Below are positions 1-64,000 of a stretch of DNA of 64,000 nt, piece by piece. The notes under the pieces are model-generated. The model did no database searches. It saw only the letters and a list, made by a program, of their open reading frames with translations, and was not told the DNA's origin. Location of the stretch: positions 992,501 through 1,056,500 of the forward strand of contig NZ_SRSF01000001.1 of the NCBI RefSeq assembly GCF_004803465.1, written 5' to 3'. Each line of letters begins with the position of its first letter. Positions within the stretch are counted from its first letter, which is position 1. The stretch is from Neolewinella litorea. Lineage in GTDB: Bacteria > Bacteroidota > Bacteroidia > Chitinophagales > Saprospiraceae. The translations under genes were made by a program, and so were the position numbers.

Positions 1-467
1 CGACCAAGTCGGACCAGGCCGCCCCCACCCCGCTTTATCGGCAGTTCGGGACCGAGGCGCCAGGTATCCAGGACGGTGTTATAGACCCACACCTCTTCGG
101 CCACCTCATAGGTATAGTTGCCCGAGCGACCACCCAAAAGCCAGATGTCGTCGCCCACTACCGTTATCCCGGTATGGGTGTTTCCCTTGTAGGATCCATC
201 GGGGTTCAGGGGGATACTGGCCAGCTTGGTCCAGGTGTTCGTTACCGGGTCATACCGCTCGTTTTCATTCAGGTAGGCTACGTCGGTGGTGAAGCCGTTG
301 AAGAGATAAAATTTTCCCTTGTGAGAGATCATGGAACCCTCCGCCCGGGGGTAATTGGCATGACCGATGGTGGTCCAGGTGGGATAGTTGGTTTGCCCTG
401 GGAGGGCACCCGGCAGGCTGATAAGGAAAAGCGGCAGCAGAATTATCAGGGTAAGGCTGTTCTTCAT
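1..467 (-). CDS. Kelch-repeat secreted protein (N-terminal part, cut by window edge)
   Basis: Reading the minus strand from an ATG at 467 gives an uninterrupted frame that leaves the window at base 1 (155 codons). It starts with a hydrophobic signal peptide (MKNSLTLIILLPLFLISLPG) followed by beta-propeller blades of the kelch type: a YDPVTNTWTKLASIP unit, then GDDIWLLGGRSG and VYNTVLDTWRLGPELP. The paired Gly-Gly, Tyr and Trp spacing is the kelch hallmark. Such proteins are exported and often bind glycans or act as galactose-oxidase-like folds; no catalytic residue can be assigned from this fragment. The C-terminus lies outside the window. The 167 bases between it and the divergent acetyl-CoA synthetase gene are A+T-rich and probably hold both promoters. 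Confidence 0.8.
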   Translation of the reverse strand, partial: MKNSLTLIILLPLFLISLPGALPGQTNYPTWTTIGHANYPRAEGSMISHKGKFYLFNGFTTDVAYLNENERYDPVTNTWTKLASIPLNPDGSYKGNTHTGITVVGDDIWLLGGRSGNYTYEVAEEVWVYNTVLDTWRLGPELPIKRGGGGLVRLG

Positions 468-634
468 GTGGGGGTGTTCATATGTGTCCTAAAAGGAATT
501 AAAAATAACGGGCCAGGTTTGATTTGTTCCGAGATGTGGGAAAATAATTTTCCAAATGGGACATTTTTCCCCATCGGCTTCCACAGCGGTCATCGGGCGG
601 CATTCTATATATTGTCGGCTGAATTTTCCAGATC

Positions 635-2548
<1,914 letters not shown>

Positions 2549-2582
2549 TGTACTGCCTCAGCCGATTTCCGGCCCAGGCACC

Positions 2583-4388
2583 CTATCCGCGGAAGATGCG
2601 GTCGAAGCGATCCTGCAACCTTTCGGCGAGGTACCGGGCTCCGGAGCGCGTCAGGTGCACGGTGTCCTGGCTGATGAACTTCCCGTCCGGCGTAAAGACG
2701 AGCACCCGCCCCTCCTCGTTCGCCAGCAGTTCGATGAGATCGATGTAGCGATCGCCCCACTCCTCGCGGAGCTCCTCATTGATGGTCAGGACGTCACCCT
2801 TCATCGCGGTCCGGTAGTTCTGGAAATCCGTGTCGTCCTGAATACGGTTGTAGTGTATCCCGTTACTGAAGCCGAAGTCCTTGGTGCCGAGCATCCAAAC
2901 CTTGCTGCGGTCGATCGTAATGCCGTGGGCCTCCTCCAGGGAAGCCAGGTAGTCCTGGTCGATGTAGGTCTGGGCGGCCAGAATGATGCGATCGGCTGCG
3001 AGTAATCGCGATTTCATTTCCTCCCTTTCCCGCAGTTCCTTCCATTCGGCGTAGCGCACCTCAATGCGGTCGCTTACCGACGATTCCAGCAGCAGATTGG
3101 CGGCGTCGCGGCCGAAGCTGTTGCCCACCACCAGGGTCTTGATCTTGTCCGTTTCGGAGAAGTCCCGGTCCAGGTCCCAAACGTTCTCGTTGTAACTGAT
3201 GTGGATGTTGTCTGATCCACTGAAGAAGTTCCGCTGCTCGGGGAGTTGGTCTCGGTAGAGGGCCAATTCGGGATAGTCCTTAACGATCCCACCGATGGTG
3301 TACACGTAAAAGGCCGCGCTGGTGCTCAGCAGAAAGAGGCCACCGGTAAAGAGCAGCACCGTCCGGGTGCTCATCACGTTGCGGTCGCGGAAGGGGTTTT
3401 CGACGCCGTAGTAGGTGATGATGGAAAGGACGAAGGTCAGGCCCGTCAGGACGATCGCCCAGCCCGGAGTAATCTCTTCCAGGAAAGCATAGCGCGCGAA
3501 GGCAAACAGCAACTGGTGCCACATGTAAAGGCTGAAGCTGATGTTGCCGATGAAGGCTACAGCCGGGTTGGCCATCAGACCGGCGTACAACCGATCCGAC
3601 TCGAAGTACTGCTTGCCGATGATGAGGATGCCCACGGTGATCATGGTGGTCAGGAGCACCCGCAACTCATTGGTGGGTATGATCGGCAGGAAAAGGATAA
3701 GCGTGATCAGGCCCAGCAATCCGTAAAGCACCATCCGACCCTGTTCGTGCCGTTCGATGACCACCTTGCTAAACAGTATCGCCCCCAGGCCACCGATGGC
3801 CAGTTCAAAGAAACGGTATTGAATAAAGTAAAAGGTGGCCGCGACGCTGTCCTGCAGCAAAAAGGCTCCTAATGACAAGGCCGTCAGTGCGATCAGTACG
3901 TGCTTCACGTACTTGAGTCGCGGACCGCCCATGGCGTAGAACAGGAAGGGATACAGCAGGTAAAATTGCTCCTCAATGCCGAGACTCCAGGTGTGCATCA
4001 GGGGCTTGTAGTCGTTCTTGACGGCCCAGTAATCCGCCGAGGTTAGGTACATCAGGATGTTGTTGGCCGACACATTGGAGGCGACTACGCTCTGACACAG
4101 GTTCTCCAGGTCGTCCGGAAGCATATACACCAATCCAAGCAGGAAGGCCACCGTAGAAACTACCAGCAGCAAGGGGATGATGCGGCGGATCCGACGCTCG
4201 TAGAAGTCAATGATGGAAAATTTGCCTTTCTCCGAGCGCCCGTAGACGATGCTGGTGATCAGGTAGCCGCTGATGACGAAGAATACGTCGACGCCGAGGT
4301 ATCCGTTGGGCAAAAAGCCGAGGTGGAACAAAATTACCGCCACGACGGCCAGCGCGCGCAAACCGTCAATATCCGTCCTGTACTTCAC
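2583..4388 (-). CDS. Acyltransferase-3 / SGNH membrane O-acyltransferase (OafA/OatA type)
   Basis: A 601-residue inner-membrane protein. Residues 1-375 form the acyltransferase-3 domain with about ten membrane segments, beginning DIDGLRALAVVAVILFHLGF. His22 in that block and the GVDVFFVISGYLIT motif are typical of the family. Residues from about 395 form a periplasmic SGNH domain: the nucleophile block is VVGNSFGRD (Ser424; the usual GDS is GNS here) and the catalytic pair is D575-T-V-H578. This fusion O-acetylates cell-surface glycans such as O-antigen or peptidoglycan; which one is not visible here. The start is GTG at 4388, directly before the conserved DIDGLRA block. It stands alone, with no glycan-synthesis genes around it. 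Confidence 0.9.
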   Translation of the reverse strand: MKYRTDIDGLRALAVVAVILFHLGFLPNGYLGVDVFFVISGYLITSIVYGRSEKGKFSIIDFYERRIRRIIPLLLVVSTVAFLLGLVYMLPDDLENLCQSVVASNVSANNILMYLTSADYWAVKNDYKPLMHTWSLGIEEQFYLLYPFLFYAMGGPRLKYVKHVLIALTALSLGAFLLQDSVAATFYFIQYRFFELAIGGLGAILFSKVVIERHEQGRMVLYGLLGLITLILFLPIIPTNELRVLLTTMITVGILIIGKQYFESDRLYAGLMANPAVAFIGNISFSLYMWHQLLFAFARYAFLEEITPGWAIVLTGLTFVLSIITYYGVENPFRDRNVMSTRTVLLFTGGLFLLSTSAAFYVYTIGGIVKDYPELALYRDQLPEQRNFFSGSDNIHISYNENVWDLDRDFSETDKIKTLVVGNSFGRDAANLLLESSVSDRIEVRYAEWKELREREEMKSRLLAADRIILAAQTYIDQDYLASLEEAHGITIDRSKVWMLGTKDFGFSNGIHYNRIQDDTDFQNYRTAMKGDVLTINEELREEWGDRYIDLIELLANEEGRVLVFTPDGKFISQDTVHLTRSGARYLAERLQDRFDRIFRG

Positions 4389-4732
4389 AACATTCTCATT
4401 TCACGGAGTTACTGCACTAACCGACAAATTGAAGGAGTTAGCACCCAAAGGGCCAGGCCAACATACTGCAACCGAGCCTCGAAAAGGGATAGAGCCGAAC
4501 TGTATTCAGGCGTTCAACCGCCCCAGCCCTTTCATTGGTAGCTTAACGACAACCGCCGGTAGCTTATTTGCCGACCCCGACAGGCAGTTTGGAACAACAG
4601 CGCAATTGCTGGACCACAAAACTACAGCAGGCGGGCATACTGTACAACCACGGTCACCGGCCACACGAGGATGCCGTGAGTCCGATGACCGGGTCGTCCA
4701 GTTCGCTTTCGCCGCGGGTCAGGCTGATCCGC
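4389..4732. other. Intergenic region of 344 bases, no gene seen
   Basis: This stretch lies between the start of the acyltransferase gene and the end of the P5C dehydrogenase gene, both on the minus strand. Open frames in it are extensions of antisense frames with no family resemblance. It is visibly less G+C-rich than the flanking genes. The sequence GGTAGCTTA occurs twice about 28 bases apart (near 4537 and 4564). It should contain the acyltransferase promoter near its left end, but I see no clear TAnnTTTG element on the minus strand, and no tRNA-like or terminator-like fold. Confidence 0.5.
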
Positions 4733-6361
4733 CTAGCCCAGGAAGGGGTAACGGTAATCGACCGGCGGCACGAAATTTTCCTTGATGAGGCGGGGACTGA
4801 TCCAGCGGTGGAGGTTCAGGGCACTGCCGGCCTTGTCGTTGGTACCCGAGGCACGGGCCCCGCCGAATGGCTGCTGCCCGACGACCGCTCCCGTAGGTTT
4901 GTCGTTGATGTAGAAGTTGCCGGCGGCGTTGCGCAGCGACCGGGAGGCCGACTCGATGACGCCGCGCTCGGTGGCGAACACCGCACCGGTCAGGGCGTAG
5001 GGCGAGGTAGTGTCCACCAGTTTGAGGGTCTCCTCCCACTTGTCGTCCTCGTAGACGTAAATAGTAAGTACCGGACCGAAGATTTCCTCCTCCATGGTGG
5101 TGGAGCGGGGGTCGGTGGTCAACAGTACGGTGGGTGGGATGAAATAGCCTTCCGATTTGTCGTAGTCTCCTCCAGCAATAATCTCCACGTGCTCGTCCTT
5201 CCGGGCACCGTCGATGTAACCCGCGATGCGGTCGAAGGCCCGTTCGTCAATGACGGCATTTACAAAGTTGCCGAAGTCCTCCACACCGCCCATTTTGACG
5301 GTATCCAGGTCCTGGAGCAGCCGGTCCTTGATGTCGGGCCAGAGGGAAGCGGGCAGGTAGGCCCGTGAGGCGGCGGAGCATTTCTGCCCCTGGAATTCGA
5401 AGGCTCCGCGAAGCAGGGCGACGGCCACTTCTTCGGCACGGGCCGAGGGGTGTGCCACCACGAAATCCTTGCCGCCGGTCTCCCCGACGATGCGCGGGTA
5501 GCTGCGGTAATTACCTATGTTGTTTCCGATCTCCTTCCACAGTTGCTGGAAGACCTTCGTAGAACCGGTGAAGTGCAATCCGGCGAAGTCCCGGTGCTCG
5601 AAGACGATATCTCCGACTTGCGGCCCGTCGGTGTAGATCAGGTTGATGACGCCCTTCGGAAGTCCGGCCGCTTCGAATAGTTCCATGATGACCACGGCGG
5701 AGTAGATCTGCGTTTCCGCCGGCTTCCAGACCACGGTGTTGCCGCAGAGCGCGGGTGCCGCGGGCAGGTTCGCCGCGATGCTGGTGAAGTTGAAGGGTGT
5801 GATGGCCAGTACGAAGCCTTCCAGGGCGCGATATTCGAGGCGGTTCCAGGTACCGTCGGGGGAGTGCAGCGGCTGCTCGCGGTAGATCTCCTGCAGGAAG
5901 TAGACGTTGAAGCGGAAAAAGTCACAGAGTTCGGCCACCGCGTCGATCTCCGACTGGTATGCGTTCTTGCTTTGTCCGAGCATAGTGGCGGCGTTCATCC
6001 GCGCGCGGAAGGGACCGGCCAGAAGATCGGCGGCCCGCAGGAACACGGCGGCGCGTTGCTGCCAGGGCAGGGCCTCCCAGGCCGGCTTGGCGGCCAGGGC
6101 GGCGTCGATCGCGCGGTGTACGTGCTCGTCGGTGCCGCGGTAAAAATGGCCGAGGGTATGATTGCGCTCGTGGGGCGGGTGTACGCTTACTTTCTCCCCT
6201 TCCAGTACCCTTTCACCGTTGATGAAGGCGGGCAACTCGCGGACTTCGGCTTTTGCCTCTTGCAGGGCCTGTTGGAGGGACTCCCGCTCCGGGCTGCCGG
6301 GGGCGTAGGCCAGTACGGGCTCATTATTGGGAATAGAAATGTTGAAAATGGCGTCGGACAT
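4733..6361 (-). CDS. pruA: L-glutamate gamma-semialdehyde (1-pyrroline-5-carboxylate) dehydrogenase
   Basis: Oxidises glutamate semialdehyde to glutamate with NAD, the second step of proline breakdown, in the cytosol. The 542 residues match the stand-alone P5CDH form common in Bacteroidota and animals rather than the PutA fusion. Visible motifs are the substrate/NAD region AITPFNFTSIAANLP (187-200), the general base in VGETGGKDFVVAHPSA (Glu294), and the catalytic cysteine in FEFQGQKCSAASRAY (Cys328). The C-terminal PFGGARASGTNDKAG is typical of P5CDH. It lies 50 bases downstream of the carboxypeptidase gene on the same strand, so the two may be cotranscribed, linking peptide breakdown to amino-acid catabolism. 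No proline dehydrogenase gene is nearby. Confidence 0.95.
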   Translation of the reverse strand: MSDAIFNISIPNNEPVLAYAPGSPERESLQQALQEAKAEVRELPAFINGERVLEGEKVSVHPPHERNHTLGHFYRGTDEHVHRAIDAALAAKPAWEALPWQQRAAVFLRAADLLAGPFRARMNAATMLGQSKNAYQSEIDAVAELCDFFRFNVYFLQEIYREQPLHSPDGTWNRLEYRALEGFVLAITPFNFTSIAANLPAAPALCGNTVVWKPAETQIYSAVVIMELFEAAGLPKGVINLIYTDGPQVGDIVFEHRDFAGLHFTGSTKVFQQLWKEIGNNIGNYRSYPRIVGETGGKDFVVAHPSARAEEVAVALLRGAFEFQGQKCSAASRAYLPASLWPDIKDRLLQDLDTVKMGGVEDFGNFVNAVIDERAFDRIAGYIDGARKDEHVEIIAGGDYDKSEGYFIPPTVLLTTDPRSTTMEEEIFGPVLTIYVYEDDKWEETLKLVDTTSPYALTGAVFATERGVIESASRSLRNAAGNFYINDKPTGAVVGQQPFGGARASGTNDKAGSALNLHRWISPRLIKENFVPPVDYRYPFLG

Positions 6362-6411
6362 GTGGTTCTGATATGGTGTAGGGAAGGAAAAGGGCGGGGA
6401 GGCCTTCTCCC

Positions 6412-7644
6412 CTATTTCTTGCGGGCGGGGTCCGAATCCGGCAAACGCTCGAGCGCTACCTGCAGAAACCGCCGCTGGTTGTCGCGCAAACTTACAATAA
6501 GGCTGCGTGACTGGTAGCCGGGCGCGGCAATCACCAGCCGGTAGGTGCCGGGGGCGAGGTAGCGGTAAAAATCGCCCGTGCCGTATTCGGTGAATACGGA
6601 AGACTGCATCTCATCGTGCCCCGGGATGGTCACGTGGGCCCGCAGTGGCCGGCCCGTGATGCGATCGGTGACTATTCCATGGATCCCGTAGCGGGCCTCG
6701 TTGAGGTAATTGAGCAGGGCACCGCGGATGGAGAGCCACAGATTGGGCAGGTTGGCGGCCGGAAAGCGCTTGGTGTTGGTAATCTCCACGGTAGCCTCCC
6801 TGGTCCGGTGGAAGTAGTTCATATAGTCCTGCCGCGATCCCGCGATGGGGTACCAGTCGTGCCCGTTGGTGGTACCATTGGCCCGATCCTTGAAGTATTC
6901 CCCGAGCCGGCTGTCGCGCTGGGCGGTCTGGGCGAACTCCCGGCTCACGTCCTGCCACCAGTCGGTGTCGGGATGCCGGTTGCGGAAGGTATCCCAGGGG
7001 TAGTTGAAAAGCTCGGCCCCGCCGTGGAAATTGATGGCCAGGTCAAAACCGTGGGTGTCGGCGGCGCGCATGAAGATCCGGGTTTCGGGTTGGTGGTCGT
7101 TGCCGTCGGGGTAGCGTCCGTCGTCGGGGTCCGGGTAGTTGCGGTTCAGGTCGACGCCGTTGGCGTTGCCCCGGTGGGCCGCGGCCAAGCTGTGGTTGCC
7201 CGCCCGGAAGGCGCCGTCGGGGTTCGCCAGGGGGTTGATGTAAAGGGCGACGTCGTCGAGCAGACCGGTGGGATCGGATTCCAGCAATGACTCGGCGAGG
7301 CGCAGCAATACCCAGTAGCCCGCCAGTTCGTCGCCGTGCATCGCCGCGGTACAGAGTACCCGGGGCCGGGCAGGTCGTTCGCGGAGGCCGCGGGCCAGTT
7401 GGAGGACCAGGATCCTGCGCCCCGACGGCAGCGTGCCCCATACTTCCAGTCGGCAGCGGTCAGGGTAGCGCTGCGACAGGTCGTACATAATCCGTTCGTA
7501 GAGGTCGTAATTGGGATAAGCGGCGGCGGGAACCAGGTGGCGGCTGCCGGCATCACCCACCGCCGTAGTGCGCAGGTCATCCTGGGCGGTAAGGACGGAC
7601 AGGCCGAATAACCAACAAATCAGAACCGGGGCAATCCACTTCAC
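6412..7644 (-). CDS. Secreted M14 zinc carboxypeptidase with C-terminal regulatory-like domain
   Basis: An exported peptidase expected to remove C-terminal amino acids from peptides. I take the GTG at 7644 as the start because it gives a compact signal peptide (MKWIAPVLICWLFGLSVLTAQ); an upstream in-frame TTG at 7662 would sit inside the likely promoter. The zinc motif is MHGDE (His103, Glu106), the third ligand is in INFHGG, substrate residues are in GVDLNRNYPDPD, and the catalytic Glu is in REATVEITNT. The last 80 residues (YGIHGIVTDRITGRPLRAHVTIPG...) form the transthyretin-like CarboxypepD_reg domain, as in carboxypeptidases D, E and N. Length is 410 residues. It is probably cotranscribed with the P5C dehydrogenase gene. 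Confidence 0.9.
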   Translation of the reverse strand: MKWIAPVLICWLFGLSVLTAQDDLRTTAVGDAGSRHLVPAAAYPNYDLYERIMYDLSQRYPDRCRLEVWGTLPSGRRILVLQLARGLRERPARPRVLCTAAMHGDELAGYWVLLRLAESLLESDPTGLLDDVALYINPLANPDGAFRAGNHSLAAAHRGNANGVDLNRNYPDPDDGRYPDGNDHQPETRIFMRAADTHGFDLAINFHGGAELFNYPWDTFRNRHPDTDWWQDVSREFAQTAQRDSRLGEYFKDRANGTTNGHDWYPIAGSRQDYMNYFHRTREATVEITNTKRFPAANLPNLWLSIRGALLNYLNEARYGIHGIVTDRITGRPLRAHVTIPGHDEMQSSVFTEYGTGDFYRYLAPGTYRLVIAAPGYQSRSLIVSLRDNQRRFLQVALERLPDSDPARKK

Positions 7645-7815
7645 AAGGTAAAAGTACCCCAAAAGGGCCCAAATTGTTTTCGGGGAACGGCGGCCCCGGC
7701 CTCACCGCCTACTCTTGCGCCATAGTAGTGCGGGATAAATTTTGCGCTCCCCTCCAAGCTTTTGGGGCGATTATCTACGTATTGGCTACCTTGATCGCGC
7801 ACTTTTACGCCACCT

Positions 7816-9609
7816 ATGCAGCTCACTTCACTCGATTGGATCATTGTCTTCATCTTTTTTGCCGTGACCCTGGCCATCGGCCTGTGGGCCAGTCGGGGTT
7901 CCGGCAAGTCGACCCAGGACTTCTTCCTGTCGGGCCGCAACATGCCCTGGTGGCTGCTCGGCGTCTCCATGGTTGCCACCACCTTTTCGGCCGATACGCC
8001 CAACCTGGTGACCGACATCGTGCGCAAGCAGGGTGTGGCCGGCAACTGGGCCTGGTGGGCCTTCCTGCTTACCGGTATGCTTACGGTGTTCGTATACGCC
8101 CGACTGTGGCGGCGCTCCGGCGTGATGACCGACCTGGAATTTTACGAACTGCGCTACGCCGGCGGTCCGGCCCGATTCCTGCGGCAGTTCCGGGCGATCT
8201 ACCTGGGCGTCTTCTTCAACGTCATGATCATGGCCACCGTCTGCCTGGCGGGCATCAAGATCGCGGGCGTGCTGCTGGATATCGACCCCATCACCACCGT
8301 CGTGCTAGTCTCCGTCGTTACGGTATTGTATTCCGCCCTGGGTGGCCTTAAAGGGGTGATCCTTACCGACTTCGTGCAATTCACCTTCGCGATGGCGGGG
8401 GCCATCTGGGCCGCCTACTATGTGATCAACCTTCCGGTCATCGGCGGACTGGAGGGGCTGCTCTCCCACCCGGAAGTCACTGAAAAATTGGATTTGGTGC
8501 CGGACTTCGACAACCCTGAGGTGTATGTCCCCCTGTTCGTCGTGCCGATCGCGGTGCAGTGGTGGAGCGTCTGGTACCCGGGCGCGGAGCCCGGCGGGGG
8601 CGGCTACGTGGCCCAGCGCATGCTCGCGGCCAAGAACGAAAACCATGCCGTCGGTGCTACCCTGCTGTTCAATGCCTTTCACTACGCCCTGCGGCCCTGG
8701 CCCTGGATCCTAATCGCCCTGGCCTCCATCGTGGTGTTTCCCGACCTGGACAGTATCGCCGCGGCTTTCCCCAACGTGGCCGCGAACGTGATTAACGACG
8801 ACCTGGCCTACCCCGCCATGCTCAGCTTTTTGCCCGCTGGATTGCTCGGACTCGTCATCGCATCGCTCATCGCGGCTGTGATGTCCACCCTTTCCACCCA
8901 CCTCAACTGGGGATCGAGCTACGTGGTCCACGACTGGTACCACCGCTTCATCGACCCCGACGCCAGCGAAGATCGCCTGGTACTCATCGGCCGCATCAGC
9001 ACGGTCCTGCTCATGGTTATGGCGGCCGTGCTGGCCCTGGCCCTATCCAATGCGCTACAGGCCTTCGCGATTCTCCTGCAAATCGGTGCCGGAACCGGCC
9101 TGATCTTCATTCTCCGGTGGTTTTGGTGGCGCATCAACGCCTACACCGAGATCGCGGGCATGTTTATCTCTTTCGTGGTGGCCCTTTTTCTGGAGTTTGC
9201 CTGGCTCCCGCTGGGGCTGCCCGAACTGGCCGGCTACGCCAAACTGCTGCTCGGCATCGGCATCACTACCGTGGGCTGGCTGACGGTGACCTTCGCCACC
9301 CGTCCTACCGACATGAAAACGCTGCAGAACTTCTATACCACTACCCGACCCGGCGGACCGGGCTGGGATCCCGTGGTCGCTACGCTGCCCGCACACGCCG
9401 ACACCAGTGCCGACGGACAGCTTCCGCTGCGCATACTGGCCATGCTCGTCGGGGCGGTCACCATCTATTCCATTCTTTTCGCTACCGGCTTCTTCTTGTA
9501 CAACAACCTCAGCGCCACGCTGATAGCCGGACTTATTGCCGCGGCCGGCATCGTGGCCCTGCTGTTCATATGGAGCAAGTTGAATAAGCCAAAGCCGCGG
9601 ATCGTTTAG
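7816..9609 (+). CDS. Sodium:solute symporter family (SSS) transporter
   Basis: A 597-residue integral inner-membrane protein with about 14 hydrophobic segments. The N-terminus (LTSLDWIIVFIFFAVTLAIGLWASRGSGKSTQDFFLSGRNMPWWLLGVSMVATTFSADTP) has the SSS signature: a first helix, then FFLSGRNMPWW, then the Na+-site helix. Substrates in this family range from sugars and amino acids to nucleosides; the sequence alone does not say which. It diverges from the carboxypeptidase gene with 171 bases between. Upstream are a TTTG at 7761 and TACCTTG at 7787, spaced like a Bacteroidota promoter but imperfect. The next gene starts 63 bases downstream on the same strand. Confidence 0.9.
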   Translation: MQLTSLDWIIVFIFFAVTLAIGLWASRGSGKSTQDFFLSGRNMPWWLLGVSMVATTFSADTPNLVTDIVRKQGVAGNWAWWAFLLTGMLTVFVYARLWRRSGVMTDLEFYELRYAGGPARFLRQFRAIYLGVFFNVMIMATVCLAGIKIAGVLLDIDPITTVVLVSVVTVLYSALGGLKGVILTDFVQFTFAMAGAIWAAYYVINLPVIGGLEGLLSHPEVTEKLDLVPDFDNPEVYVPLFVVPIAVQWWSVWYPGAEPGGGGYVAQRMLAAKNENHAVGATLLFNAFHYALRPWPWILIALASIVVFPDLDSIAAAFPNVAANVINDDLAYPAMLSFLPAGLLGLVIASLIAAVMSTLSTHLNWGSSYVVHDWYHRFIDPDASEDRLVLIGRISTVLLMVMAAVLALALSNALQAFAILLQIGAGTGLIFILRWFWWRINAYTEIAGMFISFVVALFLEFAWLPLGLPELAGYAKLLLGIGITTVGWLTVTFATRPTDMKTLQNFYTTTRPGGPGWDPVVATLPAHADTSADGQLPLRILAMLVGAVTIYSILFATGFFLYNNLSATLIAGLIAAAGIVALLFIWSKLNKPKPRIV

Positions 9610-9672
9610 GTCGGCCTACCGGCGCAACCGTTTTTGGTGTGATCGCGTTTCCTGACTTCCTCATTAACCGGT

Positions 9673-10467
9673 ATGTCAGATATAGCCACCATCGAACGGG
9701 CCATTGCCCCCCTTCACCACCGCCTCACCACCCACCGCATATACGACCTCCTGCGCGACGTCGATGACATCCGCATTTTCATGGAGCAGCACGTTTACGC
9801 GGTGTGGGATTTCATGTCCCTGCTCAAGGCCCTGCAGAACGAATTGACCTGCACCACCCTACCGTGGAAGCCGAGCCCCAACCCCCGCACCGCCCGCTTC
9901 ATCAATGAGATCGTACTGGGAGAAGAAACCGACGTCGACCGCCACGGCGTACCCGTCAGTCACTACGAACTCTACCTCGAAGCCATGGAAGAAATCGGTG
10001 CCGATACCTCCCCCATCCGCGGGTTGCTGTCGCGCATCGACAGCCTCGCGAGCGCCCGTACCGTCTTGCGGGAGGCTGGCCTGGGCAAGGGCGTGACCAG
10101 CTTTGTAGACTACACCTTCGAACTCATTGCCGGCGGTGAGGCCCACCAGATCGCCGCGGCCTTCACCTTCGGGCGGGAAAGCATTATCCCCGAACTCTTC
10201 ATCGAAATCCTCAATGGATCGCCGGAAGATAAAAGCCGGTTTCCGCGATTGGTGTACTACCTCGAGCGCCACATTGAGGTGGACGGCGACGAGCACGGCC
10301 CCCTCTCGGAAGCCATGGTCGCCGAACTCTGCGGACAGGACGTCACCAAGTGGGCCGAGGCGCAGTCGGTAGCCCAGGAAGCCCTGCGCCGGCGTATCGG
10401 CCTGTGGGATGCCATTGCGGAGTCGCTAGAGGCGGCTACTGCTGCCGAACAGCCGGTGGCGGGCTAG
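9673..10467 (+). CDS. DUF3050 domain protein (heme-oxygenase-like helical fold)
   Basis: A 264-residue, probably soluble helical protein. The beginning (IAPLHHRLTTHRIYDLLRDVDDIRIFMEQHVYAVWDFMSLLKALQ) and the block CTTLPWKPSPNPRTARFINEIVLGEE are the DUF3050 signature. The family is predicted to resemble heme oxygenase/TenA-type helical bundles, and the conserved histidines and glutamates (HHR, EQHVY, Asp/Glu-rich VLGEETDVD, DEHG) could bind a metal. The function is not known and I assign none. It may follow the symporter in one transcript. Its last 32 bases overlap the end of the trehalase gene on the opposite strand, although the C-terminal 20 residues are low-complexity and may tolerate this. 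Confidence 0.8.
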   Translation: MSDIATIERAIAPLHHRLTTHRIYDLLRDVDDIRIFMEQHVYAVWDFMSLLKALQNELTCTTLPWKPSPNPRTARFINEIVLGEETDVDRHGVPVSHYELYLEAMEEIGADTSPIRGLLSRIDSLASARTVLREAGLGKGVTSFVDYTFELIAGGEAHQIAAAFTFGRESIIPELFIEILNGSPEDKSRFPRLVYYLERHIEVDGDEHGPLSEAMVAELCGQDVTKWAEAQSVAQEALRRRIGLWDAIAESLEAATAAEQPVAG

Positions 10468-12055
10468 CCATCCGGAGGTATACGCCGTTGCTCCAGCCGA
10501 AGCCGTCCTGAACGGGATATTCGCCCCCGCCCGCTTCCAGGGTCATGTCTTCCACGTTGTATTTCTCGACCATCTTGTCGACGTTCTCGTACACCCGTTC
10601 GTTGTTTTCCATCCACCGCTCCCGGATGGTTTCGGCGAGTGCGTCGTAGCCGTAGTTGCGCAATCCTACGTAGGCCATCCACTGCAGGGGGGGCCATCCG
10701 TTCGGGGCGTCCCACTGCTGCCCCGTCTCTTTCAGACTGGTACGCAGCCCGCCGGGAGCCAAAAAATTGTTCTCCAGCCGCAGGGCAACGGCTCCGGCAT
10801 GGGCAGGGCTGGCCGCGCCAACGAAGAGGGGATAGATACCCGCCAGCGTGTGGTAGCCGGTAAATTGCCCGGTGGTCCAGTTCAGGTCCTCGTACCAGTT
10901 GCTTTGGGTGTTAAAAAGGTAGGTTTCGATGGCCTCCTTGCGCCGTTCGGCCCGGCGGGTCCAGGCTTCCTTCTCGGGGATGAGTTCGGTGTGTTCGGCA
11001 ATGGTGTGCTCCAGGTGGTAAAGCAGGGCGTTCAGGTCGGGCGGCACGATATCGGTGGTAATGATGGTCGACAGCTTTTCCCCGTCGGCAAACCAGCGCG
11101 CACTGAAGTCCCAACCGGATTCGGCGGCGGAGCGCAGGTGCCGTGCGACCAACTGGCTGTCGCGCCCACTTTCGCGGATGGTCATCACATCTTCGCGGTA
11201 GCTCTCGGCGCGCGGCCGGTCGCCACTGTCGTAGTACCGGTTCAGGTAGACGCTGTCCGCCATCCACACCACGTGCTGCACGGCGCGGTTGTCGGGCCCC
11301 GTTTGTTCCTGTCCTTCCATCCAGAAGGCGTGCTCCGTCTGCATCTCCTCCAGAAACTCGGCGTACACGTCCGGGCCTTCCATTCCGGCCAGCACCTCCA
11401 CCATGTGCGAAAAGAAGGGCGGCTGGGAGCGCGTCAGGTAGTAGGTGCGGTTGCCGTTGGGGATGAAACCGATCTCCCGGATCAGGTAGGCGAAGTTTTC
11501 CACCATGTCGCGCACGAGGCTATCCTTGCCGGCGGCCGCCAGGCCCAGCATGGTGAAGTAGCTGTCCCAGTAGTAAACTTCGCGGAAGCGGCCGCCGGGT
11601 ACCACGTAATCTTCCGGCAGGACGATCAGGCTGCCGGCACTGCCTTCGTCGCTGCCGGCCTCCCGGGTCAGTACCGGCCACAGGCTGTTGACGTGCTCGC
11701 CGATGGAACGGTCTCCGTCGCTGACGAATCCGTTCTGCGGGGTAGCCGGAGGATCGAAATGGCCGTTGACGAAAGCGCGCAGGTTGAAGTCTTCCGTACC
11801 CTTCCGATTCTCATAGTCGGCCATGATTTCCCGTGCGCTGCGGCGAGGTACCATGTCCACGAAGGTCTTGCCGTCGTCGAAGACCTGCTGCATCTGCACT
11901 TCGCGGAACAGCTCGCCGAACAGCTCGTCGGGGGCCCGCAGCCGTTCCTCGTTGAGGCTGTCGGTGGTGACGTTTACCGTTTCCGGCCCGCTGGTCTGCG
12001 GATCGGCGTTGCACGACAGGAAAGCCAGCAATAACAGAAAGTAGAGGTAGCGCAT
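10436..12055 (-). CDS. treA: Trehalase (GH37), predicted lipoprotein
   Basis: Hydrolyses alpha,alpha-trehalose to two glucoses. Both trehalase signatures are present: PGGRFREVYYWDSYF at 153-167 and QWDAPNGWPPLQWM at 447-460. The family also supplies a catalytic acid in SGWDFSARW (Asp316) and a base in the C-terminal EAGGGEYPVQDGFGWSNG block. The N-terminus MRYLYFLLLLAFLSCNAD is a short lipoprotein signal with the modified cysteine at position 15, so the enzyme should be anchored in the envelope. Length (539) is normal. It is alone on its strand; its 3' end overlaps the DUF3050 gene by 32 bases and its 5' end faces the amidohydrolase gene. Confidence 0.94.
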   Translation of the reverse strand: MRYLYFLLLLAFLSCNADPQTSGPETVNVTTDSLNEERLRAPDELFGELFREVQMQQVFDDGKTFVDMVPRRSAREIMADYENRKGTEDFNLRAFVNGHFDPPATPQNGFVSDGDRSIGEHVNSLWPVLTREAGSDEGSAGSLIVLPEDYVVPGGRFREVYYWDSYFTMLGLAAAGKDSLVRDMVENFAYLIREIGFIPNGNRTYYLTRSQPPFFSHMVEVLAGMEGPDVYAEFLEEMQTEHAFWMEGQEQTGPDNRAVQHVVWMADSVYLNRYYDSGDRPRAESYREDVMTIRESGRDSQLVARHLRSAAESGWDFSARWFADGEKLSTIITTDIVPPDLNALLYHLEHTIAEHTELIPEKEAWTRRAERRKEAIETYLFNTQSNWYEDLNWTTGQFTGYHTLAGIYPLFVGAASPAHAGAVALRLENNFLAPGGLRTSLKETGQQWDAPNGWPPLQWMAYVGLRNYGYDALAETIRERWMENNERVYENVDKMVEKYNVEDMTLEAGGGEYPVQDGFGWSNGVYLRMASPPPAVRQQ

Positions 12056-12157
12056 AGCGGTAAAAAGTTGGTGAAGTGGTGGTCGGGCGCCCTACCCAAG
12101 TGGAAGGTTGGACGTGGAAAGTAAGCGCAGGGCTTCACCAGATGTTCGTCACCGGCC

Positions 12158-12165
12158 TACCTTCG
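12158..12165 (+). promoter_or_regulatory. Putative -7 element of the amidohydrolase gene
   Basis: TACCTTCG differs from the Bacteroidota -7 consensus TAnnTTTG at one base. It ends 4 bases before the ATG, so transcription would begin at or next to the start codon. A matching -33 element is not obvious. Confidence 0.4.
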
Positions 12166-12169
12166 CGCC

Positions 12170-13363
12170 ATGCCCAGCTACACCGCCGACTACCTCTTTC
12201 CCATTGCCTCCGACCCCATCCGCAACGGAATCATCGTCCTCGACGACGCAGGACGGGTGACGGACCTACTGGACCCCGCATCTCCCGATTTCACGGCACC
12301 CGCGGACGCGCCCGAACGCATCGACGGCATCCTCATTCCCGGATTCATCAACGCCCACTGCCACCTCGAACTCAGTCACCTGCAGGGCAAAAGCGCCACG
12401 GGCAAGACCCTGCTCCCCTTCCTGGTTGACGTGGTGACCCTGCGGGAGGTACCCCAGGCCGAGATCGAGGCGACCATCCGCGAGCAGGACCGCCGGATGT
12501 GGGAAGCGGGCATCCAGGCGGTGGGCGATATCTGCAATAAACCGGACACCGCCGCGGTGAAACGCGAAAGCCCGATCAGCTACTACAGCTTCGTGGAGAT
12601 GTTCGACTTTCTGCAGGAAGACCGCGCGCAGGCCAGTTACGATATGTACCTGCCGGCCTACGACGCCCAACCGGAACCGAAAAGCGCGGTGCCGCATGCG
12701 CCCTACACCGTTAGCAACGCCCTCTACGCCAAGATCAACGCCTTGAACCGGGGGCATGAGTCGGTGAGCATCCACAACCAAGAAACCGTAGCCGAAGACG
12801 AACTCTTCCTGACGGGCCGGGGTGATTTCCGGGAATTCTTTGCCGGCTTTGGCGCTAACCTAGAGCAGTTCACGGCACCGGGCACCCCCTCGATCTACCA
12901 CGCCATGCAGCACATGGTCCCCCGGCAGCGCACCCTGTTCGTACACAATACCTTGACTACGCCGGAGGCTATACTGGCGGCCACCACCTGGGGAGAGAAC
13001 GGGGTGTACTGGGTCACCTGCCCCAACGCCAACCTCTACATTGAGAACCGCCTGCCGCGCTACGCGCACTTCCTGAATGCCGGCGCAAAGGTGTGCATCG
13101 GTACCGACAGCCTGACCTCCAACTGGCAACTGAGCGTGCTAGAGGAACTCAAAACGATCAACCGCTACCAGAGCTACGTGCCTTTCACTACCCTGCTCCA
13201 GTGGGCCACCCTGAACGGGGCCGAAGCTTTGCAATTTGATCAGGAACTGGGCAGTCTGGAAAGTGGCAAACGTCCCGGTTTACTGGCGCTGGAGGGCCTG
13301 GCGGGCTCCGACCCCGACAGTTTCCGGTTTACTCCGGATTGCCGGATAAGGCGATTAATCTAA
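12170..13363 (+). CDS. Amidohydrolase family metal-dependent deaminase (possible aminodeoxyfutalosine deaminase)
   Basis: A 397-residue cytosolic TIM-barrel hydrolase of the cytosine deaminase/MtaD branch. Metal and catalytic residues are visible in the expected order: PGFINAHCHLELSHL (HxH), the SIHNQETVAEDE histidine-glutamate block, LFVHNTLT, and CIGTDSLTSN with the metal-binding Asp. The short N-terminal beta-sandwich and the LELSHLxGK pattern resemble the aminodeoxyfutalosine deaminases of menaquinone synthesis, but other purine-type deaminases look similar, and no mqn gene is adjacent. The start ATG at 12170 lies only 4 bases after a TACCTTCG element, suggesting a near-leaderless message. 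Its end is 11 bases from the convergent SDR gene. Confidence 0.8.
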   Translation: MPSYTADYLFPIASDPIRNGIIVLDDAGRVTDLLDPASPDFTAPADAPERIDGILIPGFINAHCHLELSHLQGKSATGKTLLPFLVDVVTLREVPQAEIEATIREQDRRMWEAGIQAVGDICNKPDTAAVKRESPISYYSFVEMFDFLQEDRAQASYDMYLPAYDAQPEPKSAVPHAPYTVSNALYAKINALNRGHESVSIHNQETVAEDELFLTGRGDFREFFAGFGANLEQFTAPGTPSIYHAMQHMVPRQRTLFVHNTLTTPEAILAATTWGENGVYWVTCPNANLYIENRLPRYAHFLNAGAKVCIGTDSLTSNWQLSVLEELKTINRYQSYVPFTTLLQWATLNGAEALQFDQELGSLESGKRPGLLALEGLAGSDPDSFRFTPDCRIRRLI

Positions 13364-13374
13364 CCGTAACGGGA

Positions 13375-14412
13375 TCACCCCCCCGCCAGCAGGGGCACGT
13401 AGGTGGCCGGCAACTCCTCGCCTATGGTCCGGCTGAGGTGAAAAGCCCGGCCGATCTCCCGGATCGAGTCCGCTATCGGGATGTACGGTTTCCCTATTTC
13501 CCATACGTAGCGACTGCCGTCGTAGCGGTAGGTCGACTGCACGGTACGGTGGCTGTCCAGCGTGATCAGGGGCGTCTGTCCCGTAGCGCGGGCCCGCAAG
13601 CCTTCCAGGGGCCACAGCAGGGAGGACTGCCAGCGCGGCATGGCGTAGGAGGGCGGCGGGGCGGAAATGCTTTCGGCAATGGCGGTGAGGGCTTCGCGCC
13701 AGGTGAGGTTGGCCGCACTCAGCAGGAAGCGGTCCCGGTCCAGGTTGCGGTCCAGCACGGCGAGTACGGCGGCGGCAACGTCGCGTACATCAACAAATCC
13801 GTTGGCTCCAAGCGGATAGGCGCGCGCGCCGTCGGCGGCGCGGCGCCAGAGGGCGGGGGTATTGCTGCCTTTCCAGTCGCCGGCCCCGAGCACCACCGAC
13901 GGGTACAGGGCGGCCACCGATAGTCCTTCGGCCTGTCCGCGCCAGACTTCCCGCTCCGCTGCGAATTTCGAGCGGCCGTAGGCAGTGGGAATCTTGTCCA
14001 GGGGCCAGCGGTCGGTGATCCCGGTGGGGCTGCCGCCGTCGACCCGGTTGAGGGCGGCCACGGAGCTCAGGTACACCAGTCGGGGCGTACCGGCCTCCAG
14101 CATCATATTGACCAGGTTGGCCGTACCGCCGGCGTTCACCCGCAGCATCTCATCTTCCTCCCCCGGCTGGTAAGAAACGCGGGCGGCAGCGTGGATCACC
14201 GTGTCGATTCCGGCCAGCGCATCGACCAGGCTTTCCGGGTCGGTAACGTCACCTTCCCGCAGCGTACACCATTCACCCAGCTCGGTGAGTTGCCCAGTAT
14301 CCGCCCCCTCCCGGACTAGGGTCGCGAATGGGCGTCCCGAGGCCGCCAGGGCGCGAGAGAGGTAGTAGCCGATAAAGCCGGTGGCGCCGGTCAGGAGAAT
14401 GCTAGGCGGCAT
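13375..14412 (-). CDS. NAD-dependent epimerase/dehydratase (extended SDR)
   Basis: A 345-residue Rossmann-fold oxidoreductase. The start is the ATG at 14412, right before the nucleotide-binding motif PSILLTGATGFIGYYLSRAL; the frame continues open upstream but that part overlaps anmK and has no homology-like character. The active-site pair is in PTAYGRSKFAAER (YxxxK), and the catalytic Ser/Thr in VYLSSVAALN. This is the dihydroflavonol-reductase-like branch, whose substrates cannot be read from sequence. The start overlaps the end of anmK by 11 bases, so translation is probably coupled, and both follow the cytochrome c gene in one unit. Confidence 0.88.
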   Translation of the reverse strand: MPPSILLTGATGFIGYYLSRALAASGRPFATLVREGADTGQLTELGEWCTLREGDVTDPESLVDALAGIDTVIHAAARVSYQPGEEDEMLRVNAGGTANLVNMMLEAGTPRLVYLSSVAALNRVDGGSPTGITDRWPLDKIPTAYGRSKFAAEREVWRGQAEGLSVAALYPSVVLGAGDWKGSNTPALWRRAADGARAYPLGANGFVDVRDVAAAVLAVLDRNLDRDRFLLSAANLTWREALTAIAESISAPPPSYAMPRWQSSLLWPLEGLRARATGQTPLITLDSHRTVQSTYRYDGSRYVWEIGKPYIPIADSIREIGRAFHLSRTIGEELPATYVPLLAGG

Positions 14413-15511
14413 ACAGGGCACCGTTGATTGTGTCGCGCTCCGCGCCGGTAGCGGAGGCCAGGCTATTGGGAAGGCCTTCCAGCCGAAAGAGCGCGCACAG
14501 GGCCACGAGGGCGGCCTCCTTAAAGTCGGTGGTGGGCCCCGTCCCCGCGGTGAACTGCAGCGGACTGTCGGACGGGCGGGCGGCTTGGAGCTGGTCCATA
14601 AGAAATGCATTGTGGGCACCGCCACCGGTCACGAGGACCGTGAGCGCACCGCTGCCACTTTCAGCCCGGTACTGCCGGGTGAACTCCCCAACCAGGGTCC
14701 GGGCGAGCCAGGTAGCGAAGGTGTGGAGGCGGTCGGCCGGGGATCCGGCGTGGTCGCGCAGGACGGGCCAGAGTTCTTCCACTACCCACTGGTTGCTCAG
14801 CGATTTCGGGGAGGGGGCCCGGTGAAAGGGCATCCGGTCGAGCGCCGCCGCGAGTTCGGGGAGGGGGCGGCCGGAGCGCGCCAGGTTGCCGTTGTGATCG
14901 TAGGCGGCACCGGTTTCCCGGGCCAGGCGATCCATGATCTGGCAGCAGCCACTTACGTCGCCGGCCAGGTAGTCGCCGCCGGGGCGTCGGTAGCTGTAGT
15001 TGGCGATTCCGCCGAGGTTGAGAAAGGCACCGTAGTCCGGGAACAGGTGGCGGTCGGCTACCGGGGCCAGGGGTGCTCCCTGCCCGCCCGCCGCGATGTC
15101 AGCGGTGCGCAGGTCCGTCACTACGGGAAGTCCCAGGCGGACCGCAATGCGGGCGCCGTGACCAATTTGCAAAGTATAGCCCCGGGAGGGTTCGTGATAG
15201 ACGGTGTGGCCGTGACAGCCGACAAGTTCGGGTCGGTCGGATCCTTCCAGAAATTGGGCGGCGCGATCACCGATCCAGTCGCCAAGCTCGGCGTCCAGGC
15301 GGTACAGTTCCGTAGCGCTGAGCTCCGAAGCGCGCGCCAGTCGCGACCGCCATTCTTCGGGATAGGAAATGGTATCGGCCTTGAGGATGGACCAGTCGGT
15401 CACCGGATCGATAGCCTCGCCATCGAGGGCGAAGGAACACACCGCCAGGTCGATCCCATCGAGGGAGCTACCCGACATAATGCCGAGGACGGTATGCCGG
15501 GTAGCGGACAC
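14402..15511 (-). CDS. anmK: Anhydro-N-acetylmuramic acid kinase
   Basis: Phosphorylates and opens 1,6-anhydro-MurNAc released by lytic transglycosylases, giving MurNAc-6-phosphate for cell-wall recycling. The 369 residues show the family's N-terminal phosphate loop TVLGIMSGSSLDGIDLAVCSF, the substrate motif VGCHGHTVYHEP, FLNLGGIANYSY, and the C-terminal LVTGGGAHNAFLM. It begins 5 bases after the end of the cytochrome c gene and its end overlaps the SDR gene by 11 bases, so the three are almost certainly one operon. The partner etherase MurQ is not in the window. Confidence 0.95.
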   Translation of the reverse strand: MSATRHTVLGIMSGSSLDGIDLAVCSFALDGEAIDPVTDWSILKADTISYPEEWRSRLARASELSATELYRLDAELGDWIGDRAAQFLEGSDRPELVGCHGHTVYHEPSRGYTLQIGHGARIAVRLGLPVVTDLRTADIAAGGQGAPLAPVADRHLFPDYGAFLNLGGIANYSYRRPGGDYLAGDVSGCCQIMDRLARETGAAYDHNGNLARSGRPLPELAAALDRMPFHRAPSPKSLSNQWVVEELWPVLRDHAGSPADRLHTFATWLARTLVGEFTRQYRAESGSGALTVLVTGGGAHNAFLMDQLQAARPSDSPLQFTAGTGPTTDFKEAALVALCALFRLEGLPNSLASATGAERDTINGALYAA

Positions 15512-15516
15512 CTGGT

Positions 15517-15870
15517 TTACAGGTTCTCGTTGAAGGTCATGGTGTACTTCGCCATGGCCTCTATCTCCTCGGGGGAGAGAATATCCTTGAAGGGGGTCAT
15601 TACGCCGTTTTCACTGCCGTTCGTAATGATATTGACGCGGTAGGCCAGATCACGGGTTGATTCCTGCAGGTTGGCCGCACCGTTGGTGCCCATATCACCG
15701 TACAATCCGTGGCAGGCGATACAGCGGATTTTCCAAATTTTCTTGACGTCGATATCCTGGGCCGCGGCAACGGCCGGGGTTTCACCGGGGGCTTCCGAGA
15801 CCGTTTCCTCGCCGCCTCCGCAGGCCAGCATGATCAGGGTAAGCAGGAGCAGGGGGAAGAGCCTTTTCAT
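15517..15870 (-). CDS. Small monohaem c-type cytochrome, lipoprotein
   Basis: A short exported electron carrier. From the ATG at 15870 the product starts MKRLFPLLLLTLIMLACGGG, a lipoprotein signal with lipobox LMLAC-like ending at the cysteine; an ATG four codons earlier (15882) is possible. A flexible Glu/Pro/Ala linker follows, then one haem motif CIACH (in WKIRCIACHGLYGD) and, about 50 residues later, the axial methionine in GVMTPFKDILSPEEIEAMAKYT. Size and layout are those of class I cytochrome c. It is the first gene of the unit with anmK and the SDR gene; a link between respiration and wall recycling is not evident. Confidence 0.88.
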   Translation of the reverse strand: MKRLFPLLLLTLIMLACGGGEETVSEAPGETPAVAAAQDIDVKKIWKIRCIACHGLYGDMGTNGAANLQESTRDLAYRVNIITNGSENGVMTPFKDILSPEEIEAMAKYTMTFNENL

Positions 15871-15899
15871 AGTTGCAGTCATCTTTAAGTTTGTAGCGG

Positions 15900-15907
15900 G
15901 AAAGGTA
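15900..15907 (-). promoter_or_regulatory. Putative -7 element for the cytochrome c / anmK / SDR unit
   Basis: On the minus strand this reads TACCTTTC, seven of eight matches to TAnnTTTG, 29 bases before the ATG at 15870. No good -33 TTTG was found at the right distance. Confidence 0.35.
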
Positions 15908-16178
15908 AGCCAAGGTGGACTAAGTGCCCGTTTGGATTATGCTTTTCTGGTCGAAAACGGCCAACTATTTACGGCTGCCGGGCACCGAACGCGTACGACG
16001 ACTGGGTTGTCAGACCGCATACACCGATGCCCGACGGGCTAAACAGAAGCCGTTGGCCGGCCGGATGTTAATGTCCGCACCCGCTTCAGTTATAAACCGG
16101 CACGCCCTGGATTGTTGCGCCCGGAGGCCGACCACTAAAGTTTTTGCCCGAATAGTACCCTACGCCGAATAAACTCCC
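15908..16178. other. Intergenic region between divergent cytochrome c and L25 genes
   Basis: About 300 bases separate the two start codons. Apart from the promoter elements listed separately I see no gene, hairpin or RNA motif in it. Ribosomal protein L25 genes often sit behind prs, but prs is not here. Confidence 0.45.
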
Positions 16179-16186
16179 TATCTTTG
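16179..16186 (+). promoter_or_regulatory. Putative -7 element of rplY
   Basis: TATCTTTG is an exact match to the Bacteroidota -7 consensus TAnnTTTG, 36 bases upstream of the L25 ATG. The nearest upstream TTG (16144-16146) is too far away for a standard -33 element, so strength is uncertain. Confidence 0.5.
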
Positions 16187-16222
16187 CGGGCCGATAGCGA
16201 AACAGCGCGAAAGTATTAACGA

Positions 16223-16846
16223 ATGGAAGTTGTAAAAGTAAGCGGAGAAGTCCGCGAGAACCTGGGAAAGAAAGCATCAAAGGAGGCCCGCCGCAACGGA
16301 CGGGTTCCCGCCGTCATCTACGGTGCCGGTGACCCCGTACACTTCAGCATTGACCCGCTGGACGTCCGCGACCTGGTGTACACCCCCGATTTCAAGCTCG
16401 CCGAGCTCAGCGTGGCCGGTGCCACCCACCGCGCTATTGTTAAGGACTACCAGTTCCACCCCGTCACCGACCAGCTCCGGCACATCGACTTCCTAGCCCT
16501 GGAAGACGGTCGCACCATCAAGGTGGAGGTACCCGTTACCTTCTCCGGTACCAGCCCCGGCGTTCGTGGCGGTGGTAAGCTGCAGGTCAGCGTACGCCGG
16601 ATTAAGATCAAAACGACCCCCGAGCACCTCGTTGACCACCTGACCCTCGACATCAGCGAACTTGAACTCGGACAGAGCATCCGCGTCCGCGACCTCGACC
16701 CCATCGAAGGCGTAGAGATCCAGAACCCCGCCGGCCAGCCTATCGCTACGGTAGAAGTACCGCGCGCCCTGCGTTCGGCCGCTACCGCCGAGAAGAAGGC
16801 CGCCGAGAAGGACGCCAAGAAAGCCGCCAAGGCACCCGTGGCCTAA
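16223..16846 (+). CDS. rplY: 50S ribosomal protein L25 (general stress protein Ctc form)
   Basis: Binds 5S rRNA in the large ribosomal subunit. The 207-residue length is that of the two-domain CTC form: an N-terminal 5S-binding domain (VSGEVRENLGKKASKEARRNGRVPAVIYGAG) and a C-terminal beta domain (residues 95-185, with VEVPVTFSGTSPGVRGGGKLQV). The last 25 residues are an Ala/Lys tail (EKKAAEKDAKKAAKAP), common in long L25 proteins. It has its own TATCTTTG element and is closed by a strong terminator, so it appears to be monocistronic. Confidence 0.95.
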   Translation: MEVVKVSGEVRENLGKKASKEARRNGRVPAVIYGAGDPVHFSIDPLDVRDLVYTPDFKLAELSVAGATHRAIVKDYQFHPVTDQLRHIDFLALEDGRTIKVEVPVTFSGTSPGVRGGGKLQVSVRRIKIKTTPEHLVDHLTLDISELELGQSIRVRDLDPIEGVEIQNPAGQPIATVEVPRALRSAATAEKKAAEKDAKKAAKAPVA

Positions 16847-16874
16847 ACCGCCCCGAACGCCCCTGGCACCCAAG

Positions 16875-16913
16875 AAAAAGGGTAAGCTACCGACCGGTGG
16901 CTTACCCTTTTTT
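16875..16913 (+). terminator. Strong intrinsic terminator after rplY
   Basis: A 17-bp stem (left arm AAAAAGGGTAAGCTACC, one G-U pair) closes a four-base GACC loop and runs into TTTTTT. It starts 28 bases after the L25 stop codon. The A-tract on its left would also let it work on the opposite strand, but no minus-strand gene needs it here. Confidence 0.93.
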
Positions 16914-16942
16914 CGTTGATCGACCGGGCCGCGGAACCACAT

Positions 16943-16974
16943 TTTGTTTCAGGGCGGGATATTCCCTATTTTTG
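16943..16974 (+). promoter_or_regulatory. Bacteroidota-type promoter (TTTG - 20 bp - TATTTTTG)
   Basis: TTTG at 16943-16946 and TATTTTTG at 16967-16974 match the -33 and -7 consensus of the primary sigma factor of this phylum, with 20 bases between. This is the best promoter in the window. It lies 30 bases after the rplY terminator and 35 before the ATG at 17010, which also argues against the in-frame upstream start codons. Confidence 0.75.
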
Positions 16975-17009
16975 TTGGTGAATTCGACCCTTACTGCTAC
17001 CGACAACCC

Positions 17010-17702
17010 ATGAAGAAACAGAAAGTAAACCGGAAGTACAATTTCCCGGACGCCGACCTTTACCAGATGGCGATGGACAGCATCCGGTTGGCCAAGCGGG
17101 ACCTCGATAAGTTCAAAAGCGGCTACCAGTACGGCGGCCACCGCCTGAAAGGCTACCACGACCGCTGCCAACGCTTCGTGGAAATGCCGGACGATGATGA
17201 ATTACTCGGCGACCAGATGGTGGTAACGGACAAAAAGTACGAAGCCGCCGAGCAGCTCCGCCACGCCATCCGTTCCGTAATGACCCGCGTCCGTATGGCC
17301 TTCAGCAACCGCACGGGACGCTACCGCAAGTTCGGCACCGCCAAGATGGGCGACATGACCGACGCCCAGCTCCTCTTCTGCGGCCGCCGCGTCATCCGCG
17401 TGGCCCGGGCGCAGTGGGATTTCCTGGCCGATACCGGCCTGAACGAAAGCCACCTGGAACGGCTCGCCAAAGCCTGTCAGGCCTTTGAACTGGCGATGAA
17501 CATCCAGCAGGACAAGGTGGCCGACCGGGATATCCACGTCGAATCGCGGATCGACCTGGGCAACCTCATCTACGACGAGCTGATTACGGTCTGCGACATC
17601 GGCAAGGACATCTGGGCAGAGACCGACCGCGCCAAGTACGACGCCTACTGCATCTACGAGAGCAACATGGAGCAGAAGCGCATCGCCAAGCAGGTGCCGT
17701 AA
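17010..17702 (+). CDS. Conserved hypothetical protein, helical, soluble
   Basis: I do not recognise this family. The 230-residue product starts at the ATG at 17010 (MKKQKVNRKYNFPDADLYQMAMDSIRLAKRDLDKF); longer in-frame starts lie inside the promoter. It is rich in Lys, Arg, Asp and Glu, has no signal peptide or membrane segment, and looks almost wholly alpha-helical, with heptad-like patches in the first and last thirds. No catalytic motif is visible. Its own strong promoter right after the rplY terminator suggests steady expression. It ends 25 bases before the DUF92 gene. Confidence 0.75.
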   Translation: MKKQKVNRKYNFPDADLYQMAMDSIRLAKRDLDKFKSGYQYGGHRLKGYHDRCQRFVEMPDDDELLGDQMVVTDKKYEAAEQLRHAIRSVMTRVRMAFSNRTGRYRKFGTAKMGDMTDAQLLFCGRRVIRVARAQWDFLADTGLNESHLERLAKACQAFELAMNIQQDKVADRDIHVESRIDLGNLIYDELITVCDIGKDIWAETDRAKYDAYCIYESNMEQKRIAKQVP

Positions 17703-17711
17703 CCGGCTGCC

Positions 17712-17719
17712 TATCTTCG
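17712..17719 (+). promoter_or_regulatory. Putative -7 element of the DUF92 gene
   Basis: TATCTTCG, one base off TAnnTTTG, lies in the 25-base gap and ends 8 bases before the ATG. The gene could therefore have its own near-leaderless message in addition to readthrough from upstream. Confidence 0.35.
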
Positions 17720-17727
17720 CCCCCGAT

Positions 17728-18483
17728 ATGGGGGATCTTACCGCAATTCTCTGCTGGCTGCTGCTGGCCACCGCTTTCGGCGTGCTCACCGTACGGCGGG
17801 GTAGCCTCTCCACGAGTGGTGCCCTGGCCGCGGTGGTCCTGGGTTTGACGGTGGTGTTCACCGCCGGCCCCCGGTGGCTGCTGCCCCTGTTCGCTTTCTT
17901 CGCCAGCAGTACGCTGATCGACCGACTCCTGCCGGCCCGGGGAATCTCCGGTGACGTCAAGGACCGGCAGCCCCGCGATGCCGTGCAAGTGTTCTGCAAC
18001 GGTGGGATCTACGGTCTGGTGGCCCTCTGGGGTTGGGATCCCAAATTGCTGCTGGTGGCTGCTGCCGTGGCTACCTCCGATACCTGGGCCAGCGCGGTGG
18101 GCAAGTACTTTCGGCAACCTACACTGGACATCCTACGGCTGCGGGAGGTACCCCCGGGCCTGAGCGGTGGCGTTAGCGTGGCGGGAACCGTGGGCGGGGC
18201 CGCGGGTGCCATACTGATCGCCCTGCTGGGTTTCGTGGTTTTGGAGGGGTTTTCCTGGGGGGCAGGAGCCTGGGTTGCCGCCTTTGGTTTCTGCGGGATG
18301 GTGGTTGATTCCGTGTTGGGTGCCGGCCTGCAGGCGCGGTACCGACATGAGGATGGTGGACTCAGCGACCGCGAGGTGCCCGGGGCGCAGCTAGTGGCCG
18401 GGCGGGCGTGGATGACCAACGACCTCGTCAACCTGCTGGCGATCGCCGGTGCTACCACCGTTGCCGGCTGCATGCTGCTGTAG
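17728..18483 (+). CDS. DUF92 / TMEM19-like integral membrane protein
   Basis: A 251-residue membrane protein with about six hydrophobic segments. It carries the family pattern: an N-terminal RRGSLSTSGALAAVVLGLTV, the central AAVATSDTWASAVGKYF, then VPPGLSGGVSVAGTVGGAAGA, and FGFCGMVVDSVLGAGLQ near the end. DUF92 includes eukaryotic TMEM19 and the plant/cyanobacterial phytyl-phosphate kinase VTE6, so a role as a prenyl-phosphate kinase is possible, but that is inference from distant relatives. No isoprenoid genes are adjacent. Confidence 0.85.
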   Translation: MGDLTAILCWLLLATAFGVLTVRRGSLSTSGALAAVVLGLTVVFTAGPRWLLPLFAFFASSTLIDRLLPARGISGDVKDRQPRDAVQVFCNGGIYGLVALWGWDPKLLLVAAAVATSDTWASAVGKYFRQPTLDILRLREVPPGLSGGVSVAGTVGGAAGAILIALLGFVVLEGFSWGAGAWVAAFGFCGMVVDSVLGAGLQARYRHEDGGLSDREVPGAQLVAGRAWMTNDLVNLLAIAGATTVAGCMLL

Positions 18484-18572
18484 GTCAGGTACGGTGCTAG
18501 TCATCCAGTAGCTAAACCACCCTCCCCGGCACTGGCTGTCCGCTACGGCACCCGCGACCCCGGCAAAGCGGT

Positions 18573-18580
18573 TACCTTCG
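18573..18580 (+). promoter_or_regulatory. Putative -7 element of gpmI
   Basis: TACCTTCG, one base off the TAnnTTTG consensus, 19 bases upstream of the gpmI ATG. It belongs to the same TA(C/T)CTTCG series seen before other genes here. Confidence 0.35.
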
Positions 18581-18599
18581 CGGCAAATATCGATACGTA

Positions 18600-20138
18600 A
18601 TGAAAGCCGCCAAAACACTGCTGGTCATCCTCGACGGATGGGGACTCGGTCAGCGCCCCGAAGCCGACGCCCTGGCGCAGGCCGAAACGCCGCACTTCGA
18701 CCGCATTTTCAAGTCTAACCCGCACGCCACCCTCGTCACCTACGGAGAAGAGGTGGGACTGCCCGAAGGACAGATGGGCAACTCCGAAGTGGGCCACCTC
18801 AATATCGGCGCCGGGCGGGTAGTATACCAGAGTTTCGCGCGCATCAACAAGGCCATCCGCGACGGTGAACTGCGGCAACTCGATATCCTGCAGGAAGAAC
18901 TGCGCTACGCCCGCGAAAACGGCAAGGCAGTGCACCTGATGGGCCTGCTCAGCGACGGCGGCGTACACAGCCACCTCAAGCACCTGCTGCACCTCTGCGA
19001 CGTGGCCAACGAGGCGGGGAACGAGAAGGTATACATACATGCCTTCACCGACGGCCGCGACGTGGCCCCTACCTCCGGCAAGGGCTACCTGCAGACCCTG
19101 CTGGAACACATCAAATTCCAGCCCGCGCGCTTGGCCACCGTTACCGGCCGCTTCTACGGCATGGACCGGGATACCCGCTGGGAACGGATTGCGGAGGCTT
19201 ACCACGCGATGGTCAACGCGCAGGGAGAGCGGACGCGCGACATACTCGACACCGTGCAGCGCCATTACGAGGCCGGCACTACGGATGAGTTCCTGAAGCC
19301 GATCGTGCTCACCGATGCCGACGATCAACCGGTCGCAAAGATCGAGGAAGGCGACGTGGTGCTCTGCTTCAACTTCCGCACCGACCGGCCGCGGCAGATC
19401 ACGCGGGCCCTCACCCAGGAGGACTTCCCGGAACAAAAAATGTACCGCTTCCGCGACCTGCACTACATCTGCATGACCCAGTACGACGAGAAGTTCGAGA
19501 ACGTACGGGTGCTGTTCACGCCAGACGACCTGACCAAGACCATGGGACAGGTAGTCAGCGAAGCCGGAAAAACGCAGGTGCGCATCGCGGAAACGGAGAA
19601 GTACGCCCACGTTACTTTCTTCTTCAGTGGCGGACAGGAGGACGCCTTCCCGGGCGAGCGCCGCATCCTGATCGACAGTCCGCGCGACGTAGAAACCTAC
19701 GACCTGAAGCCGGAAATGAGCGTGTACGGGGTGACCGACGCCATCGTACGGGACATCGAGGAGAACGCCCCGGACTTCATCTGTCTTAACTACGCCAACA
19801 CCGACATGGTAGGGCATACCGGCGTGTGGGAGGCCGCCATCCGGGCCGCCGAAGCGGTGGACGAATGTCTGGGCCGATTGTTGGCTACGGCCGTGACCCA
19901 CGGCTACCACGCACTGGTGATCGCCGACCACGGCAATTCGGACGTGATGATCAACGAGGACGGCAGCCCCAACACCGCGCACACCACCAATCCGGTACCG
20001 GTGGTATACGTGGGTGAGGCCGCCGATGAATTACTGTTTCGCGGCAACGGAAAACTGGGCGACGTGGCCCCTACCCTGCTGCAGCTGCTGGGCATACCCC
20101 AACCCAGGGAGATGACCGGACAAAGTTTATTCCTGTAA
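18600..20138 (+). CDS. gpmI: 2,3-bisphosphoglycerate-independent phosphoglycerate mutase
   Basis: Interconverts 3- and 2-phosphoglycerate in glycolysis and gluconeogenesis, using two Mn2+ ions and a phosphoserine. The 512 residues are the normal size. The first metal Asp is in LLVILDGWGLG (Asp12) and the phosphorylated serine in QMGNSEVGHLNIGAG (Ser62). The central insert has the substrate arginine-rich segment NFRTDRPRQIT, and the C-terminal metal site shows NYANTDMVGHTG and ADHGNSD. It is monocistronic, with the msrA gene 84 bases further on. Confidence 0.97.
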   Translation: MKAAKTLLVILDGWGLGQRPEADALAQAETPHFDRIFKSNPHATLVTYGEEVGLPEGQMGNSEVGHLNIGAGRVVYQSFARINKAIRDGELRQLDILQEELRYARENGKAVHLMGLLSDGGVHSHLKHLLHLCDVANEAGNEKVYIHAFTDGRDVAPTSGKGYLQTLLEHIKFQPARLATVTGRFYGMDRDTRWERIAEAYHAMVNAQGERTRDILDTVQRHYEAGTTDEFLKPIVLTDADDQPVAKIEEGDVVLCFNFRTDRPRQITRALTQEDFPEQKMYRFRDLHYICMTQYDEKFENVRVLFTPDDLTKTMGQVVSEAGKTQVRIAETEKYAHVTFFFSGGQEDAFPGERRILIDSPRDVETYDLKPEMSVYGVTDAIVRDIEENAPDFICLNYANTDMVGHTGVWEAAIRAAEAVDECLGRLLATAVTHGYHALVIADHGNSDVMINEDGSPNTAHTTNPVPVVYVGEAADELLFRGNGKLGDVAPTLLQLLGIPQPREMTGQSLFL

Positions 20139-20222
20139 TCGTTTCCGGCCGACACAACCCGGTGGGGGCTTAACCTATACCGGATCTGCTTGTTTGAGGG
20201 AAGTACCTATTGTATAAGACAC

Positions 20223-20945
20223 ATGAACTACCTCCTTCTCCCTCTTCTCATGGCCCTCAGTCTGGCCGCCTGCGACAGCCAGCGCAATAGCGTCGGTACC
20301 ACCACCTCGGAAACCACGCCGGCCGCCGCCACCGCCAGCGATGCCCAACTGGCCGGCGGGATCACCATTGAGGAGCTTGACGCGAAGTACCCCGACGCCG
20401 AGAAGGCCTACTTCGCCGGGGGCTGCTTTTGGTGTACGGAGGCCTCATTCACCCGGATCCAGGGCGTGGAGGACGTATACAGCGGTTACGCGGGCGGTAC
20501 GGCCGACAATCCGACCTACAAGCAGGTGAGCAGCGGACAAACGGAATACGCCGAGGCCATCGTGGTCTACTACGACCCGAACGAGATCACCTACGACAAG
20601 TTGCTGGATATCTTCTTCGTGGCGCACGACCCCACCCAGGTGGACCGGCAGGGCCCGGACATAGGTACCCAGTACCGCTCGGCCATCTTCCCCCTCAACG
20701 ACGAGCAGCGGCAGCAGGCCGAGGCCAAGATTGCCAAGCTCAACGGCAGCGGGAAATTCGACCAGGAGATCGCCACGACCATCGAGGATTACGGTACCTT
20801 CTACGTGGCCGAAGCCTACCACCAGAACTACTACGAGGATCCCACCAATCCCAACCAGGGCTACGTACAGAGCGTGAGCCGCCCCAAGGTGGAGAAGGTG
20901 ATGAAGGAGTTCAGTGACATCCTCAAGCCGGAATACAGGCAGTAG
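20223..20945 (+). CDS. msrA: Peptide-methionine (S)-S-oxide reductase, lipoprotein form
   Basis: Repairs oxidised methionine in proteins. I start at the ATG at 20223, which yields a lipoprotein signal MNYLLLPLLMALSLAAC (lipid-bearing Cys17) and a 45-residue Thr/Ala linker before the catalytic domain; a start 11 codons earlier is possible. The catalytic cysteine is in FAGGCFWCTEASF (Cys68). The substrate pocket residues appear in VYSGYAGGTADNPTY and HDPTQVDRQGPDIGTQYRSAIF. Most MsrA are cytosolic, so the lipid anchor implies repair in the periplasm or envelope. The thioredoxin-like reductant partner is not in the window. Confidence 0.93.
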   Translation: MNYLLLPLLMALSLAACDSQRNSVGTTTSETTPAAATASDAQLAGGITIEELDAKYPDAEKAYFAGGCFWCTEASFTRIQGVEDVYSGYAGGTADNPTYKQVSSGQTEYAEAIVVYYDPNEITYDKLLDIFFVAHDPTQVDRQGPDIGTQYRSAIFPLNDEQRQQAEAKIAKLNGSGKFDQEIATTIEDYGTFYVAEAYHQNYYEDPTNPNQGYVQSVSRPKVEKVMKEFSDILKPEYRQ

Positions 20946-21023
20946 ACCCTACCAGCGCCGGTGAGGTAACCGCCTCCTGGTGTTTCGCCGCCGCCCGGTA
21001 CTCCACCCCAAATCCACTGCCCC

Positions 21024-21605
21024 ATGCACGATATCGAGCCCCACTTCCAATGGCGCGACAACTACCGCGCAGAAGACGACGCCGCTTCCCCTTTTTACGG
21101 GCGCCGCTACAGTGAATTCAGCTACAGCAACCGCGTATACAACTACCTGCTGCACCCGCAGTGGGATGAGTTCGGATCCGAGACGCTGTACCTGAAAATC
21201 CTCTTTGTCGACTACGATGAACGCTACGCGATCATCGAACTCATCGGGGAATGGAACGACGCGCTCCACAACGATGTCATGTTCCTGAAGCGGGAGGTTA
21301 TCGATTACCTGATGGCGGAGGGCATCACCCAGTATATCCTCATTATGGAGGGCGTGCTCAACTTCCACTCCGACACCGATGATTACTACGAAGAGTGGTA
21401 CCAGGAGGTGGTGGATAACGGGGGTTGGATCGCGCTGCTGAACGTGCACGAACACGTAGCCGACGAAATGACCGGCTCGGGGCTGGACCGCTTCGTCCGC
21501 TACGGGGAGTACCTCAATCACCTCACCTGGCGGCCGCAGAAGCCGCGCCGCATCCACGAAGCGGTGGAGGGCCTGCTACAGACTGAAGTACGCAGGGTGT
21601 ACTGA
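21024..21605 (+). CDS. Conserved hypothetical protein, acidic, soluble
   Basis: I do not recognise the family. The 193-residue product (from the ATG at 21024) is rich in Tyr, Asp and Glu, with motifs such as YGRRYSEFSYSNRVYNYLLHPQWDEFGSETLYLKILFVDYDERYAIIELIGEWND. A beta-alpha pattern (LYLKILFVDYD; YAIIELIGEW; GITQYILIMEG) suggests a compact alpha/beta fold. There is no signal peptide. Good codon use and a clean start support it as real. Its stop codon is directly adjacent to the end of the convergent gene at 21606, leaving no intergenic base. Confidence 0.75.
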   Translation: MHDIEPHFQWRDNYRAEDDAASPFYGRRYSEFSYSNRVYNYLLHPQWDEFGSETLYLKILFVDYDERYAIIELIGEWNDALHNDVMFLKREVIDYLMAEGITQYILIMEGVLNFHSDTDDYYEEWYQEVVDNGGWIALLNVHEHVADEMTGSGLDRFVRYGEYLNHLTWRPQKPRRIHEAVEGLLQTEVRRVY

Positions 21606-22052
21606 TCAGGCGCGCTCGTCCTTGTGCTTGCGCAGCACGATCCGGCCAAGGCGGCGGTCGGGGCTCAGCGCTTCCGGGGAAACCTCTTGCCAGAAGCCTT
21701 TCAGGGTGCTGTCCCACAGGTCCGGTTTATAGACGATCTGGTACTGCCGGTTGAATTCGGGGATGATCTTGTTTTCCGGGTCTCCGACGAAATTCACCTC
21801 CGCCAGCGCCATCGAGCGGTCGTGGTAGAGGTAGCCTTGCAGGTCCATGCGCAAAATATTGCCGTCGGGCAGGGTGACGTAACTGCGCCCCGTGACCCGT
21901 TGCCCCTCGACGGTGATGTAGAGTTGCATGGGCAGCGTCTTGTCGGAATAGATCCCCCCCACCGTCATGGTGCCTTCCCAGAGTCCGTCCAGTGCCGGTT
22001 GGGCGGTCAGGCAGACGGGCAGCAGAAGCAGGGAAAGCAGGATAGTCTTCAT
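21606..22052 (-). CDS. Small secreted beta-rich protein of unknown function
   Basis: A 148-residue product with a clear signal peptide (MKTILLSLLLLPVCLTAQ) and then a beta-strand-rich domain: GLWEGTMTVGGIYSDKTLPMQLYITVEGQRVTGRSYVTLPDG. The opening LxGLWEGxM and the following antiparallel strands resemble lipocalin-like or DUF-type domains common in Bacteroidota exported proteins, but I cannot name the family. It should be periplasmic or secreted. It abuts the convergent gene ending at 21605. Confidence 0.75.
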   Translation of the reverse strand: MKTILLSLLLLPVCLTAQPALDGLWEGTMTVGGIYSDKTLPMQLYITVEGQRVTGRSYVTLPDGNILRMDLQGYLYHDRSMALAEVNFVGDPENKIIPEFNRQYQIVYKPDLWDSTLKGFWQEVSPEALSPDRRLGRIVLRKHKDERA

Positions 22053-22127
22053 TGGCGGGGAGGAATAGGCACGGGAAAATAAAGGAAATTGCGCTGGGAA
22101 GGTTCAGGGCGGTTCTGACGTCGGGCT

Positions 22128-22135
22128 TACCTTGC
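22128..22135 (+). promoter_or_regulatory. Putative -7 element of the DUF5691 gene
   Basis: TACCTTGC is a weak variant of TAnnTTTG and ends 6 bases before the ATG at 22142. It is one of several start-proximal elements in this window and supports choosing 22142 over an earlier in-frame start at 22052. Confidence 0.3.
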
Positions 22136-22141
22136 GTTCAG

Positions 22142-23641
22142 ATGGCCGCCCCACCACCCCCCTACCGTGAACTGCTACACGCCCTCACCCTGGGCACCGC
22201 CCGCCGCTCCCTCGATCCGGCGGTGATGAAATGGCTCGACGAGCGTGGGGCAATCGATCCGGTGGCCGACGCCCCCGAACAGTTGCTCGCGGCCTGGGCG
22301 CTGGTAGAGCGGTCAGAGCGCGTTCGCGACCGCCCCCTTGGTGAGCTTCCCACCACCACGGCCATCGCGCCGCCGGAGACCCTGGCCGCCCCCACCCCCC
22401 GACTGGCCCGCGGCCTGCAACTGATGCTGGAAGGGACCTACGCGCAATTGTTGGACGAGGGGATCAACCTGCTGCTGGCTGCCGGTGCCTACCTCCCCCA
22501 TGCCCTTCTGCCGGCCCTGCTCCCGCGCGCCGCCGCCGTACTTGATGAAGAACCCGAACGCGCGGCCCGCTGGATGCGCGCAACCGGCAACCGCGGACCC
22601 TGGCTGGCCGCCCAACATCCCGACTGGGCACCGCTGGGACCGAACTTTGACTACCCCGCCGCCTGGCGCCGCGAAGACCAACCCGGAAAACTGGCAACCC
22701 TCCTGGCGCGCTGGCGCCGCGCGGACCCCGCCGCCGCCCGCGAGGCCCTCGCCCGTAGTTGGGGCAATCTAAGCCCGCGCAGCCAGGAAATTACGGTAGA
22801 GGGCCTGCGGACAAACCTTTCCGAAGCAGACTGGCCATGGCTGCGCGAGTCCCTGGTTCCCAAACGCAAAGGCGTGCGCCGGACGCTGGCGGCCCTGCTC
22901 CTGCAGAGTGGAGAACCGGCGGCCCGGGAGGACTTTTTGCGGATCGCCCGATCGGTCTGTTCAGCCGACGAGGGTCGAAAGGGCAACACGCTGGATAGCC
23001 AGGATCGGGGGATTCTGAAGGCATACGGAGGTGTAAAGGCCCCGCAGACCATCCGGCAGCGGCTGCTGCAAATTATGCCTCCACCGGCCTGGATCGAGGT
23101 AAGCGGCCAGGCCCTGTCCGCTTTCTGGGCCGGCCTACCCGTGCTCGAACTGCGTGAAGCGGGTCGGGCCATCAGTGATTACGGCGACCCGGAAACGCGT
23201 ACGGCCTTCCTGCGCTACCTGCTGCACGAGGAGCCGCAGCAGTTCCCACGCGAGGTGGCCGCTGACCTGATCCGGCAGTTGACAGCGACGGAATTTGAGG
23301 AACTGTACGAAGAGTTACTCACGCGGCGCGACGACGCACTTCGCCTGCGCGGACTGCCCCGATTTCTGGCCCTCCAACGCCCAACTGCGTGGAACGAGCG
23401 ACTCACCAAAGCGATGGTGCGCCGCCTGCTCGACGACCTGCACAACCGGCAACTGGATTATACGACCCAACGTGACCTCGGACTGCACTGGCAGCAGTCC
23501 ATCCCGCTGCTGGATCCCGAAGTATTCCCCTGGCTGCGGCAACAACTCCACACTACGGCCGAACGGCCCGATGCATTCGGCAAACTGGCAACCCAGATGC
23601 TGCAGACTACCTCCTTCCGACGGCAGTTGCGCCAGCCGTGA
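22142..23641 (+). CDS. DUF5691 domain protein
   Basis: A 499-residue soluble protein. From the ATG at 22142 it starts AAPPPPYRELLHALTLGTARRSLDP, the typical DUF5691 opening, followed by helical repeats rich in Arg, Leu and Ala (ATGNRGPWLAAQHPDW is another family marker). The rest reads like a HEAT-type alpha-solenoid. In other genomes DUF5691 genes travel with a MoxR-type AAA ATPase, a VWA protein and a SWIM-finger protein; none of these is next to it here. The function is unknown. It ends 21 bases before trhO on the same strand. Confidence 0.75.
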   Translation: MAAPPPPYRELLHALTLGTARRSLDPAVMKWLDERGAIDPVADAPEQLLAAWALVERSERVRDRPLGELPTTTAIAPPETLAAPTPRLARGLQLMLEGTYAQLLDEGINLLLAAGAYLPHALLPALLPRAAAVLDEEPERAARWMRATGNRGPWLAAQHPDWAPLGPNFDYPAAWRREDQPGKLATLLARWRRADPAAAREALARSWGNLSPRSQEITVEGLRTNLSEADWPWLRESLVPKRKGVRRTLAALLLQSGEPAAREDFLRIARSVCSADEGRKGNTLDSQDRGILKAYGGVKAPQTIRQRLLQIMPPPAWIEVSGQALSAFWAGLPVLELREAGRAISDYGDPETRTAFLRYLLHEEPQQFPREVAADLIRQLTATEFEELYEELLTRRDDALRLRGLPRFLALQRPTAWNERLTKAMVRRLLDDLHNRQLDYTTQRDLGLHWQQSIPLLDPEVFPWLRQQLHTTAERPDAFGKLATQMLQTTSFRRQLRQP

Positions 23642-23645
23642 TGCG

Positions 23646-23653
23646 TATATTTG
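23646..23653 (+). promoter_or_regulatory. -7 element of trhO, 9 bases from the start codon
   Basis: TATATTTG is an exact match to TAnnTTTG and ends 9 bases before the ATG at 23663. Transcription would start within a few bases of the ATG, so the message should be essentially leaderless. The element overlaps the last codons and gap after the DUF5691 gene. Confidence 0.5.
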
Positions 23654-23662
23654 CGGCCGCGT

Positions 23663-24721
23663 ATGGACCGTAAACAACACGAACTCCGCAACCTGCTGCC
23701 CCGCGAGGTACTCCAGGCCCGTCTCGACGCCGAAACGGAGCCCCGGATCACCCTGTCGTTCTACCGCTATGCCCGTATCGACGACCCGCAGGCCTTTCGC
23801 GACGACTGCTACGCGCGCTGGGAACCCCTCGGGGTACTGGGGCGCATCTACGTAGCCACCGAGGGCATGAACGGGCAGCTTTCCGTCCCTTCATCTCATC
23901 TCGATGCCTTCCGCGAAGCACTGTACAGCGTGCCCTTCCTGGAAGGGACCCGGCTCAACATCGCCATCGAAGCCGAGGCACGCTCCTTCCTGAAATTGAT
24001 CATCAAGGTGCGCCCTAAGATCGTGGCCGACGGGCTCGACGACAAGACCTTTGACGTGACCAAGCGCGGTCGCCACCTCAACGCCCGTGAGGTAAACGAA
24101 CTACTCGACCGGGAAGACACCATCGTGGTCGACATGCGCAACCACTACGAAAGCGAGGTGGGCTACTTCGAGGGGGCCATCCGTCCGGCGGTAACCAATT
24201 TTCGCGACATCCTGCCGGTGGTGGAGGACCTGCTGGAAGACCAGAAGGACAAGGAAATCGTGATGTACTGCACCGGGGGAATCCGCTGCGAGAAGGCCAG
24301 CGCCTACTACCTGCACCGGGGCTTCGAGCGGGTGAGTATGGTCGACGGCGGCATCATCGAATACGCCCGGCAGTGCGAGGCCCAGGGGCTGGAAAAGAAG
24401 TACATCGGCAAGAACTTCGTTTTCGACGAGCGGCTCGGCGAGCGGATTACCGAGGACATCGTTAGCCGCTGCCACCAGTGCGGCCGGCCGAGCGACCGCC
24501 AACTCGATTGCGCCAATACCGCCTGCCACATCCTCTTCATCCAGTGCGAAGACTGTGCCGCGGACTATGCGGACTGCTGCTCGGAGGAGTGCCGCGATTT
24601 CAATCGGCTGCCGGAGGAAGAGCGTGCCCGACTGGCGCCGGGTCGTACCTTCAACGGACAGCGATACGGCAAGGCAATGCCGCCCCGCAGCGAACCGGAG
24701 GGCGGCGCCGGCATTCACTAG
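23663..24721 (+). CDS. trhO: tRNA uridine(34) hydroxylase, rhodanese family
   Basis: Hydroxylates U34 of tRNA at C5, the first step of 5-oxyacetyl-uridine formation in some bacteria. The 352 residues (start ATG 23663; an upstream TTG lies within the -7 element) hold an N-terminal ferredoxin-like domain (YRYARIDDPQAFRDDCYARW, GRIYVATEGMNGQLS), a rhodanese domain with active loop CTGGIRCEKA (Cys203), and a C-terminal zinc-like Cys cluster (CHQCGRPSDRQLDC, CHILFIQCEDC, CCSEEC). All are TrhO/YceA hallmarks. The next gene starts 2 bases later, so they are cotranscribed. Confidence 0.94.
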   Translation: MDRKQHELRNLLPREVLQARLDAETEPRITLSFYRYARIDDPQAFRDDCYARWEPLGVLGRIYVATEGMNGQLSVPSSHLDAFREALYSVPFLEGTRLNIAIEAEARSFLKLIIKVRPKIVADGLDDKTFDVTKRGRHLNAREVNELLDREDTIVVDMRNHYESEVGYFEGAIRPAVTNFRDILPVVEDLLEDQKDKEIVMYCTGGIRCEKASAYYLHRGFERVSMVDGGIIEYARQCEAQGLEKKYIGKNFVFDERLGERITEDIVSRCHQCGRPSDRQLDCANTACHILFIQCEDCAADYADCCSEECRDFNRLPEEERARLAPGRTFNGQRYGKAMPPRSEPEGGAGIH

Positions 24722-24723
24722 AT

Positions 24724-25602
24724 ATGACGCTTAAGATTTCCCTGCGGTCAGTGGCCGCGACTGCTATCCTGCTTTTCCTGTTCTCGTCCTGCGTACCCTT
24801 TTCCGGTGGGCGGGGCTCCGGTCCCGAAGACAATCCCCTGCGGGTCATGTCGTACAACGTCCGCTACGACTCCCCCGACGACGGCCGCAACCGCTGGGAG
24901 AACCGCCGTGACCTGCTGGTGAGTCAGGTGCTTTTCCACCACCCCCACGTCATCGGCACCCAGGAAGTACTTCCCAATCAGCTGGGCTATCTGCGCCGGC
25001 AGCTGGACGATTACGACTACGTCGGTGAGGGCAGGGACGGAGGTGATGAGGGGGAGTATTCCGCCCTCTTTTACGACAAGCGCAAGCTTCGGCTGGAAGA
25101 CAGTGGAACTTTCTGGCTATCCCCCACGTCCGGACGGGTCTCCACCGGCTGGGATGCCGCCCTGCCCCGCGTCGTGACCTGGGCCCGACTGCGGAGGCTG
25201 GATACCCGCGAGTCATTCATAGCCTTTAACACCCACTTCGACCACCGCGGCGAACAGGCGCGCCTGGAAAGCGCCAAGTTGCTGGTCAACATGATCAGTC
25301 AGCTCAACCGCGACCGCCTCCCCGTGGTGGTGACCGGCGACCTCAACCTGACCCCGGACACCGAGGCCATTGGAATCCTCACCGGCTATCTGAGGGATGC
25401 CTACGCGGTCTCCCCCGTTCGCCTGGGGCCCGAGGGAACCTTTACCGGCTTCGACTACGACGCCCCGGCGGAGCGGCGCATCGACTACATCATGGTCTCA
25501 CCGGGCGTTGAGGTCCTGCGGTTTGCCACCCTCACCGACGCCGTCAACCGGCGCTTCCCCTCCGATCACTTCCCGGTGGTGGCCGAGGTCGTGCTGCCCT
25601 GA
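24724..25602 (+). CDS. Endonuclease/exonuclease/phosphatase family lipoprotein
   Basis: A 292-residue exported hydrolase of the EEP fold. The start ATG at 24724 gives a lipoprotein signal MTLKISLRSVAATAILLFLFSSC with the lipid-bearing cysteine at 23. The EEP motifs are all present: LRVMSYNVRYDSPDD, the metal Glu in IGTQEVLPNQ, FNTHFDHRG, VTGDLNLTPDT, and the C-terminal RIDYIMVSP and SDHFPVVAEV. Substrates for this group are phosphodiesters such as nucleic acids or inositol/sphingolipid phosphates; I cannot tell which. It is translationally linked to trhO (2-base gap). Its last 37 bases overlap the convergent eboF gene. Confidence 0.9.
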   Translation: MTLKISLRSVAATAILLFLFSSCVPFSGGRGSGPEDNPLRVMSYNVRYDSPDDGRNRWENRRDLLVSQVLFHHPHVIGTQEVLPNQLGYLRRQLDDYDYVGEGRDGGDEGEYSALFYDKRKLRLEDSGTFWLSPTSGRVSTGWDAALPRVVTWARLRRLDTRESFIAFNTHFDHRGEQARLESAKLLVNMISQLNRDRLPVVVTGDLNLTPDTEAIGILTGYLRDAYAVSPVRLGPEGTFTGFDYDAPAERRIDYIMVSPGVEVLRFATLTDAVNRRFPSDHFPVVAEVVLP

Positions 25603-26963
25603 CCGAAGATACCTTTCAGTAGGTAATTGAAGACTTCCGGCGCGTTTAGCTTTTCCGGCTTTTCCTGCCGGCTGATAAATACAGGCAGGTCGCCGTCCGG
25701 CGCGCCCAGCCGGCCGTGGGATCCCTTCACCAGTTCCGGGCGCAGCGGCACTACGTCCATCAGCGTCCGGAAGCCCAGTTTTTTGCCTACCACCTTTAGT
25801 CCGATGCGGGGGATCATGAGCTTCTTGTCGGGATCGAGGAACATCTCGACTGGGTCATACCCAGGCTTCTTGTGGATATCGACGGTGCGTGCGTAATCGG
25901 GTGCCCGCGCATCGTCCAGCCAGTAGTAGTAGCTGAACCAGCTGCGGTCGTCGGCCACCGCTACCAGTTCCCCGGCCCGCTCGTGGTCGATTTTGTATTC
26001 CCGCTTCCCGTGCTCGTCCAGCAGCAATTCGATGCCGGGTTCGTCCTTGAGCAGGTCGCGGACGAGGGGGATGTCGGCCGGGTCCTGGATGTAAATGTGG
26101 GCGATCTGGTGGTCGCAGAGGGCGACGGCGCGGCAGGTGCCGACGTCAAGCAGCTCGGTCCCGCGTTCTTCCCGCACGCTGATCAGACCGGCCTCCCGCA
26201 GCCGCCGGTTGATGGGTACCGGCCGGTCGACGTTGGTGATGCCGTATTCGGAGAGCACGCAGACCTCCACGCCGTTGGCTTCGTAGTAGTTGATCAGCTT
26301 TTCCACCACGCCGTCGATTTCCCGCAGGTCCTGCCGCACCGAGGGGTGGTCGGTGCCGTGCCGCTGGAGGTTGTAGTCGAGGTGGGGCAGGTAGACCAGG
26401 TTCATCGTGGGCCGGTGCCACTCGTGCACCAGGCGGGCGGCGTCGGCGATCCACTGGCTGCTGACGATGTTGGTCCGGGGGCCCCAAAACGAGAACAGCG
26501 GGAAGGTACCCAGCTCCTGCGTCAGGCGGTGCCGCAATTCCATGGGGAAGGTGTAGCAGTCGGGCATCTTGCGACCGTCGGCGAGGTACTGGGGGCGCGG
26601 CGTCACGGTGTAGTCGACCGAAGCGTACATGGCGTACCACCAGCAGATATTGGCTACCGTGAAATTGGGATCGCGCTCGCGGGCTACCTCCCAGATCTTG
26701 GGCGACTGCACCAGGTGATTCGACTGTCTCCACAGCTTCAGTTCCATTTCGTCGCGAAACAACCAGCCGTTAGCCACGATCCCGTGGTCTCGGGGATATT
26801 TGCCAGTGAGGTAGCTCGTTTGCGCGGTCGTGGTCACCGCGGGCAGGGCGGGCCGCACGGTGGTGATTCGGCGGTTGGCCGACCACCGCGACAGAAAGGG
26901 GGTATCCGGACCGATTAGGTTAGCGGTGAGTCCTACGATGTTGAGGATGGCAGTGGGGCGCAT
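25566..26963 (-). CDS. eboF: EboF-like alkaline-phosphatase-superfamily protein
   Basis: The 465-residue last gene of the ebo cluster, of the type I phosphodiesterase/nucleotide pyrophosphatase branch. The nucleophile region is PALPAVTTTAQTSYLTGKYPRDHGIVANGW (candidates Thr44-46), and later blocks are VYLPHLDYNLQRHG, CVLSEYGITNVDRPVPINRRLREAGL and VALCDHQIAHIYIQDP. Compared with ordinary nucleotide pyrophosphatases the first metal Asp is absent (NIVGLTANLIG instead of xxDGL) and SDHG is replaced by SEYG. There is no signal peptide, so it should be cytosolic. It starts 6 bases after eboE. The 3' end overlaps the convergent EEP lipoprotein gene by 37 bases. Confidence 0.85.
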   Translation of the reverse strand: MRPTAILNIVGLTANLIGPDTPFLSRWSANRRITTVRPALPAVTTTAQTSYLTGKYPRDHGIVANGWLFRDEMELKLWRQSNHLVQSPKIWEVARERDPNFTVANICWWYAMYASVDYTVTPRPQYLADGRKMPDCYTFPMELRHRLTQELGTFPLFSFWGPRTNIVSSQWIADAARLVHEWHRPTMNLVYLPHLDYNLQRHGTDHPSVRQDLREIDGVVEKLINYYEANGVEVCVLSEYGITNVDRPVPINRRLREAGLISVREERGTELLDVGTCRAVALCDHQIAHIYIQDPADIPLVRDLLKDEPGIELLLDEHGKREYKIDHERAGELVAVADDRSWFSYYYWLDDARAPDYARTVDIHKKPGYDPVEMFLDPDKKLMIPRIGLKVVGKKLGFRTLMDVVPLRPELVKGSHGRLGAPDGDLPVFISRQEKPEKLNAPEVFNYLLKGIFGQGSTTSATTGK

Positions 26964-26969
26964 GGTCGG

Positions 26970-28133
26970 TTAGTCTTGAAGTTGGCGGCGTACCCAGTCG
27001 AGTTCGCGGTGAATGGAATCGGTGAGCCCAAGCCGCTGGTGATCGGGCAGCACGTCCCAGGTGTAGGTTTCCACCTCCAGGTGGTTGGTGAAGGGCTCGG
27101 CCTGCCACAGCCGCAGCGTCTCCCGGATGGTGTCGTTGGTAGAGTGCAGCAGTCCGTAACTGTTGGCGTAGATGGGCACATGGAAGTGCGTCCGCAGGCT
27201 GCGGTAAGCCGGGTCATCCAGCACGTCCAGGGCCGGTGCCAGATCGGGGAAGCGGTCGATGCGGCCGTCGTCCCGCAGCAGGGCCGCCTGGTGCAGGTAG
27301 ACGGGTTCGTCGTAGGGCCGCAGGCTTGCGCGGACTGATTCGCGGTCGCCCGTCAGGTCGGCCCGCAGGGCGGCGCTGATCTGCAATCGCCCGATCCGTA
27401 CGCCCTCATCGAGCAAGGCGTGCAGGGCTTCGGCCGGCTCCTCAAAGGCTACCGCGAAGTGACAGACGTCGTAGCAAATGGCTAGGTGCCGACGGACGTC
27501 CGCCTCCCGGCCGCCCCGGGCCAGGCGGCGGTAGAAATCAAGAAATTCCCCGCTGTTCTCGAGCAGACCGTCGGGCTCCGGTTCCACGTCGAGGTGCAGG
27601 TCGAGCCCCGTGCGCTGGCGTATGGCGGCGAGGTGGTCGATCACCTCCAGGATATGTTGCTCCATCCGTTCGTAGCCGGGCACCCGCGCGCCGCCGCCCA
27701 CCGGTGCGTGCCAGGGTTTGTAGGAGAGCGGTGAAGTTGAAACGCCGCCGTCCATCCCTTCCGGGAGCAGGGCAGCCAGGATGTCGAACAGGAGTTTGGT
27801 GTAGACCAAGCGCTCGCGGGTCGACCAGTCGGGAGCGTGCACCTCGTCCTTAACCCGCTCCCCGTGGAAGCCGCCGTAGGGGAATCCGTTCATGGTAAAA
27901 ACGTAGCAGTCGTGCTCATCGAGCCACCGCCGGAAGGCCTTGAGGTTGCGGGGTTCGGCCAGTTCGCTCGCCGCGCGTCCCGACAGCCGCAGCCCGATAC
28001 CGAAGGGTTGGTCCGGGCAGGATTTACGCTTTACTTCCAGCACGTGGCGCAGGCTGTGCCGCACCTCCGCCCAGCTTTCGCCGGGGTGAATGTTCGTACA
28101 GTAGGTCAGGTGATGGTCGGGTGCAATCTTCAT
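26970..28133 (-). CDS. eboE: Metabolite traffic protein EboE (xylose-isomerase-like TIM barrel)
   Basis: A 387-residue TIM-barrel protein of the sugar isomerase type. The family start is clear: MKIAPDHHLTYCTNIHPGESWAEV, then FGIGLRLSGRAASELAEP, VFTMNGFPYGGFHGERVKDEVHAPDW and GGVSTSPLSYKPW. The ATG at 28133 is chosen because these are the first conserved residues and because the bases upstream hold the 17-bp dispersed motif and a TTTTG tract. Possible metal ligands are in DLHLDVEPEPDG and CYDVCHFAV. In cyanobacteria ebo genes are needed to move scytonemin precursors to the periplasm; the substrate here is unknown. Confidence 0.9.
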   Translation of the reverse strand: MKIAPDHHLTYCTNIHPGESWAEVRHSLRHVLEVKRKSCPDQPFGIGLRLSGRAASELAEPRNLKAFRRWLDEHDCYVFTMNGFPYGGFHGERVKDEVHAPDWSTRERLVYTKLLFDILAALLPEGMDGGVSTSPLSYKPWHAPVGGGARVPGYERMEQHILEVIDHLAAIRQRTGLDLHLDVEPEPDGLLENSGEFLDFYRRLARGGREADVRRHLAICYDVCHFAVAFEEPAEALHALLDEGVRIGRLQISAALRADLTGDRESVRASLRPYDEPVYLHQAALLRDDGRIDRFPDLAPALDVLDDPAYRSLRTHFHVPIYANSYGLLHSTNDTIRETLRLWQAEPFTNHLEVETYTWDVLPDHQRLGLTDSIHRELDWVRRQLQD

Positions 28134-28135
28134 AG

Positions 28136-28152
28136 GGCGCGGACGCGGGTGC
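28136..28152 (-). repeat. Dispersed 17-bp motif, copy 1 (exact)
   Basis: GGCGCGGACGCGGGTGC on the plus strand; on the sense strand of eboE it reads GCACCCGCGTCCGCGCC and ends 2 bases before the ATG, immediately after CTTTTG. Exact copies occur at 48620 and, inverted, at 62125; one-mismatch copies at 35023 and 63774. Confidence 0.7.
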
Positions 28153-28188
28153 AAAAGTGGGTAGGGTGAACCGCCGGGAGGGGTGGTT

Positions 28189-29064
28189 TCAGGTCACGGC
28201 AAAGTAGCGCGCCAGACCGTAAGACACGGGTAGCAGGGCCAGCACGACCAGTCCGGCGGGCAAGCCCATGAATCCCGCGGCCAGACAGGCATTGAGGGGA
28301 ATGAGGGAAATCACGCCGGTCTTGACGGCATTCTTAATCGTAGGGGGGCGGTTGTCGCGGATGGCCCCCACCTTGGCCCGCAGGTTCATGCCGTACCAGA
28401 GCAGCAGGAACGGCAGAGCGGGCCAGAATTCGAAGACCGTCCAACGGCTGAGCAGCAGCAGGGCCACGGCCACGGCGGTATCGAGTCCCAAGGCCAGTTG
28501 AATGGAAGAGCGGTTCTGGCCGCCAACCTCGCCGCGGCTGGTCAGGGTGATCGCCCCGATGAAGACCACCGGCAGGAAGCTCAGCCACCAGAAGATGTCG
28601 AGCGCCGCGGCACTCAGACTGATACCAAGGAGCAAGTTGCCGCCCCGGCACATCCCCATGACGAGCGGACCAAAGAAGGCCTGGTGCTTGGCCCAACCGT
28701 TGTAGAGCAGCGTCAGCAAGGCTACGGCCAGGGCTATGGCGGCACTCGAGGTACCGGCGAATGCGGCAACCCCTACTCCACCGAGGAGGAGCAGTCCGCC
28801 CAAAAGGATAGCGGACGTCAGGGATACCTTGCCGCTGGGCAGGGCGCGTTCCGGTCGCTCTACGCGGTCGAGGTCCAGGTCAAATACGTCGTTGAAAACA
28901 ACGCCCCCGCCGTACAGCCCGAGGGTCGACACACAGAGCCAGCCCAGGGCTTCGCTCCAGCTGCCTTCGAGGGCAGCGGCTACGCTCGCGCCGGCTAGGA
29001 TGTCGGCCACGGCGGTGACCAGGTTGGCGGGTCGGAGGAGGGTAAGGTAGGGGCGTAGTGACAC
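28189..29064 (-). CDS. eboC: EboC, UbiA-like prenyltransferase family membrane protein
   Basis: A 291-residue membrane protein with about eight to nine hydrophobic helices. It carries the UbiA-type prenyl-diphosphate motif NDVFDLDLD (NDxxDxxxD, residues 58-66) followed by RVERPERALPSGK. A second Asp-rich motif is not evident, as expected for the Ebo branch. I choose the GTG at 29064 because it follows the eboB stop by 13 bases and is next to the conserved SLRPYLTLLRPANLVTA; an ATG at 29166 would overlap eboB. Its end is 55 bases from eboE, and eboD, normally between eboC and eboE, is missing. Confidence 0.88.
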   Translation of the reverse strand: MSLRPYLTLLRPANLVTAVADILAGASVAAALEGSWSEALGWLCVSTLGLYGGGVVFNDVFDLDLDRVERPERALPSGKVSLTSAILLGGLLLLGGVGVAAFAGTSSAAIALAVALLTLLYNGWAKHQAFFGPLVMGMCRGGNLLLGISLSAAALDIFWWLSFLPVVFIGAITLTSRGEVGGQNRSSIQLALGLDTAVAVALLLLSRWTVFEFWPALPFLLLWYGMNLRAKVGAIRDNRPPTIKNAVKTGVISLIPLNACLAAGFMGLPAGLVVLALLPVSYGLARYFAVT

Positions 29065-29077
29065 GGGCCGGGAGGCT

Positions 29078-29983
29078 TTAATTTTCGATGATGTTGTCTC
29101 CGGCGGAGGTGGTGCGGCGCCCGTTGCGTAGCACGCTGTTGCCACTGAAGAGCTGGCTGCGGTCAATCTCCGGTGCGTCGAGCCAGTCGCTTTCCTTCAT
29201 TTGTCCGCTCTGCGAGTACGCGGTAAGGGCGTTCTGGTAGGTGACCTTGCGGACATCCTCCTCGGAGATGCCGCGCTCCAGCATAAGGGCGGCGGTTTTG
29301 GGTACGGAGAGCGGGTCGCTGATGCCCCAGTCGGCGGAGCTGTCGACGATGATGCGCTCCGGGCCGTAGTGCTTCATAAGGTCAACCATGCGTTCGTTAC
29401 CCATCTTGGTGCCGGGATAGATGGTGAAGGCGGTCCAGTAGCCCCGGTCGAGCACCTCCTGGGCGGTTTCCTCATTGCAGTGGTCGATAATGACCTTGGT
29501 GGGGTCGCAGCCGTGCTCCTCGAGTACATCCATACTCCGGTAGGTCCCGTTCTTTTTGTCGCGGTGCGGCGTGTGGATCAGGATGGGCAGGTCGAGTTCC
29601 TTGGCCAGTTCGATCTGCTGGCGGAAGTACTTGTCTTCGGCCTCAGTCTGGTCGTCGTACCCGATCTCGCCGATGGCGACCACGCCCTCCTTGGTGGCGT
29701 AGAGGGGCAGCAGGTCCATCACCTCCTCGGCCAGGGCTTCGTTGTTGGCTTCCTTGGAGTTCAGGCCGATGGTGCAGTAGTGGCGGATGCCGAACTGGGA
29801 GGAGCGGAAGCGTTCCCAGCCGACGAGGGTGCTGAAGTAGTCGCGGAAGGAGCCCGCGGCGGTGCGGGGCTGTCCGAGCCAGAAGGCGGGTTCGATGAGC
29901 GCGACGATACCGGCCGCGCGCATGGCTTCGTAGTCGTCCGTGGTGCGGGAAACCATATGTACGTGGGGGTCGATAAATTGCAT
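29078..29983 (-). CDS. eboB: EboB, TatD-family metal-dependent hydrolase
   Basis: A 301-residue TIM-barrel hydrolase. Metal ligands follow the TatD order: MQFIDPHVHM (His7, His9), VVAIGEIGYDDQ (Glu), LPILIHTPHRD (His), KVIIDHCNEET (His), and IIVDSSADWG (Asp). The ATG at 29983 is directly before the first metal motif; the frame is open further upstream but without recognisable sequence. EboB proteins differ from DNase TatD by the YDDQTEAEDKYFRQQI region. It sits 92 bases after eboA; that gap contains an A/T tract and TACTTTAC on the minus strand, which could be an internal promoter. Confidence 0.9.
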   Translation of the reverse strand: MQFIDPHVHMVSRTTDDYEAMRAAGIVALIEPAFWLGQPRTAAGSFRDYFSTLVGWERFRSSQFGIRHYCTIGLNSKEANNEALAEEVMDLLPLYATKEGVVAIGEIGYDDQTEAEDKYFRQQIELAKELDLPILIHTPHRDKKNGTYRSMDVLEEHGCDPTKVIIDHCNEETAQEVLDRGYWTAFTIYPGTKMGNERMVDLMKHYGPERIIVDSSADWGISDPLSVPKTAALMLERGISEEDVRKVTYQNALTAYSQSGQMKESDWLDAPEIDRSQLFSGNSVLRNGRRTTSAGDNIIEN

Positions 29984-30075
29984 AGCTGCTGGGTGTTTAG
30001 TGGAAGGGGTATCGGCTCGGAAATTCGGGAACCGGCCCGAAAACCAAAAAAATCTGGTGCGTAAAGTAAGGAGGA

Positions 30076-30927
30076 TCAGGTAGCGCGCCGCTCCTGCCGC
30101 CGGCCGATGGTGTTCCAGGCGGGAAGGTCGGTGGTAGACAACTGCTGCTCCTTTAACCATTCGCGCGCCGGGGGGTACTTGCTATCGGAAAGGGCCCGGG
30201 CGGCGGCGAGCTGTTCGAGTTCATCGCCTTCGAGGAGGGTCTTTTGCAGTGCCGGCAGCGATCGCTCGTTGACGAAGCCGTCTACGAAGCGCCACAGTTC
30301 CGGACTTACCGGCCGGTGGGCCGACCACCGCTCCTCGGCGTAGTCGAGGAAAATATCGGCCAGCCGTTCGTTCTTGCGCTCCTCGATGCGGTAGATGCGG
30401 TACATGGGCCGCTGCATGAACATGGCCTTGAGCACCATCTGGTTCCAGGCGTCTTCCGAGAGGTAGCGGGCGGGATAGGGATTGTCCAGAGCGATGGCAT
30501 CGAATACGCCCACCATATTCGTGCGCAGTCCTTCGCGGGCGCGGCCGGGAAATTCCGCGGCGTTGCTCAGGAAGTACAGTCCGCGGTACAGCGCCATCAG
30601 CTCCCGGTAATCGGCGGTGGTGAATAGTTCGTCCAGAACCGCCCGGTTGTCGGAGGGCGGAAGGGCGCACATCAGCAGGATGCGCCCGAGTTCGTCGGCG
30701 GTCCAGGGGGTAGCGGCGAAGTTGGGATAGATCGCGTTGAACGAACTGTACTCCGCTTCGGTAAACTGCAGTTCTTCCTTACCCAGGAAGCGCGGACAGG
30801 CCCCAAAGGCCAGGTAAAAGCTGCGCGCCTTGAAGTCCGTCTCCAAAGCAGTCAATTTCCCTTCCAGCCACCGCCTTCCCTCGGGCGACAGGTGGCGGAG
30901 CAGGATGTGATGGATGGTACCGTTCAT
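30076..30927 (-). CDS. eboA: EboA domain protein
   Basis: The first gene of the ebo cluster, 283 residues from the ATG at 30927 (MNGTIHHILLRHLSPEGRRWLEGKL). A longer in-frame start at 30972 would include the likely -7 element. The product is helical and soluble, with family segments RSFYLAFGACPRFLGKEELQFT, GLYFLSNAAEFPGRAREGLRTNMVGVFDAIALDNPYPARYLSEDAWNQMVLKAMFM, the last being the most conserved part of EboA. No enzyme motif is known. Homologues occur in cyanobacteria, Bacteroidota, some Pseudomonas and eustigmatophyte plastids, nearly always with the other ebo genes. Confidence 0.88.
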   Translation of the reverse strand: MNGTIHHILLRHLSPEGRRWLEGKLTALETDFKARSFYLAFGACPRFLGKEELQFTEAEYSSFNAIYPNFAATPWTADELGRILLMCALPPSDNRAVLDELFTTADYRELMALYRGLYFLSNAAEFPGRAREGLRTNMVGVFDAIALDNPYPARYLSEDAWNQMVLKAMFMQRPMYRIYRIEERKNERLADIFLDYAEERWSAHRPVSPELWRFVDGFVNERSLPALQKTLLEGDELEQLAAARALSDSKYPPAREWLKEQQLSTTDLPAWNTIGRRQERRAT

Positions 30928-30930
30928 GTC

Positions 30931-30938
30931 GAAAGCTA
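30931..30938 (-). promoter_or_regulatory. Putative -7 element of the ebo cluster
   Basis: On the minus strand this reads TAGCTTTC (seven of eight to TAnnTTTG) and ends 3 bases before the eboA ATG, so the ebo message would be almost leaderless. Confidence 0.35.
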
Positions 30939-31053
30939 GGTATTTTCTCGGGGAAGGAACTGCATGCCCCACGGTAAGGTTTCCTCATCCCGGCAATGGA
31001 AGGCGGGCAAGGCACAGCGTCGCGGAACCCTCCCGGACGGCCGTGCAGTGTTA

Positions 31054-31083
31054 GTCCCGACACCCGCGGGCGCGCCCCGGGAC
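31054..31083 (-). terminator. GC-rich hairpin after uvrB
   Basis: A GTCCCG/CGGGAC outer stem encloses the self-complementary GGGCGCGCCC, starting 4 bases after the uvrB stop on the minus strand. There is no following T-run, so termination is uncertain. Its right half also resembles the dispersed 17-bp motif (14 of 17). Confidence 0.35.
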
Positions 31084-31087
31084 AAAT

Positions 31088-33133
31088 TCAGTTCTCCTTG
31101 AGGACCATGGTGCCCATTTTGAGTTTGGCTTTCAGGGCGAAAACCTCGTCGCGGTACTGGGCCGCGCTCATGAAGTCGAGTTCCTTGGCGGCTTTCTTCA
31201 TTTTGCGTTCCGACTCCTGGATGGCCATCTCGATCTGCTCCTTGGTCATGGCCTGCAGCACGGGATCGGCGGCCAGACTGGGCTGGGTGGATTCGACGTA
31301 GGCCTGCCGGCCCTTGCGGCCACGAATGTCGAGGATGGTACTGCGGTTGATGATCTCCTCGCGCGTTTTGGCGAGGGTCTCCGGGGTGATGCCGTTCTCT
31401 TCGTTGTAGGCCATCTGGATGGTGCGGCGACGGTTGGTCTCGTCAATGGTGCGCCGCATGGAATCGGTCATGACATCGGCGTAGAAAATGACCAGTCCGT
31501 TGCTGTTGCGCGCGGCCCGGCCCGCGGTCTGGGTTAGGCTGCGTTCGTTGCGCAGGAATCCTTCCTTGTCGGCGTCCAGGATGGCTACCAGGGAGACTTC
31601 CGGCAGGTCGAGTCCTTCCCGCAGCAGGTTGACCCCCACCAGTACGTCGAACTCCCCGAGGCGCAGGTCGCGCAGGATCTCCACGCGCTCCATGGTATCG
31701 ACTTCGGAGTGGATGTAGCGCACCTTGATGTTCATGTTGGCGAAGTAGCTCGTGAGTTCCTCGCTCATGCGTTTGGTGAGGGTGGTGACCAGTACGCGTT
31801 CGTTGACCTTGCGGCGCTCGTCGATCTCCTCAATTAGGTCGTCGATCTGGTTGAGGCTGGGCCGGATCTCAATGGGTGGATCGAGCAGTCCGGTGGGCCG
31901 GATGAGTTGCTCGACGATCTCGCCGCCCGTCTGCTCGAGTTCGTAATCGCCGGGCGTGGCCGATACGTACACCACCTGGTTGATTAGGCTTTCAAATTCG
32001 GTAAAATTGAGCGGGCGGTTGTCCATGGCCGAGGGCAGGCGAAAGCCGAAATTGACCAGGGACAGCTTCCGCGCACGGTCGCCGCCGAACATGCCGCGCA
32101 CCTGCGGGACGGTTACGTGGCTCTCGTCAATGATCATCAGGTAGTCGTCCGGGAAGTAATCCAGCAGGCAGAAGGGCCGCGTGCCCGGGCGGCGGCCGTC
32201 GAAGAAGCGGCTGTAGTTTTCCACTCCGTTGCAGTAGCCGAGTTCGCGCATCATTTCGAGGTCGAAGCTGGTGCGCTCGTGGATGCGCTTGGCTTCCAGC
32301 AGGCGGCCTTCTTTCTCGAAGTAGCGTTCCTGTTCGTAGAGCTCATCCTCGATGTTGCGGATGATGCCGTTGAGCCGCTCCTTGGGGGCCACGTAGAGGT
32401 TGGCGGGGAAGATGGCGGCGTTGCGCATGGTTTCGATGCGCTTGCCAGATTCGATCTCGATGCGCTCGATACTTTCGATCTCGTCGCCGAAGAACACCAC
32501 GCGGTAGCCGAAATCCACGTAAGGCAGGTTGATGTCCACCGTATCACCCCGTACGCGGAAAGTGGCGCGGCGGAAGTCGGTCTCCGTGCGGCTGTAGAGA
32601 CTGTCGACCAGGTCGTAAAGGAATCCGTTGCGGCTTTTGGTTTGGCCCACTTCGAGGCGGATGATGCCTGATTTGTAGTCTTCGGGGTTTCCCATACCGT
32701 AGATGACCGACACGGAGGCGACGATGATGATGTCGCGGCGGCCGCTCAGCAGGTTGGAGGTGGCGCGCAGGCGGAGCTTGTCGACCTCCTCGTTGATGGC
32801 CAGGTCCTTCTCGATGTAGGTATCGGAGGTGGAGATGTAGGCTTCCGGCTGGTAGTAGTCGTAGTAGCTCACGAAGTACTCCACGGCGTTGTCCGGGAAG
32901 AATTCTTTGAACTCCCCGTACAGCTGGGCCGTAAGGGTTTTGTTGTGGGTAAGCACCAGCGTGGGGCGGTTCAGCTGGGCGATGGCGTTGGCCATGGTGA
33001 AGGTCTTGCCGGAGCCGGTGACGCCCAACAGGACCTGGGAGCGTTCGCCCTCGCGTACGCCGTGGACCAGTTTCTCGATGGCCGTGGGTTGGTCACCGGT
33101 GGGGGAAAATTTCGAGGTCAGGTTGAAGGCCAT
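31088..33133 (-). CDS. uvrB: Excinuclease ABC subunit B
   Basis: The damage-verifying helicase of nucleotide excision repair, working with UvrA and UvrC in the cytosol. The 681 residues are full length. The Walker A motif is GVTGSGKTFT (GSGKT at 40-44), followed by the beta-hairpin region YYDYYQPEAYISTSDTYIEKD, the DEAD-type LMIIDESHVTVPQ, helicase motifs VGVNLLREGLDLPEVSLV and QTAGRAARNSNG, and the C-terminal UVR domain (QIEMAIQESERKMKKAAKELDF) that binds UvrC. It lies 66 bases downstream of trmD on the same strand. Confidence 0.97.
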   Translation of the reverse strand: MAFNLTSKFSPTGDQPTAIEKLVHGVREGERSQVLLGVTGSGKTFTMANAIAQLNRPTLVLTHNKTLTAQLYGEFKEFFPDNAVEYFVSYYDYYQPEAYISTSDTYIEKDLAINEEVDKLRLRATSNLLSGRRDIIIVASVSVIYGMGNPEDYKSGIIRLEVGQTKSRNGFLYDLVDSLYSRTETDFRRATFRVRGDTVDINLPYVDFGYRVVFFGDEIESIERIEIESGKRIETMRNAAIFPANLYVAPKERLNGIIRNIEDELYEQERYFEKEGRLLEAKRIHERTSFDLEMMRELGYCNGVENYSRFFDGRRPGTRPFCLLDYFPDDYLMIIDESHVTVPQVRGMFGGDRARKLSLVNFGFRLPSAMDNRPLNFTEFESLINQVVYVSATPGDYELEQTGGEIVEQLIRPTGLLDPPIEIRPSLNQIDDLIEEIDERRKVNERVLVTTLTKRMSEELTSYFANMNIKVRYIHSEVDTMERVEILRDLRLGEFDVLVGVNLLREGLDLPEVSLVAILDADKEGFLRNERSLTQTAGRAARNSNGLVIFYADVMTDSMRRTIDETNRRRTIQMAYNEENGITPETLAKTREEIINRSTILDIRGRKGRQAYVESTQPSLAADPVLQAMTKEQIEMAIQESERKMKKAAKELDFMSAAQYRDEVFALKAKLKMGTMVLKEN

Positions 33134-33199
33134 AGGGGTCGGTTGCGGGTCTATTGGGGAACCGGTGGCGAGGCCAATTGTTGGTCGGCGGCGGTCACC

Positions 33200-33892
33200 T
33201 CAGGCGTCTGCTGCGTCCTCGTCCAGCAGGTCGGGCCGCCGCTCGCGGGTACGCTCCAGGGCCTGTTCTTCGCGCCACGCCTCGATGGCACCCGTGTCGC
33301 CGCTGCGGAGGATCGGGGGTACCTCGCGGCCCCGCCATTCGGCCGGACGGGTGTAGACGGGCGGGGCGAGGAGGTCGTCCTGAAAAGTGTCAGTAAGGGC
33401 GCTGGTTTCGTCGCCGATCACGCCGGGCAGGAGTCGGCCGATGCTGTCGACCAACACCGCAGCCGCCAGTTCGCCGCCCGACAGCACGTAATCGCCGATG
33501 CTGATCTCGATGGTTACGTACGCTTCCCGGATCCGCTCGTCGATGCCTTTGTAGTGGCCGCAGATGAGCAGCAGATTCTGGCAGAGGCTGAGTCGGTTGG
33601 CGCGGCGCTGGGCGTATCGCTCCCCGTCGGGGGTGAGGTAGATCACTTCGTCGTACTGCCGCTGCTCGCGCAGTTCGTCGATCAGGGCGGCCAGGGGTTC
33701 GCAGCGCATGACCATTCCGGCGCCGCCGCCGAATTGGTAGTCGTCGACGCTGTTGTGCTTGCCAATGCCGTAGGGGCGCAAGTCGTGCACGCGGACGGTC
33801 AGCAGCCCCTTGTCCTGCGCGCGCTGCAGGATCGAGTGGGACAGCGGGCTGTCGAGGAGTTCCGGGACGGTGGAGATGATGTCGATGTGCAA
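33200..33892 (-). CDS. trmD: tRNA (guanine(37)-N1)-methyltransferase
   Basis: Adds the N1-methyl group to G37 of tRNAs with G at 36, preventing frameshifting. The 230 residues are the normal length. Start [22 protein letters not shown], then the [16 protein letters not shown] block, [14 protein letters not shown], and the knotted SAM-binding segment [31 protein letters not shown] are all diagnostic. In many bacteria trmD sits with rpsP, rimM and rplS; here it stands apart, upstream of uvrB. A good TACTTTTG element lies 20 bases before its ATG. Confidence 0.97.
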
Positions 33893-33912
33893 GATGTCGG
33901 GGTTGGCTGGGG

Positions 33913-33920
33913 CAAAAGTA
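33913..33920 (-). promoter_or_regulatory. -7 element of trmD
   Basis: On the minus strand TACTTTTG exactly matches TAnnTTTG, 20 bases before the trmD start codon. No clear TTTG lies about 20 bases further upstream. Confidence 0.5.
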
Positions 33921-33986
33921 AGACCTGGTCCTGCTGCATAGTGGTCGGACGACTAAAGTGGTCCGATCACTTACCGGTCGGACCAG

Positions 33987-35012
33987 TCATCCCCCCGCCC
34001 CCGGCATCCACCACGGCTCATTCACCGCCGGCTGCACCAGCTGATCGGCCAGTCCGTGCTCGTTCATCAGCCGGGCCGCCCACAGGATAGGCTCGGAGGG
34101 AGGCTCAAAACTCAGGTCGTAGGTTCCGTGGTGCATGGGCCACCAGTAGTGCGCGCCGAGGTCGCGGTAGCCGCTGAAGGCCTCGGCCGGATCGGCGTGG
34201 TTGCTTTGCATCATGTAGTCTGGTTTGTAGGCGCCGATGCCGAGCAGCGCCACGTCGATGTCGGGGAACATGGTTCCGATTTCCTTCCAGTAGGGTGTCT
34301 CGGCGCTGTCGCCGCCGAAGTAGATGCGCCGCCGGCTTTCTCCCTCCCCCACCGTGAACATGAAACTTCCCCACAGTCGCCGGTTGAAGTCGGTGATCCC
34401 CCGCCTGCACCAGTGGCGGGTAGGTAGGAAGTACACCTCCACCCCGGTGCCCGCCAGGTCGTAGCGCTGGAACCAGGCCGCCTCCTCGATTGGGGTGCCG
34501 CCCACCCAGTCGCCGATCACGTCGGTCATGCGGAGCGGGGCCAAAATTTTGCGGATGGTGTTATTCGCGCAGATCGCACGTATGCACTGTTCGTCGACGT
34601 GGTCGCGGTGATCGTGGCTCAGCAGGAGATAATCGATCCCCCGCAGCTCGCGGTAATCGAAGGGCGGATGCACCCGGCGCGGCACCAACGGCATATCCGC
34701 CAGTTGGGGGTCGGTCAGGAAGCGAATTCCGTTCAACTGCATCAGAAAACAGGCGTGGCCCAGCCAGACGATGTAGTTGCGCTTCCGGTCTTCGAGATAC
34801 CGCACATCCTGCGCCACGGGCGGCACCCAAGGGTCGGCCTTCTTCTGCGCCCGCTGCGGATTCGGGGAGAGCAACATCTTCAGCAGCGGCGGCCAGCTGG
34901 CCCGGAAGGGGTGCTGCAGGTACTGAAATTCACCGTCCACGATGGGGTTGCCCCGCCACCGGCCCGCCTGGTCGGGGTGTACGGGTAAGGCAGGATTGAG
35001 CAGGTATTCCAT
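33987..35012 (-). CDS. MBL-fold metallo-hydrolase (NAPE-PLD/UlaG-like)
   Basis: A 341-residue hydrolase with two metal ions. The signature HxHxDH is in YLLLSHDHRDHVDEQ; other ligands are in LPTRHWCRRG, IYFGGDSAETPYW and WWPMHHGTYDLSFE. The N-terminal YIVWLGHACFLMQLNGIRFLTDPQLAD is the pattern of the NAPE-phospholipase D/lactonase branch. No signal peptide is seen, so it should be cytosolic or peripheral on the inner face. Related bacterial enzymes act on phospholipid-like or lactone substrates, and I cannot choose. The ATG at 35012 follows a copy of the 17-bp dispersed motif by 10 bases. Confidence 0.9.
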   Translation of the reverse strand: MEYLLNPALPVHPDQAGRWRGNPIVDGEFQYLQHPFRASWPPLLKMLLSPNPQRAQKKADPWVPPVAQDVRYLEDRKRNYIVWLGHACFLMQLNGIRFLTDPQLADMPLVPRRVHPPFDYRELRGIDYLLLSHDHRDHVDEQCIRAICANNTIRKILAPLRMTDVIGDWVGGTPIEEAAWFQRYDLAGTGVEVYFLPTRHWCRRGITDFNRRLWGSFMFTVGEGESRRRIYFGGDSAETPYWKEIGTMFPDIDVALLGIGAYKPDYMMQSNHADPAEAFSGYRDLGAHYWWPMHHGTYDLSFEPPSEPILWAARLMNEHGLADQLVQPAVNEPWWMPGAGG

Positions 35013-35325
35013 AGGTTCTTTTGGCGCGTACGCGGGTGCAAAAAGCGGTCAAAGGTGCAAAGTCGGTTTGGCGGCGGCGTGTTGACCCTGGCATCAAAAC
35101 TGAACCTGAACCTCCGGTCCCTGCCCGGCCGGACGACCGCTGAACCAGGATTTAACCCGGAAAGTGAAAAAGGGTGCACACGTTGTGAAATCCTGCGCGC
35201 GCGCCCACTTCCCGCTCAGAATACATTTACGAAACGCACGATCGGAAACCCCGGATGACCGATCGGCCAGTCGATCATTCCCCGCGACCCGGCCCCGGCC
35301 GGCAACCAGCGGCCAAGCTTACTCA
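35013..35325. other. Intergenic region between MBL hydrolase and the pectin locus
   Basis: About 313 bases separate the two divergent start codons. It holds the 17-bp motif copy at 35023-35039 and, on the plus strand, TACATTTA at 35222 (seven of eight to TAnnTTTG), a possible start for the GH43 operon with a leader of roughly 95 bases. In-frame codons upstream of the chosen GH43 start have no signal-peptide character. No RNA motif was recognised. Confidence 0.45.
35023..35039 (-). repeat. Dispersed 17-bp motif, copy 2 (one mismatch)
   Basis: GGCGCGTACGCGGGTGC on the plus strand (T for G at position 7). On the sense strand of the MBL gene it follows CTTTTT and ends 10 bases before the ATG, the same layout as in front of eboE. 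Confidence 0.6.
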
Positions 35326-36924
35326 GTGAAACGCTACCTTCTATTTGCGGTATTGACGGCCCACTCCACTTTGGTCACCCTTTGCGGGCAGTCGGCCGGT
35401 CCGGATCCGGACCGCGATTCCTACCGCAACCCCATCCTGCACGCCGATTATTCCGACCCCGACGTACTGCGGGTAGGCGATGACTTCTACCTGACGGCCT
35501 CCAGTTTCAATGCCGCCCCCGGGCTCCCCATCCTGCATTCGCGCGACCTGGTGCACTGGCAACTCATCAATCACGCCCTGCCCCGGCAGGTGCCCCTGGA
35601 CACCTTCGCCCAACCCCAGCACGGGAACGGGGTGTGGGCACCCGCCATCCGCTTCCACGACGGTTACTTCTATATCTACTGGGGCGACCCCGATTTCGGT
35701 ATCTATATGGTACGTACGCAGGACCCCGCCGGTGCCTGGGAAGACCCCGTGCTGGTCCGGGCCGCCAAGGGCTGGATCGACCCCTGTCCCCTCTGGGACG
35801 ACGACGGCAAGGCCTATCTGGTCCACGCCTTCGCCGGCAGCCGCGCTGGCATCAAGAGCGTGGTGGTGGTCCACGAGATGTCGCCCGACGGCCGGGAGCT
35901 CCTCGACGACGGCGTACTGGTATTCGACGGCCACGCGGCGCACGGAACCATTGAGGGCACCAAATTCCACAAGCGCAACGGCTACTACTACATACTGGCG
36001 CCCGCCGGCGGCGTGGCCACCGGCTGGCAGACCGTCCTCCGCTCCCGCAACGTCTACGGCCCCTACTCCGAGCAGGTCGTCCTGCACCAGGGAGACACCG
36101 ACGTCAACGGTCCCCACCAGGGCGCCTGGGTCGAACTGGCCAACGGCGACGACTGGTTCGTCCACTTCCAGGAAAAGCAACCCTACGGGCGCATTGTCCA
36201 CCTGCAACCCGCCCACTGGGAAGACGATTGGCTGCGGATCGGCGTGGACCACAACCAGGACGGCATCGGTGAACCCGTATCCTCCCATGCCGTACCCCGC
36301 ACTACTCACCGGTCCACACCCGCGGCTCAGGTGGCCGACGATGAGTTCGATGCCCCCCGGCTTGGGCTGCAGTGGCAGTGGCAGGCCAATCCGGATGCCA
36401 CCTGGGCCTTCCCGACGGCCCTCGGTTACCTGCGGTTGAACCCGGTGGTCACCGCCGGTATGCGCAATCTCTGGGACGCCCCCCACCTGCTGCTCGCCAA
36501 ATTGCCGGCCGAATCCTTTACGGCCACTACGAAGGTGACGTTCTACCCGCATTTCGACGGCGAGCACACCGGACTGATCATGATGGGACGCGACTACGCC
36601 TACCTGGCCGTCGAACGGGTCGAAGGCCAGCTCCGGCTGAAGTCCGTCCAGTGCCTAAATGCCGAGAACGGAGCGCCGGAACGCACCCTGGCCACCACGC
36701 CCCTCGAGCAGCCGGAAGTATATCTCCGCCTGACCGTCTTGCCGGGGGGAATGACCCGCTTTGCCTACAGCATCGACAACAAACAATTTACCCCCCTCGG
36801 TCCCCCCTTCCAGGCCCGCGAGGGCAAATGGATCGGCGCAAAAATGGGATTGTTTGCCTCCCGCGACCGCCGGGAAAACGACGGCGGTTACGCCAATTAC
36901 GACTGGTTCAGAATCACGCCATGA
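35326..36924 (+). CDS. GH43 family glycoside hydrolase (beta-xylosidase / alpha-L-arabinofuranosidase type), exported
   Basis: A 532-residue exported enzyme. The start is GTG at 35326, giving signal peptide VKRYLLFAVLTAHSTLVTLCGQ. The five-bladed GH43 propeller carries the catalytic base in HADYSDPDVLRVGDDFYL, the pKa-modulating Asp in WIDPCPLWDDDGKAYLVH, and the acid Glu in HGTIEGTKFHKRNGYYY. Residues from about 345 form a C-terminal beta-sandwich (DDEFDAPRLGLQWQWQANP) typical of xylosidase/arabinofuranosidase subfamilies. In a pectin locus it most likely trims arabinose or xylose side chains. It ends in an ATGA overlap with the pectin methylesterase gene. Confidence 0.92.
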   Translation: MKRYLLFAVLTAHSTLVTLCGQSAGPDPDRDSYRNPILHADYSDPDVLRVGDDFYLTASSFNAAPGLPILHSRDLVHWQLINHALPRQVPLDTFAQPQHGNGVWAPAIRFHDGYFYIYWGDPDFGIYMVRTQDPAGAWEDPVLVRAAKGWIDPCPLWDDDGKAYLVHAFAGSRAGIKSVVVVHEMSPDGRELLDDGVLVFDGHAAHGTIEGTKFHKRNGYYYILAPAGGVATGWQTVLRSRNVYGPYSEQVVLHQGDTDVNGPHQGAWVELANGDDWFVHFQEKQPYGRIVHLQPAHWEDDWLRIGVDHNQDGIGEPVSSHAVPRTTHRSTPAAQVADDEFDAPRLGLQWQWQANPDATWAFPTALGYLRLNPVVTAGMRNLWDAPHLLLAKLPAESFTATTKVTFYPHFDGEHTGLIMMGRDYAYLAVERVEGQLRLKSVQCLNAENGAPERTLATTPLEQPEVYLRLTVLPGGMTRFAYSIDNKQFTPLGPPFQAREGKWIGAKMGLFASRDRRENDGGYANYDWFRITP

Positions 36925-37874
36925 AACACCTGATCGTACTTCTTGCCCTACTGTCCACCGCCGCCCTGCCGGCCCAGTACGCCACCGACCTCTATGTGGC
37001 GGCCGACGGCTCCGCGGAATTCACCCGCATACAGGACGCGATCGATGCCGCCAAGGCCTTTCCGGATAAGCGCATCACCATCCACATCAAGAACGGCACC
37101 TACCGGGAGAAAGTCAGCGTCCACGCCTGGAACAACCGCCTGACCCTGGAGGGGGAAAGCGCCGCGGCCACCATCATCCGTTTCGGCGACCACTTCGACG
37201 GGATCGATCGGGGGCGCAACAGTACGTTTCATACCCCTACCCTGCTGGTGCGCGGCGACGAATTTCTCGCCCGCAACCTCACCGTGGAGAATACCGCCGG
37301 ACCGGTGGGGCAGGCCGTAGCCGTGGCCGTGGAAGCCGACCGCGCCCGGTTCTTCGATTGTCGCTTTCTGGGCCACCAGGATACCCTCTACGCCGACGGC
37401 TTGAACACCCGCCAATACTACAAGAACTGCTACATCGAAGGAACCACCGACTTCATCTTCGGGGCCGCTACCGCCCTGTTCGAGGACTGCACCATCCACA
37501 GCAAGGCCGATTCCTACATTACCGCCGCCAGCACCCCGGAAGGACGCGACTTCGGTTTCGTCTTTCTTAACTGCCGACTCACCGCCGCCCCCGGCGTGGA
37601 TGCGGTCTATCTGGGCCGGCCCTGGCGTGCGCACGCGAAGACCGCCTTCATCAACTGTGAACTGGGCGACCACATCGTGGCGGCGGGCTGGGACAACTGG
37701 AGCGATCCGTCGCGCGAAGCCACCGTTTTTTACGCCGAATACGGCAATACAGGAGCGGGAGCGGCTGGCGGCGCGCGGGTGCCGTGGAGTCACCAACTGA
37801 GCCGTGCCAGGGCGGCCCGCTACCGGAAATCCGAAATTTTCAAACCCTTTACCCTGCCTGTCATGGCAGACTGA
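36921..37874 (+). CDS. Pectin methylesterase (CE8)
   Basis: Removes methyl esters from homogalacturonan so that lyases and GH28 can cut it. The ATG at 36921 shares the ATGA overlap with the GH43 stop, so translation is probably coupled. The 317 residues begin with a signal peptide (MKHLIVLLALLSTAALPAQ), then the beta-helix. Catalytic residues are in place: Gln131 (PVGQAVAV), Gln153-Asp154 (LGHQDTLYADG), Asp177 (GTTDFIFGAATALFEDC) and the Arg-Trp pair in YLGRPWRAHA. It is expected in the periplasm or outside. DUF4861 starts 3 bases later. Confidence 0.95.
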   Translation: MKHLIVLLALLSTAALPAQYATDLYVAADGSAEFTRIQDAIDAAKAFPDKRITIHIKNGTYREKVSVHAWNNRLTLEGESAAATIIRFGDHFDGIDRGRNSTFHTPTLLVRGDEFLARNLTVENTAGPVGQAVAVAVEADRARFFDCRFLGHQDTLYADGLNTRQYYKNCYIEGTTDFIFGAATALFEDCTIHSKADSYITAASTPEGRDFGFVFLNCRLTAAPGVDAVYLGRPWRAHAKTAFINCELGDHIVAAGWDNWSDPSREATVFYAEYGNTGAGAAGGARVPWSHQLSRARAARYRKSEIFKPFTLPVMAD

Positions 37875-37877
37875 CCT

Positions 37878-39104
37878 ATGCCAAGATCATTCATATTTCT
37901 GGGACTTCTCCTCGGATCGTCCTTTGGCCTCTCGGCCCAGGCGGGAGACACCTTTACCGTCGTCAACACACAGAACGTCCCCCATGCGGATGGCGTAGTG
38001 CGCCTCGACCTCGCCGACGTCCCGATCCTCGATCCGGACACCCCCGTCCGCTTCTCCGTAGCCGGCAAAAACGTGCCCTACCAAGCTTTGGACGAGGATC
38101 GCGACGGCCGCACCGATGGCTACGTGCTGCTGCTGGACCTGGCCGCCCGGGAGCAGCAGACCGTTGCGGTGCATCCCCTGAAGGAGGGGGAAGCGGTGCC
38201 GAATTTCCCGCAGCGCACCCAGGCGGAGCTCTCCCACAAGATCAACGGACGGTGGCAAGACCGGGAATACCTGGGCGGTACCTTCCGCAACGTTGATTCC
38301 CTCACCGTGCCTCCCGAGCACACCGATCATTCCTGGTACCTGCGGTACGAGGGTCCCGGGTGGGAGTCGGACCTCGTCGGGTACCGTTTCTACCTCGACT
38401 GGCGCAATGCCACCGACGTATTCGGCAAGCGCACCACGGACATGGTGCTGCAGGACGTGGGTCAGGACGGCTTCGATTCCTACCACGAACCGGCCGACTG
38501 GGGCATGGACGTACTCAAGGTGGGCAAGGCGCTGGGCGTAGGCTCCCTCGCCACTTGGCACGAGGCGGGGGCCCTGCGGGTGGAACAGACCGATTCGGTT
38601 TCTGCCGCCATCGTCGCCAACGGGCCCGTGGAAAGCCGCATCCGCACCCGCTACCACGGTTGGACGGTGGGCGACCGCACCACGGACGTGGTCTCCGAAC
38701 TTTCCATTCACGCCGGCAGTCGGTTGACGCGCCACGACGTCGCCCTCTCCGACCCCCTCGACAACCTGGCCACCGGCATCGTGAAGCTGGAGCAGGGTGA
38801 GGTACTCCAGGGACAAGCCGGGGACTGGGCCTACCTGGCCACCTGGGGGCCTCAGAGCCTCGCCGGCGACCTGCTCGGTCTGGCCGTCCTGTACCGCAGC
38901 TCCGATCTGCAGCAGGTCACGGAAGATACCCACAGCCACGTGGTGGTGCTGACCCCCCGCGACCGGCAGCTGACCTATTACTTTCTCGCGGCCTGGGAAA
39001 TGGACCCCCAAGCCATCAAAACGCGCGAAGCCTTCACCAGCTACCTGGAGGAGCAACTGCAGCGGCTCAACGCCCCCCTCGCCCCTTCATTTTCCCGGCG
39101 CTAA
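37878..39104 (+). CDS. DUF4861 family exported protein in the pectin locus
   Basis: A 408-residue secreted protein with signal peptide MPRSFIFLGLLLGSSFGLSAQ. It shows the DUF4861 pattern: an N-terminal beta domain (VRLDLADVPI...DEDRDGRTDGYVLLLDL), the central WYLRYEGPGWESDLVGYRFYLDWRNATDVFGKRT, DSYHEPADWGMDVLKVGKALGVGSLA, and a C-terminal beta-sandwich. It reads like an all-beta, galactose-mutarotase-type fold. The family is found mainly in pectin and rhamnogalacturonan loci, so an enzyme or binding role on acidic sugars is likely, but no activity is assigned. It starts 3 bases after CE8 and 29 bases before GH105, clearly in the same operon. Confidence 0.85.
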   Translation: MPRSFIFLGLLLGSSFGLSAQAGDTFTVVNTQNVPHADGVVRLDLADVPILDPDTPVRFSVAGKNVPYQALDEDRDGRTDGYVLLLDLAAREQQTVAVHPLKEGEAVPNFPQRTQAELSHKINGRWQDREYLGGTFRNVDSLTVPPEHTDHSWYLRYEGPGWESDLVGYRFYLDWRNATDVFGKRTTDMVLQDVGQDGFDSYHEPADWGMDVLKVGKALGVGSLATWHEAGALRVEQTDSVSAAIVANGPVESRIRTRYHGWTVGDRTTDVVSELSIHAGSRLTRHDVALSDPLDNLATGIVKLEQGEVLQGQAGDWAYLATWGPQSLAGDLLGLAVLYRSSDLQQVTEDTHSHVVVLTPRDRQLTYYFLAAWEMDPQAIKTREAFTSYLEEQLQRLNAPLAPSFSRR

Positions 39105-39133
39105 CGCACCGTTTCCGCAAAACGACAAACGAT

Positions 39134-40399
39134 ATGTACCATAAATCACTGACCAACTTACTCGGCGGGATGGCCGCGGCCATCCTGCTGCTTGCCCTGG
39201 CACCCGCGTGTACCGCCCCCGAAACGGAAACCGGCACCGCCCCCCCACCCGCCGTTTCGGTGGCCATCAAGGATACCCGCCCCTGGTCGGAAAGGATGGC
39301 CCTTAGCATCATGCAGCGCGCGCCCGAGGCCTGGCGGAACGACTTTCAGGAGAAGCCCCGCTGGAACTACACCCTGGGCCTGGTCCTGCAGTCCATCGCC
39401 GAAGTTGGCAAGCAACACGGGGATCCGGCCTTTGTGGCCTACGCCCGGGGGTACGGCGACACCATGATCAACGCCGAGGGTGAGATCCGCGACTATGAGC
39501 TGACCAAGTTCAACATCGACTACATCGCCCCCGGCCCCCTGCTTATGGACCTGTACGAGGAGACCGGTGAAGAAAAGTACCGCACCGCCATGAACACGCT
39601 GATGCGGCAGCTGGAATGGCAGCCGCGCACAACGGAGGGCGGCTACTGGCACAAACTGCGCTACCCCTGGCAGATCTGGCTCGATGGGCTCTTCATGGGC
39701 GAGCCTTTCCAGGCCGAGTACGCCCAAAAGTTCGACCGCCCGGAGGCTTTCGACCACATCGCCGAGCAATTTATCCTGGCCGAAAAGAAGATGCGTGATC
39801 CGGCAACGGGTCTGCTCTACCACGGCTGGGACGAAAGCCGCCTGCAGCGCTGGTCCGACCCCGAAACCGGTCTTTCCGACCATTTCTGGGGCCGCGCCGT
39901 GGGCTGGTATTGTATGGGACTGGTGGACGTTCTCGACTTTTTTCCCGCCGACCACCCCCAGCGGCCGGAGCTCCTCGCCATTCTGAACCGCACCCTGGAG
40001 GCCGTGATGGAGGTAAGGGACCCCGCCACCAAAACCTGGTGGCAGGTACTCGACCTGCCCGAACGCGAAGGCAACTACCTGGAATCGACCGCCAGCTGCA
40101 TGTTCACCTACGCCATGATCAAGGGGGCCAACGAAGGGTACCTGGATGAACGGTACCGGAAGCTGGCTCAGGAGAGCTTTGACGGCATCCTGGAGACCTT
40201 TATCCGCGTCGACCCCGACGGATCCGTGCACCTGACGCAGGGTTGCTCGGTGGCCGGACTGGGGGGAGACCCCTACCGCGACGGATCCTTTGAATACTAC
40301 ATCAGCGAACCCGTGCGCGACAACGACCCAAAAGGGATCGGGCCCTTCATGCGGGCCAGCCTCGAATTCGAGAAGGCGTCGTCCACTTCAAAATTATAA
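39134..40399 (+). CDS. GH105 unsaturated (rhamno)galacturonyl hydrolase, lipoprotein
   Basis: Cleaves the unsaturated uronic acid from the non-reducing end of oligosaccharides made by pectate lyases. The 421 residues start with a lipoprotein signal (AAAILLLALAPACTAPE). The alpha6/alpha6 barrel is marked by DYIAPGPLLMDLYEETGEEKY, the catalytic Asp in WQIWLDGLFMGEPFQAEY, and DHFWGRAVGWYCMGLVDVLDFFP. The C-terminal DGSFEYYISEPVRDNDPKG is typical. It is placed between DUF4861 and SusC, and should act in the periplasm on products of the PL1 and PL10 lyases of the same locus. Confidence 0.94.
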   Translation: MYHKSLTNLLGGMAAAILLLALAPACTAPETETGTAPPPAVSVAIKDTRPWSERMALSIMQRAPEAWRNDFQEKPRWNYTLGLVLQSIAEVGKQHGDPAFVAYARGYGDTMINAEGEIRDYELTKFNIDYIAPGPLLMDLYEETGEEKYRTAMNTLMRQLEWQPRTTEGGYWHKLRYPWQIWLDGLFMGEPFQAEYAQKFDRPEAFDHIAEQFILAEKKMRDPATGLLYHGWDESRLQRWSDPETGLSDHFWGRAVGWYCMGLVDVLDFFPADHPQRPELLAILNRTLEAVMEVRDPATKTWWQVLDLPEREGNYLESTASCMFTYAMIKGANEGYLDERYRKLAQESFDGILETFIRVDPDGSVHLTQGCSVAGLGGDPYRDGSFEYYISEPVRDNDPKGIGPFMRASLEFEKASSTSKL

Positions 40400-40491
40400 G
40401 CGAAGCGGCGGAACGTACGCCAGGTTGCCGGAGGATAAATGCTGCACAGCTTATGTGAATTCATGCATGCCCCCTAATTCGGCTACCGCCC

Positions 40492-40524
40492 TATGCTTTC
40501 ACTTCCTTTGCCATATATGCTTTT
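40492..40524 (+). promoter_or_regulatory. Direct repeat TATGCTTT in the susC leader
   Basis: TATGCTTT occurs at 40492-40499 and again at 40516-40523, a 24-base step (a little over two helix turns), 25-57 bases upstream of the SusC start. The 149-base gap is notably A+T-rich. The pair could be a regulator site or part of a promoter; I cannot tell which. Confidence 0.3.
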
Positions 40525-40548
40525 CGGCTCACCAGTATTATAAAATTT

Positions 40549-43500
40549 ATGATCATGCGACAAAAAGAGTACAACATTATCTTCGGCGTACTGCTGTTCC
40601 TGCTGGGGGTCTTTCCCCCGGACCTGAGCGCGCAGGGCACCGTCACCGGTACGGTTACCGATCTGGAAGGCGAGCCCCTGATCGGCGTAACCATAATGGT
40701 CAAAAACACGGGTACGGGTTCGGTGACCGATTTCGACGGCAAGTACGACGTCGGCGCCGCCCCCGCGGATACCCTGGTATTTTCTTATACCGGCTACGGT
40801 TCCCAGGAGGTGGCCGTCGGCAACCGGGAGGTGATCGATGTGGAACTTTCCGCCGAGGCCTCCCTGCTGGATGAAGTGGTGGTCGTAGGATACGGTACGG
40901 TAAGGCGATCGGACCTGACGGGCTCCGTGGCCTCCGTCTCCGGCGAAAAACTGGCCGCCACCCCCTACGCCAGCGCCGCCCAGGCGATCACCGGCCGCCT
41001 GCCCGGCGTGAACGTCCTGACCACCGACGGCTCCCCCGATGCCGAGGTAGTCATCCGGGTACGGGGCGGGGGATCCATCACCCAGGACAACTCGCCGCTC
41101 TACGTGGTCGATGGGTTTATCGTCGGCAGCATCCGCGACATCCCGCCGACGGACATCGCCAGTATAAGTGTACTCAAAGACGCCGCCGCTACGGCGATCT
41201 ACGGGGCCCAGGCCTCCAACGGGGTGATCGTGATCACCACCAAGCGCCCGGTGGCCGGTAAGATCAACATCAATTACAACGGCTACGTACAGGCCAAGGA
41301 ATTGCCCACCAACCGCTCCTACGACGTACTCTCCCCCTACGAATTCGCGCTGGCGAACTACGAGTACGCCGCGGTTCGGTCCGAGGCGGACGTGCGCAAT
41401 TTTGAGCGCTTCTTCGGCAAGTACGACGACCTGGAGCTGTATCAGCAGAAGCGGGGCACCGACTGGCAGGATGAACTCTTCGGCGACCCCCGCCTGTCGC
41501 AGTACCACAACCTGAGCCTCAGCGGCGGTAGCCAGGCTACCAAACTGAGCCTGAGCCTCACCAACAATACCGATGAGGGACTCTTGATCGGGTCCGGCTT
41601 CCGGCGCAATGCCCTCAACTTCAAACTGGAGCAAGACCTCTCCGACCGGCTCATCCTGGAAGCCGGCGCGCGCATCACCAATACGGTGGTTGACGGAGCG
41701 GGTACCTCCGGCTCGGCCCAGATCCGGATCCAGGATGCAGTACAGACGCGCCCCGTAAACGGCGTGGCCGACGAGCTCGAGATCGACCTGAACACCGTCA
41801 ACGAATCCGACGACTTCCAGAGCTTCCTGCGCAGCCTGGTCAATCCTACCGAACTGGCCAAGCAGGACTGGCGGCGCACCACCGACAACGACTACATCTT
41901 CAACGCCGCCCTGGGGTGGAACATCGTCGACAACCTGATCGCGAAAACCACCTTTACCGGCTCCCGCAGCTTCGAGAAGCGCCTGCGCTATTTCGGCCCC
42001 CTCACCAGCGAATCCTTCAACAACGGCGGCAACCTGCCCCTGGGCGAAAAGACGAGCATCGAGCGCACGTCCTACCGCTGGTTGAATACCCTCTCCTACC
42101 GGCTGGTGTCGCTGAAGAACCAGAACCTGGACTTCCTGCTCGGCCACGAGATCTACTCCAACGGCGGCGAGGCCGACTTCCTGCGCGCCGAGGATTTCCG
42201 ACGTTCCATCTCCCCCGAGGAACTCTTTGCGAACATGACCTTCGGGCGTACCGACCGGCACGAAACCCAGGTCTACACCAACTCCAACCGGCTTTCGTTC
42301 TTCGGCCGCGTGAACTACTCGCTCAACGACCGCTACCTGATCACCGGCACCCTGCGCTCCGACGCCTCGAGCAAATTTGCCGCGGGCAACCGCGTCGGCT
42401 ACTTCCCCGCCGTGGCCCTGGGCTGGAAACTCACCGAAGAGGCCTTCCTGGAGAACGCCGACTGGCTGCAGGAGCTGAAACTCCGCGTGAGCTACGGTGA
42501 GACGGGCAACGACCGCGTAGACGCCACCGCCACCCAGTTCCTCTTCGTGGGGACTTCCAACCGCGGCCCCGGCTTCAACAACGTCGACAACGTCTACTAT
42601 ACGCCATCCGGCAGTACCCTCTACAATCCCTTCATCAAGTGGGAAACGACCATCAACCGGAATTTAGGACTGGACTTCTCCTTCTTCGACGGCATGGTGT
42701 ACGGCGCCTTCGACCTGTACAAGAATACCACCGAGGACCTGCTGCTTCGCTCTTCGATCCCGTCCAATACGGGGTTCACCACTCAGTGGGACAACATCGG
42801 CTCCACCTCCAACCGCGGCGTGGAACTGGGACTGACCACCTACCTCGTTAGCCGTCCTGAGTTTTCCGTCTCCGCCACCTTCAACGTTGGCGTCAACCGC
42901 GCCCGGGTCGAGGACCTCGGGGGAACGGAGAGCCGCTTCTTCCAGTCGAACTGGGCGAGCACCGACCTCAAGGACCAGAACGACTTCCTGCTCACCGTCG
43001 GAGGTACCCTGGGTGACATCTACGGCTACGTGGCCGACGGCTACTACACCACCGACGACTTCACCGGCTACGACCCCGCCGCGGACGCCTATACCCTCCG
43101 CGACGGCATCGCCAACTCGGGCGCGACTGTGGGCAACCCCAACGTCCGGCCCGGCTTCATGAAGCTGAAGGACATTAACGGCGACGGCGAGATCACCAGC
43201 GACGACCGCCGCGTGATCGGCAACACCCTGCCGAAGCACCAGGGCGGGTTCGGCTTCGACGCCCGCATTAAAGGGTTCGACGCCTCGGTCTTCTTCAACT
43301 GGTCGTACGGCAACGACGTCTACAACACCGGCAAGATCCAGTACAACCAGTTCCGGCGCGTCACCTACGGCAACCTGCTGGAAACCATGAGCCTCGACAA
43401 CCGCTTCACCTACCTCGACGTGGACGGTTCCTACACCGGCACCCCGGGGGGCATCGTGACCGACCTCGATCAGCTCGCCGAACTGAACGCGGGCAAGAAC

Positions 43501-43818
43501 ATCTGGTCGCACAACAGCTTCGGCGTGGCCCAGGCCGTGATCTCCGACTGGGCCGTGGAGGACGGTTCCTTCCTGCGTCTCAACAACCTCAACGTGGGCT
43601 ATACCCTGCCCAACGACCTGACGTCGCGGATCGGCATTTCCAGCCTCCGCTTCTACCTGACCGGCAACAACCTGTGGCTGCTGACGAACTACTCGGGCTA
43701 CGACCCCGAAGTGAGCACTTCCCGCAGCTCCTCCTACGCCGCCCTGACCCCCGGGGTAGATTTCTCCTCCTTCCCGCGAAGCCGTTCCTACACCTTCGGG
43801 GTCAACCTCAATTTCTAA
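40549..43818 (+). CDS. SusC/RagA-type TonB-dependent outer-membrane transporter
   Basis: The 1089-residue importer for pectin oligosaccharides. After the signal sequence comes the carboxypeptidase-D-like domain (GTVTGTVTDLEGEPLIGVTIMVKNTGTGSVTDFDGKYDV), then the SusC signature DEVVVVGYGTVRRSDLTGSVASVSGEKL, the plug domain (PGVNVL...RVRGGGSITQDNSPLYVVDGF...DAAATAIYGAQASNGVIVITTK), and the 22-strand barrel ending in SRSYTFGVNLNF with the terminal aromatic. TonB energises it, and the SusD partner is the next gene, 24 bases on. A second ATG two codons in is equally possible. Specificity for galacturonan is inferred from its neighbours. Confidence 0.96.
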   Translation: MIMRQKEYNIIFGVLLFLLGVFPPDLSAQGTVTGTVTDLEGEPLIGVTIMVKNTGTGSVTDFDGKYDVGAAPADTLVFSYTGYGSQEVAVGNREVIDVELSAEASLLDEVVVVGYGTVRRSDLTGSVASVSGEKLAATPYASAAQAITGRLPGVNVLTTDGSPDAEVVIRVRGGGSITQDNSPLYVVDGFIVGSIRDIPPTDIASISVLKDAAATAIYGAQASNGVIVITTKRPVAGKININYNGYVQAKELPTNRSYDVLSPYEFALANYEYAAVRSEADVRNFERFFGKYDDLELYQQKRGTDWQDELFGDPRLSQYHNLSLSGGSQATKLSLSLTNNTDEGLLIGSGFRRNALNFKLEQDLSDRLILEAGARITNTVVDGAGTSGSAQIRIQDAVQTRPVNGVADELEIDLNTVNESDDFQSFLRSLVNPTELAKQDWRRTTDNDYIFNAALGWNIVDNLIAKTTFTGSRSFEKRLRYFGPLTSESFNNGGNLPLGEKTSIERTSYRWLNTLSYRLVSLKNQNLDFLLGHEIYSNGGEADFLRAEDFRRSISPEELFANMTFGRTDRHETQVYTNSNRLSFFGRVNYSLNDRYLITGTLRSDASSKFAAGNRVGYFPAVALGWKLTEEAFLENADWLQELKLRVSYGETGNDRVDATATQFLFVGTSNRGPGFNNVDNVYYTPSGSTLYNPFIKWETTINRNLGLDFSFFDGMVYGAFDLYKNTTEDLLLRSSIPSNTGFTTQWDNIGSTSNRGVELGLTTYLVSRPEFSVSATFNVGVNRARVEDLGGTESRFFQSNWASTDLKDQNDFLLTVGGTLGDIYGYVADGYYTTDDFTGYDPAADAYTLRDGIANSGATVGNPNVRPGFMKLKDINGDGEITSDDRRVIGNTLPKHQGGFGFDARIKGFDASVFFNWSYGNDVYNTGKIQYNQFRRVTYGNLLETMSLDNRFTYLDVDGSYTGTPGGIVTDLDQLAELNAGKNIWSHNSFGVAQAVISDWAVEDGSFLRLNNLNVGYTLPNDLTSRIGISSLRFYLTGNNLWLLTNYSGYDPEVSTSRSSSYAALTPGVDFSSFPRSRSYTFGVNLNF

Positions 43819-43842
43819 TTCGCCTACTGCAATCGATCAATC

Positions 43843-45663
43843 ATGCTATACAAAGCTATACTGGCGGTACTCGCGGTAACCTGCCTCTCCGCCTGTCAGG
43901 ACTTCCTCGAACCGGAGTCCATCTCTACCTTCGACACCAACTACGTGTTCTCCAATGTCGACGACGCCCGCAAAGGGGTCAACGCCATCTACGAACCCTT
44001 CGGCGAGGATGCCTTCCGTTCCCGGCTCTCGAACAATATGACGGGCAACACCGACATCGAGCGGCAGAGCGGCTGGACGAGTTCCTCCGACCGCTACCAG
44101 ATCTGGGACCTCGAGGCCCTGTCGAGCAATAACGACCTGCGCCGCGTCTGGAACGCCGCCTATCAGGCCATCCGGGATGCCAACATCGCCATCGACGGCA
44201 TTGAAAACAGTCCCGCCCTCGCCTCCGAGGACGCGCTCACGACCCGCACCATGAACCACCTGCTGGGCGAAGCCTACACGCTGCGGGCGTACTGGTACAG
44301 CATCCTGGCTTTCTACTGGGGCGATGTGCCTTACGTCCGGGAGGCACCCAAGGCGGGCAACGACTTTTTCCTGGAAAAAACCGACCGCAACTTTATCCTC
44401 AGTGAAGTCATCCAGGACATGATCGACATCGAAGGCAGGATGCTGTGGGCGGAGGACCTGCCCTACGGGATCGAGCAGGTAAATCGCGAATACACCTTGG
44501 GCATGATCGCCCGCCTGTCGCTGCAGCGGGGAGGCTACTACCTCAAACCCGACCTGACACAGGCACGGGAAGCCGACTACCTGGACTACTACCAGATCGC
44601 AAAGAAGTACACCGAAAAGCTGATGGCCCTCAAGGACCGTCCGCTGCCCGAAGACTTCCGGCAGGTGTTTCTCAACAACGCCAAGTTCATTTCGCCGGTG
44701 AACAGCGACATCCTCTTTGAGGTGCCCTTCGCCATCGGCAACGGCGACGTGGGCTGGAACATCGGCGTCACCGTTCAGGGTGGGGCCACGGCTTCCCACG
44801 ACTACGGCTCGGGCAATAACTACATGGCCATGCCCCCGTCCTACTTTTATTCCTTCGACACGGCCGATATCCGGCGCGACGTCACCTGCGCCCTTTACAT
44901 GATCAACACCGACGGGGAGATTGAATTCGCCCGCGGCGGGATCTCCAACATCGCGCAGGGAAAATGGAGTCGCTGGGACCTGGATTCCCCCCCTGGGGCC
45001 TCCTCCGCCAAGGGGACCGGCATCAACTGGCCCATGCTGCGCTACTCCGACGTCATATTGATGCACGCCGAAGCCGAGAACGAACTGAACGGTCCTACGG
45101 CCCTGGCCCAGGAGTCGCTCAAACGGGTCCGCCGCCGCGCCTTCGACGAAGCCGACTGGGGGGAGAAGGTCGACGCCTACGTGGCCGACGTGTCCGCCGG
45201 AAAAGAGACTTTCTTTGAGGCCATCGTGAACGAACGCGCCTGGGAGTTCGGCGGGGAGATGATCCGCAAGTACGAGCTCATCCGCTGGGGCAACTACTCC
45301 GAAAAAATGGCCGAGACCGTCACTACCCTGAAGAAAATGGCCGATTCGGCCATGGAGGGCTCCGGCCAGTACGCCGAACTGCCCGACTACATCTACTGGA
45401 AGGTGGACGAGAGCGGCAACTTCGTAGTGCTCAACCCCGACACCGAGGTGGCCGCTCCGCCGGACGACACCTGGAATCGTGAACCGTGGCTCATCGCGCT
45501 TAACGACGAGGTGACCGTCTACGACGAGTGGATCCTCAAGGACTGGAGAAACTACATAGACGAAGGCCCCAAACCGGGTACCGTACGCTACATCTTCCCC
45601 GTACCGGAGGAGGCCATCACCAACAGCCAGGGCACCCTTTCCAACGACGGCTACGCATTCTGA
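43843..45663 (+). CDS. SusD/RagB-family surface glycan-binding lipoprotein
   Basis: The lid and binding partner of the SusC channel. The 606-residue product has a lipoprotein signal (MLYKAILAVLAVTCLSACQ, Cys18) followed by DFLEPESISTFDTNYVFSNVDDARKGVNAIYEPFG, the standard SusD opening. TPR-like helices follow (LLGEAYTLRAYWYSILAFYWGDVPYV), then the C-terminal MLRYSDVILMHAEAENELNG and ERAWEFGGEMIRKYELIRWG. It lies 24 bases after SusC and 34 bases before the DUF5123 lipoprotein, in one operon. Confidence 0.96.
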   Translation: MLYKAILAVLAVTCLSACQDFLEPESISTFDTNYVFSNVDDARKGVNAIYEPFGEDAFRSRLSNNMTGNTDIERQSGWTSSSDRYQIWDLEALSSNNDLRRVWNAAYQAIRDANIAIDGIENSPALASEDALTTRTMNHLLGEAYTLRAYWYSILAFYWGDVPYVREAPKAGNDFFLEKTDRNFILSEVIQDMIDIEGRMLWAEDLPYGIEQVNREYTLGMIARLSLQRGGYYLKPDLTQAREADYLDYYQIAKKYTEKLMALKDRPLPEDFRQVFLNNAKFISPVNSDILFEVPFAIGNGDVGWNIGVTVQGGATASHDYGSGNNYMAMPPSYFYSFDTADIRRDVTCALYMINTDGEIEFARGGISNIAQGKWSRWDLDSPPGASSAKGTGINWPMLRYSDVILMHAEAENELNGPTALAQESLKRVRRRAFDEADWGEKVDAYVADVSAGKETFFEAIVNERAWEFGGEMIRKYELIRWGNYSEKMAETVTTLKKMADSAMEGSGQYAELPDYIYWKVDESGNFVVLNPDTEVAAPPDDTWNREPWLIALNDEVTVYDEWILKDWRNYIDEGPKPGTVRYIFPVPEEAITNSQGTLSNDGYAF

Positions 45664-45697
45664 TCCCCCCGTCAACTCACTTATTCAAGCATTATCA

Positions 45698-47368
45698 ATG
45701 AAACAGTCCATGACAATCCTGCCCAAACTGTGCCTCATACTGCTGGGGGGCGCCCTGCTGCTCTTCGCCGGCTGTGAAAAGGAAGAATTCTTCGAAGAGA
45801 CCCGCCTTTTTCGGCCGGTCCTCAACGAGCCCCTGGAAGCCGAACTCAACACCATCATCGTCAATATGGGCAACATCCGGGAAGCCACCTCGTACACCAT
45901 CGAGGTGAGCCGCGACTCCTTCGCTTCCGTCCTTTACACGATCGAAAGCGACACCCACTACGTGGTCATCAACGAGGAAACCCTCAATGGGGAATCTCTG
46001 CTCTACGCCACCCTCTACCAGGTGCGGGCCACCGCCCACGCCGCCGAGGCGGCCTTTGACAGCCGCCCTTCCGACCTCGGCGACGTGCGCACCGAACGCT
46101 TCCCTTCCGTGCTGATCAGTCCGACCGAAGGAGACCTGCTCGATGCCCTGGCCCGGGTACGCTGGCAGGTAGCCGGAGCGCCAATTACCCACATCCGGGT
46201 GTTCCGGGGCAGCGACGAGCGGCTGACCGATCCCTTGCAGACCTTTGAAGTGGATGCCGTGGCCCAGGACACCGGAGCCTTTATCGTAAGCGGGCTCAAG
46301 GCCGAAACGGAATACCAGATCGCCATCTACAGCGGGACCGAGGGAGAAACGCTGCGGGGCTGGGACCTCTTCACCACCATCGCCAGCGCCATCGACCTCA
46401 ACGATCCCAACGTCATCAACCTGAGCAACTCGAGCAATCCCGATACCCTGGAAGCGGCCATCGCCATGGCGCAGGACGGCCAAGTCATCGTACTCCAAAA
46501 AGGATTCGTGTACAATCTGCCGAAAGAACCGCTCGACAAGTCGATCACCATCACTTCAGCCTACGGCTTCGGCAGCGTTAAAACGGTGCTCTATACCACC
46601 GGCAACTGGAACTTCGCCGAAGGAGCTACCATCGACCACGTACGCTTCATCGACGTGGAGCTGCGGGGTGAAGACATCGGCGGCGACTACGTGTTCAACC
46701 CCAAGCTGGACACGCGAACGGTAGTGAACGAACTGACCTTCGAGAACTGCATCATCAATCATTTCCGGGGAATCATCCGCATCCGCAACCAGATGTTCGT
46801 GAGCAATTTCACCATCAACAACTCGCTGGTCCACCACATCGGAGGCTACGGTATCCTCACCGCCGATACCGACGGGGTGGGCAACGCCGCCTTCGACAAC
46901 ATCACGCTGACCAACAGCACCTTTTCCAAGGTCCACGTATTCATGCAATCCCGGCAGAACGCCCAAAGCATCACCATCGACAACTGCACCCTCAACGAAG
47001 TAGGTGACCCCGACGGCATCATCTTCCGCTGGCGCGGCGAGGAAGGTCTCCTCAGCAACGTCCTCGACGGCATTACCATCACCAATACCATCTGGGGTCC
47101 AGCCTGGGACGAGGGAGAAACCGGAAACACCGCCGTGCGCGGCATCTACGACGGGCTGGAGAATACCAACTTCAACGTCGTGAATACTTACGGTACCGCC
47201 GATTTTGCCTTCACCGCCGGCTCGGAGATACCGGGCTTCCCCAGCCTGGTTTACAGCGGAACCGCCGATGAACTCTGGGTGGCACCGGATCAACTGAATT
47301 TTAACTTCCAGGACAGTGGGTTTGCCGGAATCCGGGACAGCGGCGACCCCCGCTGGCGCCCCTTCTGA
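45698..47368 (+). CDS. DUF5123 / DUF4957 beta-helix surface lipoprotein
   Basis: A 556-residue lipoprotein (signal ending LLFAGCEKEE, Cys26), placed where SusE/SusF-like glycan binders occur. Residues 35-225 look like two fibronectin type III-like modules (TSYTIEVSRDSFASVLYTIE; RVRWQVAGAPITHIRVF). From about 235 comes a pectate-lyase-like right-handed beta-helix (NLSNSSNPDTLEAAIAMAQDGQVIVLQKG, NELTFENCIINHFRGIIRIRN, NITLTNSTFSKVHVF), and the end is the DUF5123 tail FNFQDSGFAGIRDSGDPRWRP. The helix lacks an obvious lyase active site, so I read it as a pectin-binding surface protein. A terminator follows. Confidence 0.85.
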   Translation: MKQSMTILPKLCLILLGGALLLFAGCEKEEFFEETRLFRPVLNEPLEAELNTIIVNMGNIREATSYTIEVSRDSFASVLYTIESDTHYVVINEETLNGESLLYATLYQVRATAHAAEAAFDSRPSDLGDVRTERFPSVLISPTEGDLLDALARVRWQVAGAPITHIRVFRGSDERLTDPLQTFEVDAVAQDTGAFIVSGLKAETEYQIAIYSGTEGETLRGWDLFTTIASAIDLNDPNVINLSNSSNPDTLEAAIAMAQDGQVIVLQKGFVYNLPKEPLDKSITITSAYGFGSVKTVLYTTGNWNFAEGATIDHVRFIDVELRGEDIGGDYVFNPKLDTRTVVNELTFENCIINHFRGIIRIRNQMFVSNFTINNSLVHHIGGYGILTADTDGVGNAAFDNITLTNSTFSKVHVFMQSRQNAQSITIDNCTLNEVGDPDGIIFRWRGEEGLLSNVLDGITITNTIWGPAWDEGETGNTAVRGIYDGLENTNFNVVNTYGTADFAFTAGSEIPGFPSLVYSGTADELWVAPDQLNFNFQDSGFAGIRDSGDPRWRPF

Positions 47369-47409
47369 GGCCATCCCTGTTTGATTTCTTATTCGCATCC
47401 ATTCCAACT

Positions 47410-47442
47410 GAAGCGCCCGGATATTCCGGGCGCTTCCTGTTT
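47410..47442 (+). terminator. Terminator of the GH43-to-DUF5123 operon
   Basis: A perfect 12-bp stem (GAAGCGCCCGGA / TCCGGGCGCTTC) with a three-base TAT loop, followed by a short CTGTTT. It begins 41 bases after the DUF5123 stop. It could also stop transcription coming from the convergent esterase gene. The 157 bases after it, up to 47599, show no gene. Confidence 0.8.
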
Positions 47443-47599
47443 ACGGCCTGGGCAGCAACTCCCAATTTTAGGCCACCCCAGCCTGCTGGGAACCGGAATG
47501 AATTCCCCCGCCACCCGGCGCCGGATAGAAATGAGTGGCGTGTACCCTCGGAACCGCTCAGACCGCTCCGGGGTTACAGGACAGAGCCGCCAGCGTCGG

Positions 47600-48550
47600 T
47601 CAGGGGAAGACGCGCTTCAGAAACTGCACCGTCAATTCCAGCGTCGGCTCGAACCACGGATCCAGTAGCCAGAAGGCGTGGGGGGAATCCGGGAAGGTGT
47701 GATCCTCGTGGTAAATACCCTGCTCGTCCAGCATCCTAAACAGGTCGTCACGGCCTGCGTGGAAGCGGGGATAGGAGCTGTTGACGAACAGGAAGGGCGG
47801 CGCGTGCCGATCCACGTACTCCAGCGGCGAAGCCTCCCGCCAGCGGTCCTGGTGTACGGCATAGTCTCCCAGCCAGGCGTTGGCTGAACGCCCGGTCCAC
47901 TCGGGTTCCGCCTCCGGGTGCACGAAGGATACAATGCCGTCGATGTTCAGCACGGCCTGAACCTGCGCGGAATGACCCTGCCACGGTCCGAGGGTATCGT
48001 ACAGGCTCCGCTCCGCCGTAACGCCCAGCAGCGAAGCCAGGTGAGCCCCGGCCGAGGCGCCGTACACGGCGATACGATTGCTGTCGATCCCGTATTCCGT
48101 GGCGTGGGCGCGCATCCAACGCAGGGCCTGCTTCAGGTCCTTCACGCCCGAAGGATACGGGGCTTCCGCGCTCAGGCGATATTCCGGGGTGACGGTAACG
48201 TAGCCGCGGTCGGCCAGTTGCTGGGCCATGGGGATCTGGTTTTCCTTCGACCCGGTGGTCCATCCGCCCCCGTGGATTAGCAGCACGCCCGGTCGGGGAC
48301 CACGCTCCTCCAACCGTCGAAAAACGTCGAGGTAAAGTTGCCGGCCGTTCTCTACACTGGTATATACCAGGTTAGTATCGGCGAGCACGCCCGCCGGCAA
48401 GCGGGGGTATACGGGGCGCACCTCCGGATGGCTGCGGCGGATCTTCTCGTAGGAGGAATGAATGGAGTAAGTAGTATCCCGCGGGTGGTAGTCCGATTGG
48501 GCCAGGAGTCCGCCGGACACCAAAAGCGGGAGTAAAAAGTATGCCTTCAT
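47600..48550 (-). CDS. Secreted alpha/beta-hydrolase carbohydrate esterase (BD-FAE-like)
   Basis: A 316-residue exported esterase. The ATG at 48550 gives signal peptide MKAYFLLPLLVSGGLLAQ; the frame stays open upstream for about 200 codons, but that part is out of frame with, and overlaps, the next gene. The oxyanion block is PGVLLIHGGGWTTGSKEN, the nucleophile serine is in IAVYGASAGAHLASLLG, and the catalytic His is in HTFPDSPHAFWLLDP. It resembles the acetylxylan/feruloyl esterase-like hydrolases and should remove acetyl groups from pectin or its side chains. It is the last gene of the minus-strand arm. Confidence 0.88.
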   Translation of the reverse strand: MKAYFLLPLLVSGGLLAQSDYHPRDTTYSIHSSYEKIRRSHPEVRPVYPRLPAGVLADTNLVYTSVENGRQLYLDVFRRLEERGPRPGVLLIHGGGWTTGSKENQIPMAQQLADRGYVTVTPEYRLSAEAPYPSGVKDLKQALRWMRAHATEYGIDSNRIAVYGASAGAHLASLLGVTAERSLYDTLGPWQGHSAQVQAVLNIDGIVSFVHPEAEPEWTGRSANAWLGDYAVHQDRWREASPLEYVDRHAPPFLFVNSSYPRFHAGRDDLFRMLDEQGIYHEDHTFPDSPHAFWLLDPWFEPTLELTVQFLKRVFP

Positions 48551-48619
48551 AAACCGGATACTATTGCGTTTCCAAAATGCCCGGCACCTGCGACCCCGCC
48601 CCTTCAGGGAACAACTGGC

Positions 48620-48636
48620 GGCGCGGACGCGGGTGC
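48620..48636 (-). repeat. Dispersed 17-bp motif, copy 3 (exact)
   Basis: GGCGCGGACGCGGGTGC on the plus strand, identical to the copy before eboE. It lies in the 94-base gap between the two esterase genes, about 70 bases upstream of the downstream one. Confidence 0.7.
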
Positions 48637-48644
48637 CGGGGGCC

Positions 48645-49541
48645 TTACAGGATGCGGAGCCAGTTGGTAAAGCGCTCCATCCAGTCGTCCGGAGTAGTCG
48701 GGTTGCGCAGTCCGAAACCGTGGCCGCCGGAGGGATAGAGGTGCATTTCCACGGGTACTTCGTTTCGCAGGCAGTTCTCGTAGAAGCGGAGGCTGTTCTG
48801 TACAGGAACGGCGCGGTCGTCGGCGGCGTGGACGAGAAAGGCGGGCGGCGTCTGCGGACCCACCTGCTCGTCGGCGCTGAACAGGTGCACCTGTGCTTCA
48901 CCGGGCAGATCGCCAATGAGGTTGCGGCGCGAGCCGGTGTGGGTGATGGTGGAATCAAAGGAGACGACGGGGTACAACAAGGCGACGAAATCGGGCCGCA
49001 CGGAGGTGGTGTCCGTCTCATTCGGATCGGCCGGCAGCGAAAAGCGCGTGGCGGCGGTGGCGGCCAGGTGGCCACCGGCCGAGAAACCCATGATCCCGAT
49101 TTGGTGTGGATCAACCCCGTAAGCAGCAGCATTCTGGCGTACCGTACGAATGGCCTGTTGCGCATCCATCAGCGGGGCGAGCGATTTATCTACGTTCGTC
49201 GCGTCCTGGGGAATCCGGTACTTGAGCACGAAAGCCGTGATGCTGTCTGCGGCCAACCGTTCGGCCACCCACACCCCTTCCTTGTCGTAGGCGAGGCGGG
49301 CGTAGCCTCCCCCCGGACAGATGATCACCGCCCGGCCGTTGGGGTGCGCGGGTCGGTAGGCGGTCAGTTCCGGCACGGCCACCTTGCTGATGGCCCGCCC
49401 GCCGGAGGGGCGCTGCTCGGTCGTCTCCGGGTCGGGCACCGGCCGGGAATTGGGAACTTCTCCGGGGTAAAGGGGCCGGGTTTCCTGTGCCAATACCGGA
49501 GCAGTCGAGAAAAATAGGGCCAGGAGTAGCAGATGGTACAT
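48645..49541 (-). CDS. Secreted alpha/beta-hydrolase esterase (acetyl-esterase type)
   Basis: A 298-residue exported hydrolase with signal peptide MYHLLLLALFFSTAPVLAQ. Motifs are AVIICPGGGYARLAYDKEG (oxyanion hole), the nucleophile in IGIMGFSAGGHLAATAA, the acid Asp in PAFLVHAADDRAVPVQNS, and the C-terminal histidine in YPSGGHGFGLRNP. The GGGY variant marks the group with acetylxylan-esterase-like members rather than the HGGGW group of its neighbour. It follows uxaB with a 4-base gap and should remove O-acetyl groups from pectic or xylan-type oligosaccharides. Confidence 0.9.
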   Translation of the reverse strand: MYHLLLLALFFSTAPVLAQETRPLYPGEVPNSRPVPDPETTEQRPSGGRAISKVAVPELTAYRPAHPNGRAVIICPGGGYARLAYDKEGVWVAERLAADSITAFVLKYRIPQDATNVDKSLAPLMDAQQAIRTVRQNAAAYGVDPHQIGIMGFSAGGHLAATAATRFSLPADPNETDTTSVRPDFVALLYPVVSFDSTITHTGSRRNLIGDLPGEAQVHLFSADEQVGPQTPPAFLVHAADDRAVPVQNSLRFYENCLRNEVPVEMHLYPSGGHGFGLRNPTTPDDWMERFTNWLRIL

Positions 49542-49545
49542 GAGA

Positions 49546-51003
49546 TCAGCTTTTCAGGGTTTGCTTAACGGCGCACGCCATGCCCTCGCGCCCAATGCGC
49601 TGCAGGGCGCCGGAGAGTTCGGCGGCGAGTTCACCGTGATCGGACAAATCGCGCCCCCAGGCGCGCTCCCAGCCCAACACGCGGGCCGCCAGTAGGTCCG
49701 CACCCTCCGCGGCGCCGTAGTCCTCCCAGGCCTGGCCGAGAAAATCTATGGCCCAGTCGTCGTCGTTCAGCGGGATCGGTTCGCCGTGCAAATCTCCCCG
49801 GTAAAATCGGACCAGAGCGGCGAGCGCCAGCACCATCCGGGCCGGCGGCGCTCCGCGCTGGTCCAGGTAGGCCAGCAGCGACGGCAGCACCCGTTCCCGG
49901 AACTTCGAGACGGAATTCAGCGAGATGCTCAGCAGGCGATGGTGGATGAAGGGGTTGCGGAAGCGGTCCAGGATATCATCGGCAAAGGCCTCCAGGTCCA
50001 CCCCGGGCAAGTCGAGAACGGGAATGACCTCTTCGAAGAGTAATTCCCGCACAAAAGCGCCTGTAGTCGCATCCTCCACGGTTTCGCGCACCGTTTCCTT
50101 GCCGCTGAGGTAGCCCACCGGCACCATGGCGGTGTGGGCTCCGTTGAGGATAGCCACCTTGCTGCGGCGGTAGGGGGTGAGATCGTCGGTAAAAATGATG
50201 TTCAGCCCAATGCGGTCGAGGGGCAGTTCCTCCCGTACCGCCGCGGGTGCCTCGATGGCCAGCAGGTGGTAGGGCTCACCCTGGGTGACGGCCGCGTCCT
50301 CGTAGCCGATCTGTTCCCACACTTCCGTCCGTTCCTTTTTCCCTACTCCGGGCACGATGCGGTCGACCAGCGTGTTGCAAAAAGTGCAATGTTGGCGGAT
50401 CCATTCGGCGAAGGCGGGTTCCAGGTTCCAGTGGGCGGCGTAGCGCAGCACGATGCCGCGCAGGACGGCTCCGTTGTCAACGAGGAGTTCCATGGGCAGC
50501 ACGATGCACCCGCGCTCGCCGTCTCCGGAAAAGTGCTGAAACCGCCGGTGGAGCCAGGCGGTCAGTTTGCCGGGAAATTCGTCGGGTGGCCCGTTCGTGC
50601 CGGGTCGATCGCTTTCGGAAAACCGGACGCCGGCTTCGGTGGTATTGGAGATGATGTAGCGCAGTTCCGGTTGTTCGGCCGACCGCAGGAAGGTATCCCA
50701 GTCGACGTCCATACTGATGACGCGGCTGATGTTGGTGATCAGGGCGGCGCGGTCGACCGTCTTCCCCTGACGGATGCCGCGGGTCAACACGTGGTAGAGT
50801 CCATCCTGGGCCTGCCAGTCGGAATAGATCTGCCGGTCGGAATTGTTGGCCACCAGCACGCCCAGCGCGGCGGATTGCTTCTGATTAAATTCGTGCAGTA
50901 TCCAGTCGGCAAAGCCGCGCAGGAAGTTGCCGCCGCCAAACTGGAGTACGCGTTCGGGTGGTGGGGCGTCGACGTTGGCGGTGGTACGGTTGAGTGCTTG
51001 CAT
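49546..51003 (-). CDS. uxaB: Tagaturonate reductase
   Basis: Reduces D-tagaturonate to D-altronate with NADH in cytosolic galacturonate breakdown. The 485 residues are of the mannitol dehydrogenase family: the Rossmann motif is RVLQFGGGNFLRGFADWILHE, the substrate part is ELRYIISNTTEAGVRFSESD, and the signature lysine block is SKVAILNGAHTAMVPVGYLSGKET. These features separate UxaB from fructuronate reductase (UxuB). It follows uxaA by 39 bases. The isomerase UxaC, which makes tagaturonate, is not in the window. Confidence 0.94.
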   Translation of the reverse strand: MQALNRTTANVDAPPPERVLQFGGGNFLRGFADWILHEFNQKQSAALGVLVANNSDRQIYSDWQAQDGLYHVLTRGIRQGKTVDRAALITNISRVISMDVDWDTFLRSAEQPELRYIISNTTEAGVRFSESDRPGTNGPPDEFPGKLTAWLHRRFQHFSGDGERGCIVLPMELLVDNGAVLRGIVLRYAAHWNLEPAFAEWIRQHCTFCNTLVDRIVPGVGKKERTEVWEQIGYEDAAVTQGEPYHLLAIEAPAAVREELPLDRIGLNIIFTDDLTPYRRSKVAILNGAHTAMVPVGYLSGKETVRETVEDATTGAFVRELLFEEVIPVLDLPGVDLEAFADDILDRFRNPFIHHRLLSISLNSVSKFRERVLPSLLAYLDQRGAPPARMVLALAALVRFYRGDLHGEPIPLNDDDWAIDFLGQAWEDYGAAEGADLLAARVLGWERAWGRDLSDHGELAAELSGALQRIGREGMACAVKQTLKS

Positions 51004-51042
51004 TAGACGTGTGGGGTGTTTCAGAGGGGCGCGTGCTCTGGT

Positions 51043-52695
51043 TCAAAGGGATACCCCGCGTTTCCAGGGGATGAAATCGTCCTGCCCTAATTGCTCGGCG
51101 CGGGTGAGTTGGTGGCCGCCGGCGACGCGGATGAGCAGTTCCAGCAGCTCTTCGCCTTTGGACCGGATCGAGTCCTGCCCGGAGATCACGGTACCGGCGT
51201 CGATGTCGATGATGTCGGCCATCCGTCGGGCGAGTGCGGTGTTGCTGGCCATCTTGACGGTGGGTGCGATGGGGTTGCCGGTGGGCGTGCCCAGTCCGGT
51301 GGTGAATACGATCAGGTTGGCGCCGGAACCGGCCAGGCCCGTAGTGCTTTCCACGTCGTTGCCGGGGGTGCAGAGCAGGTTGAGGCCCGGGCGGGTGGCC
51401 GGCTCGGTGTAGTCGAGCACGTCCACGACCGGGGAGGTGCCCCCTTTCTTGGCGGCTCCGGCCGACTTCATGGCGTCGGTGATCAGTCCGTCCCGGATGT
51501 TACCCGGGGAGGGATTCATGGAGAAGGCCGAGCCCACCGCCTCCGCCCGCTGGCTGTAGCTGCGCATGAGGTGGGCGAACTTCAGGGCGCTTTCTTCCGT
51601 GACGCAGCGGTTCACGAGTTCCTGTTCCACGCCGTTCAGTTCCGGAAACTCCGACAGGATGGCTTTTCCGCCGAGCGTCACGAGCAGGTCGGACGCGTAG
51701 CCCAGGGCTGGGTTTGCGGAAATACCCGAGAAGCCGTCCGAGCCTCCGCACTCCAGTCCGAGCGTCAGGTGCTCCAGTCCGGCGGGCCGGCGCTGCACCT
51801 GGTTGGCCTGCATCAGCCCCGCGAAGGTGACCTTTACCGCCTCGGCGATGAAGTCGCGCTCTGACTTGCTGCCCTGCTGCTCAAGCACGTAAAGCGGCTT
51901 GGTAAAGGCCGGGGTCCGGCTCGCGAGTGCTTCCTGCAACAGGCTTACCTGCGCATTCTGGCAGCCCAGACTCAGGACGGTCCCGCCGGCCACGTTCGGG
52001 TTGCTCAGGTAGCCGGCCAGGAGGCGGCAGAGGGCCTCGGAATCCTGCCGGATACCGCCGCAGCCGCCCTGGTGGGTGAGAAACTTGATACCGTCGACGT
52101 TGGGGAAGACGCGGTTGTGTTGCAAGTCCGTACCGGAGCGCAGGATCTCCGTGGCCATAATCTCCTCCGCCCCCCGGCCCTGCCGGTATTTGGCGATGAG
52201 AGCGTCCACGTCCACCGTGAAGGCGCGGTCGGTCACGTAGCCCAGCTTTTCGAGCATGGCCGACTGGATGACCTCGATGTTGCGGTTCTCGCAGAAGACC
52301 AGCGGGATCACCAGCCAGTAATTGCGGGTACCCACGGATCCGTCGGCGCGGTGGTAGCCGTCGAAGGTGCGGCCCGCAAAGGCGGAGACGTCCGGCGCGT
52401 CCCAGTCCGTGCTCCGTCGCCCCACCGTGTATTCGCTGCTGGCGTGCACCACGTTCTCGGTGCTGATGCACGTACCCCGGGGCACGGGGCGCAGGGTCCG
52501 GCCCACAATGACGCCGTACATGGTGATGAGCTCACCTTCGACGAAGTCGCGCTCGGCGAATTTGTGTTTGGTAGGGACATCCTCCAGGAACGGCAGGGTC
52601 CCCCCGTCGGGCAGATCGATCTCTTCCCCGGCGCGGAAATCGCGGAGGGCAACGATCACGTTGTCGGCGGGATGAATTTTCAGCGCTTCGGTCAT
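51043..52695 (-). CDS. uxaA: Altronate dehydratase
   Basis: Dehydrates D-altronate to 2-keto-3-deoxygluconate, using iron. The 550 residues contain the N-terminal SAF domain (to about residue 95: ALKIHPADNVIVALRDFRAGEEID...VGRTLRPVPRGTCIS) and the large C-terminal domain with FDGYHRADGSVGTRNYWLVIP, THQGGCGGI, LTLGLECGGSDGFSGISANPALGY and the C-terminal iron-site region. Both domains in one chain is the normal UxaA form. The ATG at 52695 opens the reading frame. It is between CE12 and uxaB in the minus-strand arm. Confidence 0.95.
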   Translation of the reverse strand: MTEALKIHPADNVIVALRDFRAGEEIDLPDGGTLPFLEDVPTKHKFAERDFVEGELITMYGVIVGRTLRPVPRGTCISTENVVHASSEYTVGRRSTDWDAPDVSAFAGRTFDGYHRADGSVGTRNYWLVIPLVFCENRNIEVIQSAMLEKLGYVTDRAFTVDVDALIAKYRQGRGAEEIMATEILRSGTDLQHNRVFPNVDGIKFLTHQGGCGGIRQDSEALCRLLAGYLSNPNVAGGTVLSLGCQNAQVSLLQEALASRTPAFTKPLYVLEQQGSKSERDFIAEAVKVTFAGLMQANQVQRRPAGLEHLTLGLECGGSDGFSGISANPALGYASDLLVTLGGKAILSEFPELNGVEQELVNRCVTEESALKFAHLMRSYSQRAEAVGSAFSMNPSPGNIRDGLITDAMKSAGAAKKGGTSPVVDVLDYTEPATRPGLNLLCTPGNDVESTTGLAGSGANLIVFTTGLGTPTGNPIAPTVKMASNTALARRMADIIDIDAGTVISGQDSIRSKGEELLELLIRVAGGHQLTRAEQLGQDDFIPWKRGVSL

Positions 52696-52886
52696 GGGCG
52701 TTTAATTTAAGCGATTCGCGGAAGATAGGAGTACGGCCACCGTTACCGGGTCGATAAACCGATTCGTTCGGCGTACTGCCGGGGAGCTTGCCGATGCATC
52801 TCCTTGGCGGCGTGCGCGGGTGCCGTAGCCGGCAAACATGCTGGGTCGCGAGGTTTCGACACCCAAGGTTGGTCGGTTCCCTTTCA
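52696..52886. other. Intergenic gap between uxaA and CE12, with a degenerate motif
   Basis: This 191-base gap is the longest inside the minus-strand arm and may hold a promoter for uxaA, uxaB and the esterases. Near 52807-52823 a degenerate relative of the 17-bp motif (GCGGCGTGCGCGGGTGC, 13 of 17) appears in the same orientation as the copies before other minus-strand genes. No gene or clear hairpin is visible. Confidence 0.4.
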
Positions 52887-53645
52887 TCATCGTACAATTT
52901 GGCGGCGGAGCGGCAGGCCAGTTTCTCGGATCCCATCGACCACCAACGCGGCGATGGCCAGTGCTCCCGCGGGCGACAGGTGCGTGTCGTCCTGTACGCC
53001 TTCCGGGTAGTTCGGGTGCTCTCCGGGCTCGAGCCAGAGGAACAGGTCTTTGGACGGCGCATCGCCCATGCCGGAAATCAGTTCCCGGCTGCGGGCGGTC
53101 ATATCGATGAACGGCACTTTCATTTCCTCAGCCGCACGTTGGGCGGCGGCGGGGTACACTCCGTGGGTCGGCTGCAAGTTGCCCGTCGCGTCGAAGTCGC
53201 GGCGCACGATCGGACTCAAAATCACGGCCGTAGCGCCCCGCTCCCGCGTCTCCCGCACGTAGCGTTTCAGGTTCTCCCCATAATCCTCCGGGGAGGAGAA
53301 GCGCGAGGTATCCGGCTTGGGGTCGTTGTGGCCGAACTGGATAAAAACGTAATCCCCCGGCGTGATCCGCTCGTATACGGTCTGCCACAAGCCCTCCTGC
53401 CGGAACGACCGGGAACTGCGACCGTTGCGGGCGTGGTTCTCCACACTGACAGCGGGGCGGAGGTAGGCGGAAAGGCTCTCGCCCCAACCGGTTTCCGGGC
53501 GGCGGTCCTCCTGCTTGGCGGCTGCCGTGGAATCTCCAATGATATATACAGTCACCGGCGCCGGAGCAAAGGACCGGCACCCGGCCGCCGCGGCCACGAT
53601 CATGAATATGCCTGTGAGGCGGACCAGAAAGCCAAATTTTCTCAT
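52887..53645 (-). CDS. Rhamnogalacturonan acetylesterase (CE12), SGNH hydrolase lipoprotein
   Basis: Removes acetyl groups from rhamnogalacturonan I so that lyases can act. The 252-residue product has a lipoprotein signal ending at Cys23 (IVAAAAGCRS). The SGNH residues are complete: Ser39 in IIGDSTAAA, Gly in ENHARNGRSS, Asn in FIQFGHNDPK (105-108), and Asp219 with His222 in VQDDTHLSPAG. The length and the GDST/GHND spacing are those of CE12. It lies 34 bases after the PL1 gene and precedes uxaA in the same arm. Confidence 0.94.
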   Translation of the reverse strand: MRKFGFLVRLTGIFMIVAAAAGCRSFAPAPVTVYIIGDSTAAAKQEDRRPETGWGESLSAYLRPAVSVENHARNGRSSRSFRQEGLWQTVYERITPGDYVFIQFGHNDPKPDTSRFSSPEDYGENLKRYVRETRERGATAVILSPIVRRDFDATGNLQPTHGVYPAAAQRAAEEMKVPFIDMTARSRELISGMGDAPSKDLFLWLEPGEHPNYPEGVQDDTHLSPAGALAIAALVVDGIRETGLPLRRQIVR

Positions 53646-53679
53646 CTGGATAGGTTAAATATAATCAGTTCTGAGGCGA

Positions 53680-55218
53680 TCACCGGACGATTAGCAGCCG
53701 CTGGGCGTGGCTTCCCCGGCGAGTCGTAACCAGGAGGTGGTACGCGCCCCGGGGAAGGTTTGCGACATTCACTTCGTACGGTTGCCCCGTCGTGTTAGTG
53801 ACCATCTCCTGATGTACCAGGCGCCCCGCCCCGTCGAAGAGACGCACTCGCGCATTCAATGGAACAGCCGCGGCCAGCGAAACGCTCATGCGCGAGGTAG
53901 CGGGATTGGGAAAGATGTTTACCGAGCCCGCGGGCAAAACATCCCGGGTAGCGGTAGTGAAGCCGTCGTAGGCGATCAGGACGCGACCGATGGCGACGCC
54001 GCCCTGGGTGTCAACCAACTCATATTCGATGGTATCCATCCCCGATCCGGTAGCGGGGGGAATGAAGTTTATGCGATTGTCGCGGACGATCGCCAGGCCC
54101 GGCGGGTCATTGAGTATCCGGCTGATGCGCAGTTCACCTCCGTCTACATCGAAGTCGTTGGCCGTAACGTCCACCACGGTAGGTAGGGCGTAGTCGCTGA
54201 AATCAACGCTGTCGGTCACGGCTACGGGCGGGTGGTTGTTTGCGGGATTGAAGGGCCCGGCGGCGTTCATGACGTAAGCTGGGACCTCCGCTGCGAATAA
54301 AGGCGTATAGCTGTAGTAATTGGCGGGTACGAAAGCATCGCCGCCGGCTTCCCGTCTGCCAGTGCTTCCGTCGTAGATGTTCCCGATGCTTACCAGTTCC
54401 GGTTCCCTGATGCCTCTTCCCTGATCGCCGACGGAGTGGGGATTCCGGGAGTTGCGGAAGTAGTTGTTTTCCACTACGAGTCTGGACTCAAAATTGGCGG
54501 CGATGCAGTAGGAAGCGATGTCCTCGAAGTAGGTATTCAGGACGTGTACGTCGCCGAAGCGCGTGCGGGGCATCCGCTGGGACAGGCCCTTGCCCGAGGT
54601 ACCGTCAAACCAGCAGTTGTAGTAGGTCGTGCGCAGGTGACCGCGGCTTTCCACCTGTTCGTCGCTGGAGCCGATTAGGCTGACCTTGTTGTGGTCGCTG
54701 AACCGGCAGTTGGAGACGGTGATGTAGTCGGCATCCATGCCGTTGCCGCTGCGGATGTCCAGCAGGCCGTCGGCGGCGGCGTACATCCAGCAGTGGTCGA
54801 TCCAGACGTTCTGGCCGTAAACCGTAATGCCGTCGGTGCTGTGCGTTTTGCCCAACCAGTCGCCGTCGTAGGAGTCGCCGATCGACAGGTTCTGGATGAT
54901 GACGTTGTTGCCTACCACTTCCAGTCCGCCGTAGCGGATCATGGCATCTGGGGTGACTCCGCGCAGGGATTTGTTCCCGTATACTTTCACGCGCTCGTAG
55001 CGGTTGAGCTCAATGGTATCCTGTACGAGGATCACCCTCGGAGCACTGCCTTGCAGTTGCGCCACCAAGCCTGCCCGCGTGCTTACGGTGACGGTTTCTC
55101 CCCCTTCCCCTCCCGTCGTACCGCCGTTCAGGGACGCCCAGCCGATCGGGCCCTCCTGACCGGGAAGGGCGATCGGGAGCCACAGGAATACCACACACAG
55201 CATCAGGCTCTGGTACAT
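53680..55218 (-). CDS. Pectate lyase (PL1) with Ig-like domain and T9SS sorting signal
   Basis: Cleaves homogalacturonan by beta-elimination. The 512 residues start with a signal peptide (MYQSLMLCVVFLWLPIALPGQ) and the PL1 beta-helix (to about residue 330). Its calcium/catalytic parts are VWIDHCWMYAAADGLLDIRSGNGMDADYITVSNCRF, then the catalytic Arg region RMPRTRFGDVHVLNTYF. Residues 340-420 form a cadherin/Ig-like module (PVAVTDSVDF...DVTANDFDVDGGELRI). The last 80 residues (NIFPNPATSRMSVSL...GRLVHQEMV...LLIVR) are a type A sorting domain for type IX secretion. So it is exported to the surface or medium. It precedes CE12 and follows GH28. Confidence 0.94.
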   Translation of the reverse strand: MYQSLMLCVVFLWLPIALPGQEGPIGWASLNGGTTGGEGGETVTVSTRAGLVAQLQGSAPRVILVQDTIELNRYERVKVYGNKSLRGVTPDAMIRYGGLEVVGNNVIIQNLSIGDSYDGDWLGKTHSTDGITVYGQNVWIDHCWMYAAADGLLDIRSGNGMDADYITVSNCRFSDHNKVSLIGSSDEQVESRGHLRTTYYNCWFDGTSGKGLSQRMPRTRFGDVHVLNTYFEDIASYCIAANFESRLVVENNYFRNSRNPHSVGDQGRGIREPELVSIGNIYDGSTGRREAGGDAFVPANYYSYTPLFAAEVPAYVMNAAGPFNPANNHPPVAVTDSVDFSDYALPTVVDVTANDFDVDGGELRISRILNDPPGLAIVRDNRINFIPPATGSGMDTIEYELVDTQGGVAIGRVLIAYDGFTTATRDVLPAGSVNIFPNPATSRMSVSLAAAVPLNARVRLFDGAGRLVHQEMVTNTTGQPYEVNVANLPRGAYHLLVTTRRGSHAQRLLIVR

Positions 55219-55268
55219 GATCGACGGAAGGGTTTGGGAAGTGGTGAGGTAGTTGGCCGCAACCTGAG

Positions 55269-56711
55269 CTATTGGACTACGGGGGCCTCGACGAGCTCGC
55301 CGTTGAGGTAGTAATCTTGGTACGTAAGGTCGTCTACGAACTCGATCTTGTTCCCTTCGGCCACTCCCTCGAATTTGCAGTCGATCAGCTGTACGTCCGT
55401 GATGGGATGGTCGGGGCTGTACCCTTCCAGCAGGAGGCCGTAGCGGCTCTTCTTCGAGGTGACGTTCTCGATCAAGATGTTGCGTACGGTGGGAATGTAC
55501 ACCTGCGTCGTGTCGGAGAAAATGGCGTAGCGCATGTTGATGCGGACCACCGCTTCCCGGACTTCTCCGACGGTGATGTTGCGGAAGTAAAGATTCTCGA
55601 TGGTACCGCCGCGTACCTTATTGGTCTTCACCCGGATGGCGCGTTCCAGATTAGGGCTGTCCATGATGCAGTTCTCCGCGAAAATGTTGCGGGCTCCCCC
55701 GCTGACTTCGCTGCCGATCACTACCCCGCCGTGTCCGTCCTTCATCTCGCAGTCCTGGATGACCACGTTTTCGATGGGCCTTCCGCTGTTGCGGCCGTCC
55801 TGGTTGCGGCCCGACTTTAGGGCGATGCAGTCGTCGCCCGTGTCGAAGTAGCAGTTGCGGATCAGTACGTTGTTACAGCTCTCGGGGTCGCAGCCGTCGC
55901 TGTTTGGTCCGTGACTGATCACCCGCACGTTCTGGATGGTCACGTTCTCGCTCAGGGTCGGATGCAGTACCCACATCGGGGAATTGAGGATGGTAACGCC
56001 GTCGATCAGGATATTTTTGCAGTGGAAAGGCTGGATGAAATTGGGCCGCAGGTAGCTCACGCCCTCGAAGCGTCGTTGTTCCAGCGGTACCTCATTGGTG
56101 TTCCAGGCGTACAGCTGCGGGCGACTGTTGTCGTCGGCCTGGCTGGGCATCCCTTCCTTCCATCCGTAACGGTCGGACCCCGACCACGGCCACCAGTTTT
56201 CGTTACTGGCCTGTCCGTCAAGCGTGCCGCTACCCGTAATGGCAATGTTCTCCTGCTCGTAGGCGTAGATCAGGGGACTGTAATTGTAGGTCTCCACGCC
56301 CTCCCAGCGGGTGTGTACTGCGGGCAGGTAATCTTCGGGTGTGGTACTGAATTTCAGGGTGGCCCCTTCGGACAGGTGGAGGTTGACGTTGCTCTTCAGG
56401 TGGATGGGCCCTTTTACGTAAAAGTCACCCGCCGGTACCACCACGCGGCCTCCTCCGGCCGTGGTACACTTTTCAATCGCCCGCCGCAGGGCCGGCAGGG
56501 CGTCCGTGCGTCCGTCGGCTACCGCACCCTCGGCCGTGATGTCGAAGTCGCGGTCGGGAAACTCCGGAGGCTGAATATTCGACAGTATGTCTTCCATACC
56601 AGCCCAGGGGTCAGCGGCGGCGGATGGGTCGGCAGCAGCTCCGGTTTCCGGGGCGGGTTGGCAATGCAGAAAAAGAAGACAGGCAAGGAATCCGGGAAGG
56701 TATCTGGTCAT
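55269..56711 (-). CDS. Polygalacturonase (GH28), lipoprotein
   Basis: Hydrolyses alpha-1,4-galacturonosyl bonds. From the ATG at 56711 the product is 480 residues, starting with a lipoprotein signal MTRYLPGFLACLLFLHCQ (Cys17). The beta-helix carries all GH28 markers in order: NSDGCDPESC, DTGDDCIALKSG, GHGGVVIGSE and the RVKTN strand. An N-terminal pro-like segment (DFDITAEGAVADGRTDALPALRRAIEKC) is typical. It is the first gene of the minus-strand arm and diverges from the PL10 gene, with 182 bases between them. It probably acts on oligogalacturonides in the periplasm. Confidence 0.94.
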   Translation of the reverse strand: MTRYLPGFLACLLFLHCQPAPETGAAADPSAAADPWAGMEDILSNIQPPEFPDRDFDITAEGAVADGRTDALPALRRAIEKCTTAGGGRVVVPAGDFYVKGPIHLKSNVNLHLSEGATLKFSTTPEDYLPAVHTRWEGVETYNYSPLIYAYEQENIAITGSGTLDGQASNENWWPWSGSDRYGWKEGMPSQADDNSRPQLYAWNTNEVPLEQRRFEGVSYLRPNFIQPFHCKNILIDGVTILNSPMWVLHPTLSENVTIQNVRVISHGPNSDGCDPESCNNVLIRNCYFDTGDDCIALKSGRNQDGRNSGRPIENVVIQDCEMKDGHGGVVIGSEVSGGARNIFAENCIMDSPNLERAIRVKTNKVRGGTIENLYFRNITVGEVREAVVRINMRYAIFSDTTQVYIPTVRNILIENVTSKKSRYGLLLEGYSPDHPITDVQLIDCKFEGVAEGNKIEFVDDLTYQDYYLNGELVEAPVVQ

Positions 56712-56865
56712 GGTGCACGATCGTATTAATGGACAACTCGTCGAAAGGGAGAATGGAAAAATCCGTCCTTCCGGCATTGCCAAATGTAGCCAGTACTCCG
56801 TCACCCGGATCATGCAGGAATCATCATCGACCCTTCCGGTTTTCACATCTGCCCGACTGCGGTTG

Positions 56866-56893
56866 GTGGAGGGGGGTAGCCAATTTACATTAG
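56866..56893 (+). promoter_or_regulatory. Putative promoter of the PL10 gene
   Basis: A TTGG at 56863-56866 and TACATTAG at 56886-56893 (seven of eight to TAnnTTTG) are about 20 bases apart. The -7 element directly precedes the GTG at 56894, so translation may really begin at the in-frame GTG at 56915. Confidence 0.35.
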
Positions 56894-57952
56894 GTGCTAT
56901 CAACATTTTGCCCCGTGATCCACCTGCTCCTGTCGCTCTGCTGCCTCCTATTTCTATCCTGCCAGGCACGTCCCACGTTTCCACAGGAGCGCGACCCGGT
57001 CGCGGACCGTATGCTGCTCTACCAGCGGGACAACGGCGGATGGCCCCAGGATCATGGCGACGCAGTGGATTATGCCTCTCCCCTGACCGCGCAAGAGCGC
57101 GCAGCCGTAGCGGCGGATAAATCGAAGGAGGATGCCACCCTGGACGACCACAGCACTACCCGGGAGATCGACTACCTGTTGACCGCCTTTGAAAAGACAG
57201 GAGCGACAGCCTATCACGAGGCCGCGGTGCGCGGTCTGGAATTCCTCTTGGCCGCGCAGAACGCGGCCGGAGGGTGGCCCCAGAAGTACCCGGACACCTC
57301 CGGCTACCACGGCCACATCACCTACAACGACAACGTGATGGTCGACGTGATGAACCTCCTCTACGGAGTAGCCGATGGAAAGGGTAAGTACGGCAGTCTC
57401 GCGCAAGACCTGCGTGAGCGGGCGAAGGCTGCCGTAGAGCGGGGCATACGGTGCATCCTGAATACCCAGGTAGTGGCTCCGGACGGACGGCTTACCGTAT
57501 GGGGCGCGCAGCACGACCGGCACACCCTAAGACCCGCACCCGCCCGGAAATTCGAACCCGCCACCCTTAGCGGGTCGGAAAGCGTGGGCATCGTCCGCTT
57601 TCTGATGCGGCTGCCCGCGCCCGACGAGCGGGTCAAACGCAGCATACGGGCGGCGGTGGCGTTTCTCGATTCCGTCCGAATCGAAGGGTACCGTATGGAC
57701 CGGATCGACGATCCCCGGCAGCCCACGGGCCGCGACCGGATCATCGTAGCGGACAGCAGCGAAACCCTCTGGGCGCGCTTTTACGAACTGGAAACCTACC
57801 GCCCCGTTTTCACCGGTCGCGATGCGGTGGTCCACTACCGGCTGGCCGACATCGAGAACGAACGCCGGGTCGGATATGGTTTCTACGGATCCTGGCCCCG
57901 CGACCTGATTCGGAAGGAATACCCCGCTTGGGAGGAACGCGTGGCCCGCTAA
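56894..57952 (+). CDS. Pectate lyase (PL10), predicted lipoprotein
   Basis: A 352-residue (or 345 from GTG 56915) pectate lyase with an alpha/alpha toroid. The N-terminus VIHLLLSLCCLLFLSCQ is a short lipoprotein signal. Family marks are RMLLYQRDNGGWPQDHGDAVDY, the Asp/Thr block DATLDDHSTTREIDYLLTAF, AAQNAAGGWPQKYPDTSGYHGHITYNDNVMVDVMNLL, and the Arg region RFYELETYRPVFTGRDAVVHYRLADIENERRVGYGFYG. It diverges from GH28 and its stop overlaps the end of the convergent HTCS gene by 4 bases. It is expected to work in the envelope on unesterified galacturonan. Confidence 0.92.
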   Translation: MLSTFCPVIHLLLSLCCLLFLSCQARPTFPQERDPVADRMLLYQRDNGGWPQDHGDAVDYASPLTAQERAAVAADKSKEDATLDDHSTTREIDYLLTAFEKTGATAYHEAAVRGLEFLLAAQNAAGGWPQKYPDTSGYHGHITYNDNVMVDVMNLLYGVADGKGKYGSLAQDLRERAKAAVERGIRCILNTQVVAPDGRLTVWGAQHDRHTLRPAPARKFEPATLSGSESVGIVRFLMRLPAPDERVKRSIRAAVAFLDSVRIEGYRMDRIDDPRQPTGRDRIIVADSSETLWARFYELETYRPVFTGRDAVVHYRLADIENERRVGYGFYGSWPRDLIRKEYPAWEERVAR

Positions 57953-60900
57953 ATTTTTTCCTCCTGCTCCTGAATGCGCTGAATGAACTGGGTAGGCGTC
58001 ATATCGAACTCCTTCTTGAAGGTGCGGCTGAAAGAGTTGGGCAGGTCGAAACCCACCCGGTAGGCCACTTCGGCTACAGTGAGGCTCTCCTGGGCCAACA
58101 ACTCCTGGGCCTTCTTCATGCGAAAGGATTTCAGCAGGTCGATGGGCTTTTTGCCGGTCAGCTGCTTCACCTTACGGATGAAGTGCATGTGGCTCAGGTG
58201 CATGGCCTCGCACATGGCCCGCACGTTGAAATCGGAATCCCCTACGTGCTCGTGCAGCAAGCCCGTGAGCCGCTGCAGGAATTCCTCGTCCGGCGAGGCC
58301 ACCACCTCGGTTTCCGGCGTGAGGCGGAAGTCGAGGCTGAATTTCTCCCGCAACCGGCGGCGCTGTTCGAGCAGGTTCTCGACCCTGAGCAGGAGCAGGT
58401 CCGGATTGAAGGGCTTGGTGATGTAGTCGTCCGCACCCTTGGCGTAACCGGAGGCCTTGTTTTCGTCCAACACTTTGGCCGTGAGCAGGATGACCGGCAG
58501 GTGACTCGTGGCCAGGTTCTCCTTGAGTCGATGACAGAGGGTGATGCCGTCCATCTCGCCCATCATCACGTCGCTCAGCACCAGGTCGAAAGATTGCTCC
58601 TGCGCGAGCCGCAATCCCGCTCGGCCGCTCGTTGCGGTTACGACCGTGTACCCGTCGCCCAACAGTTGGGCAAGGAACTGCAACATGTCAGGGTTGTCTT
58701 CCACCACCAGTATGCGCGCCCCTTCTCCCTCCACGCCGGAATCGGTTTCCTCGACCTCCGCCGCATCCTGGTAGCCGGTCAGCAGCAGGGCCGCCTCCTG
58801 GCGGGTGGTACGGAATGCCCCCTCCTGGGCCGCCGCCGGTTGGCTTACCTCCGAGACCCGACCGGGGAGCAGGGGCAGGAAAACCGTGAATGCGGCGCCC
58901 GCCCCCGGGATACTCTCCACCCGGATGTCGCCCTGCATCAGGTAGATCAGGTCTTTAATGTAACTCAGCCCGATACCCGTGCCCCCTTCCGTGGAGGTTT
59001 GGCTCGGAGAGGTATAGTACTTGTCGAAGATGAGGGCGATCTTTTCCGGACTGATGCCGCTGCCGGTGTCCTTCACTTGCAGGCGGATGTATTCCGGGTA
59101 GAATCCGTGCAGACCCGCCGATTCGGCGGAAACGGTAGACAGGTCGACCGTGATGCTTCCGCCCCGCGGGGTGTGGCGGAAGGCATTGGACAGGAGGTTC
59201 GCCAGCACTTTTTCCACCTTGTCCAGGTCAAGGGACACCACCGCTTCGCGCTCCGCACCGTTGAAGGCCAGGTAGATCTCACGTTCCAGGGCAAGATCCT
59301 CGAAGAGCGAGGTGATGCCTTGCAGGTATTCGCACAGGCGCACGTCGCTAAGCTTGATCTCCAGGGCGCTCTGCTCGATACGCCGGATTTCGAGCAGTTG
59401 GTCAATGAGCTTAAGCAGGCGCCGGGCATTGCGCTGCACCATCCCCTGCAGTTGCTGCCGCCGGGACGCGGGCAGGTTATCCTGCTCTTCCACCAGCTGA
59501 TCGATGGGGCCGAGGATCAACGTGAGGGGCGTGCGCAGTTCGTGGGAGATGTTGGTGAAGAAGCTCAGCTTGGCCCGCGACAGGTTTTCCAGCTGCACCA
59601 GCATCCCTTCCAGTTTGTCGCGCTGCTGCCGGATCTCTTCGTGGCGGTCCTGCAGGGTCGCGTTGACGGTTTCCAGCTTCGCATTCTTGGCGTGTACCCG
59701 GTATTCGTAGAAGCCGAAGATGGACAGGAACAGCAGGATCAATCCGATGAACCACCCCTGCTTCCAAATGGGCGGCAGCACTTCGAAGGTGACCACGGCG
59801 GGGGTGGGATCGATGTTGAAGTCGAGATCCCGGGCGCGGACTTCCAGGCGGTGGGGTCCGTCGCCGAGGTGGGTAAAGGCGTATTCCTCCGCGGGCGAAA
59901 AGGGCTGCCACGGGCCGTCGTCCACCCGGTAGGAGTACATCAGGTGCTCGGTTCTGGTCTTGCCGAAGAAGTCCTTGCCCGACCAGGAGATGATGCCGTT
60001 ACCGTCGGCCGGCACCCGATCGGTGAAAAAGGAGATGGTGGTTTCCGGCGGAGTTCGGGACGGCCCGTAGCGAGTGGTAAAGAATTCGTACTGGTCGCGC
60101 TCCGGCGGCGCCCCGGTGAGCGCCTGCCGTTTCCAGCTGCGCGATACGTGGTCGATCCATAGGAACTCAGGGGTATGGTGGAGCGTACCCCCTTCAAAAT
60201 CCAGGTTGAGTTGCTCGGGAAAGATGTCCTGCGTCCAGGAGGTGCCGTCGAAGGCGCAGGTGCCGTTCTCGGTGGCCACGATGAGGATGGAATCCGACAG
60301 GGCATCGATACTGATGATGGTATTGCCCATCAGCCCGTCGGCGGTGGTGTAGTTCGTCCAGGCTCCGGCTTCGTACACGAACAGGCCATAATAGCGCGAG
60401 CCCACCAGCAGCCGGCCGGGCGTACTGTGCAGGCAGTTGACGTACTGCTGCAACCTTTCGTCTTCGGCGGGTTGCCAGCGGGTGCCGTCGTAGAAGAGCA
60501 GCCGGCTGCCCCCGATCCAGATCCGCCCGTCGGCCGACTCCCCGATGCCGTATACGTTGGCCTGCTGCAGGCCATTCTCCCCGTACACGTGGCGGATCCA
60601 TTTCAGCTTTTCGGCGGTCGGGTTCGGCAGTTGGAGGAGTCCGCTGGTGAAGCCGTCCTCCGCCCGGGCGTCTACGCTGCCGCCGAACCAGAGGGTCCCA
60701 TCGCGGGCCTCGAAGACGGCCCGGTAGTCGATGCCCCAGGACAACGTAGGGTGCAGCTGTCGCTCCCACCTCCCCTCGCGCCATACGGCGGTGGCGGCCT
60801 TGCCCCGGTGGGAACCGGCGGCCCAGATCTGACCGCGGGAGGTGCGCAGGAGCCGCACGGGGGCGTCCATCAGTCCGTCCGCGGTACCGTAGGCCGTCCA

Positions 60901-62217
60901 GCTGCTTCCCGATCGCTGCACCACGCGGTTGTCGTGGGCGATGTACCATTCTCCGTCGGCTGCCTCGGCAAACTGGAAACTGAGTCCCTCGTAGGTGAGC
61001 CAGCGGTCGAAGGAAAAGTCGAGCAACAGCAGTTTCGATTTGTAGCCGGCCAGCCAGAGTTGGTCGTTTCCGCTTTTCTGCAGGACCACCCGGTTCGCGG
61101 GGATGGGGTACTGTGGCGACTTGTACATCGCCCACTGCCCGTCGGGAAAGTAGGCCATCAACTTGGCGATGGTGCTGATCCAGATGATTCCGTTCTCCGA
61201 TTGGACGATGTCGGTCATGTATTCATCCCCGCCGAAGCGCCGGTTGAGGTAGATAGTCTCCCATTCTGCACCGTCGTATACCAGGATGCCGCGGTCGGAA
61301 CTTGAATTGATGACCCAGATCCGGCCGTCGGCGGCCTCCATCATGCGCTGGTCCTCCCCGAGTTGCAGGTCACCACCACTGGTGATGACGGAATAGTCGC
61401 GGAACCCGCTTGCGCTCACGTTCGACCAGCGGAATCGCAGCAGCGTCCCGTTCTCCATGTCGGTAGAGAGGGCGAACCACACCTCGCCGTTGCGGTCCTC
61501 GAGCACGTCGGAACCCTCGCGGAAGTTCTCCTCGGCGTTCAGGGCTTCCGGCGGCAGGGTCACCAGTTGCGCTGCGGGGAGAGCCGACCGTAGGACCGGC
61601 ATCTTTTCCTTCGACGTATAGATCAGCAGCTCGTCGTCCATGCGCAGGTGGACGAACCCCCGGTTGGAACAGGCCATCACGCTGCCGTCCCGCAGTTCCT
61701 TCACGTTAGTGAAGGTAAACGGCAGGTTCTGCGGCGCGGTCAGCAGCCGGTCCCACTTGCCTTTCGCGTACCGGTAGATGCCCCACTGCGTGGCGGCGTA
61801 GACGGCCCCGTCGCGGGTTACCATGAGCTGCTCGACCGCCGCGCCGCGCGGACTGCCGGGCGCGTGGTGCGGCAACCAGGAATAGCCGTCGTATTCCACT
61901 ACGCCGTCGCTGACTCCGACGAAAACCCGCCGGTTGGGCGTCTCCACCAGGCATCGGATGCCGGTACCGTCCACCTCGGGAAACTGCCGCCATCGCCAAG
62001 GCTCGGAAAGGGGGTTGACGACCTCCGGGGTGTAGGGTTCCGTCGCGTTTACGGCAGGTGCATTCAGGACGACCAGGAAGACGACCAGTAACCAACTAAG
62101 TCGGCAGCCATCCGCCCCGCCCGGGCACCCGCGTCCGCGCCCCAACCGCTGAAACGGAAGGAATCTCGGGCCAGACCAGGCCGGACGGAAAGGGTGAAAG
62201 AGCTGAGGCATGCGCAT
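57949..62217 (-). CDS. Hybrid two-component system regulator (HTCS)
   Basis: A 1422-residue one-protein sensor and regulator expected to control this pectin locus. Order: a leader that includes a hydrophobic segment (LSWLLVVFLVVLNAPAV), about 14 two-component-propeller repeats making the periplasmic sensor, a Y_Y_Y domain, one membrane helix (FIGLILLFLSIFGFYEYRV), a histidine kinase (His892 in FFTNISHELRTPL; N box LANLLSNAFRHTP; G boxes DTGSGIS and GGTGIGLS), a receiver domain (Asp1216 in LVLSDVM), and an AraC HTH. I use the ATG at 62217; a TTG at 62244 lies inside a TTATTTTG tract, a likely -7 element. Its end overlaps PL10 by 4 bases. Confidence 0.94.
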   Translation of the reverse strand: MRMPQLFHPFRPAWSGPRFLPFQRLGRGRGCPGGADGCRLSWLLVVFLVVLNAPAVNATEPYTPEVVNPLSEPWRWRQFPEVDGTGIRCLVETPNRRVFVGVSDGVVEYDGYSWLPHHAPGSPRGAAVEQLMVTRDGAVYAATQWGIYRYAKGKWDRLLTAPQNLPFTFTNVKELRDGSVMACSNRGFVHLRMDDELLIYTSKEKMPVLRSALPAAQLVTLPPEALNAEENFREGSDVLEDRNGEVWFALSTDMENGTLLRFRWSNVSASGFRDYSVITSGGDLQLGEDQRMMEAADGRIWVINSSSDRGILVYDGAEWETIYLNRRFGGDEYMTDIVQSENGIIWISTIAKLMAYFPDGQWAMYKSPQYPIPANRVVLQKSGNDQLWLAGYKSKLLLLDFSFDRWLTYEGLSFQFAEAADGEWYIAHDNRVVQRSGSSWTAYGTADGLMDAPVRLLRTSRGQIWAAGSHRGKAATAVWREGRWERQLHPTLSWGIDYRAVFEARDGTLWFGGSVDARAEDGFTSGLLQLPNPTAEKLKWIRHVYGENGLQQANVYGIGESADGRIWIGGSRLLFYDGTRWQPAEDERLQQYVNCLHSTPGRLLVGSRYYGLFVYEAGAWTNYTTADGLMGNTIISIDALSDSILIVATENGTCAFDGTSWTQDIFPEQLNLDFEGGTLHHTPEFLWIDHVSRSWKRQALTGAPPERDQYEFFTTRYGPSRTPPETTISFFTDRVPADGNGIISWSGKDFFGKTRTEHLMYSYRVDDGPWQPFSPAEEYAFTHLGDGPHRLEVRARDLDFNIDPTPAVVTFEVLPPIWKQGWFIGLILLFLSIFGFYEYRVHAKNAKLETVNATLQDRHEEIRQQRDKLEGMLVQLENLSRAKLSFFTNISHELRTPLTLILGPIDQLVEEQDNLPASRRQQLQGMVQRNARRLLKLIDQLLEIRRIEQSALEIKLSDVRLCEYLQGITSLFEDLALEREIYLAFNGAEREAVVSLDLDKVEKVLANLLSNAFRHTPRGGSITVDLSTVSAESAGLHGFYPEYIRLQVKDTGSGISPEKIALIFDKYYTSPSQTSTEGGTGIGLSYIKDLIYLMQGDIRVESIPGAGAAFTVFLPLLPGRVSEVSQPAAAQEGAFRTTRQEAALLLTGYQDAAEVEETDSGVEGEGARILVVEDNPDMLQFLAQLLGDGYTVVTATSGRAGLRLAQEQSFDLVLSDVMMGEMDGITLCHRLKENLATSHLPVILLTAKVLDENKASGYAKGADDYITKPFNPDLLLLRVENLLEQRRRLREKFSLDFRLTPETEVVASPDEEFLQRLTGLLHEHVGDSDFNVRAMCEAMHLSHMHFIRKVKQLTGKKPIDLLKSFRMKKAQELLAQESLTVAEVAYRVGFDLPNSFSRTFKKEFDMTPTQFIQRIQEQEEKI
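62125..62141 (+). repeat. Dispersed 17-bp motif, copy 4 (exact, inverted)
   Basis: GCACCCGCGTCCGCGCC on the plus strand, i.e. inverted relative to the other copies. It falls between the possible HTCS start codons and the hydrophobic segment, encoding GRGRGC; if HTCS starts further downstream it would be in the leader. Confidence 0.6.
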
Positions 62218-62321
62218 GATCGACCGCGTCGGATAACGGTGCAAAATAACACTGGCCCGAGGAGCATGGCCGGGTGAATCGGGGTTTCGTCCGCCAGCAG
62301 CGGGCTTCCAGCCGCCGTGTC

Positions 62322-63830
62322 CTACAGGTCGGTACGCAGTACGCCGTACAGGCTCTCCACGCCCCGGAAGTAGTTGCTCAGCAGGATATTTTCGTTCGGA
62401 CTGTGCTGGTTGTTGTCGGGATTAACCAGCGGCAATACCACCGCGGGCACGTCCAAGGTATTCACGAAAGGCGCGATTGGCACCGAGCCACCCATGGTGC
62501 GGATGAGTACCGGTGGTGCTCCGAAAGTATCCTCAAGGGCGCGACGCAGCCACTGGCCCGTCGGGCCGTTCAGATCGGTACGGAACGCGCCGTAGCTGGT
62601 GGTTCCCTGCATGCGGGCCAGGCGGGGATACGACAGGCGTTCCTCGTCCGTGGGCTCCCGGTCACCTGGAATGAGGTGAAAGCCCTGGTTCTCCAGGTGT
62701 TCCCGCACCAATTGCAGCAGGCGATCGCCGTCGCTCTCCTTCACGAGGCGCAGGTCTATTTCCGCCACCGCGGTTGCGGGGATGATCGTGCGGACCTTGT
62801 CGCCCACCCATCCGCTGGCCATTCCGCGGATGTTCAGGCTGGGGTACTGCAGGGCTTCCTGCAGGTTCTCCCCTACCCCGTCGGGTTCGCTGAAGCCGAT
62901 CTTTTGGCGGATCTTGGTGGGGTCGTCGGGTACCGTGGCCATCATCTCGCGGGTAGCCGCGTCCAGTTCGATGCCGTCGTAGAAGCCGGGGATCGTTACG
63001 CGCCCGCGCTGGTCCTTCATCGACGCCAGCAACTGGGCCAGGCGCAGGGCAGGATTGGGAGCGTAATTTCCGTAGTGCCCGCTGTGCTGCGGCAGTTTTG
63101 GCCCGAAGACCGTGATCTCGGCCGTGGCGATACCCCGGGCGCCGCCCACCAGAGTAGGTCGATTAACCAGGTGCACCGGCCCATCCAGAATCACCAGGTG
63201 GTCGGCGGCAAGCGCCTGCCGGTGGGTTTCTACGGCTCCGGGGAGGTCCGGACTGCTGGTTTCCTCCATGGGGTCGATGACAAACTTTACGGTGTAATTT
63301 GGTCGATCGCCGCGGGCCACCAGCTCGTCCCACGCCACCAGGAACATCATGATCGGTGCCTTGGCGTCGCTGCTGGAACGGGCGAACAGCCGCACGTCGC
63401 TGGTATCCGGGCGGGCCGGCAGCGTCGCTTTCTCGTACCGTACCGAGCCGTCGGCATCCAGTATCGTACGCCCGTAAGTAGGCGTGTAGGGCGGGGCGAG
63501 TACCCAGCGCGAGGAATCCACCGACTGCCCGTCCACGTGCCCGTAAAACAGTACGGTCTCGGCATCGGGCGACTCCGCCGGGAAGGTGGCCAGGAAAAGG
63601 TCGATGCCGGCATTGGGCAGCCTCTGGGTGGCAAAACCGCGACGGCTGAACTCCCGTTCGAGCCACTGCAGGTTCCCCTCGAGTTGCCCCTCGATGCGCG
63701 CATCGTTAGGGATGGCCAGGAACGCTTCGTAGTCCGGCAAACTGCCCAGCGTCCGTTCGTAAAGCCCTTCCTGGGCGGGGACGCGGGTGCAAAGCCAGCA
63801 CAGGAACAGCAAGGTCAGGGGGTAACGCAT
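62322..63830 (-). CDS. Exported M20-family metallopeptidase
   Basis: A 502-residue dizinc peptidase. The ATG at 63830 gives signal peptide MRYPLTLLFLCWLCTRVPAQ; an upstream start at 63875 would put 15 extra residues before it. The M20 ligands appear in TVLFYGHVDGQSVDSSRW, LFARSSSDAKAPIMMFLVAWDEL, FVIDPMEETSSPD (Glu-Glu) and the C-terminal NTLDVPAVVLPLVNPDNNQHSPNE. The dimerisation domain lies in between. These enzymes cleave dipeptides or amide bonds in the periplasm. It is outside the pectin functions and is probably an independent unit. A TATCTTAC element lies on the minus strand at 63861-63870. Confidence 0.9.
   Translation of the reverse strand: MRYPLTLLFLCWLCTRVPAQEGLYERTLGSLPDYEAFLAIPNDARIEGQLEGNLQWLEREFSRRGFATQRLPNAGIDLFLATFPAESPDAETVLFYGHVDGQSVDSSRWVLAPPYTPTYGRTILDADGSVRYEKATLPARPDTSDVRLFARSSSDAKAPIMMFLVAWDELVARGDRPNYTVKFVIDPMEETSSPDLPGAVETHRQALAADHLVILDGPVHLVNRPTLVGGARGIATAEITVFGPKLPQHSGHYGNYAPNPALRLAQLLASMKDQRGRVTIPGFYDGIELDAATREMMATVPDDPTKIRQKIGFSEPDGVGENLQEALQYPSLNIRGMASGWVGDKVRTIIPATAVAEIDLRLVKESDGDRLLQLVREHLENQGFHLIPGDREPTDEERLSYPRLARMQGTTSYGAFRTDLNGPTGQWLRRALEDTFGAPPVLIRTMGGSVPIAPFVNTLDVPAVVLPLVNPDNNQHSPNENILLSNYFRGVESLYGVLRTDL
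63774..63790 (-). repeat. Dispersed 17-bp motif, copy 5 (one mismatch, coding)
   Basis: GGCGGGGACGCGGGTGC on the plus strand. It is within the signal-peptide codons of the M20 gene (encoding CTRVPA), again preceded by TTTG on the sense strand. Being coding, it may be a chance match. Confidence 0.4.
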
Positions 63831-63891
63831 ATTTCGGATTTGGAAGTTGGAACTTGAGAAGCGTAAGATAGACAAGACCGCCCTTCCCTAA

Positions 63892-64000
63892 TTAATGCGT
63901 CATTCTGTAGGCCTGGGTGGTGACGAAGTACTTGGTCAGCATATTCACCCGCTCCCATTCAGGGATTTCGCCCGCGGCCAGGTAATCCAGGTACTGCTCC
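63892..64000 (-). CDS. C-terminal end of an unrecognised gene (cut by window edge)
   Basis: A frame entering from the right edge on the minus strand ends at TAA (63892-63894) after 35 residues: EQYLDYLAAGEIPEW, then ERVNMLTKYFVTTQAYRMTH. The stretch is helical and polar. I cannot name the family; a start codon and most of the gene lie beyond 64000. The M20 gene is 61 bases downstream on the same strand, so cotranscription is possible. Confidence 0.55.
   Translation of the reverse strand, partial: EQYLDYLAAGEIPEWERVNMLTKYFVTTQAYRMTH

What the first reader, a model, noticed from the sequence alone, without database searches (positions are those of the whole stretch)
25566..30927. An ebo cluster that has lost eboD
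Five minus-strand genes match eboA, eboB, eboC, eboE and eboF in the canonical order, with short gaps. The sugar-phosphate-cyclase-like gene eboD, normally between eboC and eboE, is absent: only 55 bases separate them. The ebo operon is known from cyanobacteria (scytonemin precursor export), Bacteroidota, Pseudomonas and eustigmatophyte plastids, and its product is unknown in heterotrophs. A five-gene form would mean that the cyclase substrate or product is supplied elsewhere, or that this version does something else.
Basis: partly seen in the sequence, partly recalled or inferred. Interest (0 to 1): 0.78.

Follow-up and report, generated by a model that had tools for sequence, protein, structure and literature searches.

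The report
Ebo operon with swapped cyclitol-making enzyme
A widespread but poorly understood bacterial gene cluster (ebo) lacks its usual sugar-cyclising enzyme here, and the genome instead carries an inositol-making enzyme and a partner that sit inside the same cluster in Streptomyces, so the missing step has probably been replaced rather than lost.

Summary
Observation confirmed: minus-strand eboA, B, C, E, F, 55 bases between eboC and eboE, no eboD remnant, and one AroB-type cyclase in the genome. eboD-less ABCEF was already in print (Leeuwenhoekiella; eboD also missing in two Planctomycetes) as possible deletion or draft artefact. New here: the gap tracks a replacement. All 11 eboD-less ABCEF genomes found (10 of the window's genus, 1 Leeuwenhoekiella) carry a divergent myo-inositol-phosphate synthase (MIPS), with a sugar-phosphate isomerase (SPI) in the same cluster in 10 of 11. 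None of 95 eboD-bearing ebo genomes tested has that MIPS (one has the ordinary kind). The Ebo tree needs three changes, each paired with MIPS. In Streptomyces, Embleya, Nonomuraea and Gemmatirosa the ebo cluster itself holds MIPS and SPI and no eboD; of 48 EboE plasmids 29 have MIPS nearby, 15 EboD, 4 neither, none both. Best reading: Ebo has an interchangeable cyclitol-supply step, EboD or MIPS plus SPI; here the latter lies about 650 kb away. Product and chemistry are untested. Against: the same MIPS occurs without EboE in 32 of 32 non-Bacteroidota genomes checked; only three independent contrasts; an EboC homologue in print farnesylates quinolines.

The parts
30076..30927 (-). eboA
   Evidence: EboA domain NF035938 157 bits, cut-off 50; EboA_family NF035937 231, below its cut-off 320
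29078..29983 (-). eboB (TatD-like hydrolase)
   Evidence: PF01026 78 bits; 66-99% identical to EboB in Bacteroidota ebo loci
28189..29064 (-). eboC (UbiA-like prenyltransferase; GTG start taken after the end of eboB)
   Evidence: NF035940 equivalog 350 bits, cut-off 250
28134..28188 (-). 55-base eboC-eboE junction where eboD would lie
   Evidence: sequence; no EboD-like stretch at E<1 with three EboD queries
26970..28133 (-). eboE (TIM barrel)
   Evidence: NF035939 equivalog 466 bits, cut-off 250
25566..26963 (-). eboF (type I phosphodiesterase family)
   Evidence: PF01663 195 bits, cut-off 23

Best explanation
This is a working ebo system whose cyclitol-making enzyme has been replaced. In place of EboD (a sugar phosphate cyclase proposed to act on sedoheptulose 7-phosphate), the cell uses a divergent myo-inositol-1-phosphate synthase (MIPS, glucose 6-phosphate to inositol phosphate, NAD-dependent; reaction recalled) and a xylose-isomerase-like sugar-phosphate isomerase (SPI). 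In the window's genome the two genes are adjacent at C1:368740-370929, about 650 kb from the ebo operon. Shown: absence of eboD; presence and co-distribution of MIPS; MIPS and SPI inside the ebo cluster in Actinomycetota and Gemmatimonadota; no ebo cluster seen with both EboD and MIPS. Inferred: that the MIPS/SPI product feeds the same point as EboD's, that it or something made from it meets the prenyltransferase EboC and the enzymes EboB, E and F, and that the result serves small-molecule export as proposed for Nostoc.
For: (1) MIPS (PF07994) in 10 of 21 genus genomes, exactly the 10 with eboE and no eboD; the one eboE+ eboD+ member and the 10 without eboE lack it, two of the latter being under 90% complete. 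(2) Test: a scan for this MIPS hit a Leeuwenhoekiella MAG; its ebo operon, fetched afterwards, is ABCEF with 61 bases between C and E, and its only cyclase above cut-off is AroB-like. That the genus Leeuwenhoekiella holds an eboD-less operon was already known. (3) Of 70 EboE+ Flavobacteriaceae genomes 66 have eboD and none of these has MIPS; the one ABCEF genome is the one with MIPS (it was the search centre, so known beforehand). (4) Totals: divergent MIPS in 11 of 11 eboD-less ABCEF and 0 of 95 eboD+ genomes. (5) The EboABCEF tree forces three changes, each with MIPS. (6) Six annotated Streptomyces clusters read MIPS-EboC-SPI-EboA-EboB-EboE-EboF; by tblastn so do Nonomuraea, Embleya and Streptomyces NBC_01450, and Gemmatirosa has these genes in another order without a detected EboA. 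(7) Of 48 EboE plasmids 29 have MIPS nearby, 15 EboD, 4 neither, none both. (8) Five MIPS loci of the genus hold only MIPS+SPI, the two genes of the Streptomyces cluster, on two branches of the MIPS tree. (9) The MIPS aligns at residues 30-411 of 436 with solved MIPS 7nwr.
Against: MIPS is not in the operon in Bacteroidota. The same MIPS, usually in a 7-gene YcaO cluster, occurs without EboE in all 32 non-Bacteroidota genomes checked and on a Hymenobacter plasmid without ebo nearby, so it has another use. Only three independent contrasts: sign test p=0.25, which cannot reach 0.05. Neolewinella MIPS is nearer to the proteobacterial cluster MIPS than to the Streptomyces ebo MIPS. The Streptomyces EboC-like proteins are distant: window EboC does not find them in the plasmid search (1 record, Aureibacter) and is about 30% identical. 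One eboD-less genome (G004) has no SPI in 47 kb around its MIPS. Six EboE carriers have neither enzyme nearby: three lone eboE in Flavobacteriaceae, two B-E-F clusters and one lone eboE on Streptomyces plasmids. No shared substitutions in the Ebo proteins of the three eboD-less lineages, apart from one gappy C-terminal EboB column. An EboC homologue farnesylates quinolines in vitro; of the 14 acceptors, all aromatic, six gave product (PMC9235831, passages), so a cyclitol acceptor is unproven.
Confidence: 0.7

Rival explanations
1. The five-gene core ABCEF works without any dedicated cyclitol; eboD is dispensable and the MIPS cluster is an unrelated pathway that happens to share these lineages.
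For: The MIPS cluster stands alone outside Bacteroidota (0 of 32 with EboE); the five ABCEF genes are each essential for scytonemin in Nostoc while eboD was not tested (PMC6282210, passages); an EboC homologue prenylates aromatic quinolines (PMC9235831, passages).
Against: Three of three independent eboD losses carry the divergent MIPS, 0 of 95 retainers do; MIPS and SPI inside the ebo cluster in two other phyla; the MIPS locus holds just MIPS+SPI in this genome.
Confidence: 0.19
2. A sub-case that overlaps with the best explanation: MIPS and SPI do serve ebo, but the system makes a different, inositol-derived (C6) end product rather than the EboD-type one, so it is a second Ebo pathway rather than a stand-in.
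For: MIPS and sugar phosphate cyclases make different ring skeletons (recalled chemistry); Streptomyces EboC-like proteins are only about 30% identical to Neolewinella EboC and carry their own family name, SCO3242.
Against: Neolewinella EboC is an ordinary EboC, 54-56% identical to its nearest eboD+ relatives, and the eboD-less lineages share no EboC substitution.
Confidence: 0.35
3. AroB (3-dehydroquinate synthase) supplies the ring by doubling as EboD.
For: It is the only cyclase of its superfamily found in the genome.
Against: EboD queries score it 115-120 bits, while AroB of three genus members without EboE (G002, G005, G013) score 434-460 against it and group with it.
Confidence: 0.03
4. 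Assembly artefact, or eboD elsewhere in the genome.
Against: eboD is missing at the same place in ten genomes of the genus, several on contigs over 1 Mb, and each has a single PF01761 hit.
Confidence: 0.01

Closest known systems
Six-gene ebo operon (eboABCDEF) of Bacteroidota and Cyanobacteria (PMC5133447, PMC6282210)
   Same: EboA, B, C, E, F and their order
   Different: no eboD; a MIPS-SPI pair at another locus
eboD-less ABCEF of Leeuwenhoekiella sp. MAR_2009_132 (PMC5133447)
   Same: same gene content and order
   Different: reported as a possible deletion or artefact in one draft; here shared by ten genomes of one genus and tied to MIPS. Another Leeuwenhoekiella (MAG HyVt-349) shows the same pairing; MAR_2009_132 itself was not examined
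Streptomyces cluster inositol-3-phosphate synthase / SCO3242 prenyltransferase / SPI / EboA / TatD / EboE / phosphodiesterase (database annotation)
   Same: MIPS, SPI and EboABCEF counterparts, no eboD
   Different: all in one cluster; EboC-like protein of another subfamily
MIPS-YcaO seven-gene cluster of Methylobacterium, Roseomonas, Sphingomonas and Myxococcus
   Same: same MIPS and SPI kin; complete form in four Neolewinella genomes and Leeuwenhoekiella
   Different: no EboE in the 32 non-Bacteroidota genomes checked

Membership tests
ebo core (EboA, B, C, E, F) | EboC equivalog | tested here: met
   350 bits, cut-off 250
ebo core (EboA, B, C, E, F) | EboE equivalog | tested here: met
   466 bits, cut-off 250
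ebo core (EboA, B, C, E, F) | EboA | tested here: met
   domain model 157, cut-off 50; the family model gives 231 and misses its cut-off 320
ebo core (EboA, B, C, E, F) | EboB and EboF of the operon type, in order | tested here: met
   66-99% and 47-92% identity to those of other ebo loci; no curated Ebo model for them appeared
six-gene ebo operon ABCDEF | eboD in the operon or genome | tested here: not met
   no EboD in the window; the only PF01761 protein of the genome is AroB
MIPS/SPI-type ebo system | MIPS and SPI in the same genome | tested here: met
   L129:7741-9051 and 9079-9930
MIPS/SPI-type ebo system | MIPS and SPI inside the ebo cluster, as in Streptomyces | tested here: not met
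   about 650 kb apart on one contig
MIPS/SPI-type ebo system | MIPS product used by Ebo proteins | not testable with these tools
   needs biochemistry or genetics
myo-inositol-1-phosphate synthase | both Pfam domains and alignment with a solved MIPS | tested here: met
   PF07994 196 bits, PF01658 106 bits; 7nwr E 2.4e-76
myo-inositol-1-phosphate synthase | enzyme activity | not testable with these tools
   needs an assay

The most novel reading that the evidence does not exclude
Ebo is a modular pathway that needs a cyclitol, probably for a prenylated compound used in moving small molecules across the membrane, with two unrelated, interchangeable ring-making entry modules (sugar phosphate cyclase EboD, or inositol-phosphate synthase plus isomerase), swapped repeatedly in evolution across at least three phyla, in cis or in trans.
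Probability: 0.36. Interest if true: 0.82.

Novelty: new variant of a known kind. Interest (0 to 1): 0.64.

Why it matters
The Ebo product has been unknown since the operon was described, and EboD's substrate was only inferred from its relatives. An independent enzyme family of known chemistry (MIPS) in EboD's place suggests that a cyclitol is needed, narrows what it can be, and gives genetically separable parts to test. It also turns apparent eboD losses into replacements, and links the ebo operon of Bacteroidota with a Streptomyces cluster; I saw no paper that joins MIPS with ebo in the rows listed by searches.

Tried and rejected
EboD or DHQ synthase paralogue elsewhere: only AroB. The 2.2 kb between eboC and eboE in G004 was a candidate eboD remnant; its ORFs do not look like a cyclase (by eye) and EboD queries find none there. 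In the same call one weak EboD match in another relative (L021:5774-5956, 34% over 68 residues, E 0.014) lies beyond eboF and was taken as chance. A shared mark of changed substrate in the eboD-less lineages: none in EboA, C, E or F, one gappy C-terminal column in EboB. Ebo genes near the MIPS cluster of other phyla: none of EboA, B, C, D, E, F within up to 10 kb in the 80 loci, many of them cut short by contig ends, and no EboE genome-wide in 32 genomes; EboA, B, C and F were not sought genome-wide. MIPS as such is not the marker: the ordinary Bacteroidota MIPS occurs in 6 of 47 genomes without EboE and in 1 of 27 with eboD. Literature: searches list no paper that joins MIPS with ebo (searches listed 20 of 513 and 20 of 204; the main text of PMC5133447 has no word beginning 'inositol').
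Full report
The observation. The five minus-strand ORFs are full length and in order A-B-C-E-F. EboC and EboE pass curated equivalog cut-offs; EboA passes the domain cut-off but not the stricter family cut-off. EboB and EboF have only general Pfam names but match their counterparts in other ebo loci at 66-99% and 47-92% identity. Between eboC and eboE lie 55 bases. Three EboD queries find nothing at E<1 in the window. The genome, about 99% complete, has one PF01761 protein. In a tree of 41 cyclase rows it lies with AroB proteins, and the EboD proteins form their own clade (quick method). The operon is under purifying selection (dN/dS 0.02-0.18 against the nearest relative).

Already in print. 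PMC5133447 (passages) describes ABCEF without eboD in Leeuwenhoekiella sp. MAR_2009_132, 'may be due to a recent deletion', with artefact not excluded, and no eboD in two of three Planctomycetes, also drafts. PMC6282210 (passages) shows that each of the five ABCEF genes is needed for scytonemin in Nostoc punctiforme and leaves eboD untested. PMC6092422 (passages) adds an ABCDEF operon in Phycorickettsia. PMC9235831 (passages) shows that an EboC homologue of Maribacter farnesylates quinolines: six of 14 aromatic acceptors gave product, phenols and catechols none; no word beginning 'cyclitol' occurs in it.

Not an artefact.

What replaces it. From memory of Streptomyces annotations I tested for myo-inositol-phosphate synthase. 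In the genus PF07994 occurs in exactly the 10 eboD-less ebo genomes and in none of the other 11, two of which (G003, G010) are under 90% complete. In 74 further Bacteroidota it occurs in 1 of 27 with eboE and eboD and in 6 of 47 without eboE, always as the ordinary, higher-scoring type (312-358 bits), not the divergent type of the eboD-less genomes (163-191 bits for the main stretch). In the window's genome the MIPS gene is followed directly by an SPI of the xylose-isomerase-like TIM barrel family. Six genomes of the genus hold a longer cluster: MIPS, a protein without a Pfam match, methyltransferase, inositol-dehydrogenase-like oxidoreductase, another protein without a match, YcaO and, in four of the six, SPI. 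Five loci hold only MIPS and SPI within the 16-17 kb read (G020 has one locus of each kind). In one genome, G004, no SPI lies within 47 kb.

A test. Only then was its ebo operon sought, though the genus was known to hold an eboD-less operon. It has EboE, the operon is ABCEF with 61 bases between C and E, and no EboD matches there. Its only cyclase above cut-off is AroB-like, split over two contigs whose ends share 106 identical bases; the MAG is fragmented, so absence is less sure there. In 397 genomes of its family (Flavobacteriaceae, recalled) 70 have EboE: 66 have eboD with it, 3 have a lone eboE within 6 kb either side, 1 (this MAG, the centre of the search) is ABCEF; MIPS occurs in that one alone. 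Three of the 70 repeat genomes of the earlier sample (same contig coordinates), so eboD-bearing genomes number 32 + 66 - 3 = 95, with the divergent MIPS in none and any MIPS in one; eboD-less ABCEF genomes number 11, all with it. Of the 32, six show no EboC by tblastn in the stretch read, and two of these no EboA or EboB either; they were kept in the count.

How often. On a tree of concatenated EboA, B, C, E, F (43 rows, 1668 columns) the eboD-less state needs three changes, forced by well supported branches: the main Neolewinella clade, N. antarctica (whose ebo proteins pair with those of G239, a member of the Leeuwenhoekiella family) and Leeuwenhoekiella. All three independent contrasts go with MIPS, but three cannot be significant by the sign test. 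In the MIPS tree the Neolewinella and Leeuwenhoekiella proteins form one clade among the cluster-type MIPS, and the loci reduced to MIPS+SPI fall on two branches, one with 94% support (quick method).

The same module inside ebo clusters. Six annotated Streptomyces plasmids carry MIPS, SCO3242 (EboC-like), SPI, EboA, TatD (EboB), EboE and EboF-like genes in a row without a DHQ synthase. Records of Nonomuraea, Embleya and Streptomyces NBC_01450, without annotation there, have the same order, and Gemmatirosa (Gemmatimonadota) has SPI, MIPS, EboC, EboF, EboB and EboE together, with no EboA detected. Of 48 EboE-bearing plasmid records 29 have MIPS close by and 15 have EboD close by, none both; four have neither: two B-E-F clusters, one lone eboE, and one EboE fragment at a record end that was not read. 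Twenty of the 48 were fetched and read, the others judged from hit coordinates in capped lists (60 of 136 and 60 of 115 rows, which reach well below the Ebo-type matches); 19 of the 29 are near-copies. Neolewinella and Streptomyces SPI are 46% identical, the two MIPS 34-39%. PMC3610822 (passages) lists SCO3242 and SCO3243 (myo-inositol phosphate synthase) under the CDA cluster; PMC5133447 notes actinobacterial EboA fused to a xylose-isomerase-like domain.

Mechanism. Both EboD kin and MIPS turn a sugar phosphate into a carbocycle with bound NAD (recalled). The simplest reading is that Ebo needs a cyclitol, made by EboD from a C7 sugar phosphate or by MIPS from glucose 6-phosphate and then adjusted by SPI. 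Whether EboC prenylates that ring, or an aromatic partner as the quinoline work would allow, is open. Export of small molecules follows the Nostoc work and is not tested here. Whether the two forms end in one compound is open too.

Weak points. The link in Bacteroidota is by co-occurrence only. The MIPS cluster has a life of its own: 0 of 32 non-Bacteroidota carriers have EboE. Six EboE carriers have neither enzyme nearby. Window EboC does not find the Streptomyces EboC-like proteins in the plasmid search. The eboD-less Ebo proteins show no shared signature beyond one gappy column.

Noticed in passing
L154-L226: A conserved MIPS / unknown / methyltransferase / IolG-like / unknown / YcaO / SPI cluster in Methylobacterium, Roseomonas, Sphingomonas, Myxococcus and others (not complete in every locus), perhaps an undescribed inositol-derived pathway; one paper search found nothing.
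   Followed up: partly
L343, L345, L346: The Streptomyces MIPS-type ebo cluster lies between a ScyD/ScyE family gene and a multicopper oxidase gene, reminiscent of scytonemin assembly outside the cytoplasm.
   Followed up: no
L329, L330, L331; L351: Lone eboE genes without other ebo genes nearby in three Flavobacteriaceae and on one Streptomyces plasmid.
   Followed up: no
L017 against L077: N. antarctica (G019) carries an ebo operon of the flavobacterial type, unlike the rest of its genus, which points to horizontal transfer; its MIPS is of the genus type.
   Followed up: partly
L108 (G013:C14:627405-627722): A second, very divergent PF01761 protein (68 bits) in a genus member without EboE or MIPS.
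   Followed up: no
L085 (G236): eboE matches in two overlapping pieces, so it may be frameshifted there; left as it is.
   Followed up: no
window 25566-25602: The 3' end of eboF overlaps by 37 bases the convergent ORF 24478-25602, which looks like an endonuclease/exonuclease/phosphatase family protein (by eye, no search).
   Followed up: no
L338: A Hymenobacter volaticus plasmid holds the MIPS-YcaO cluster (no methyltransferase listed, oxidoreductase in two pieces) without ebo nearby.
   Followed up: no
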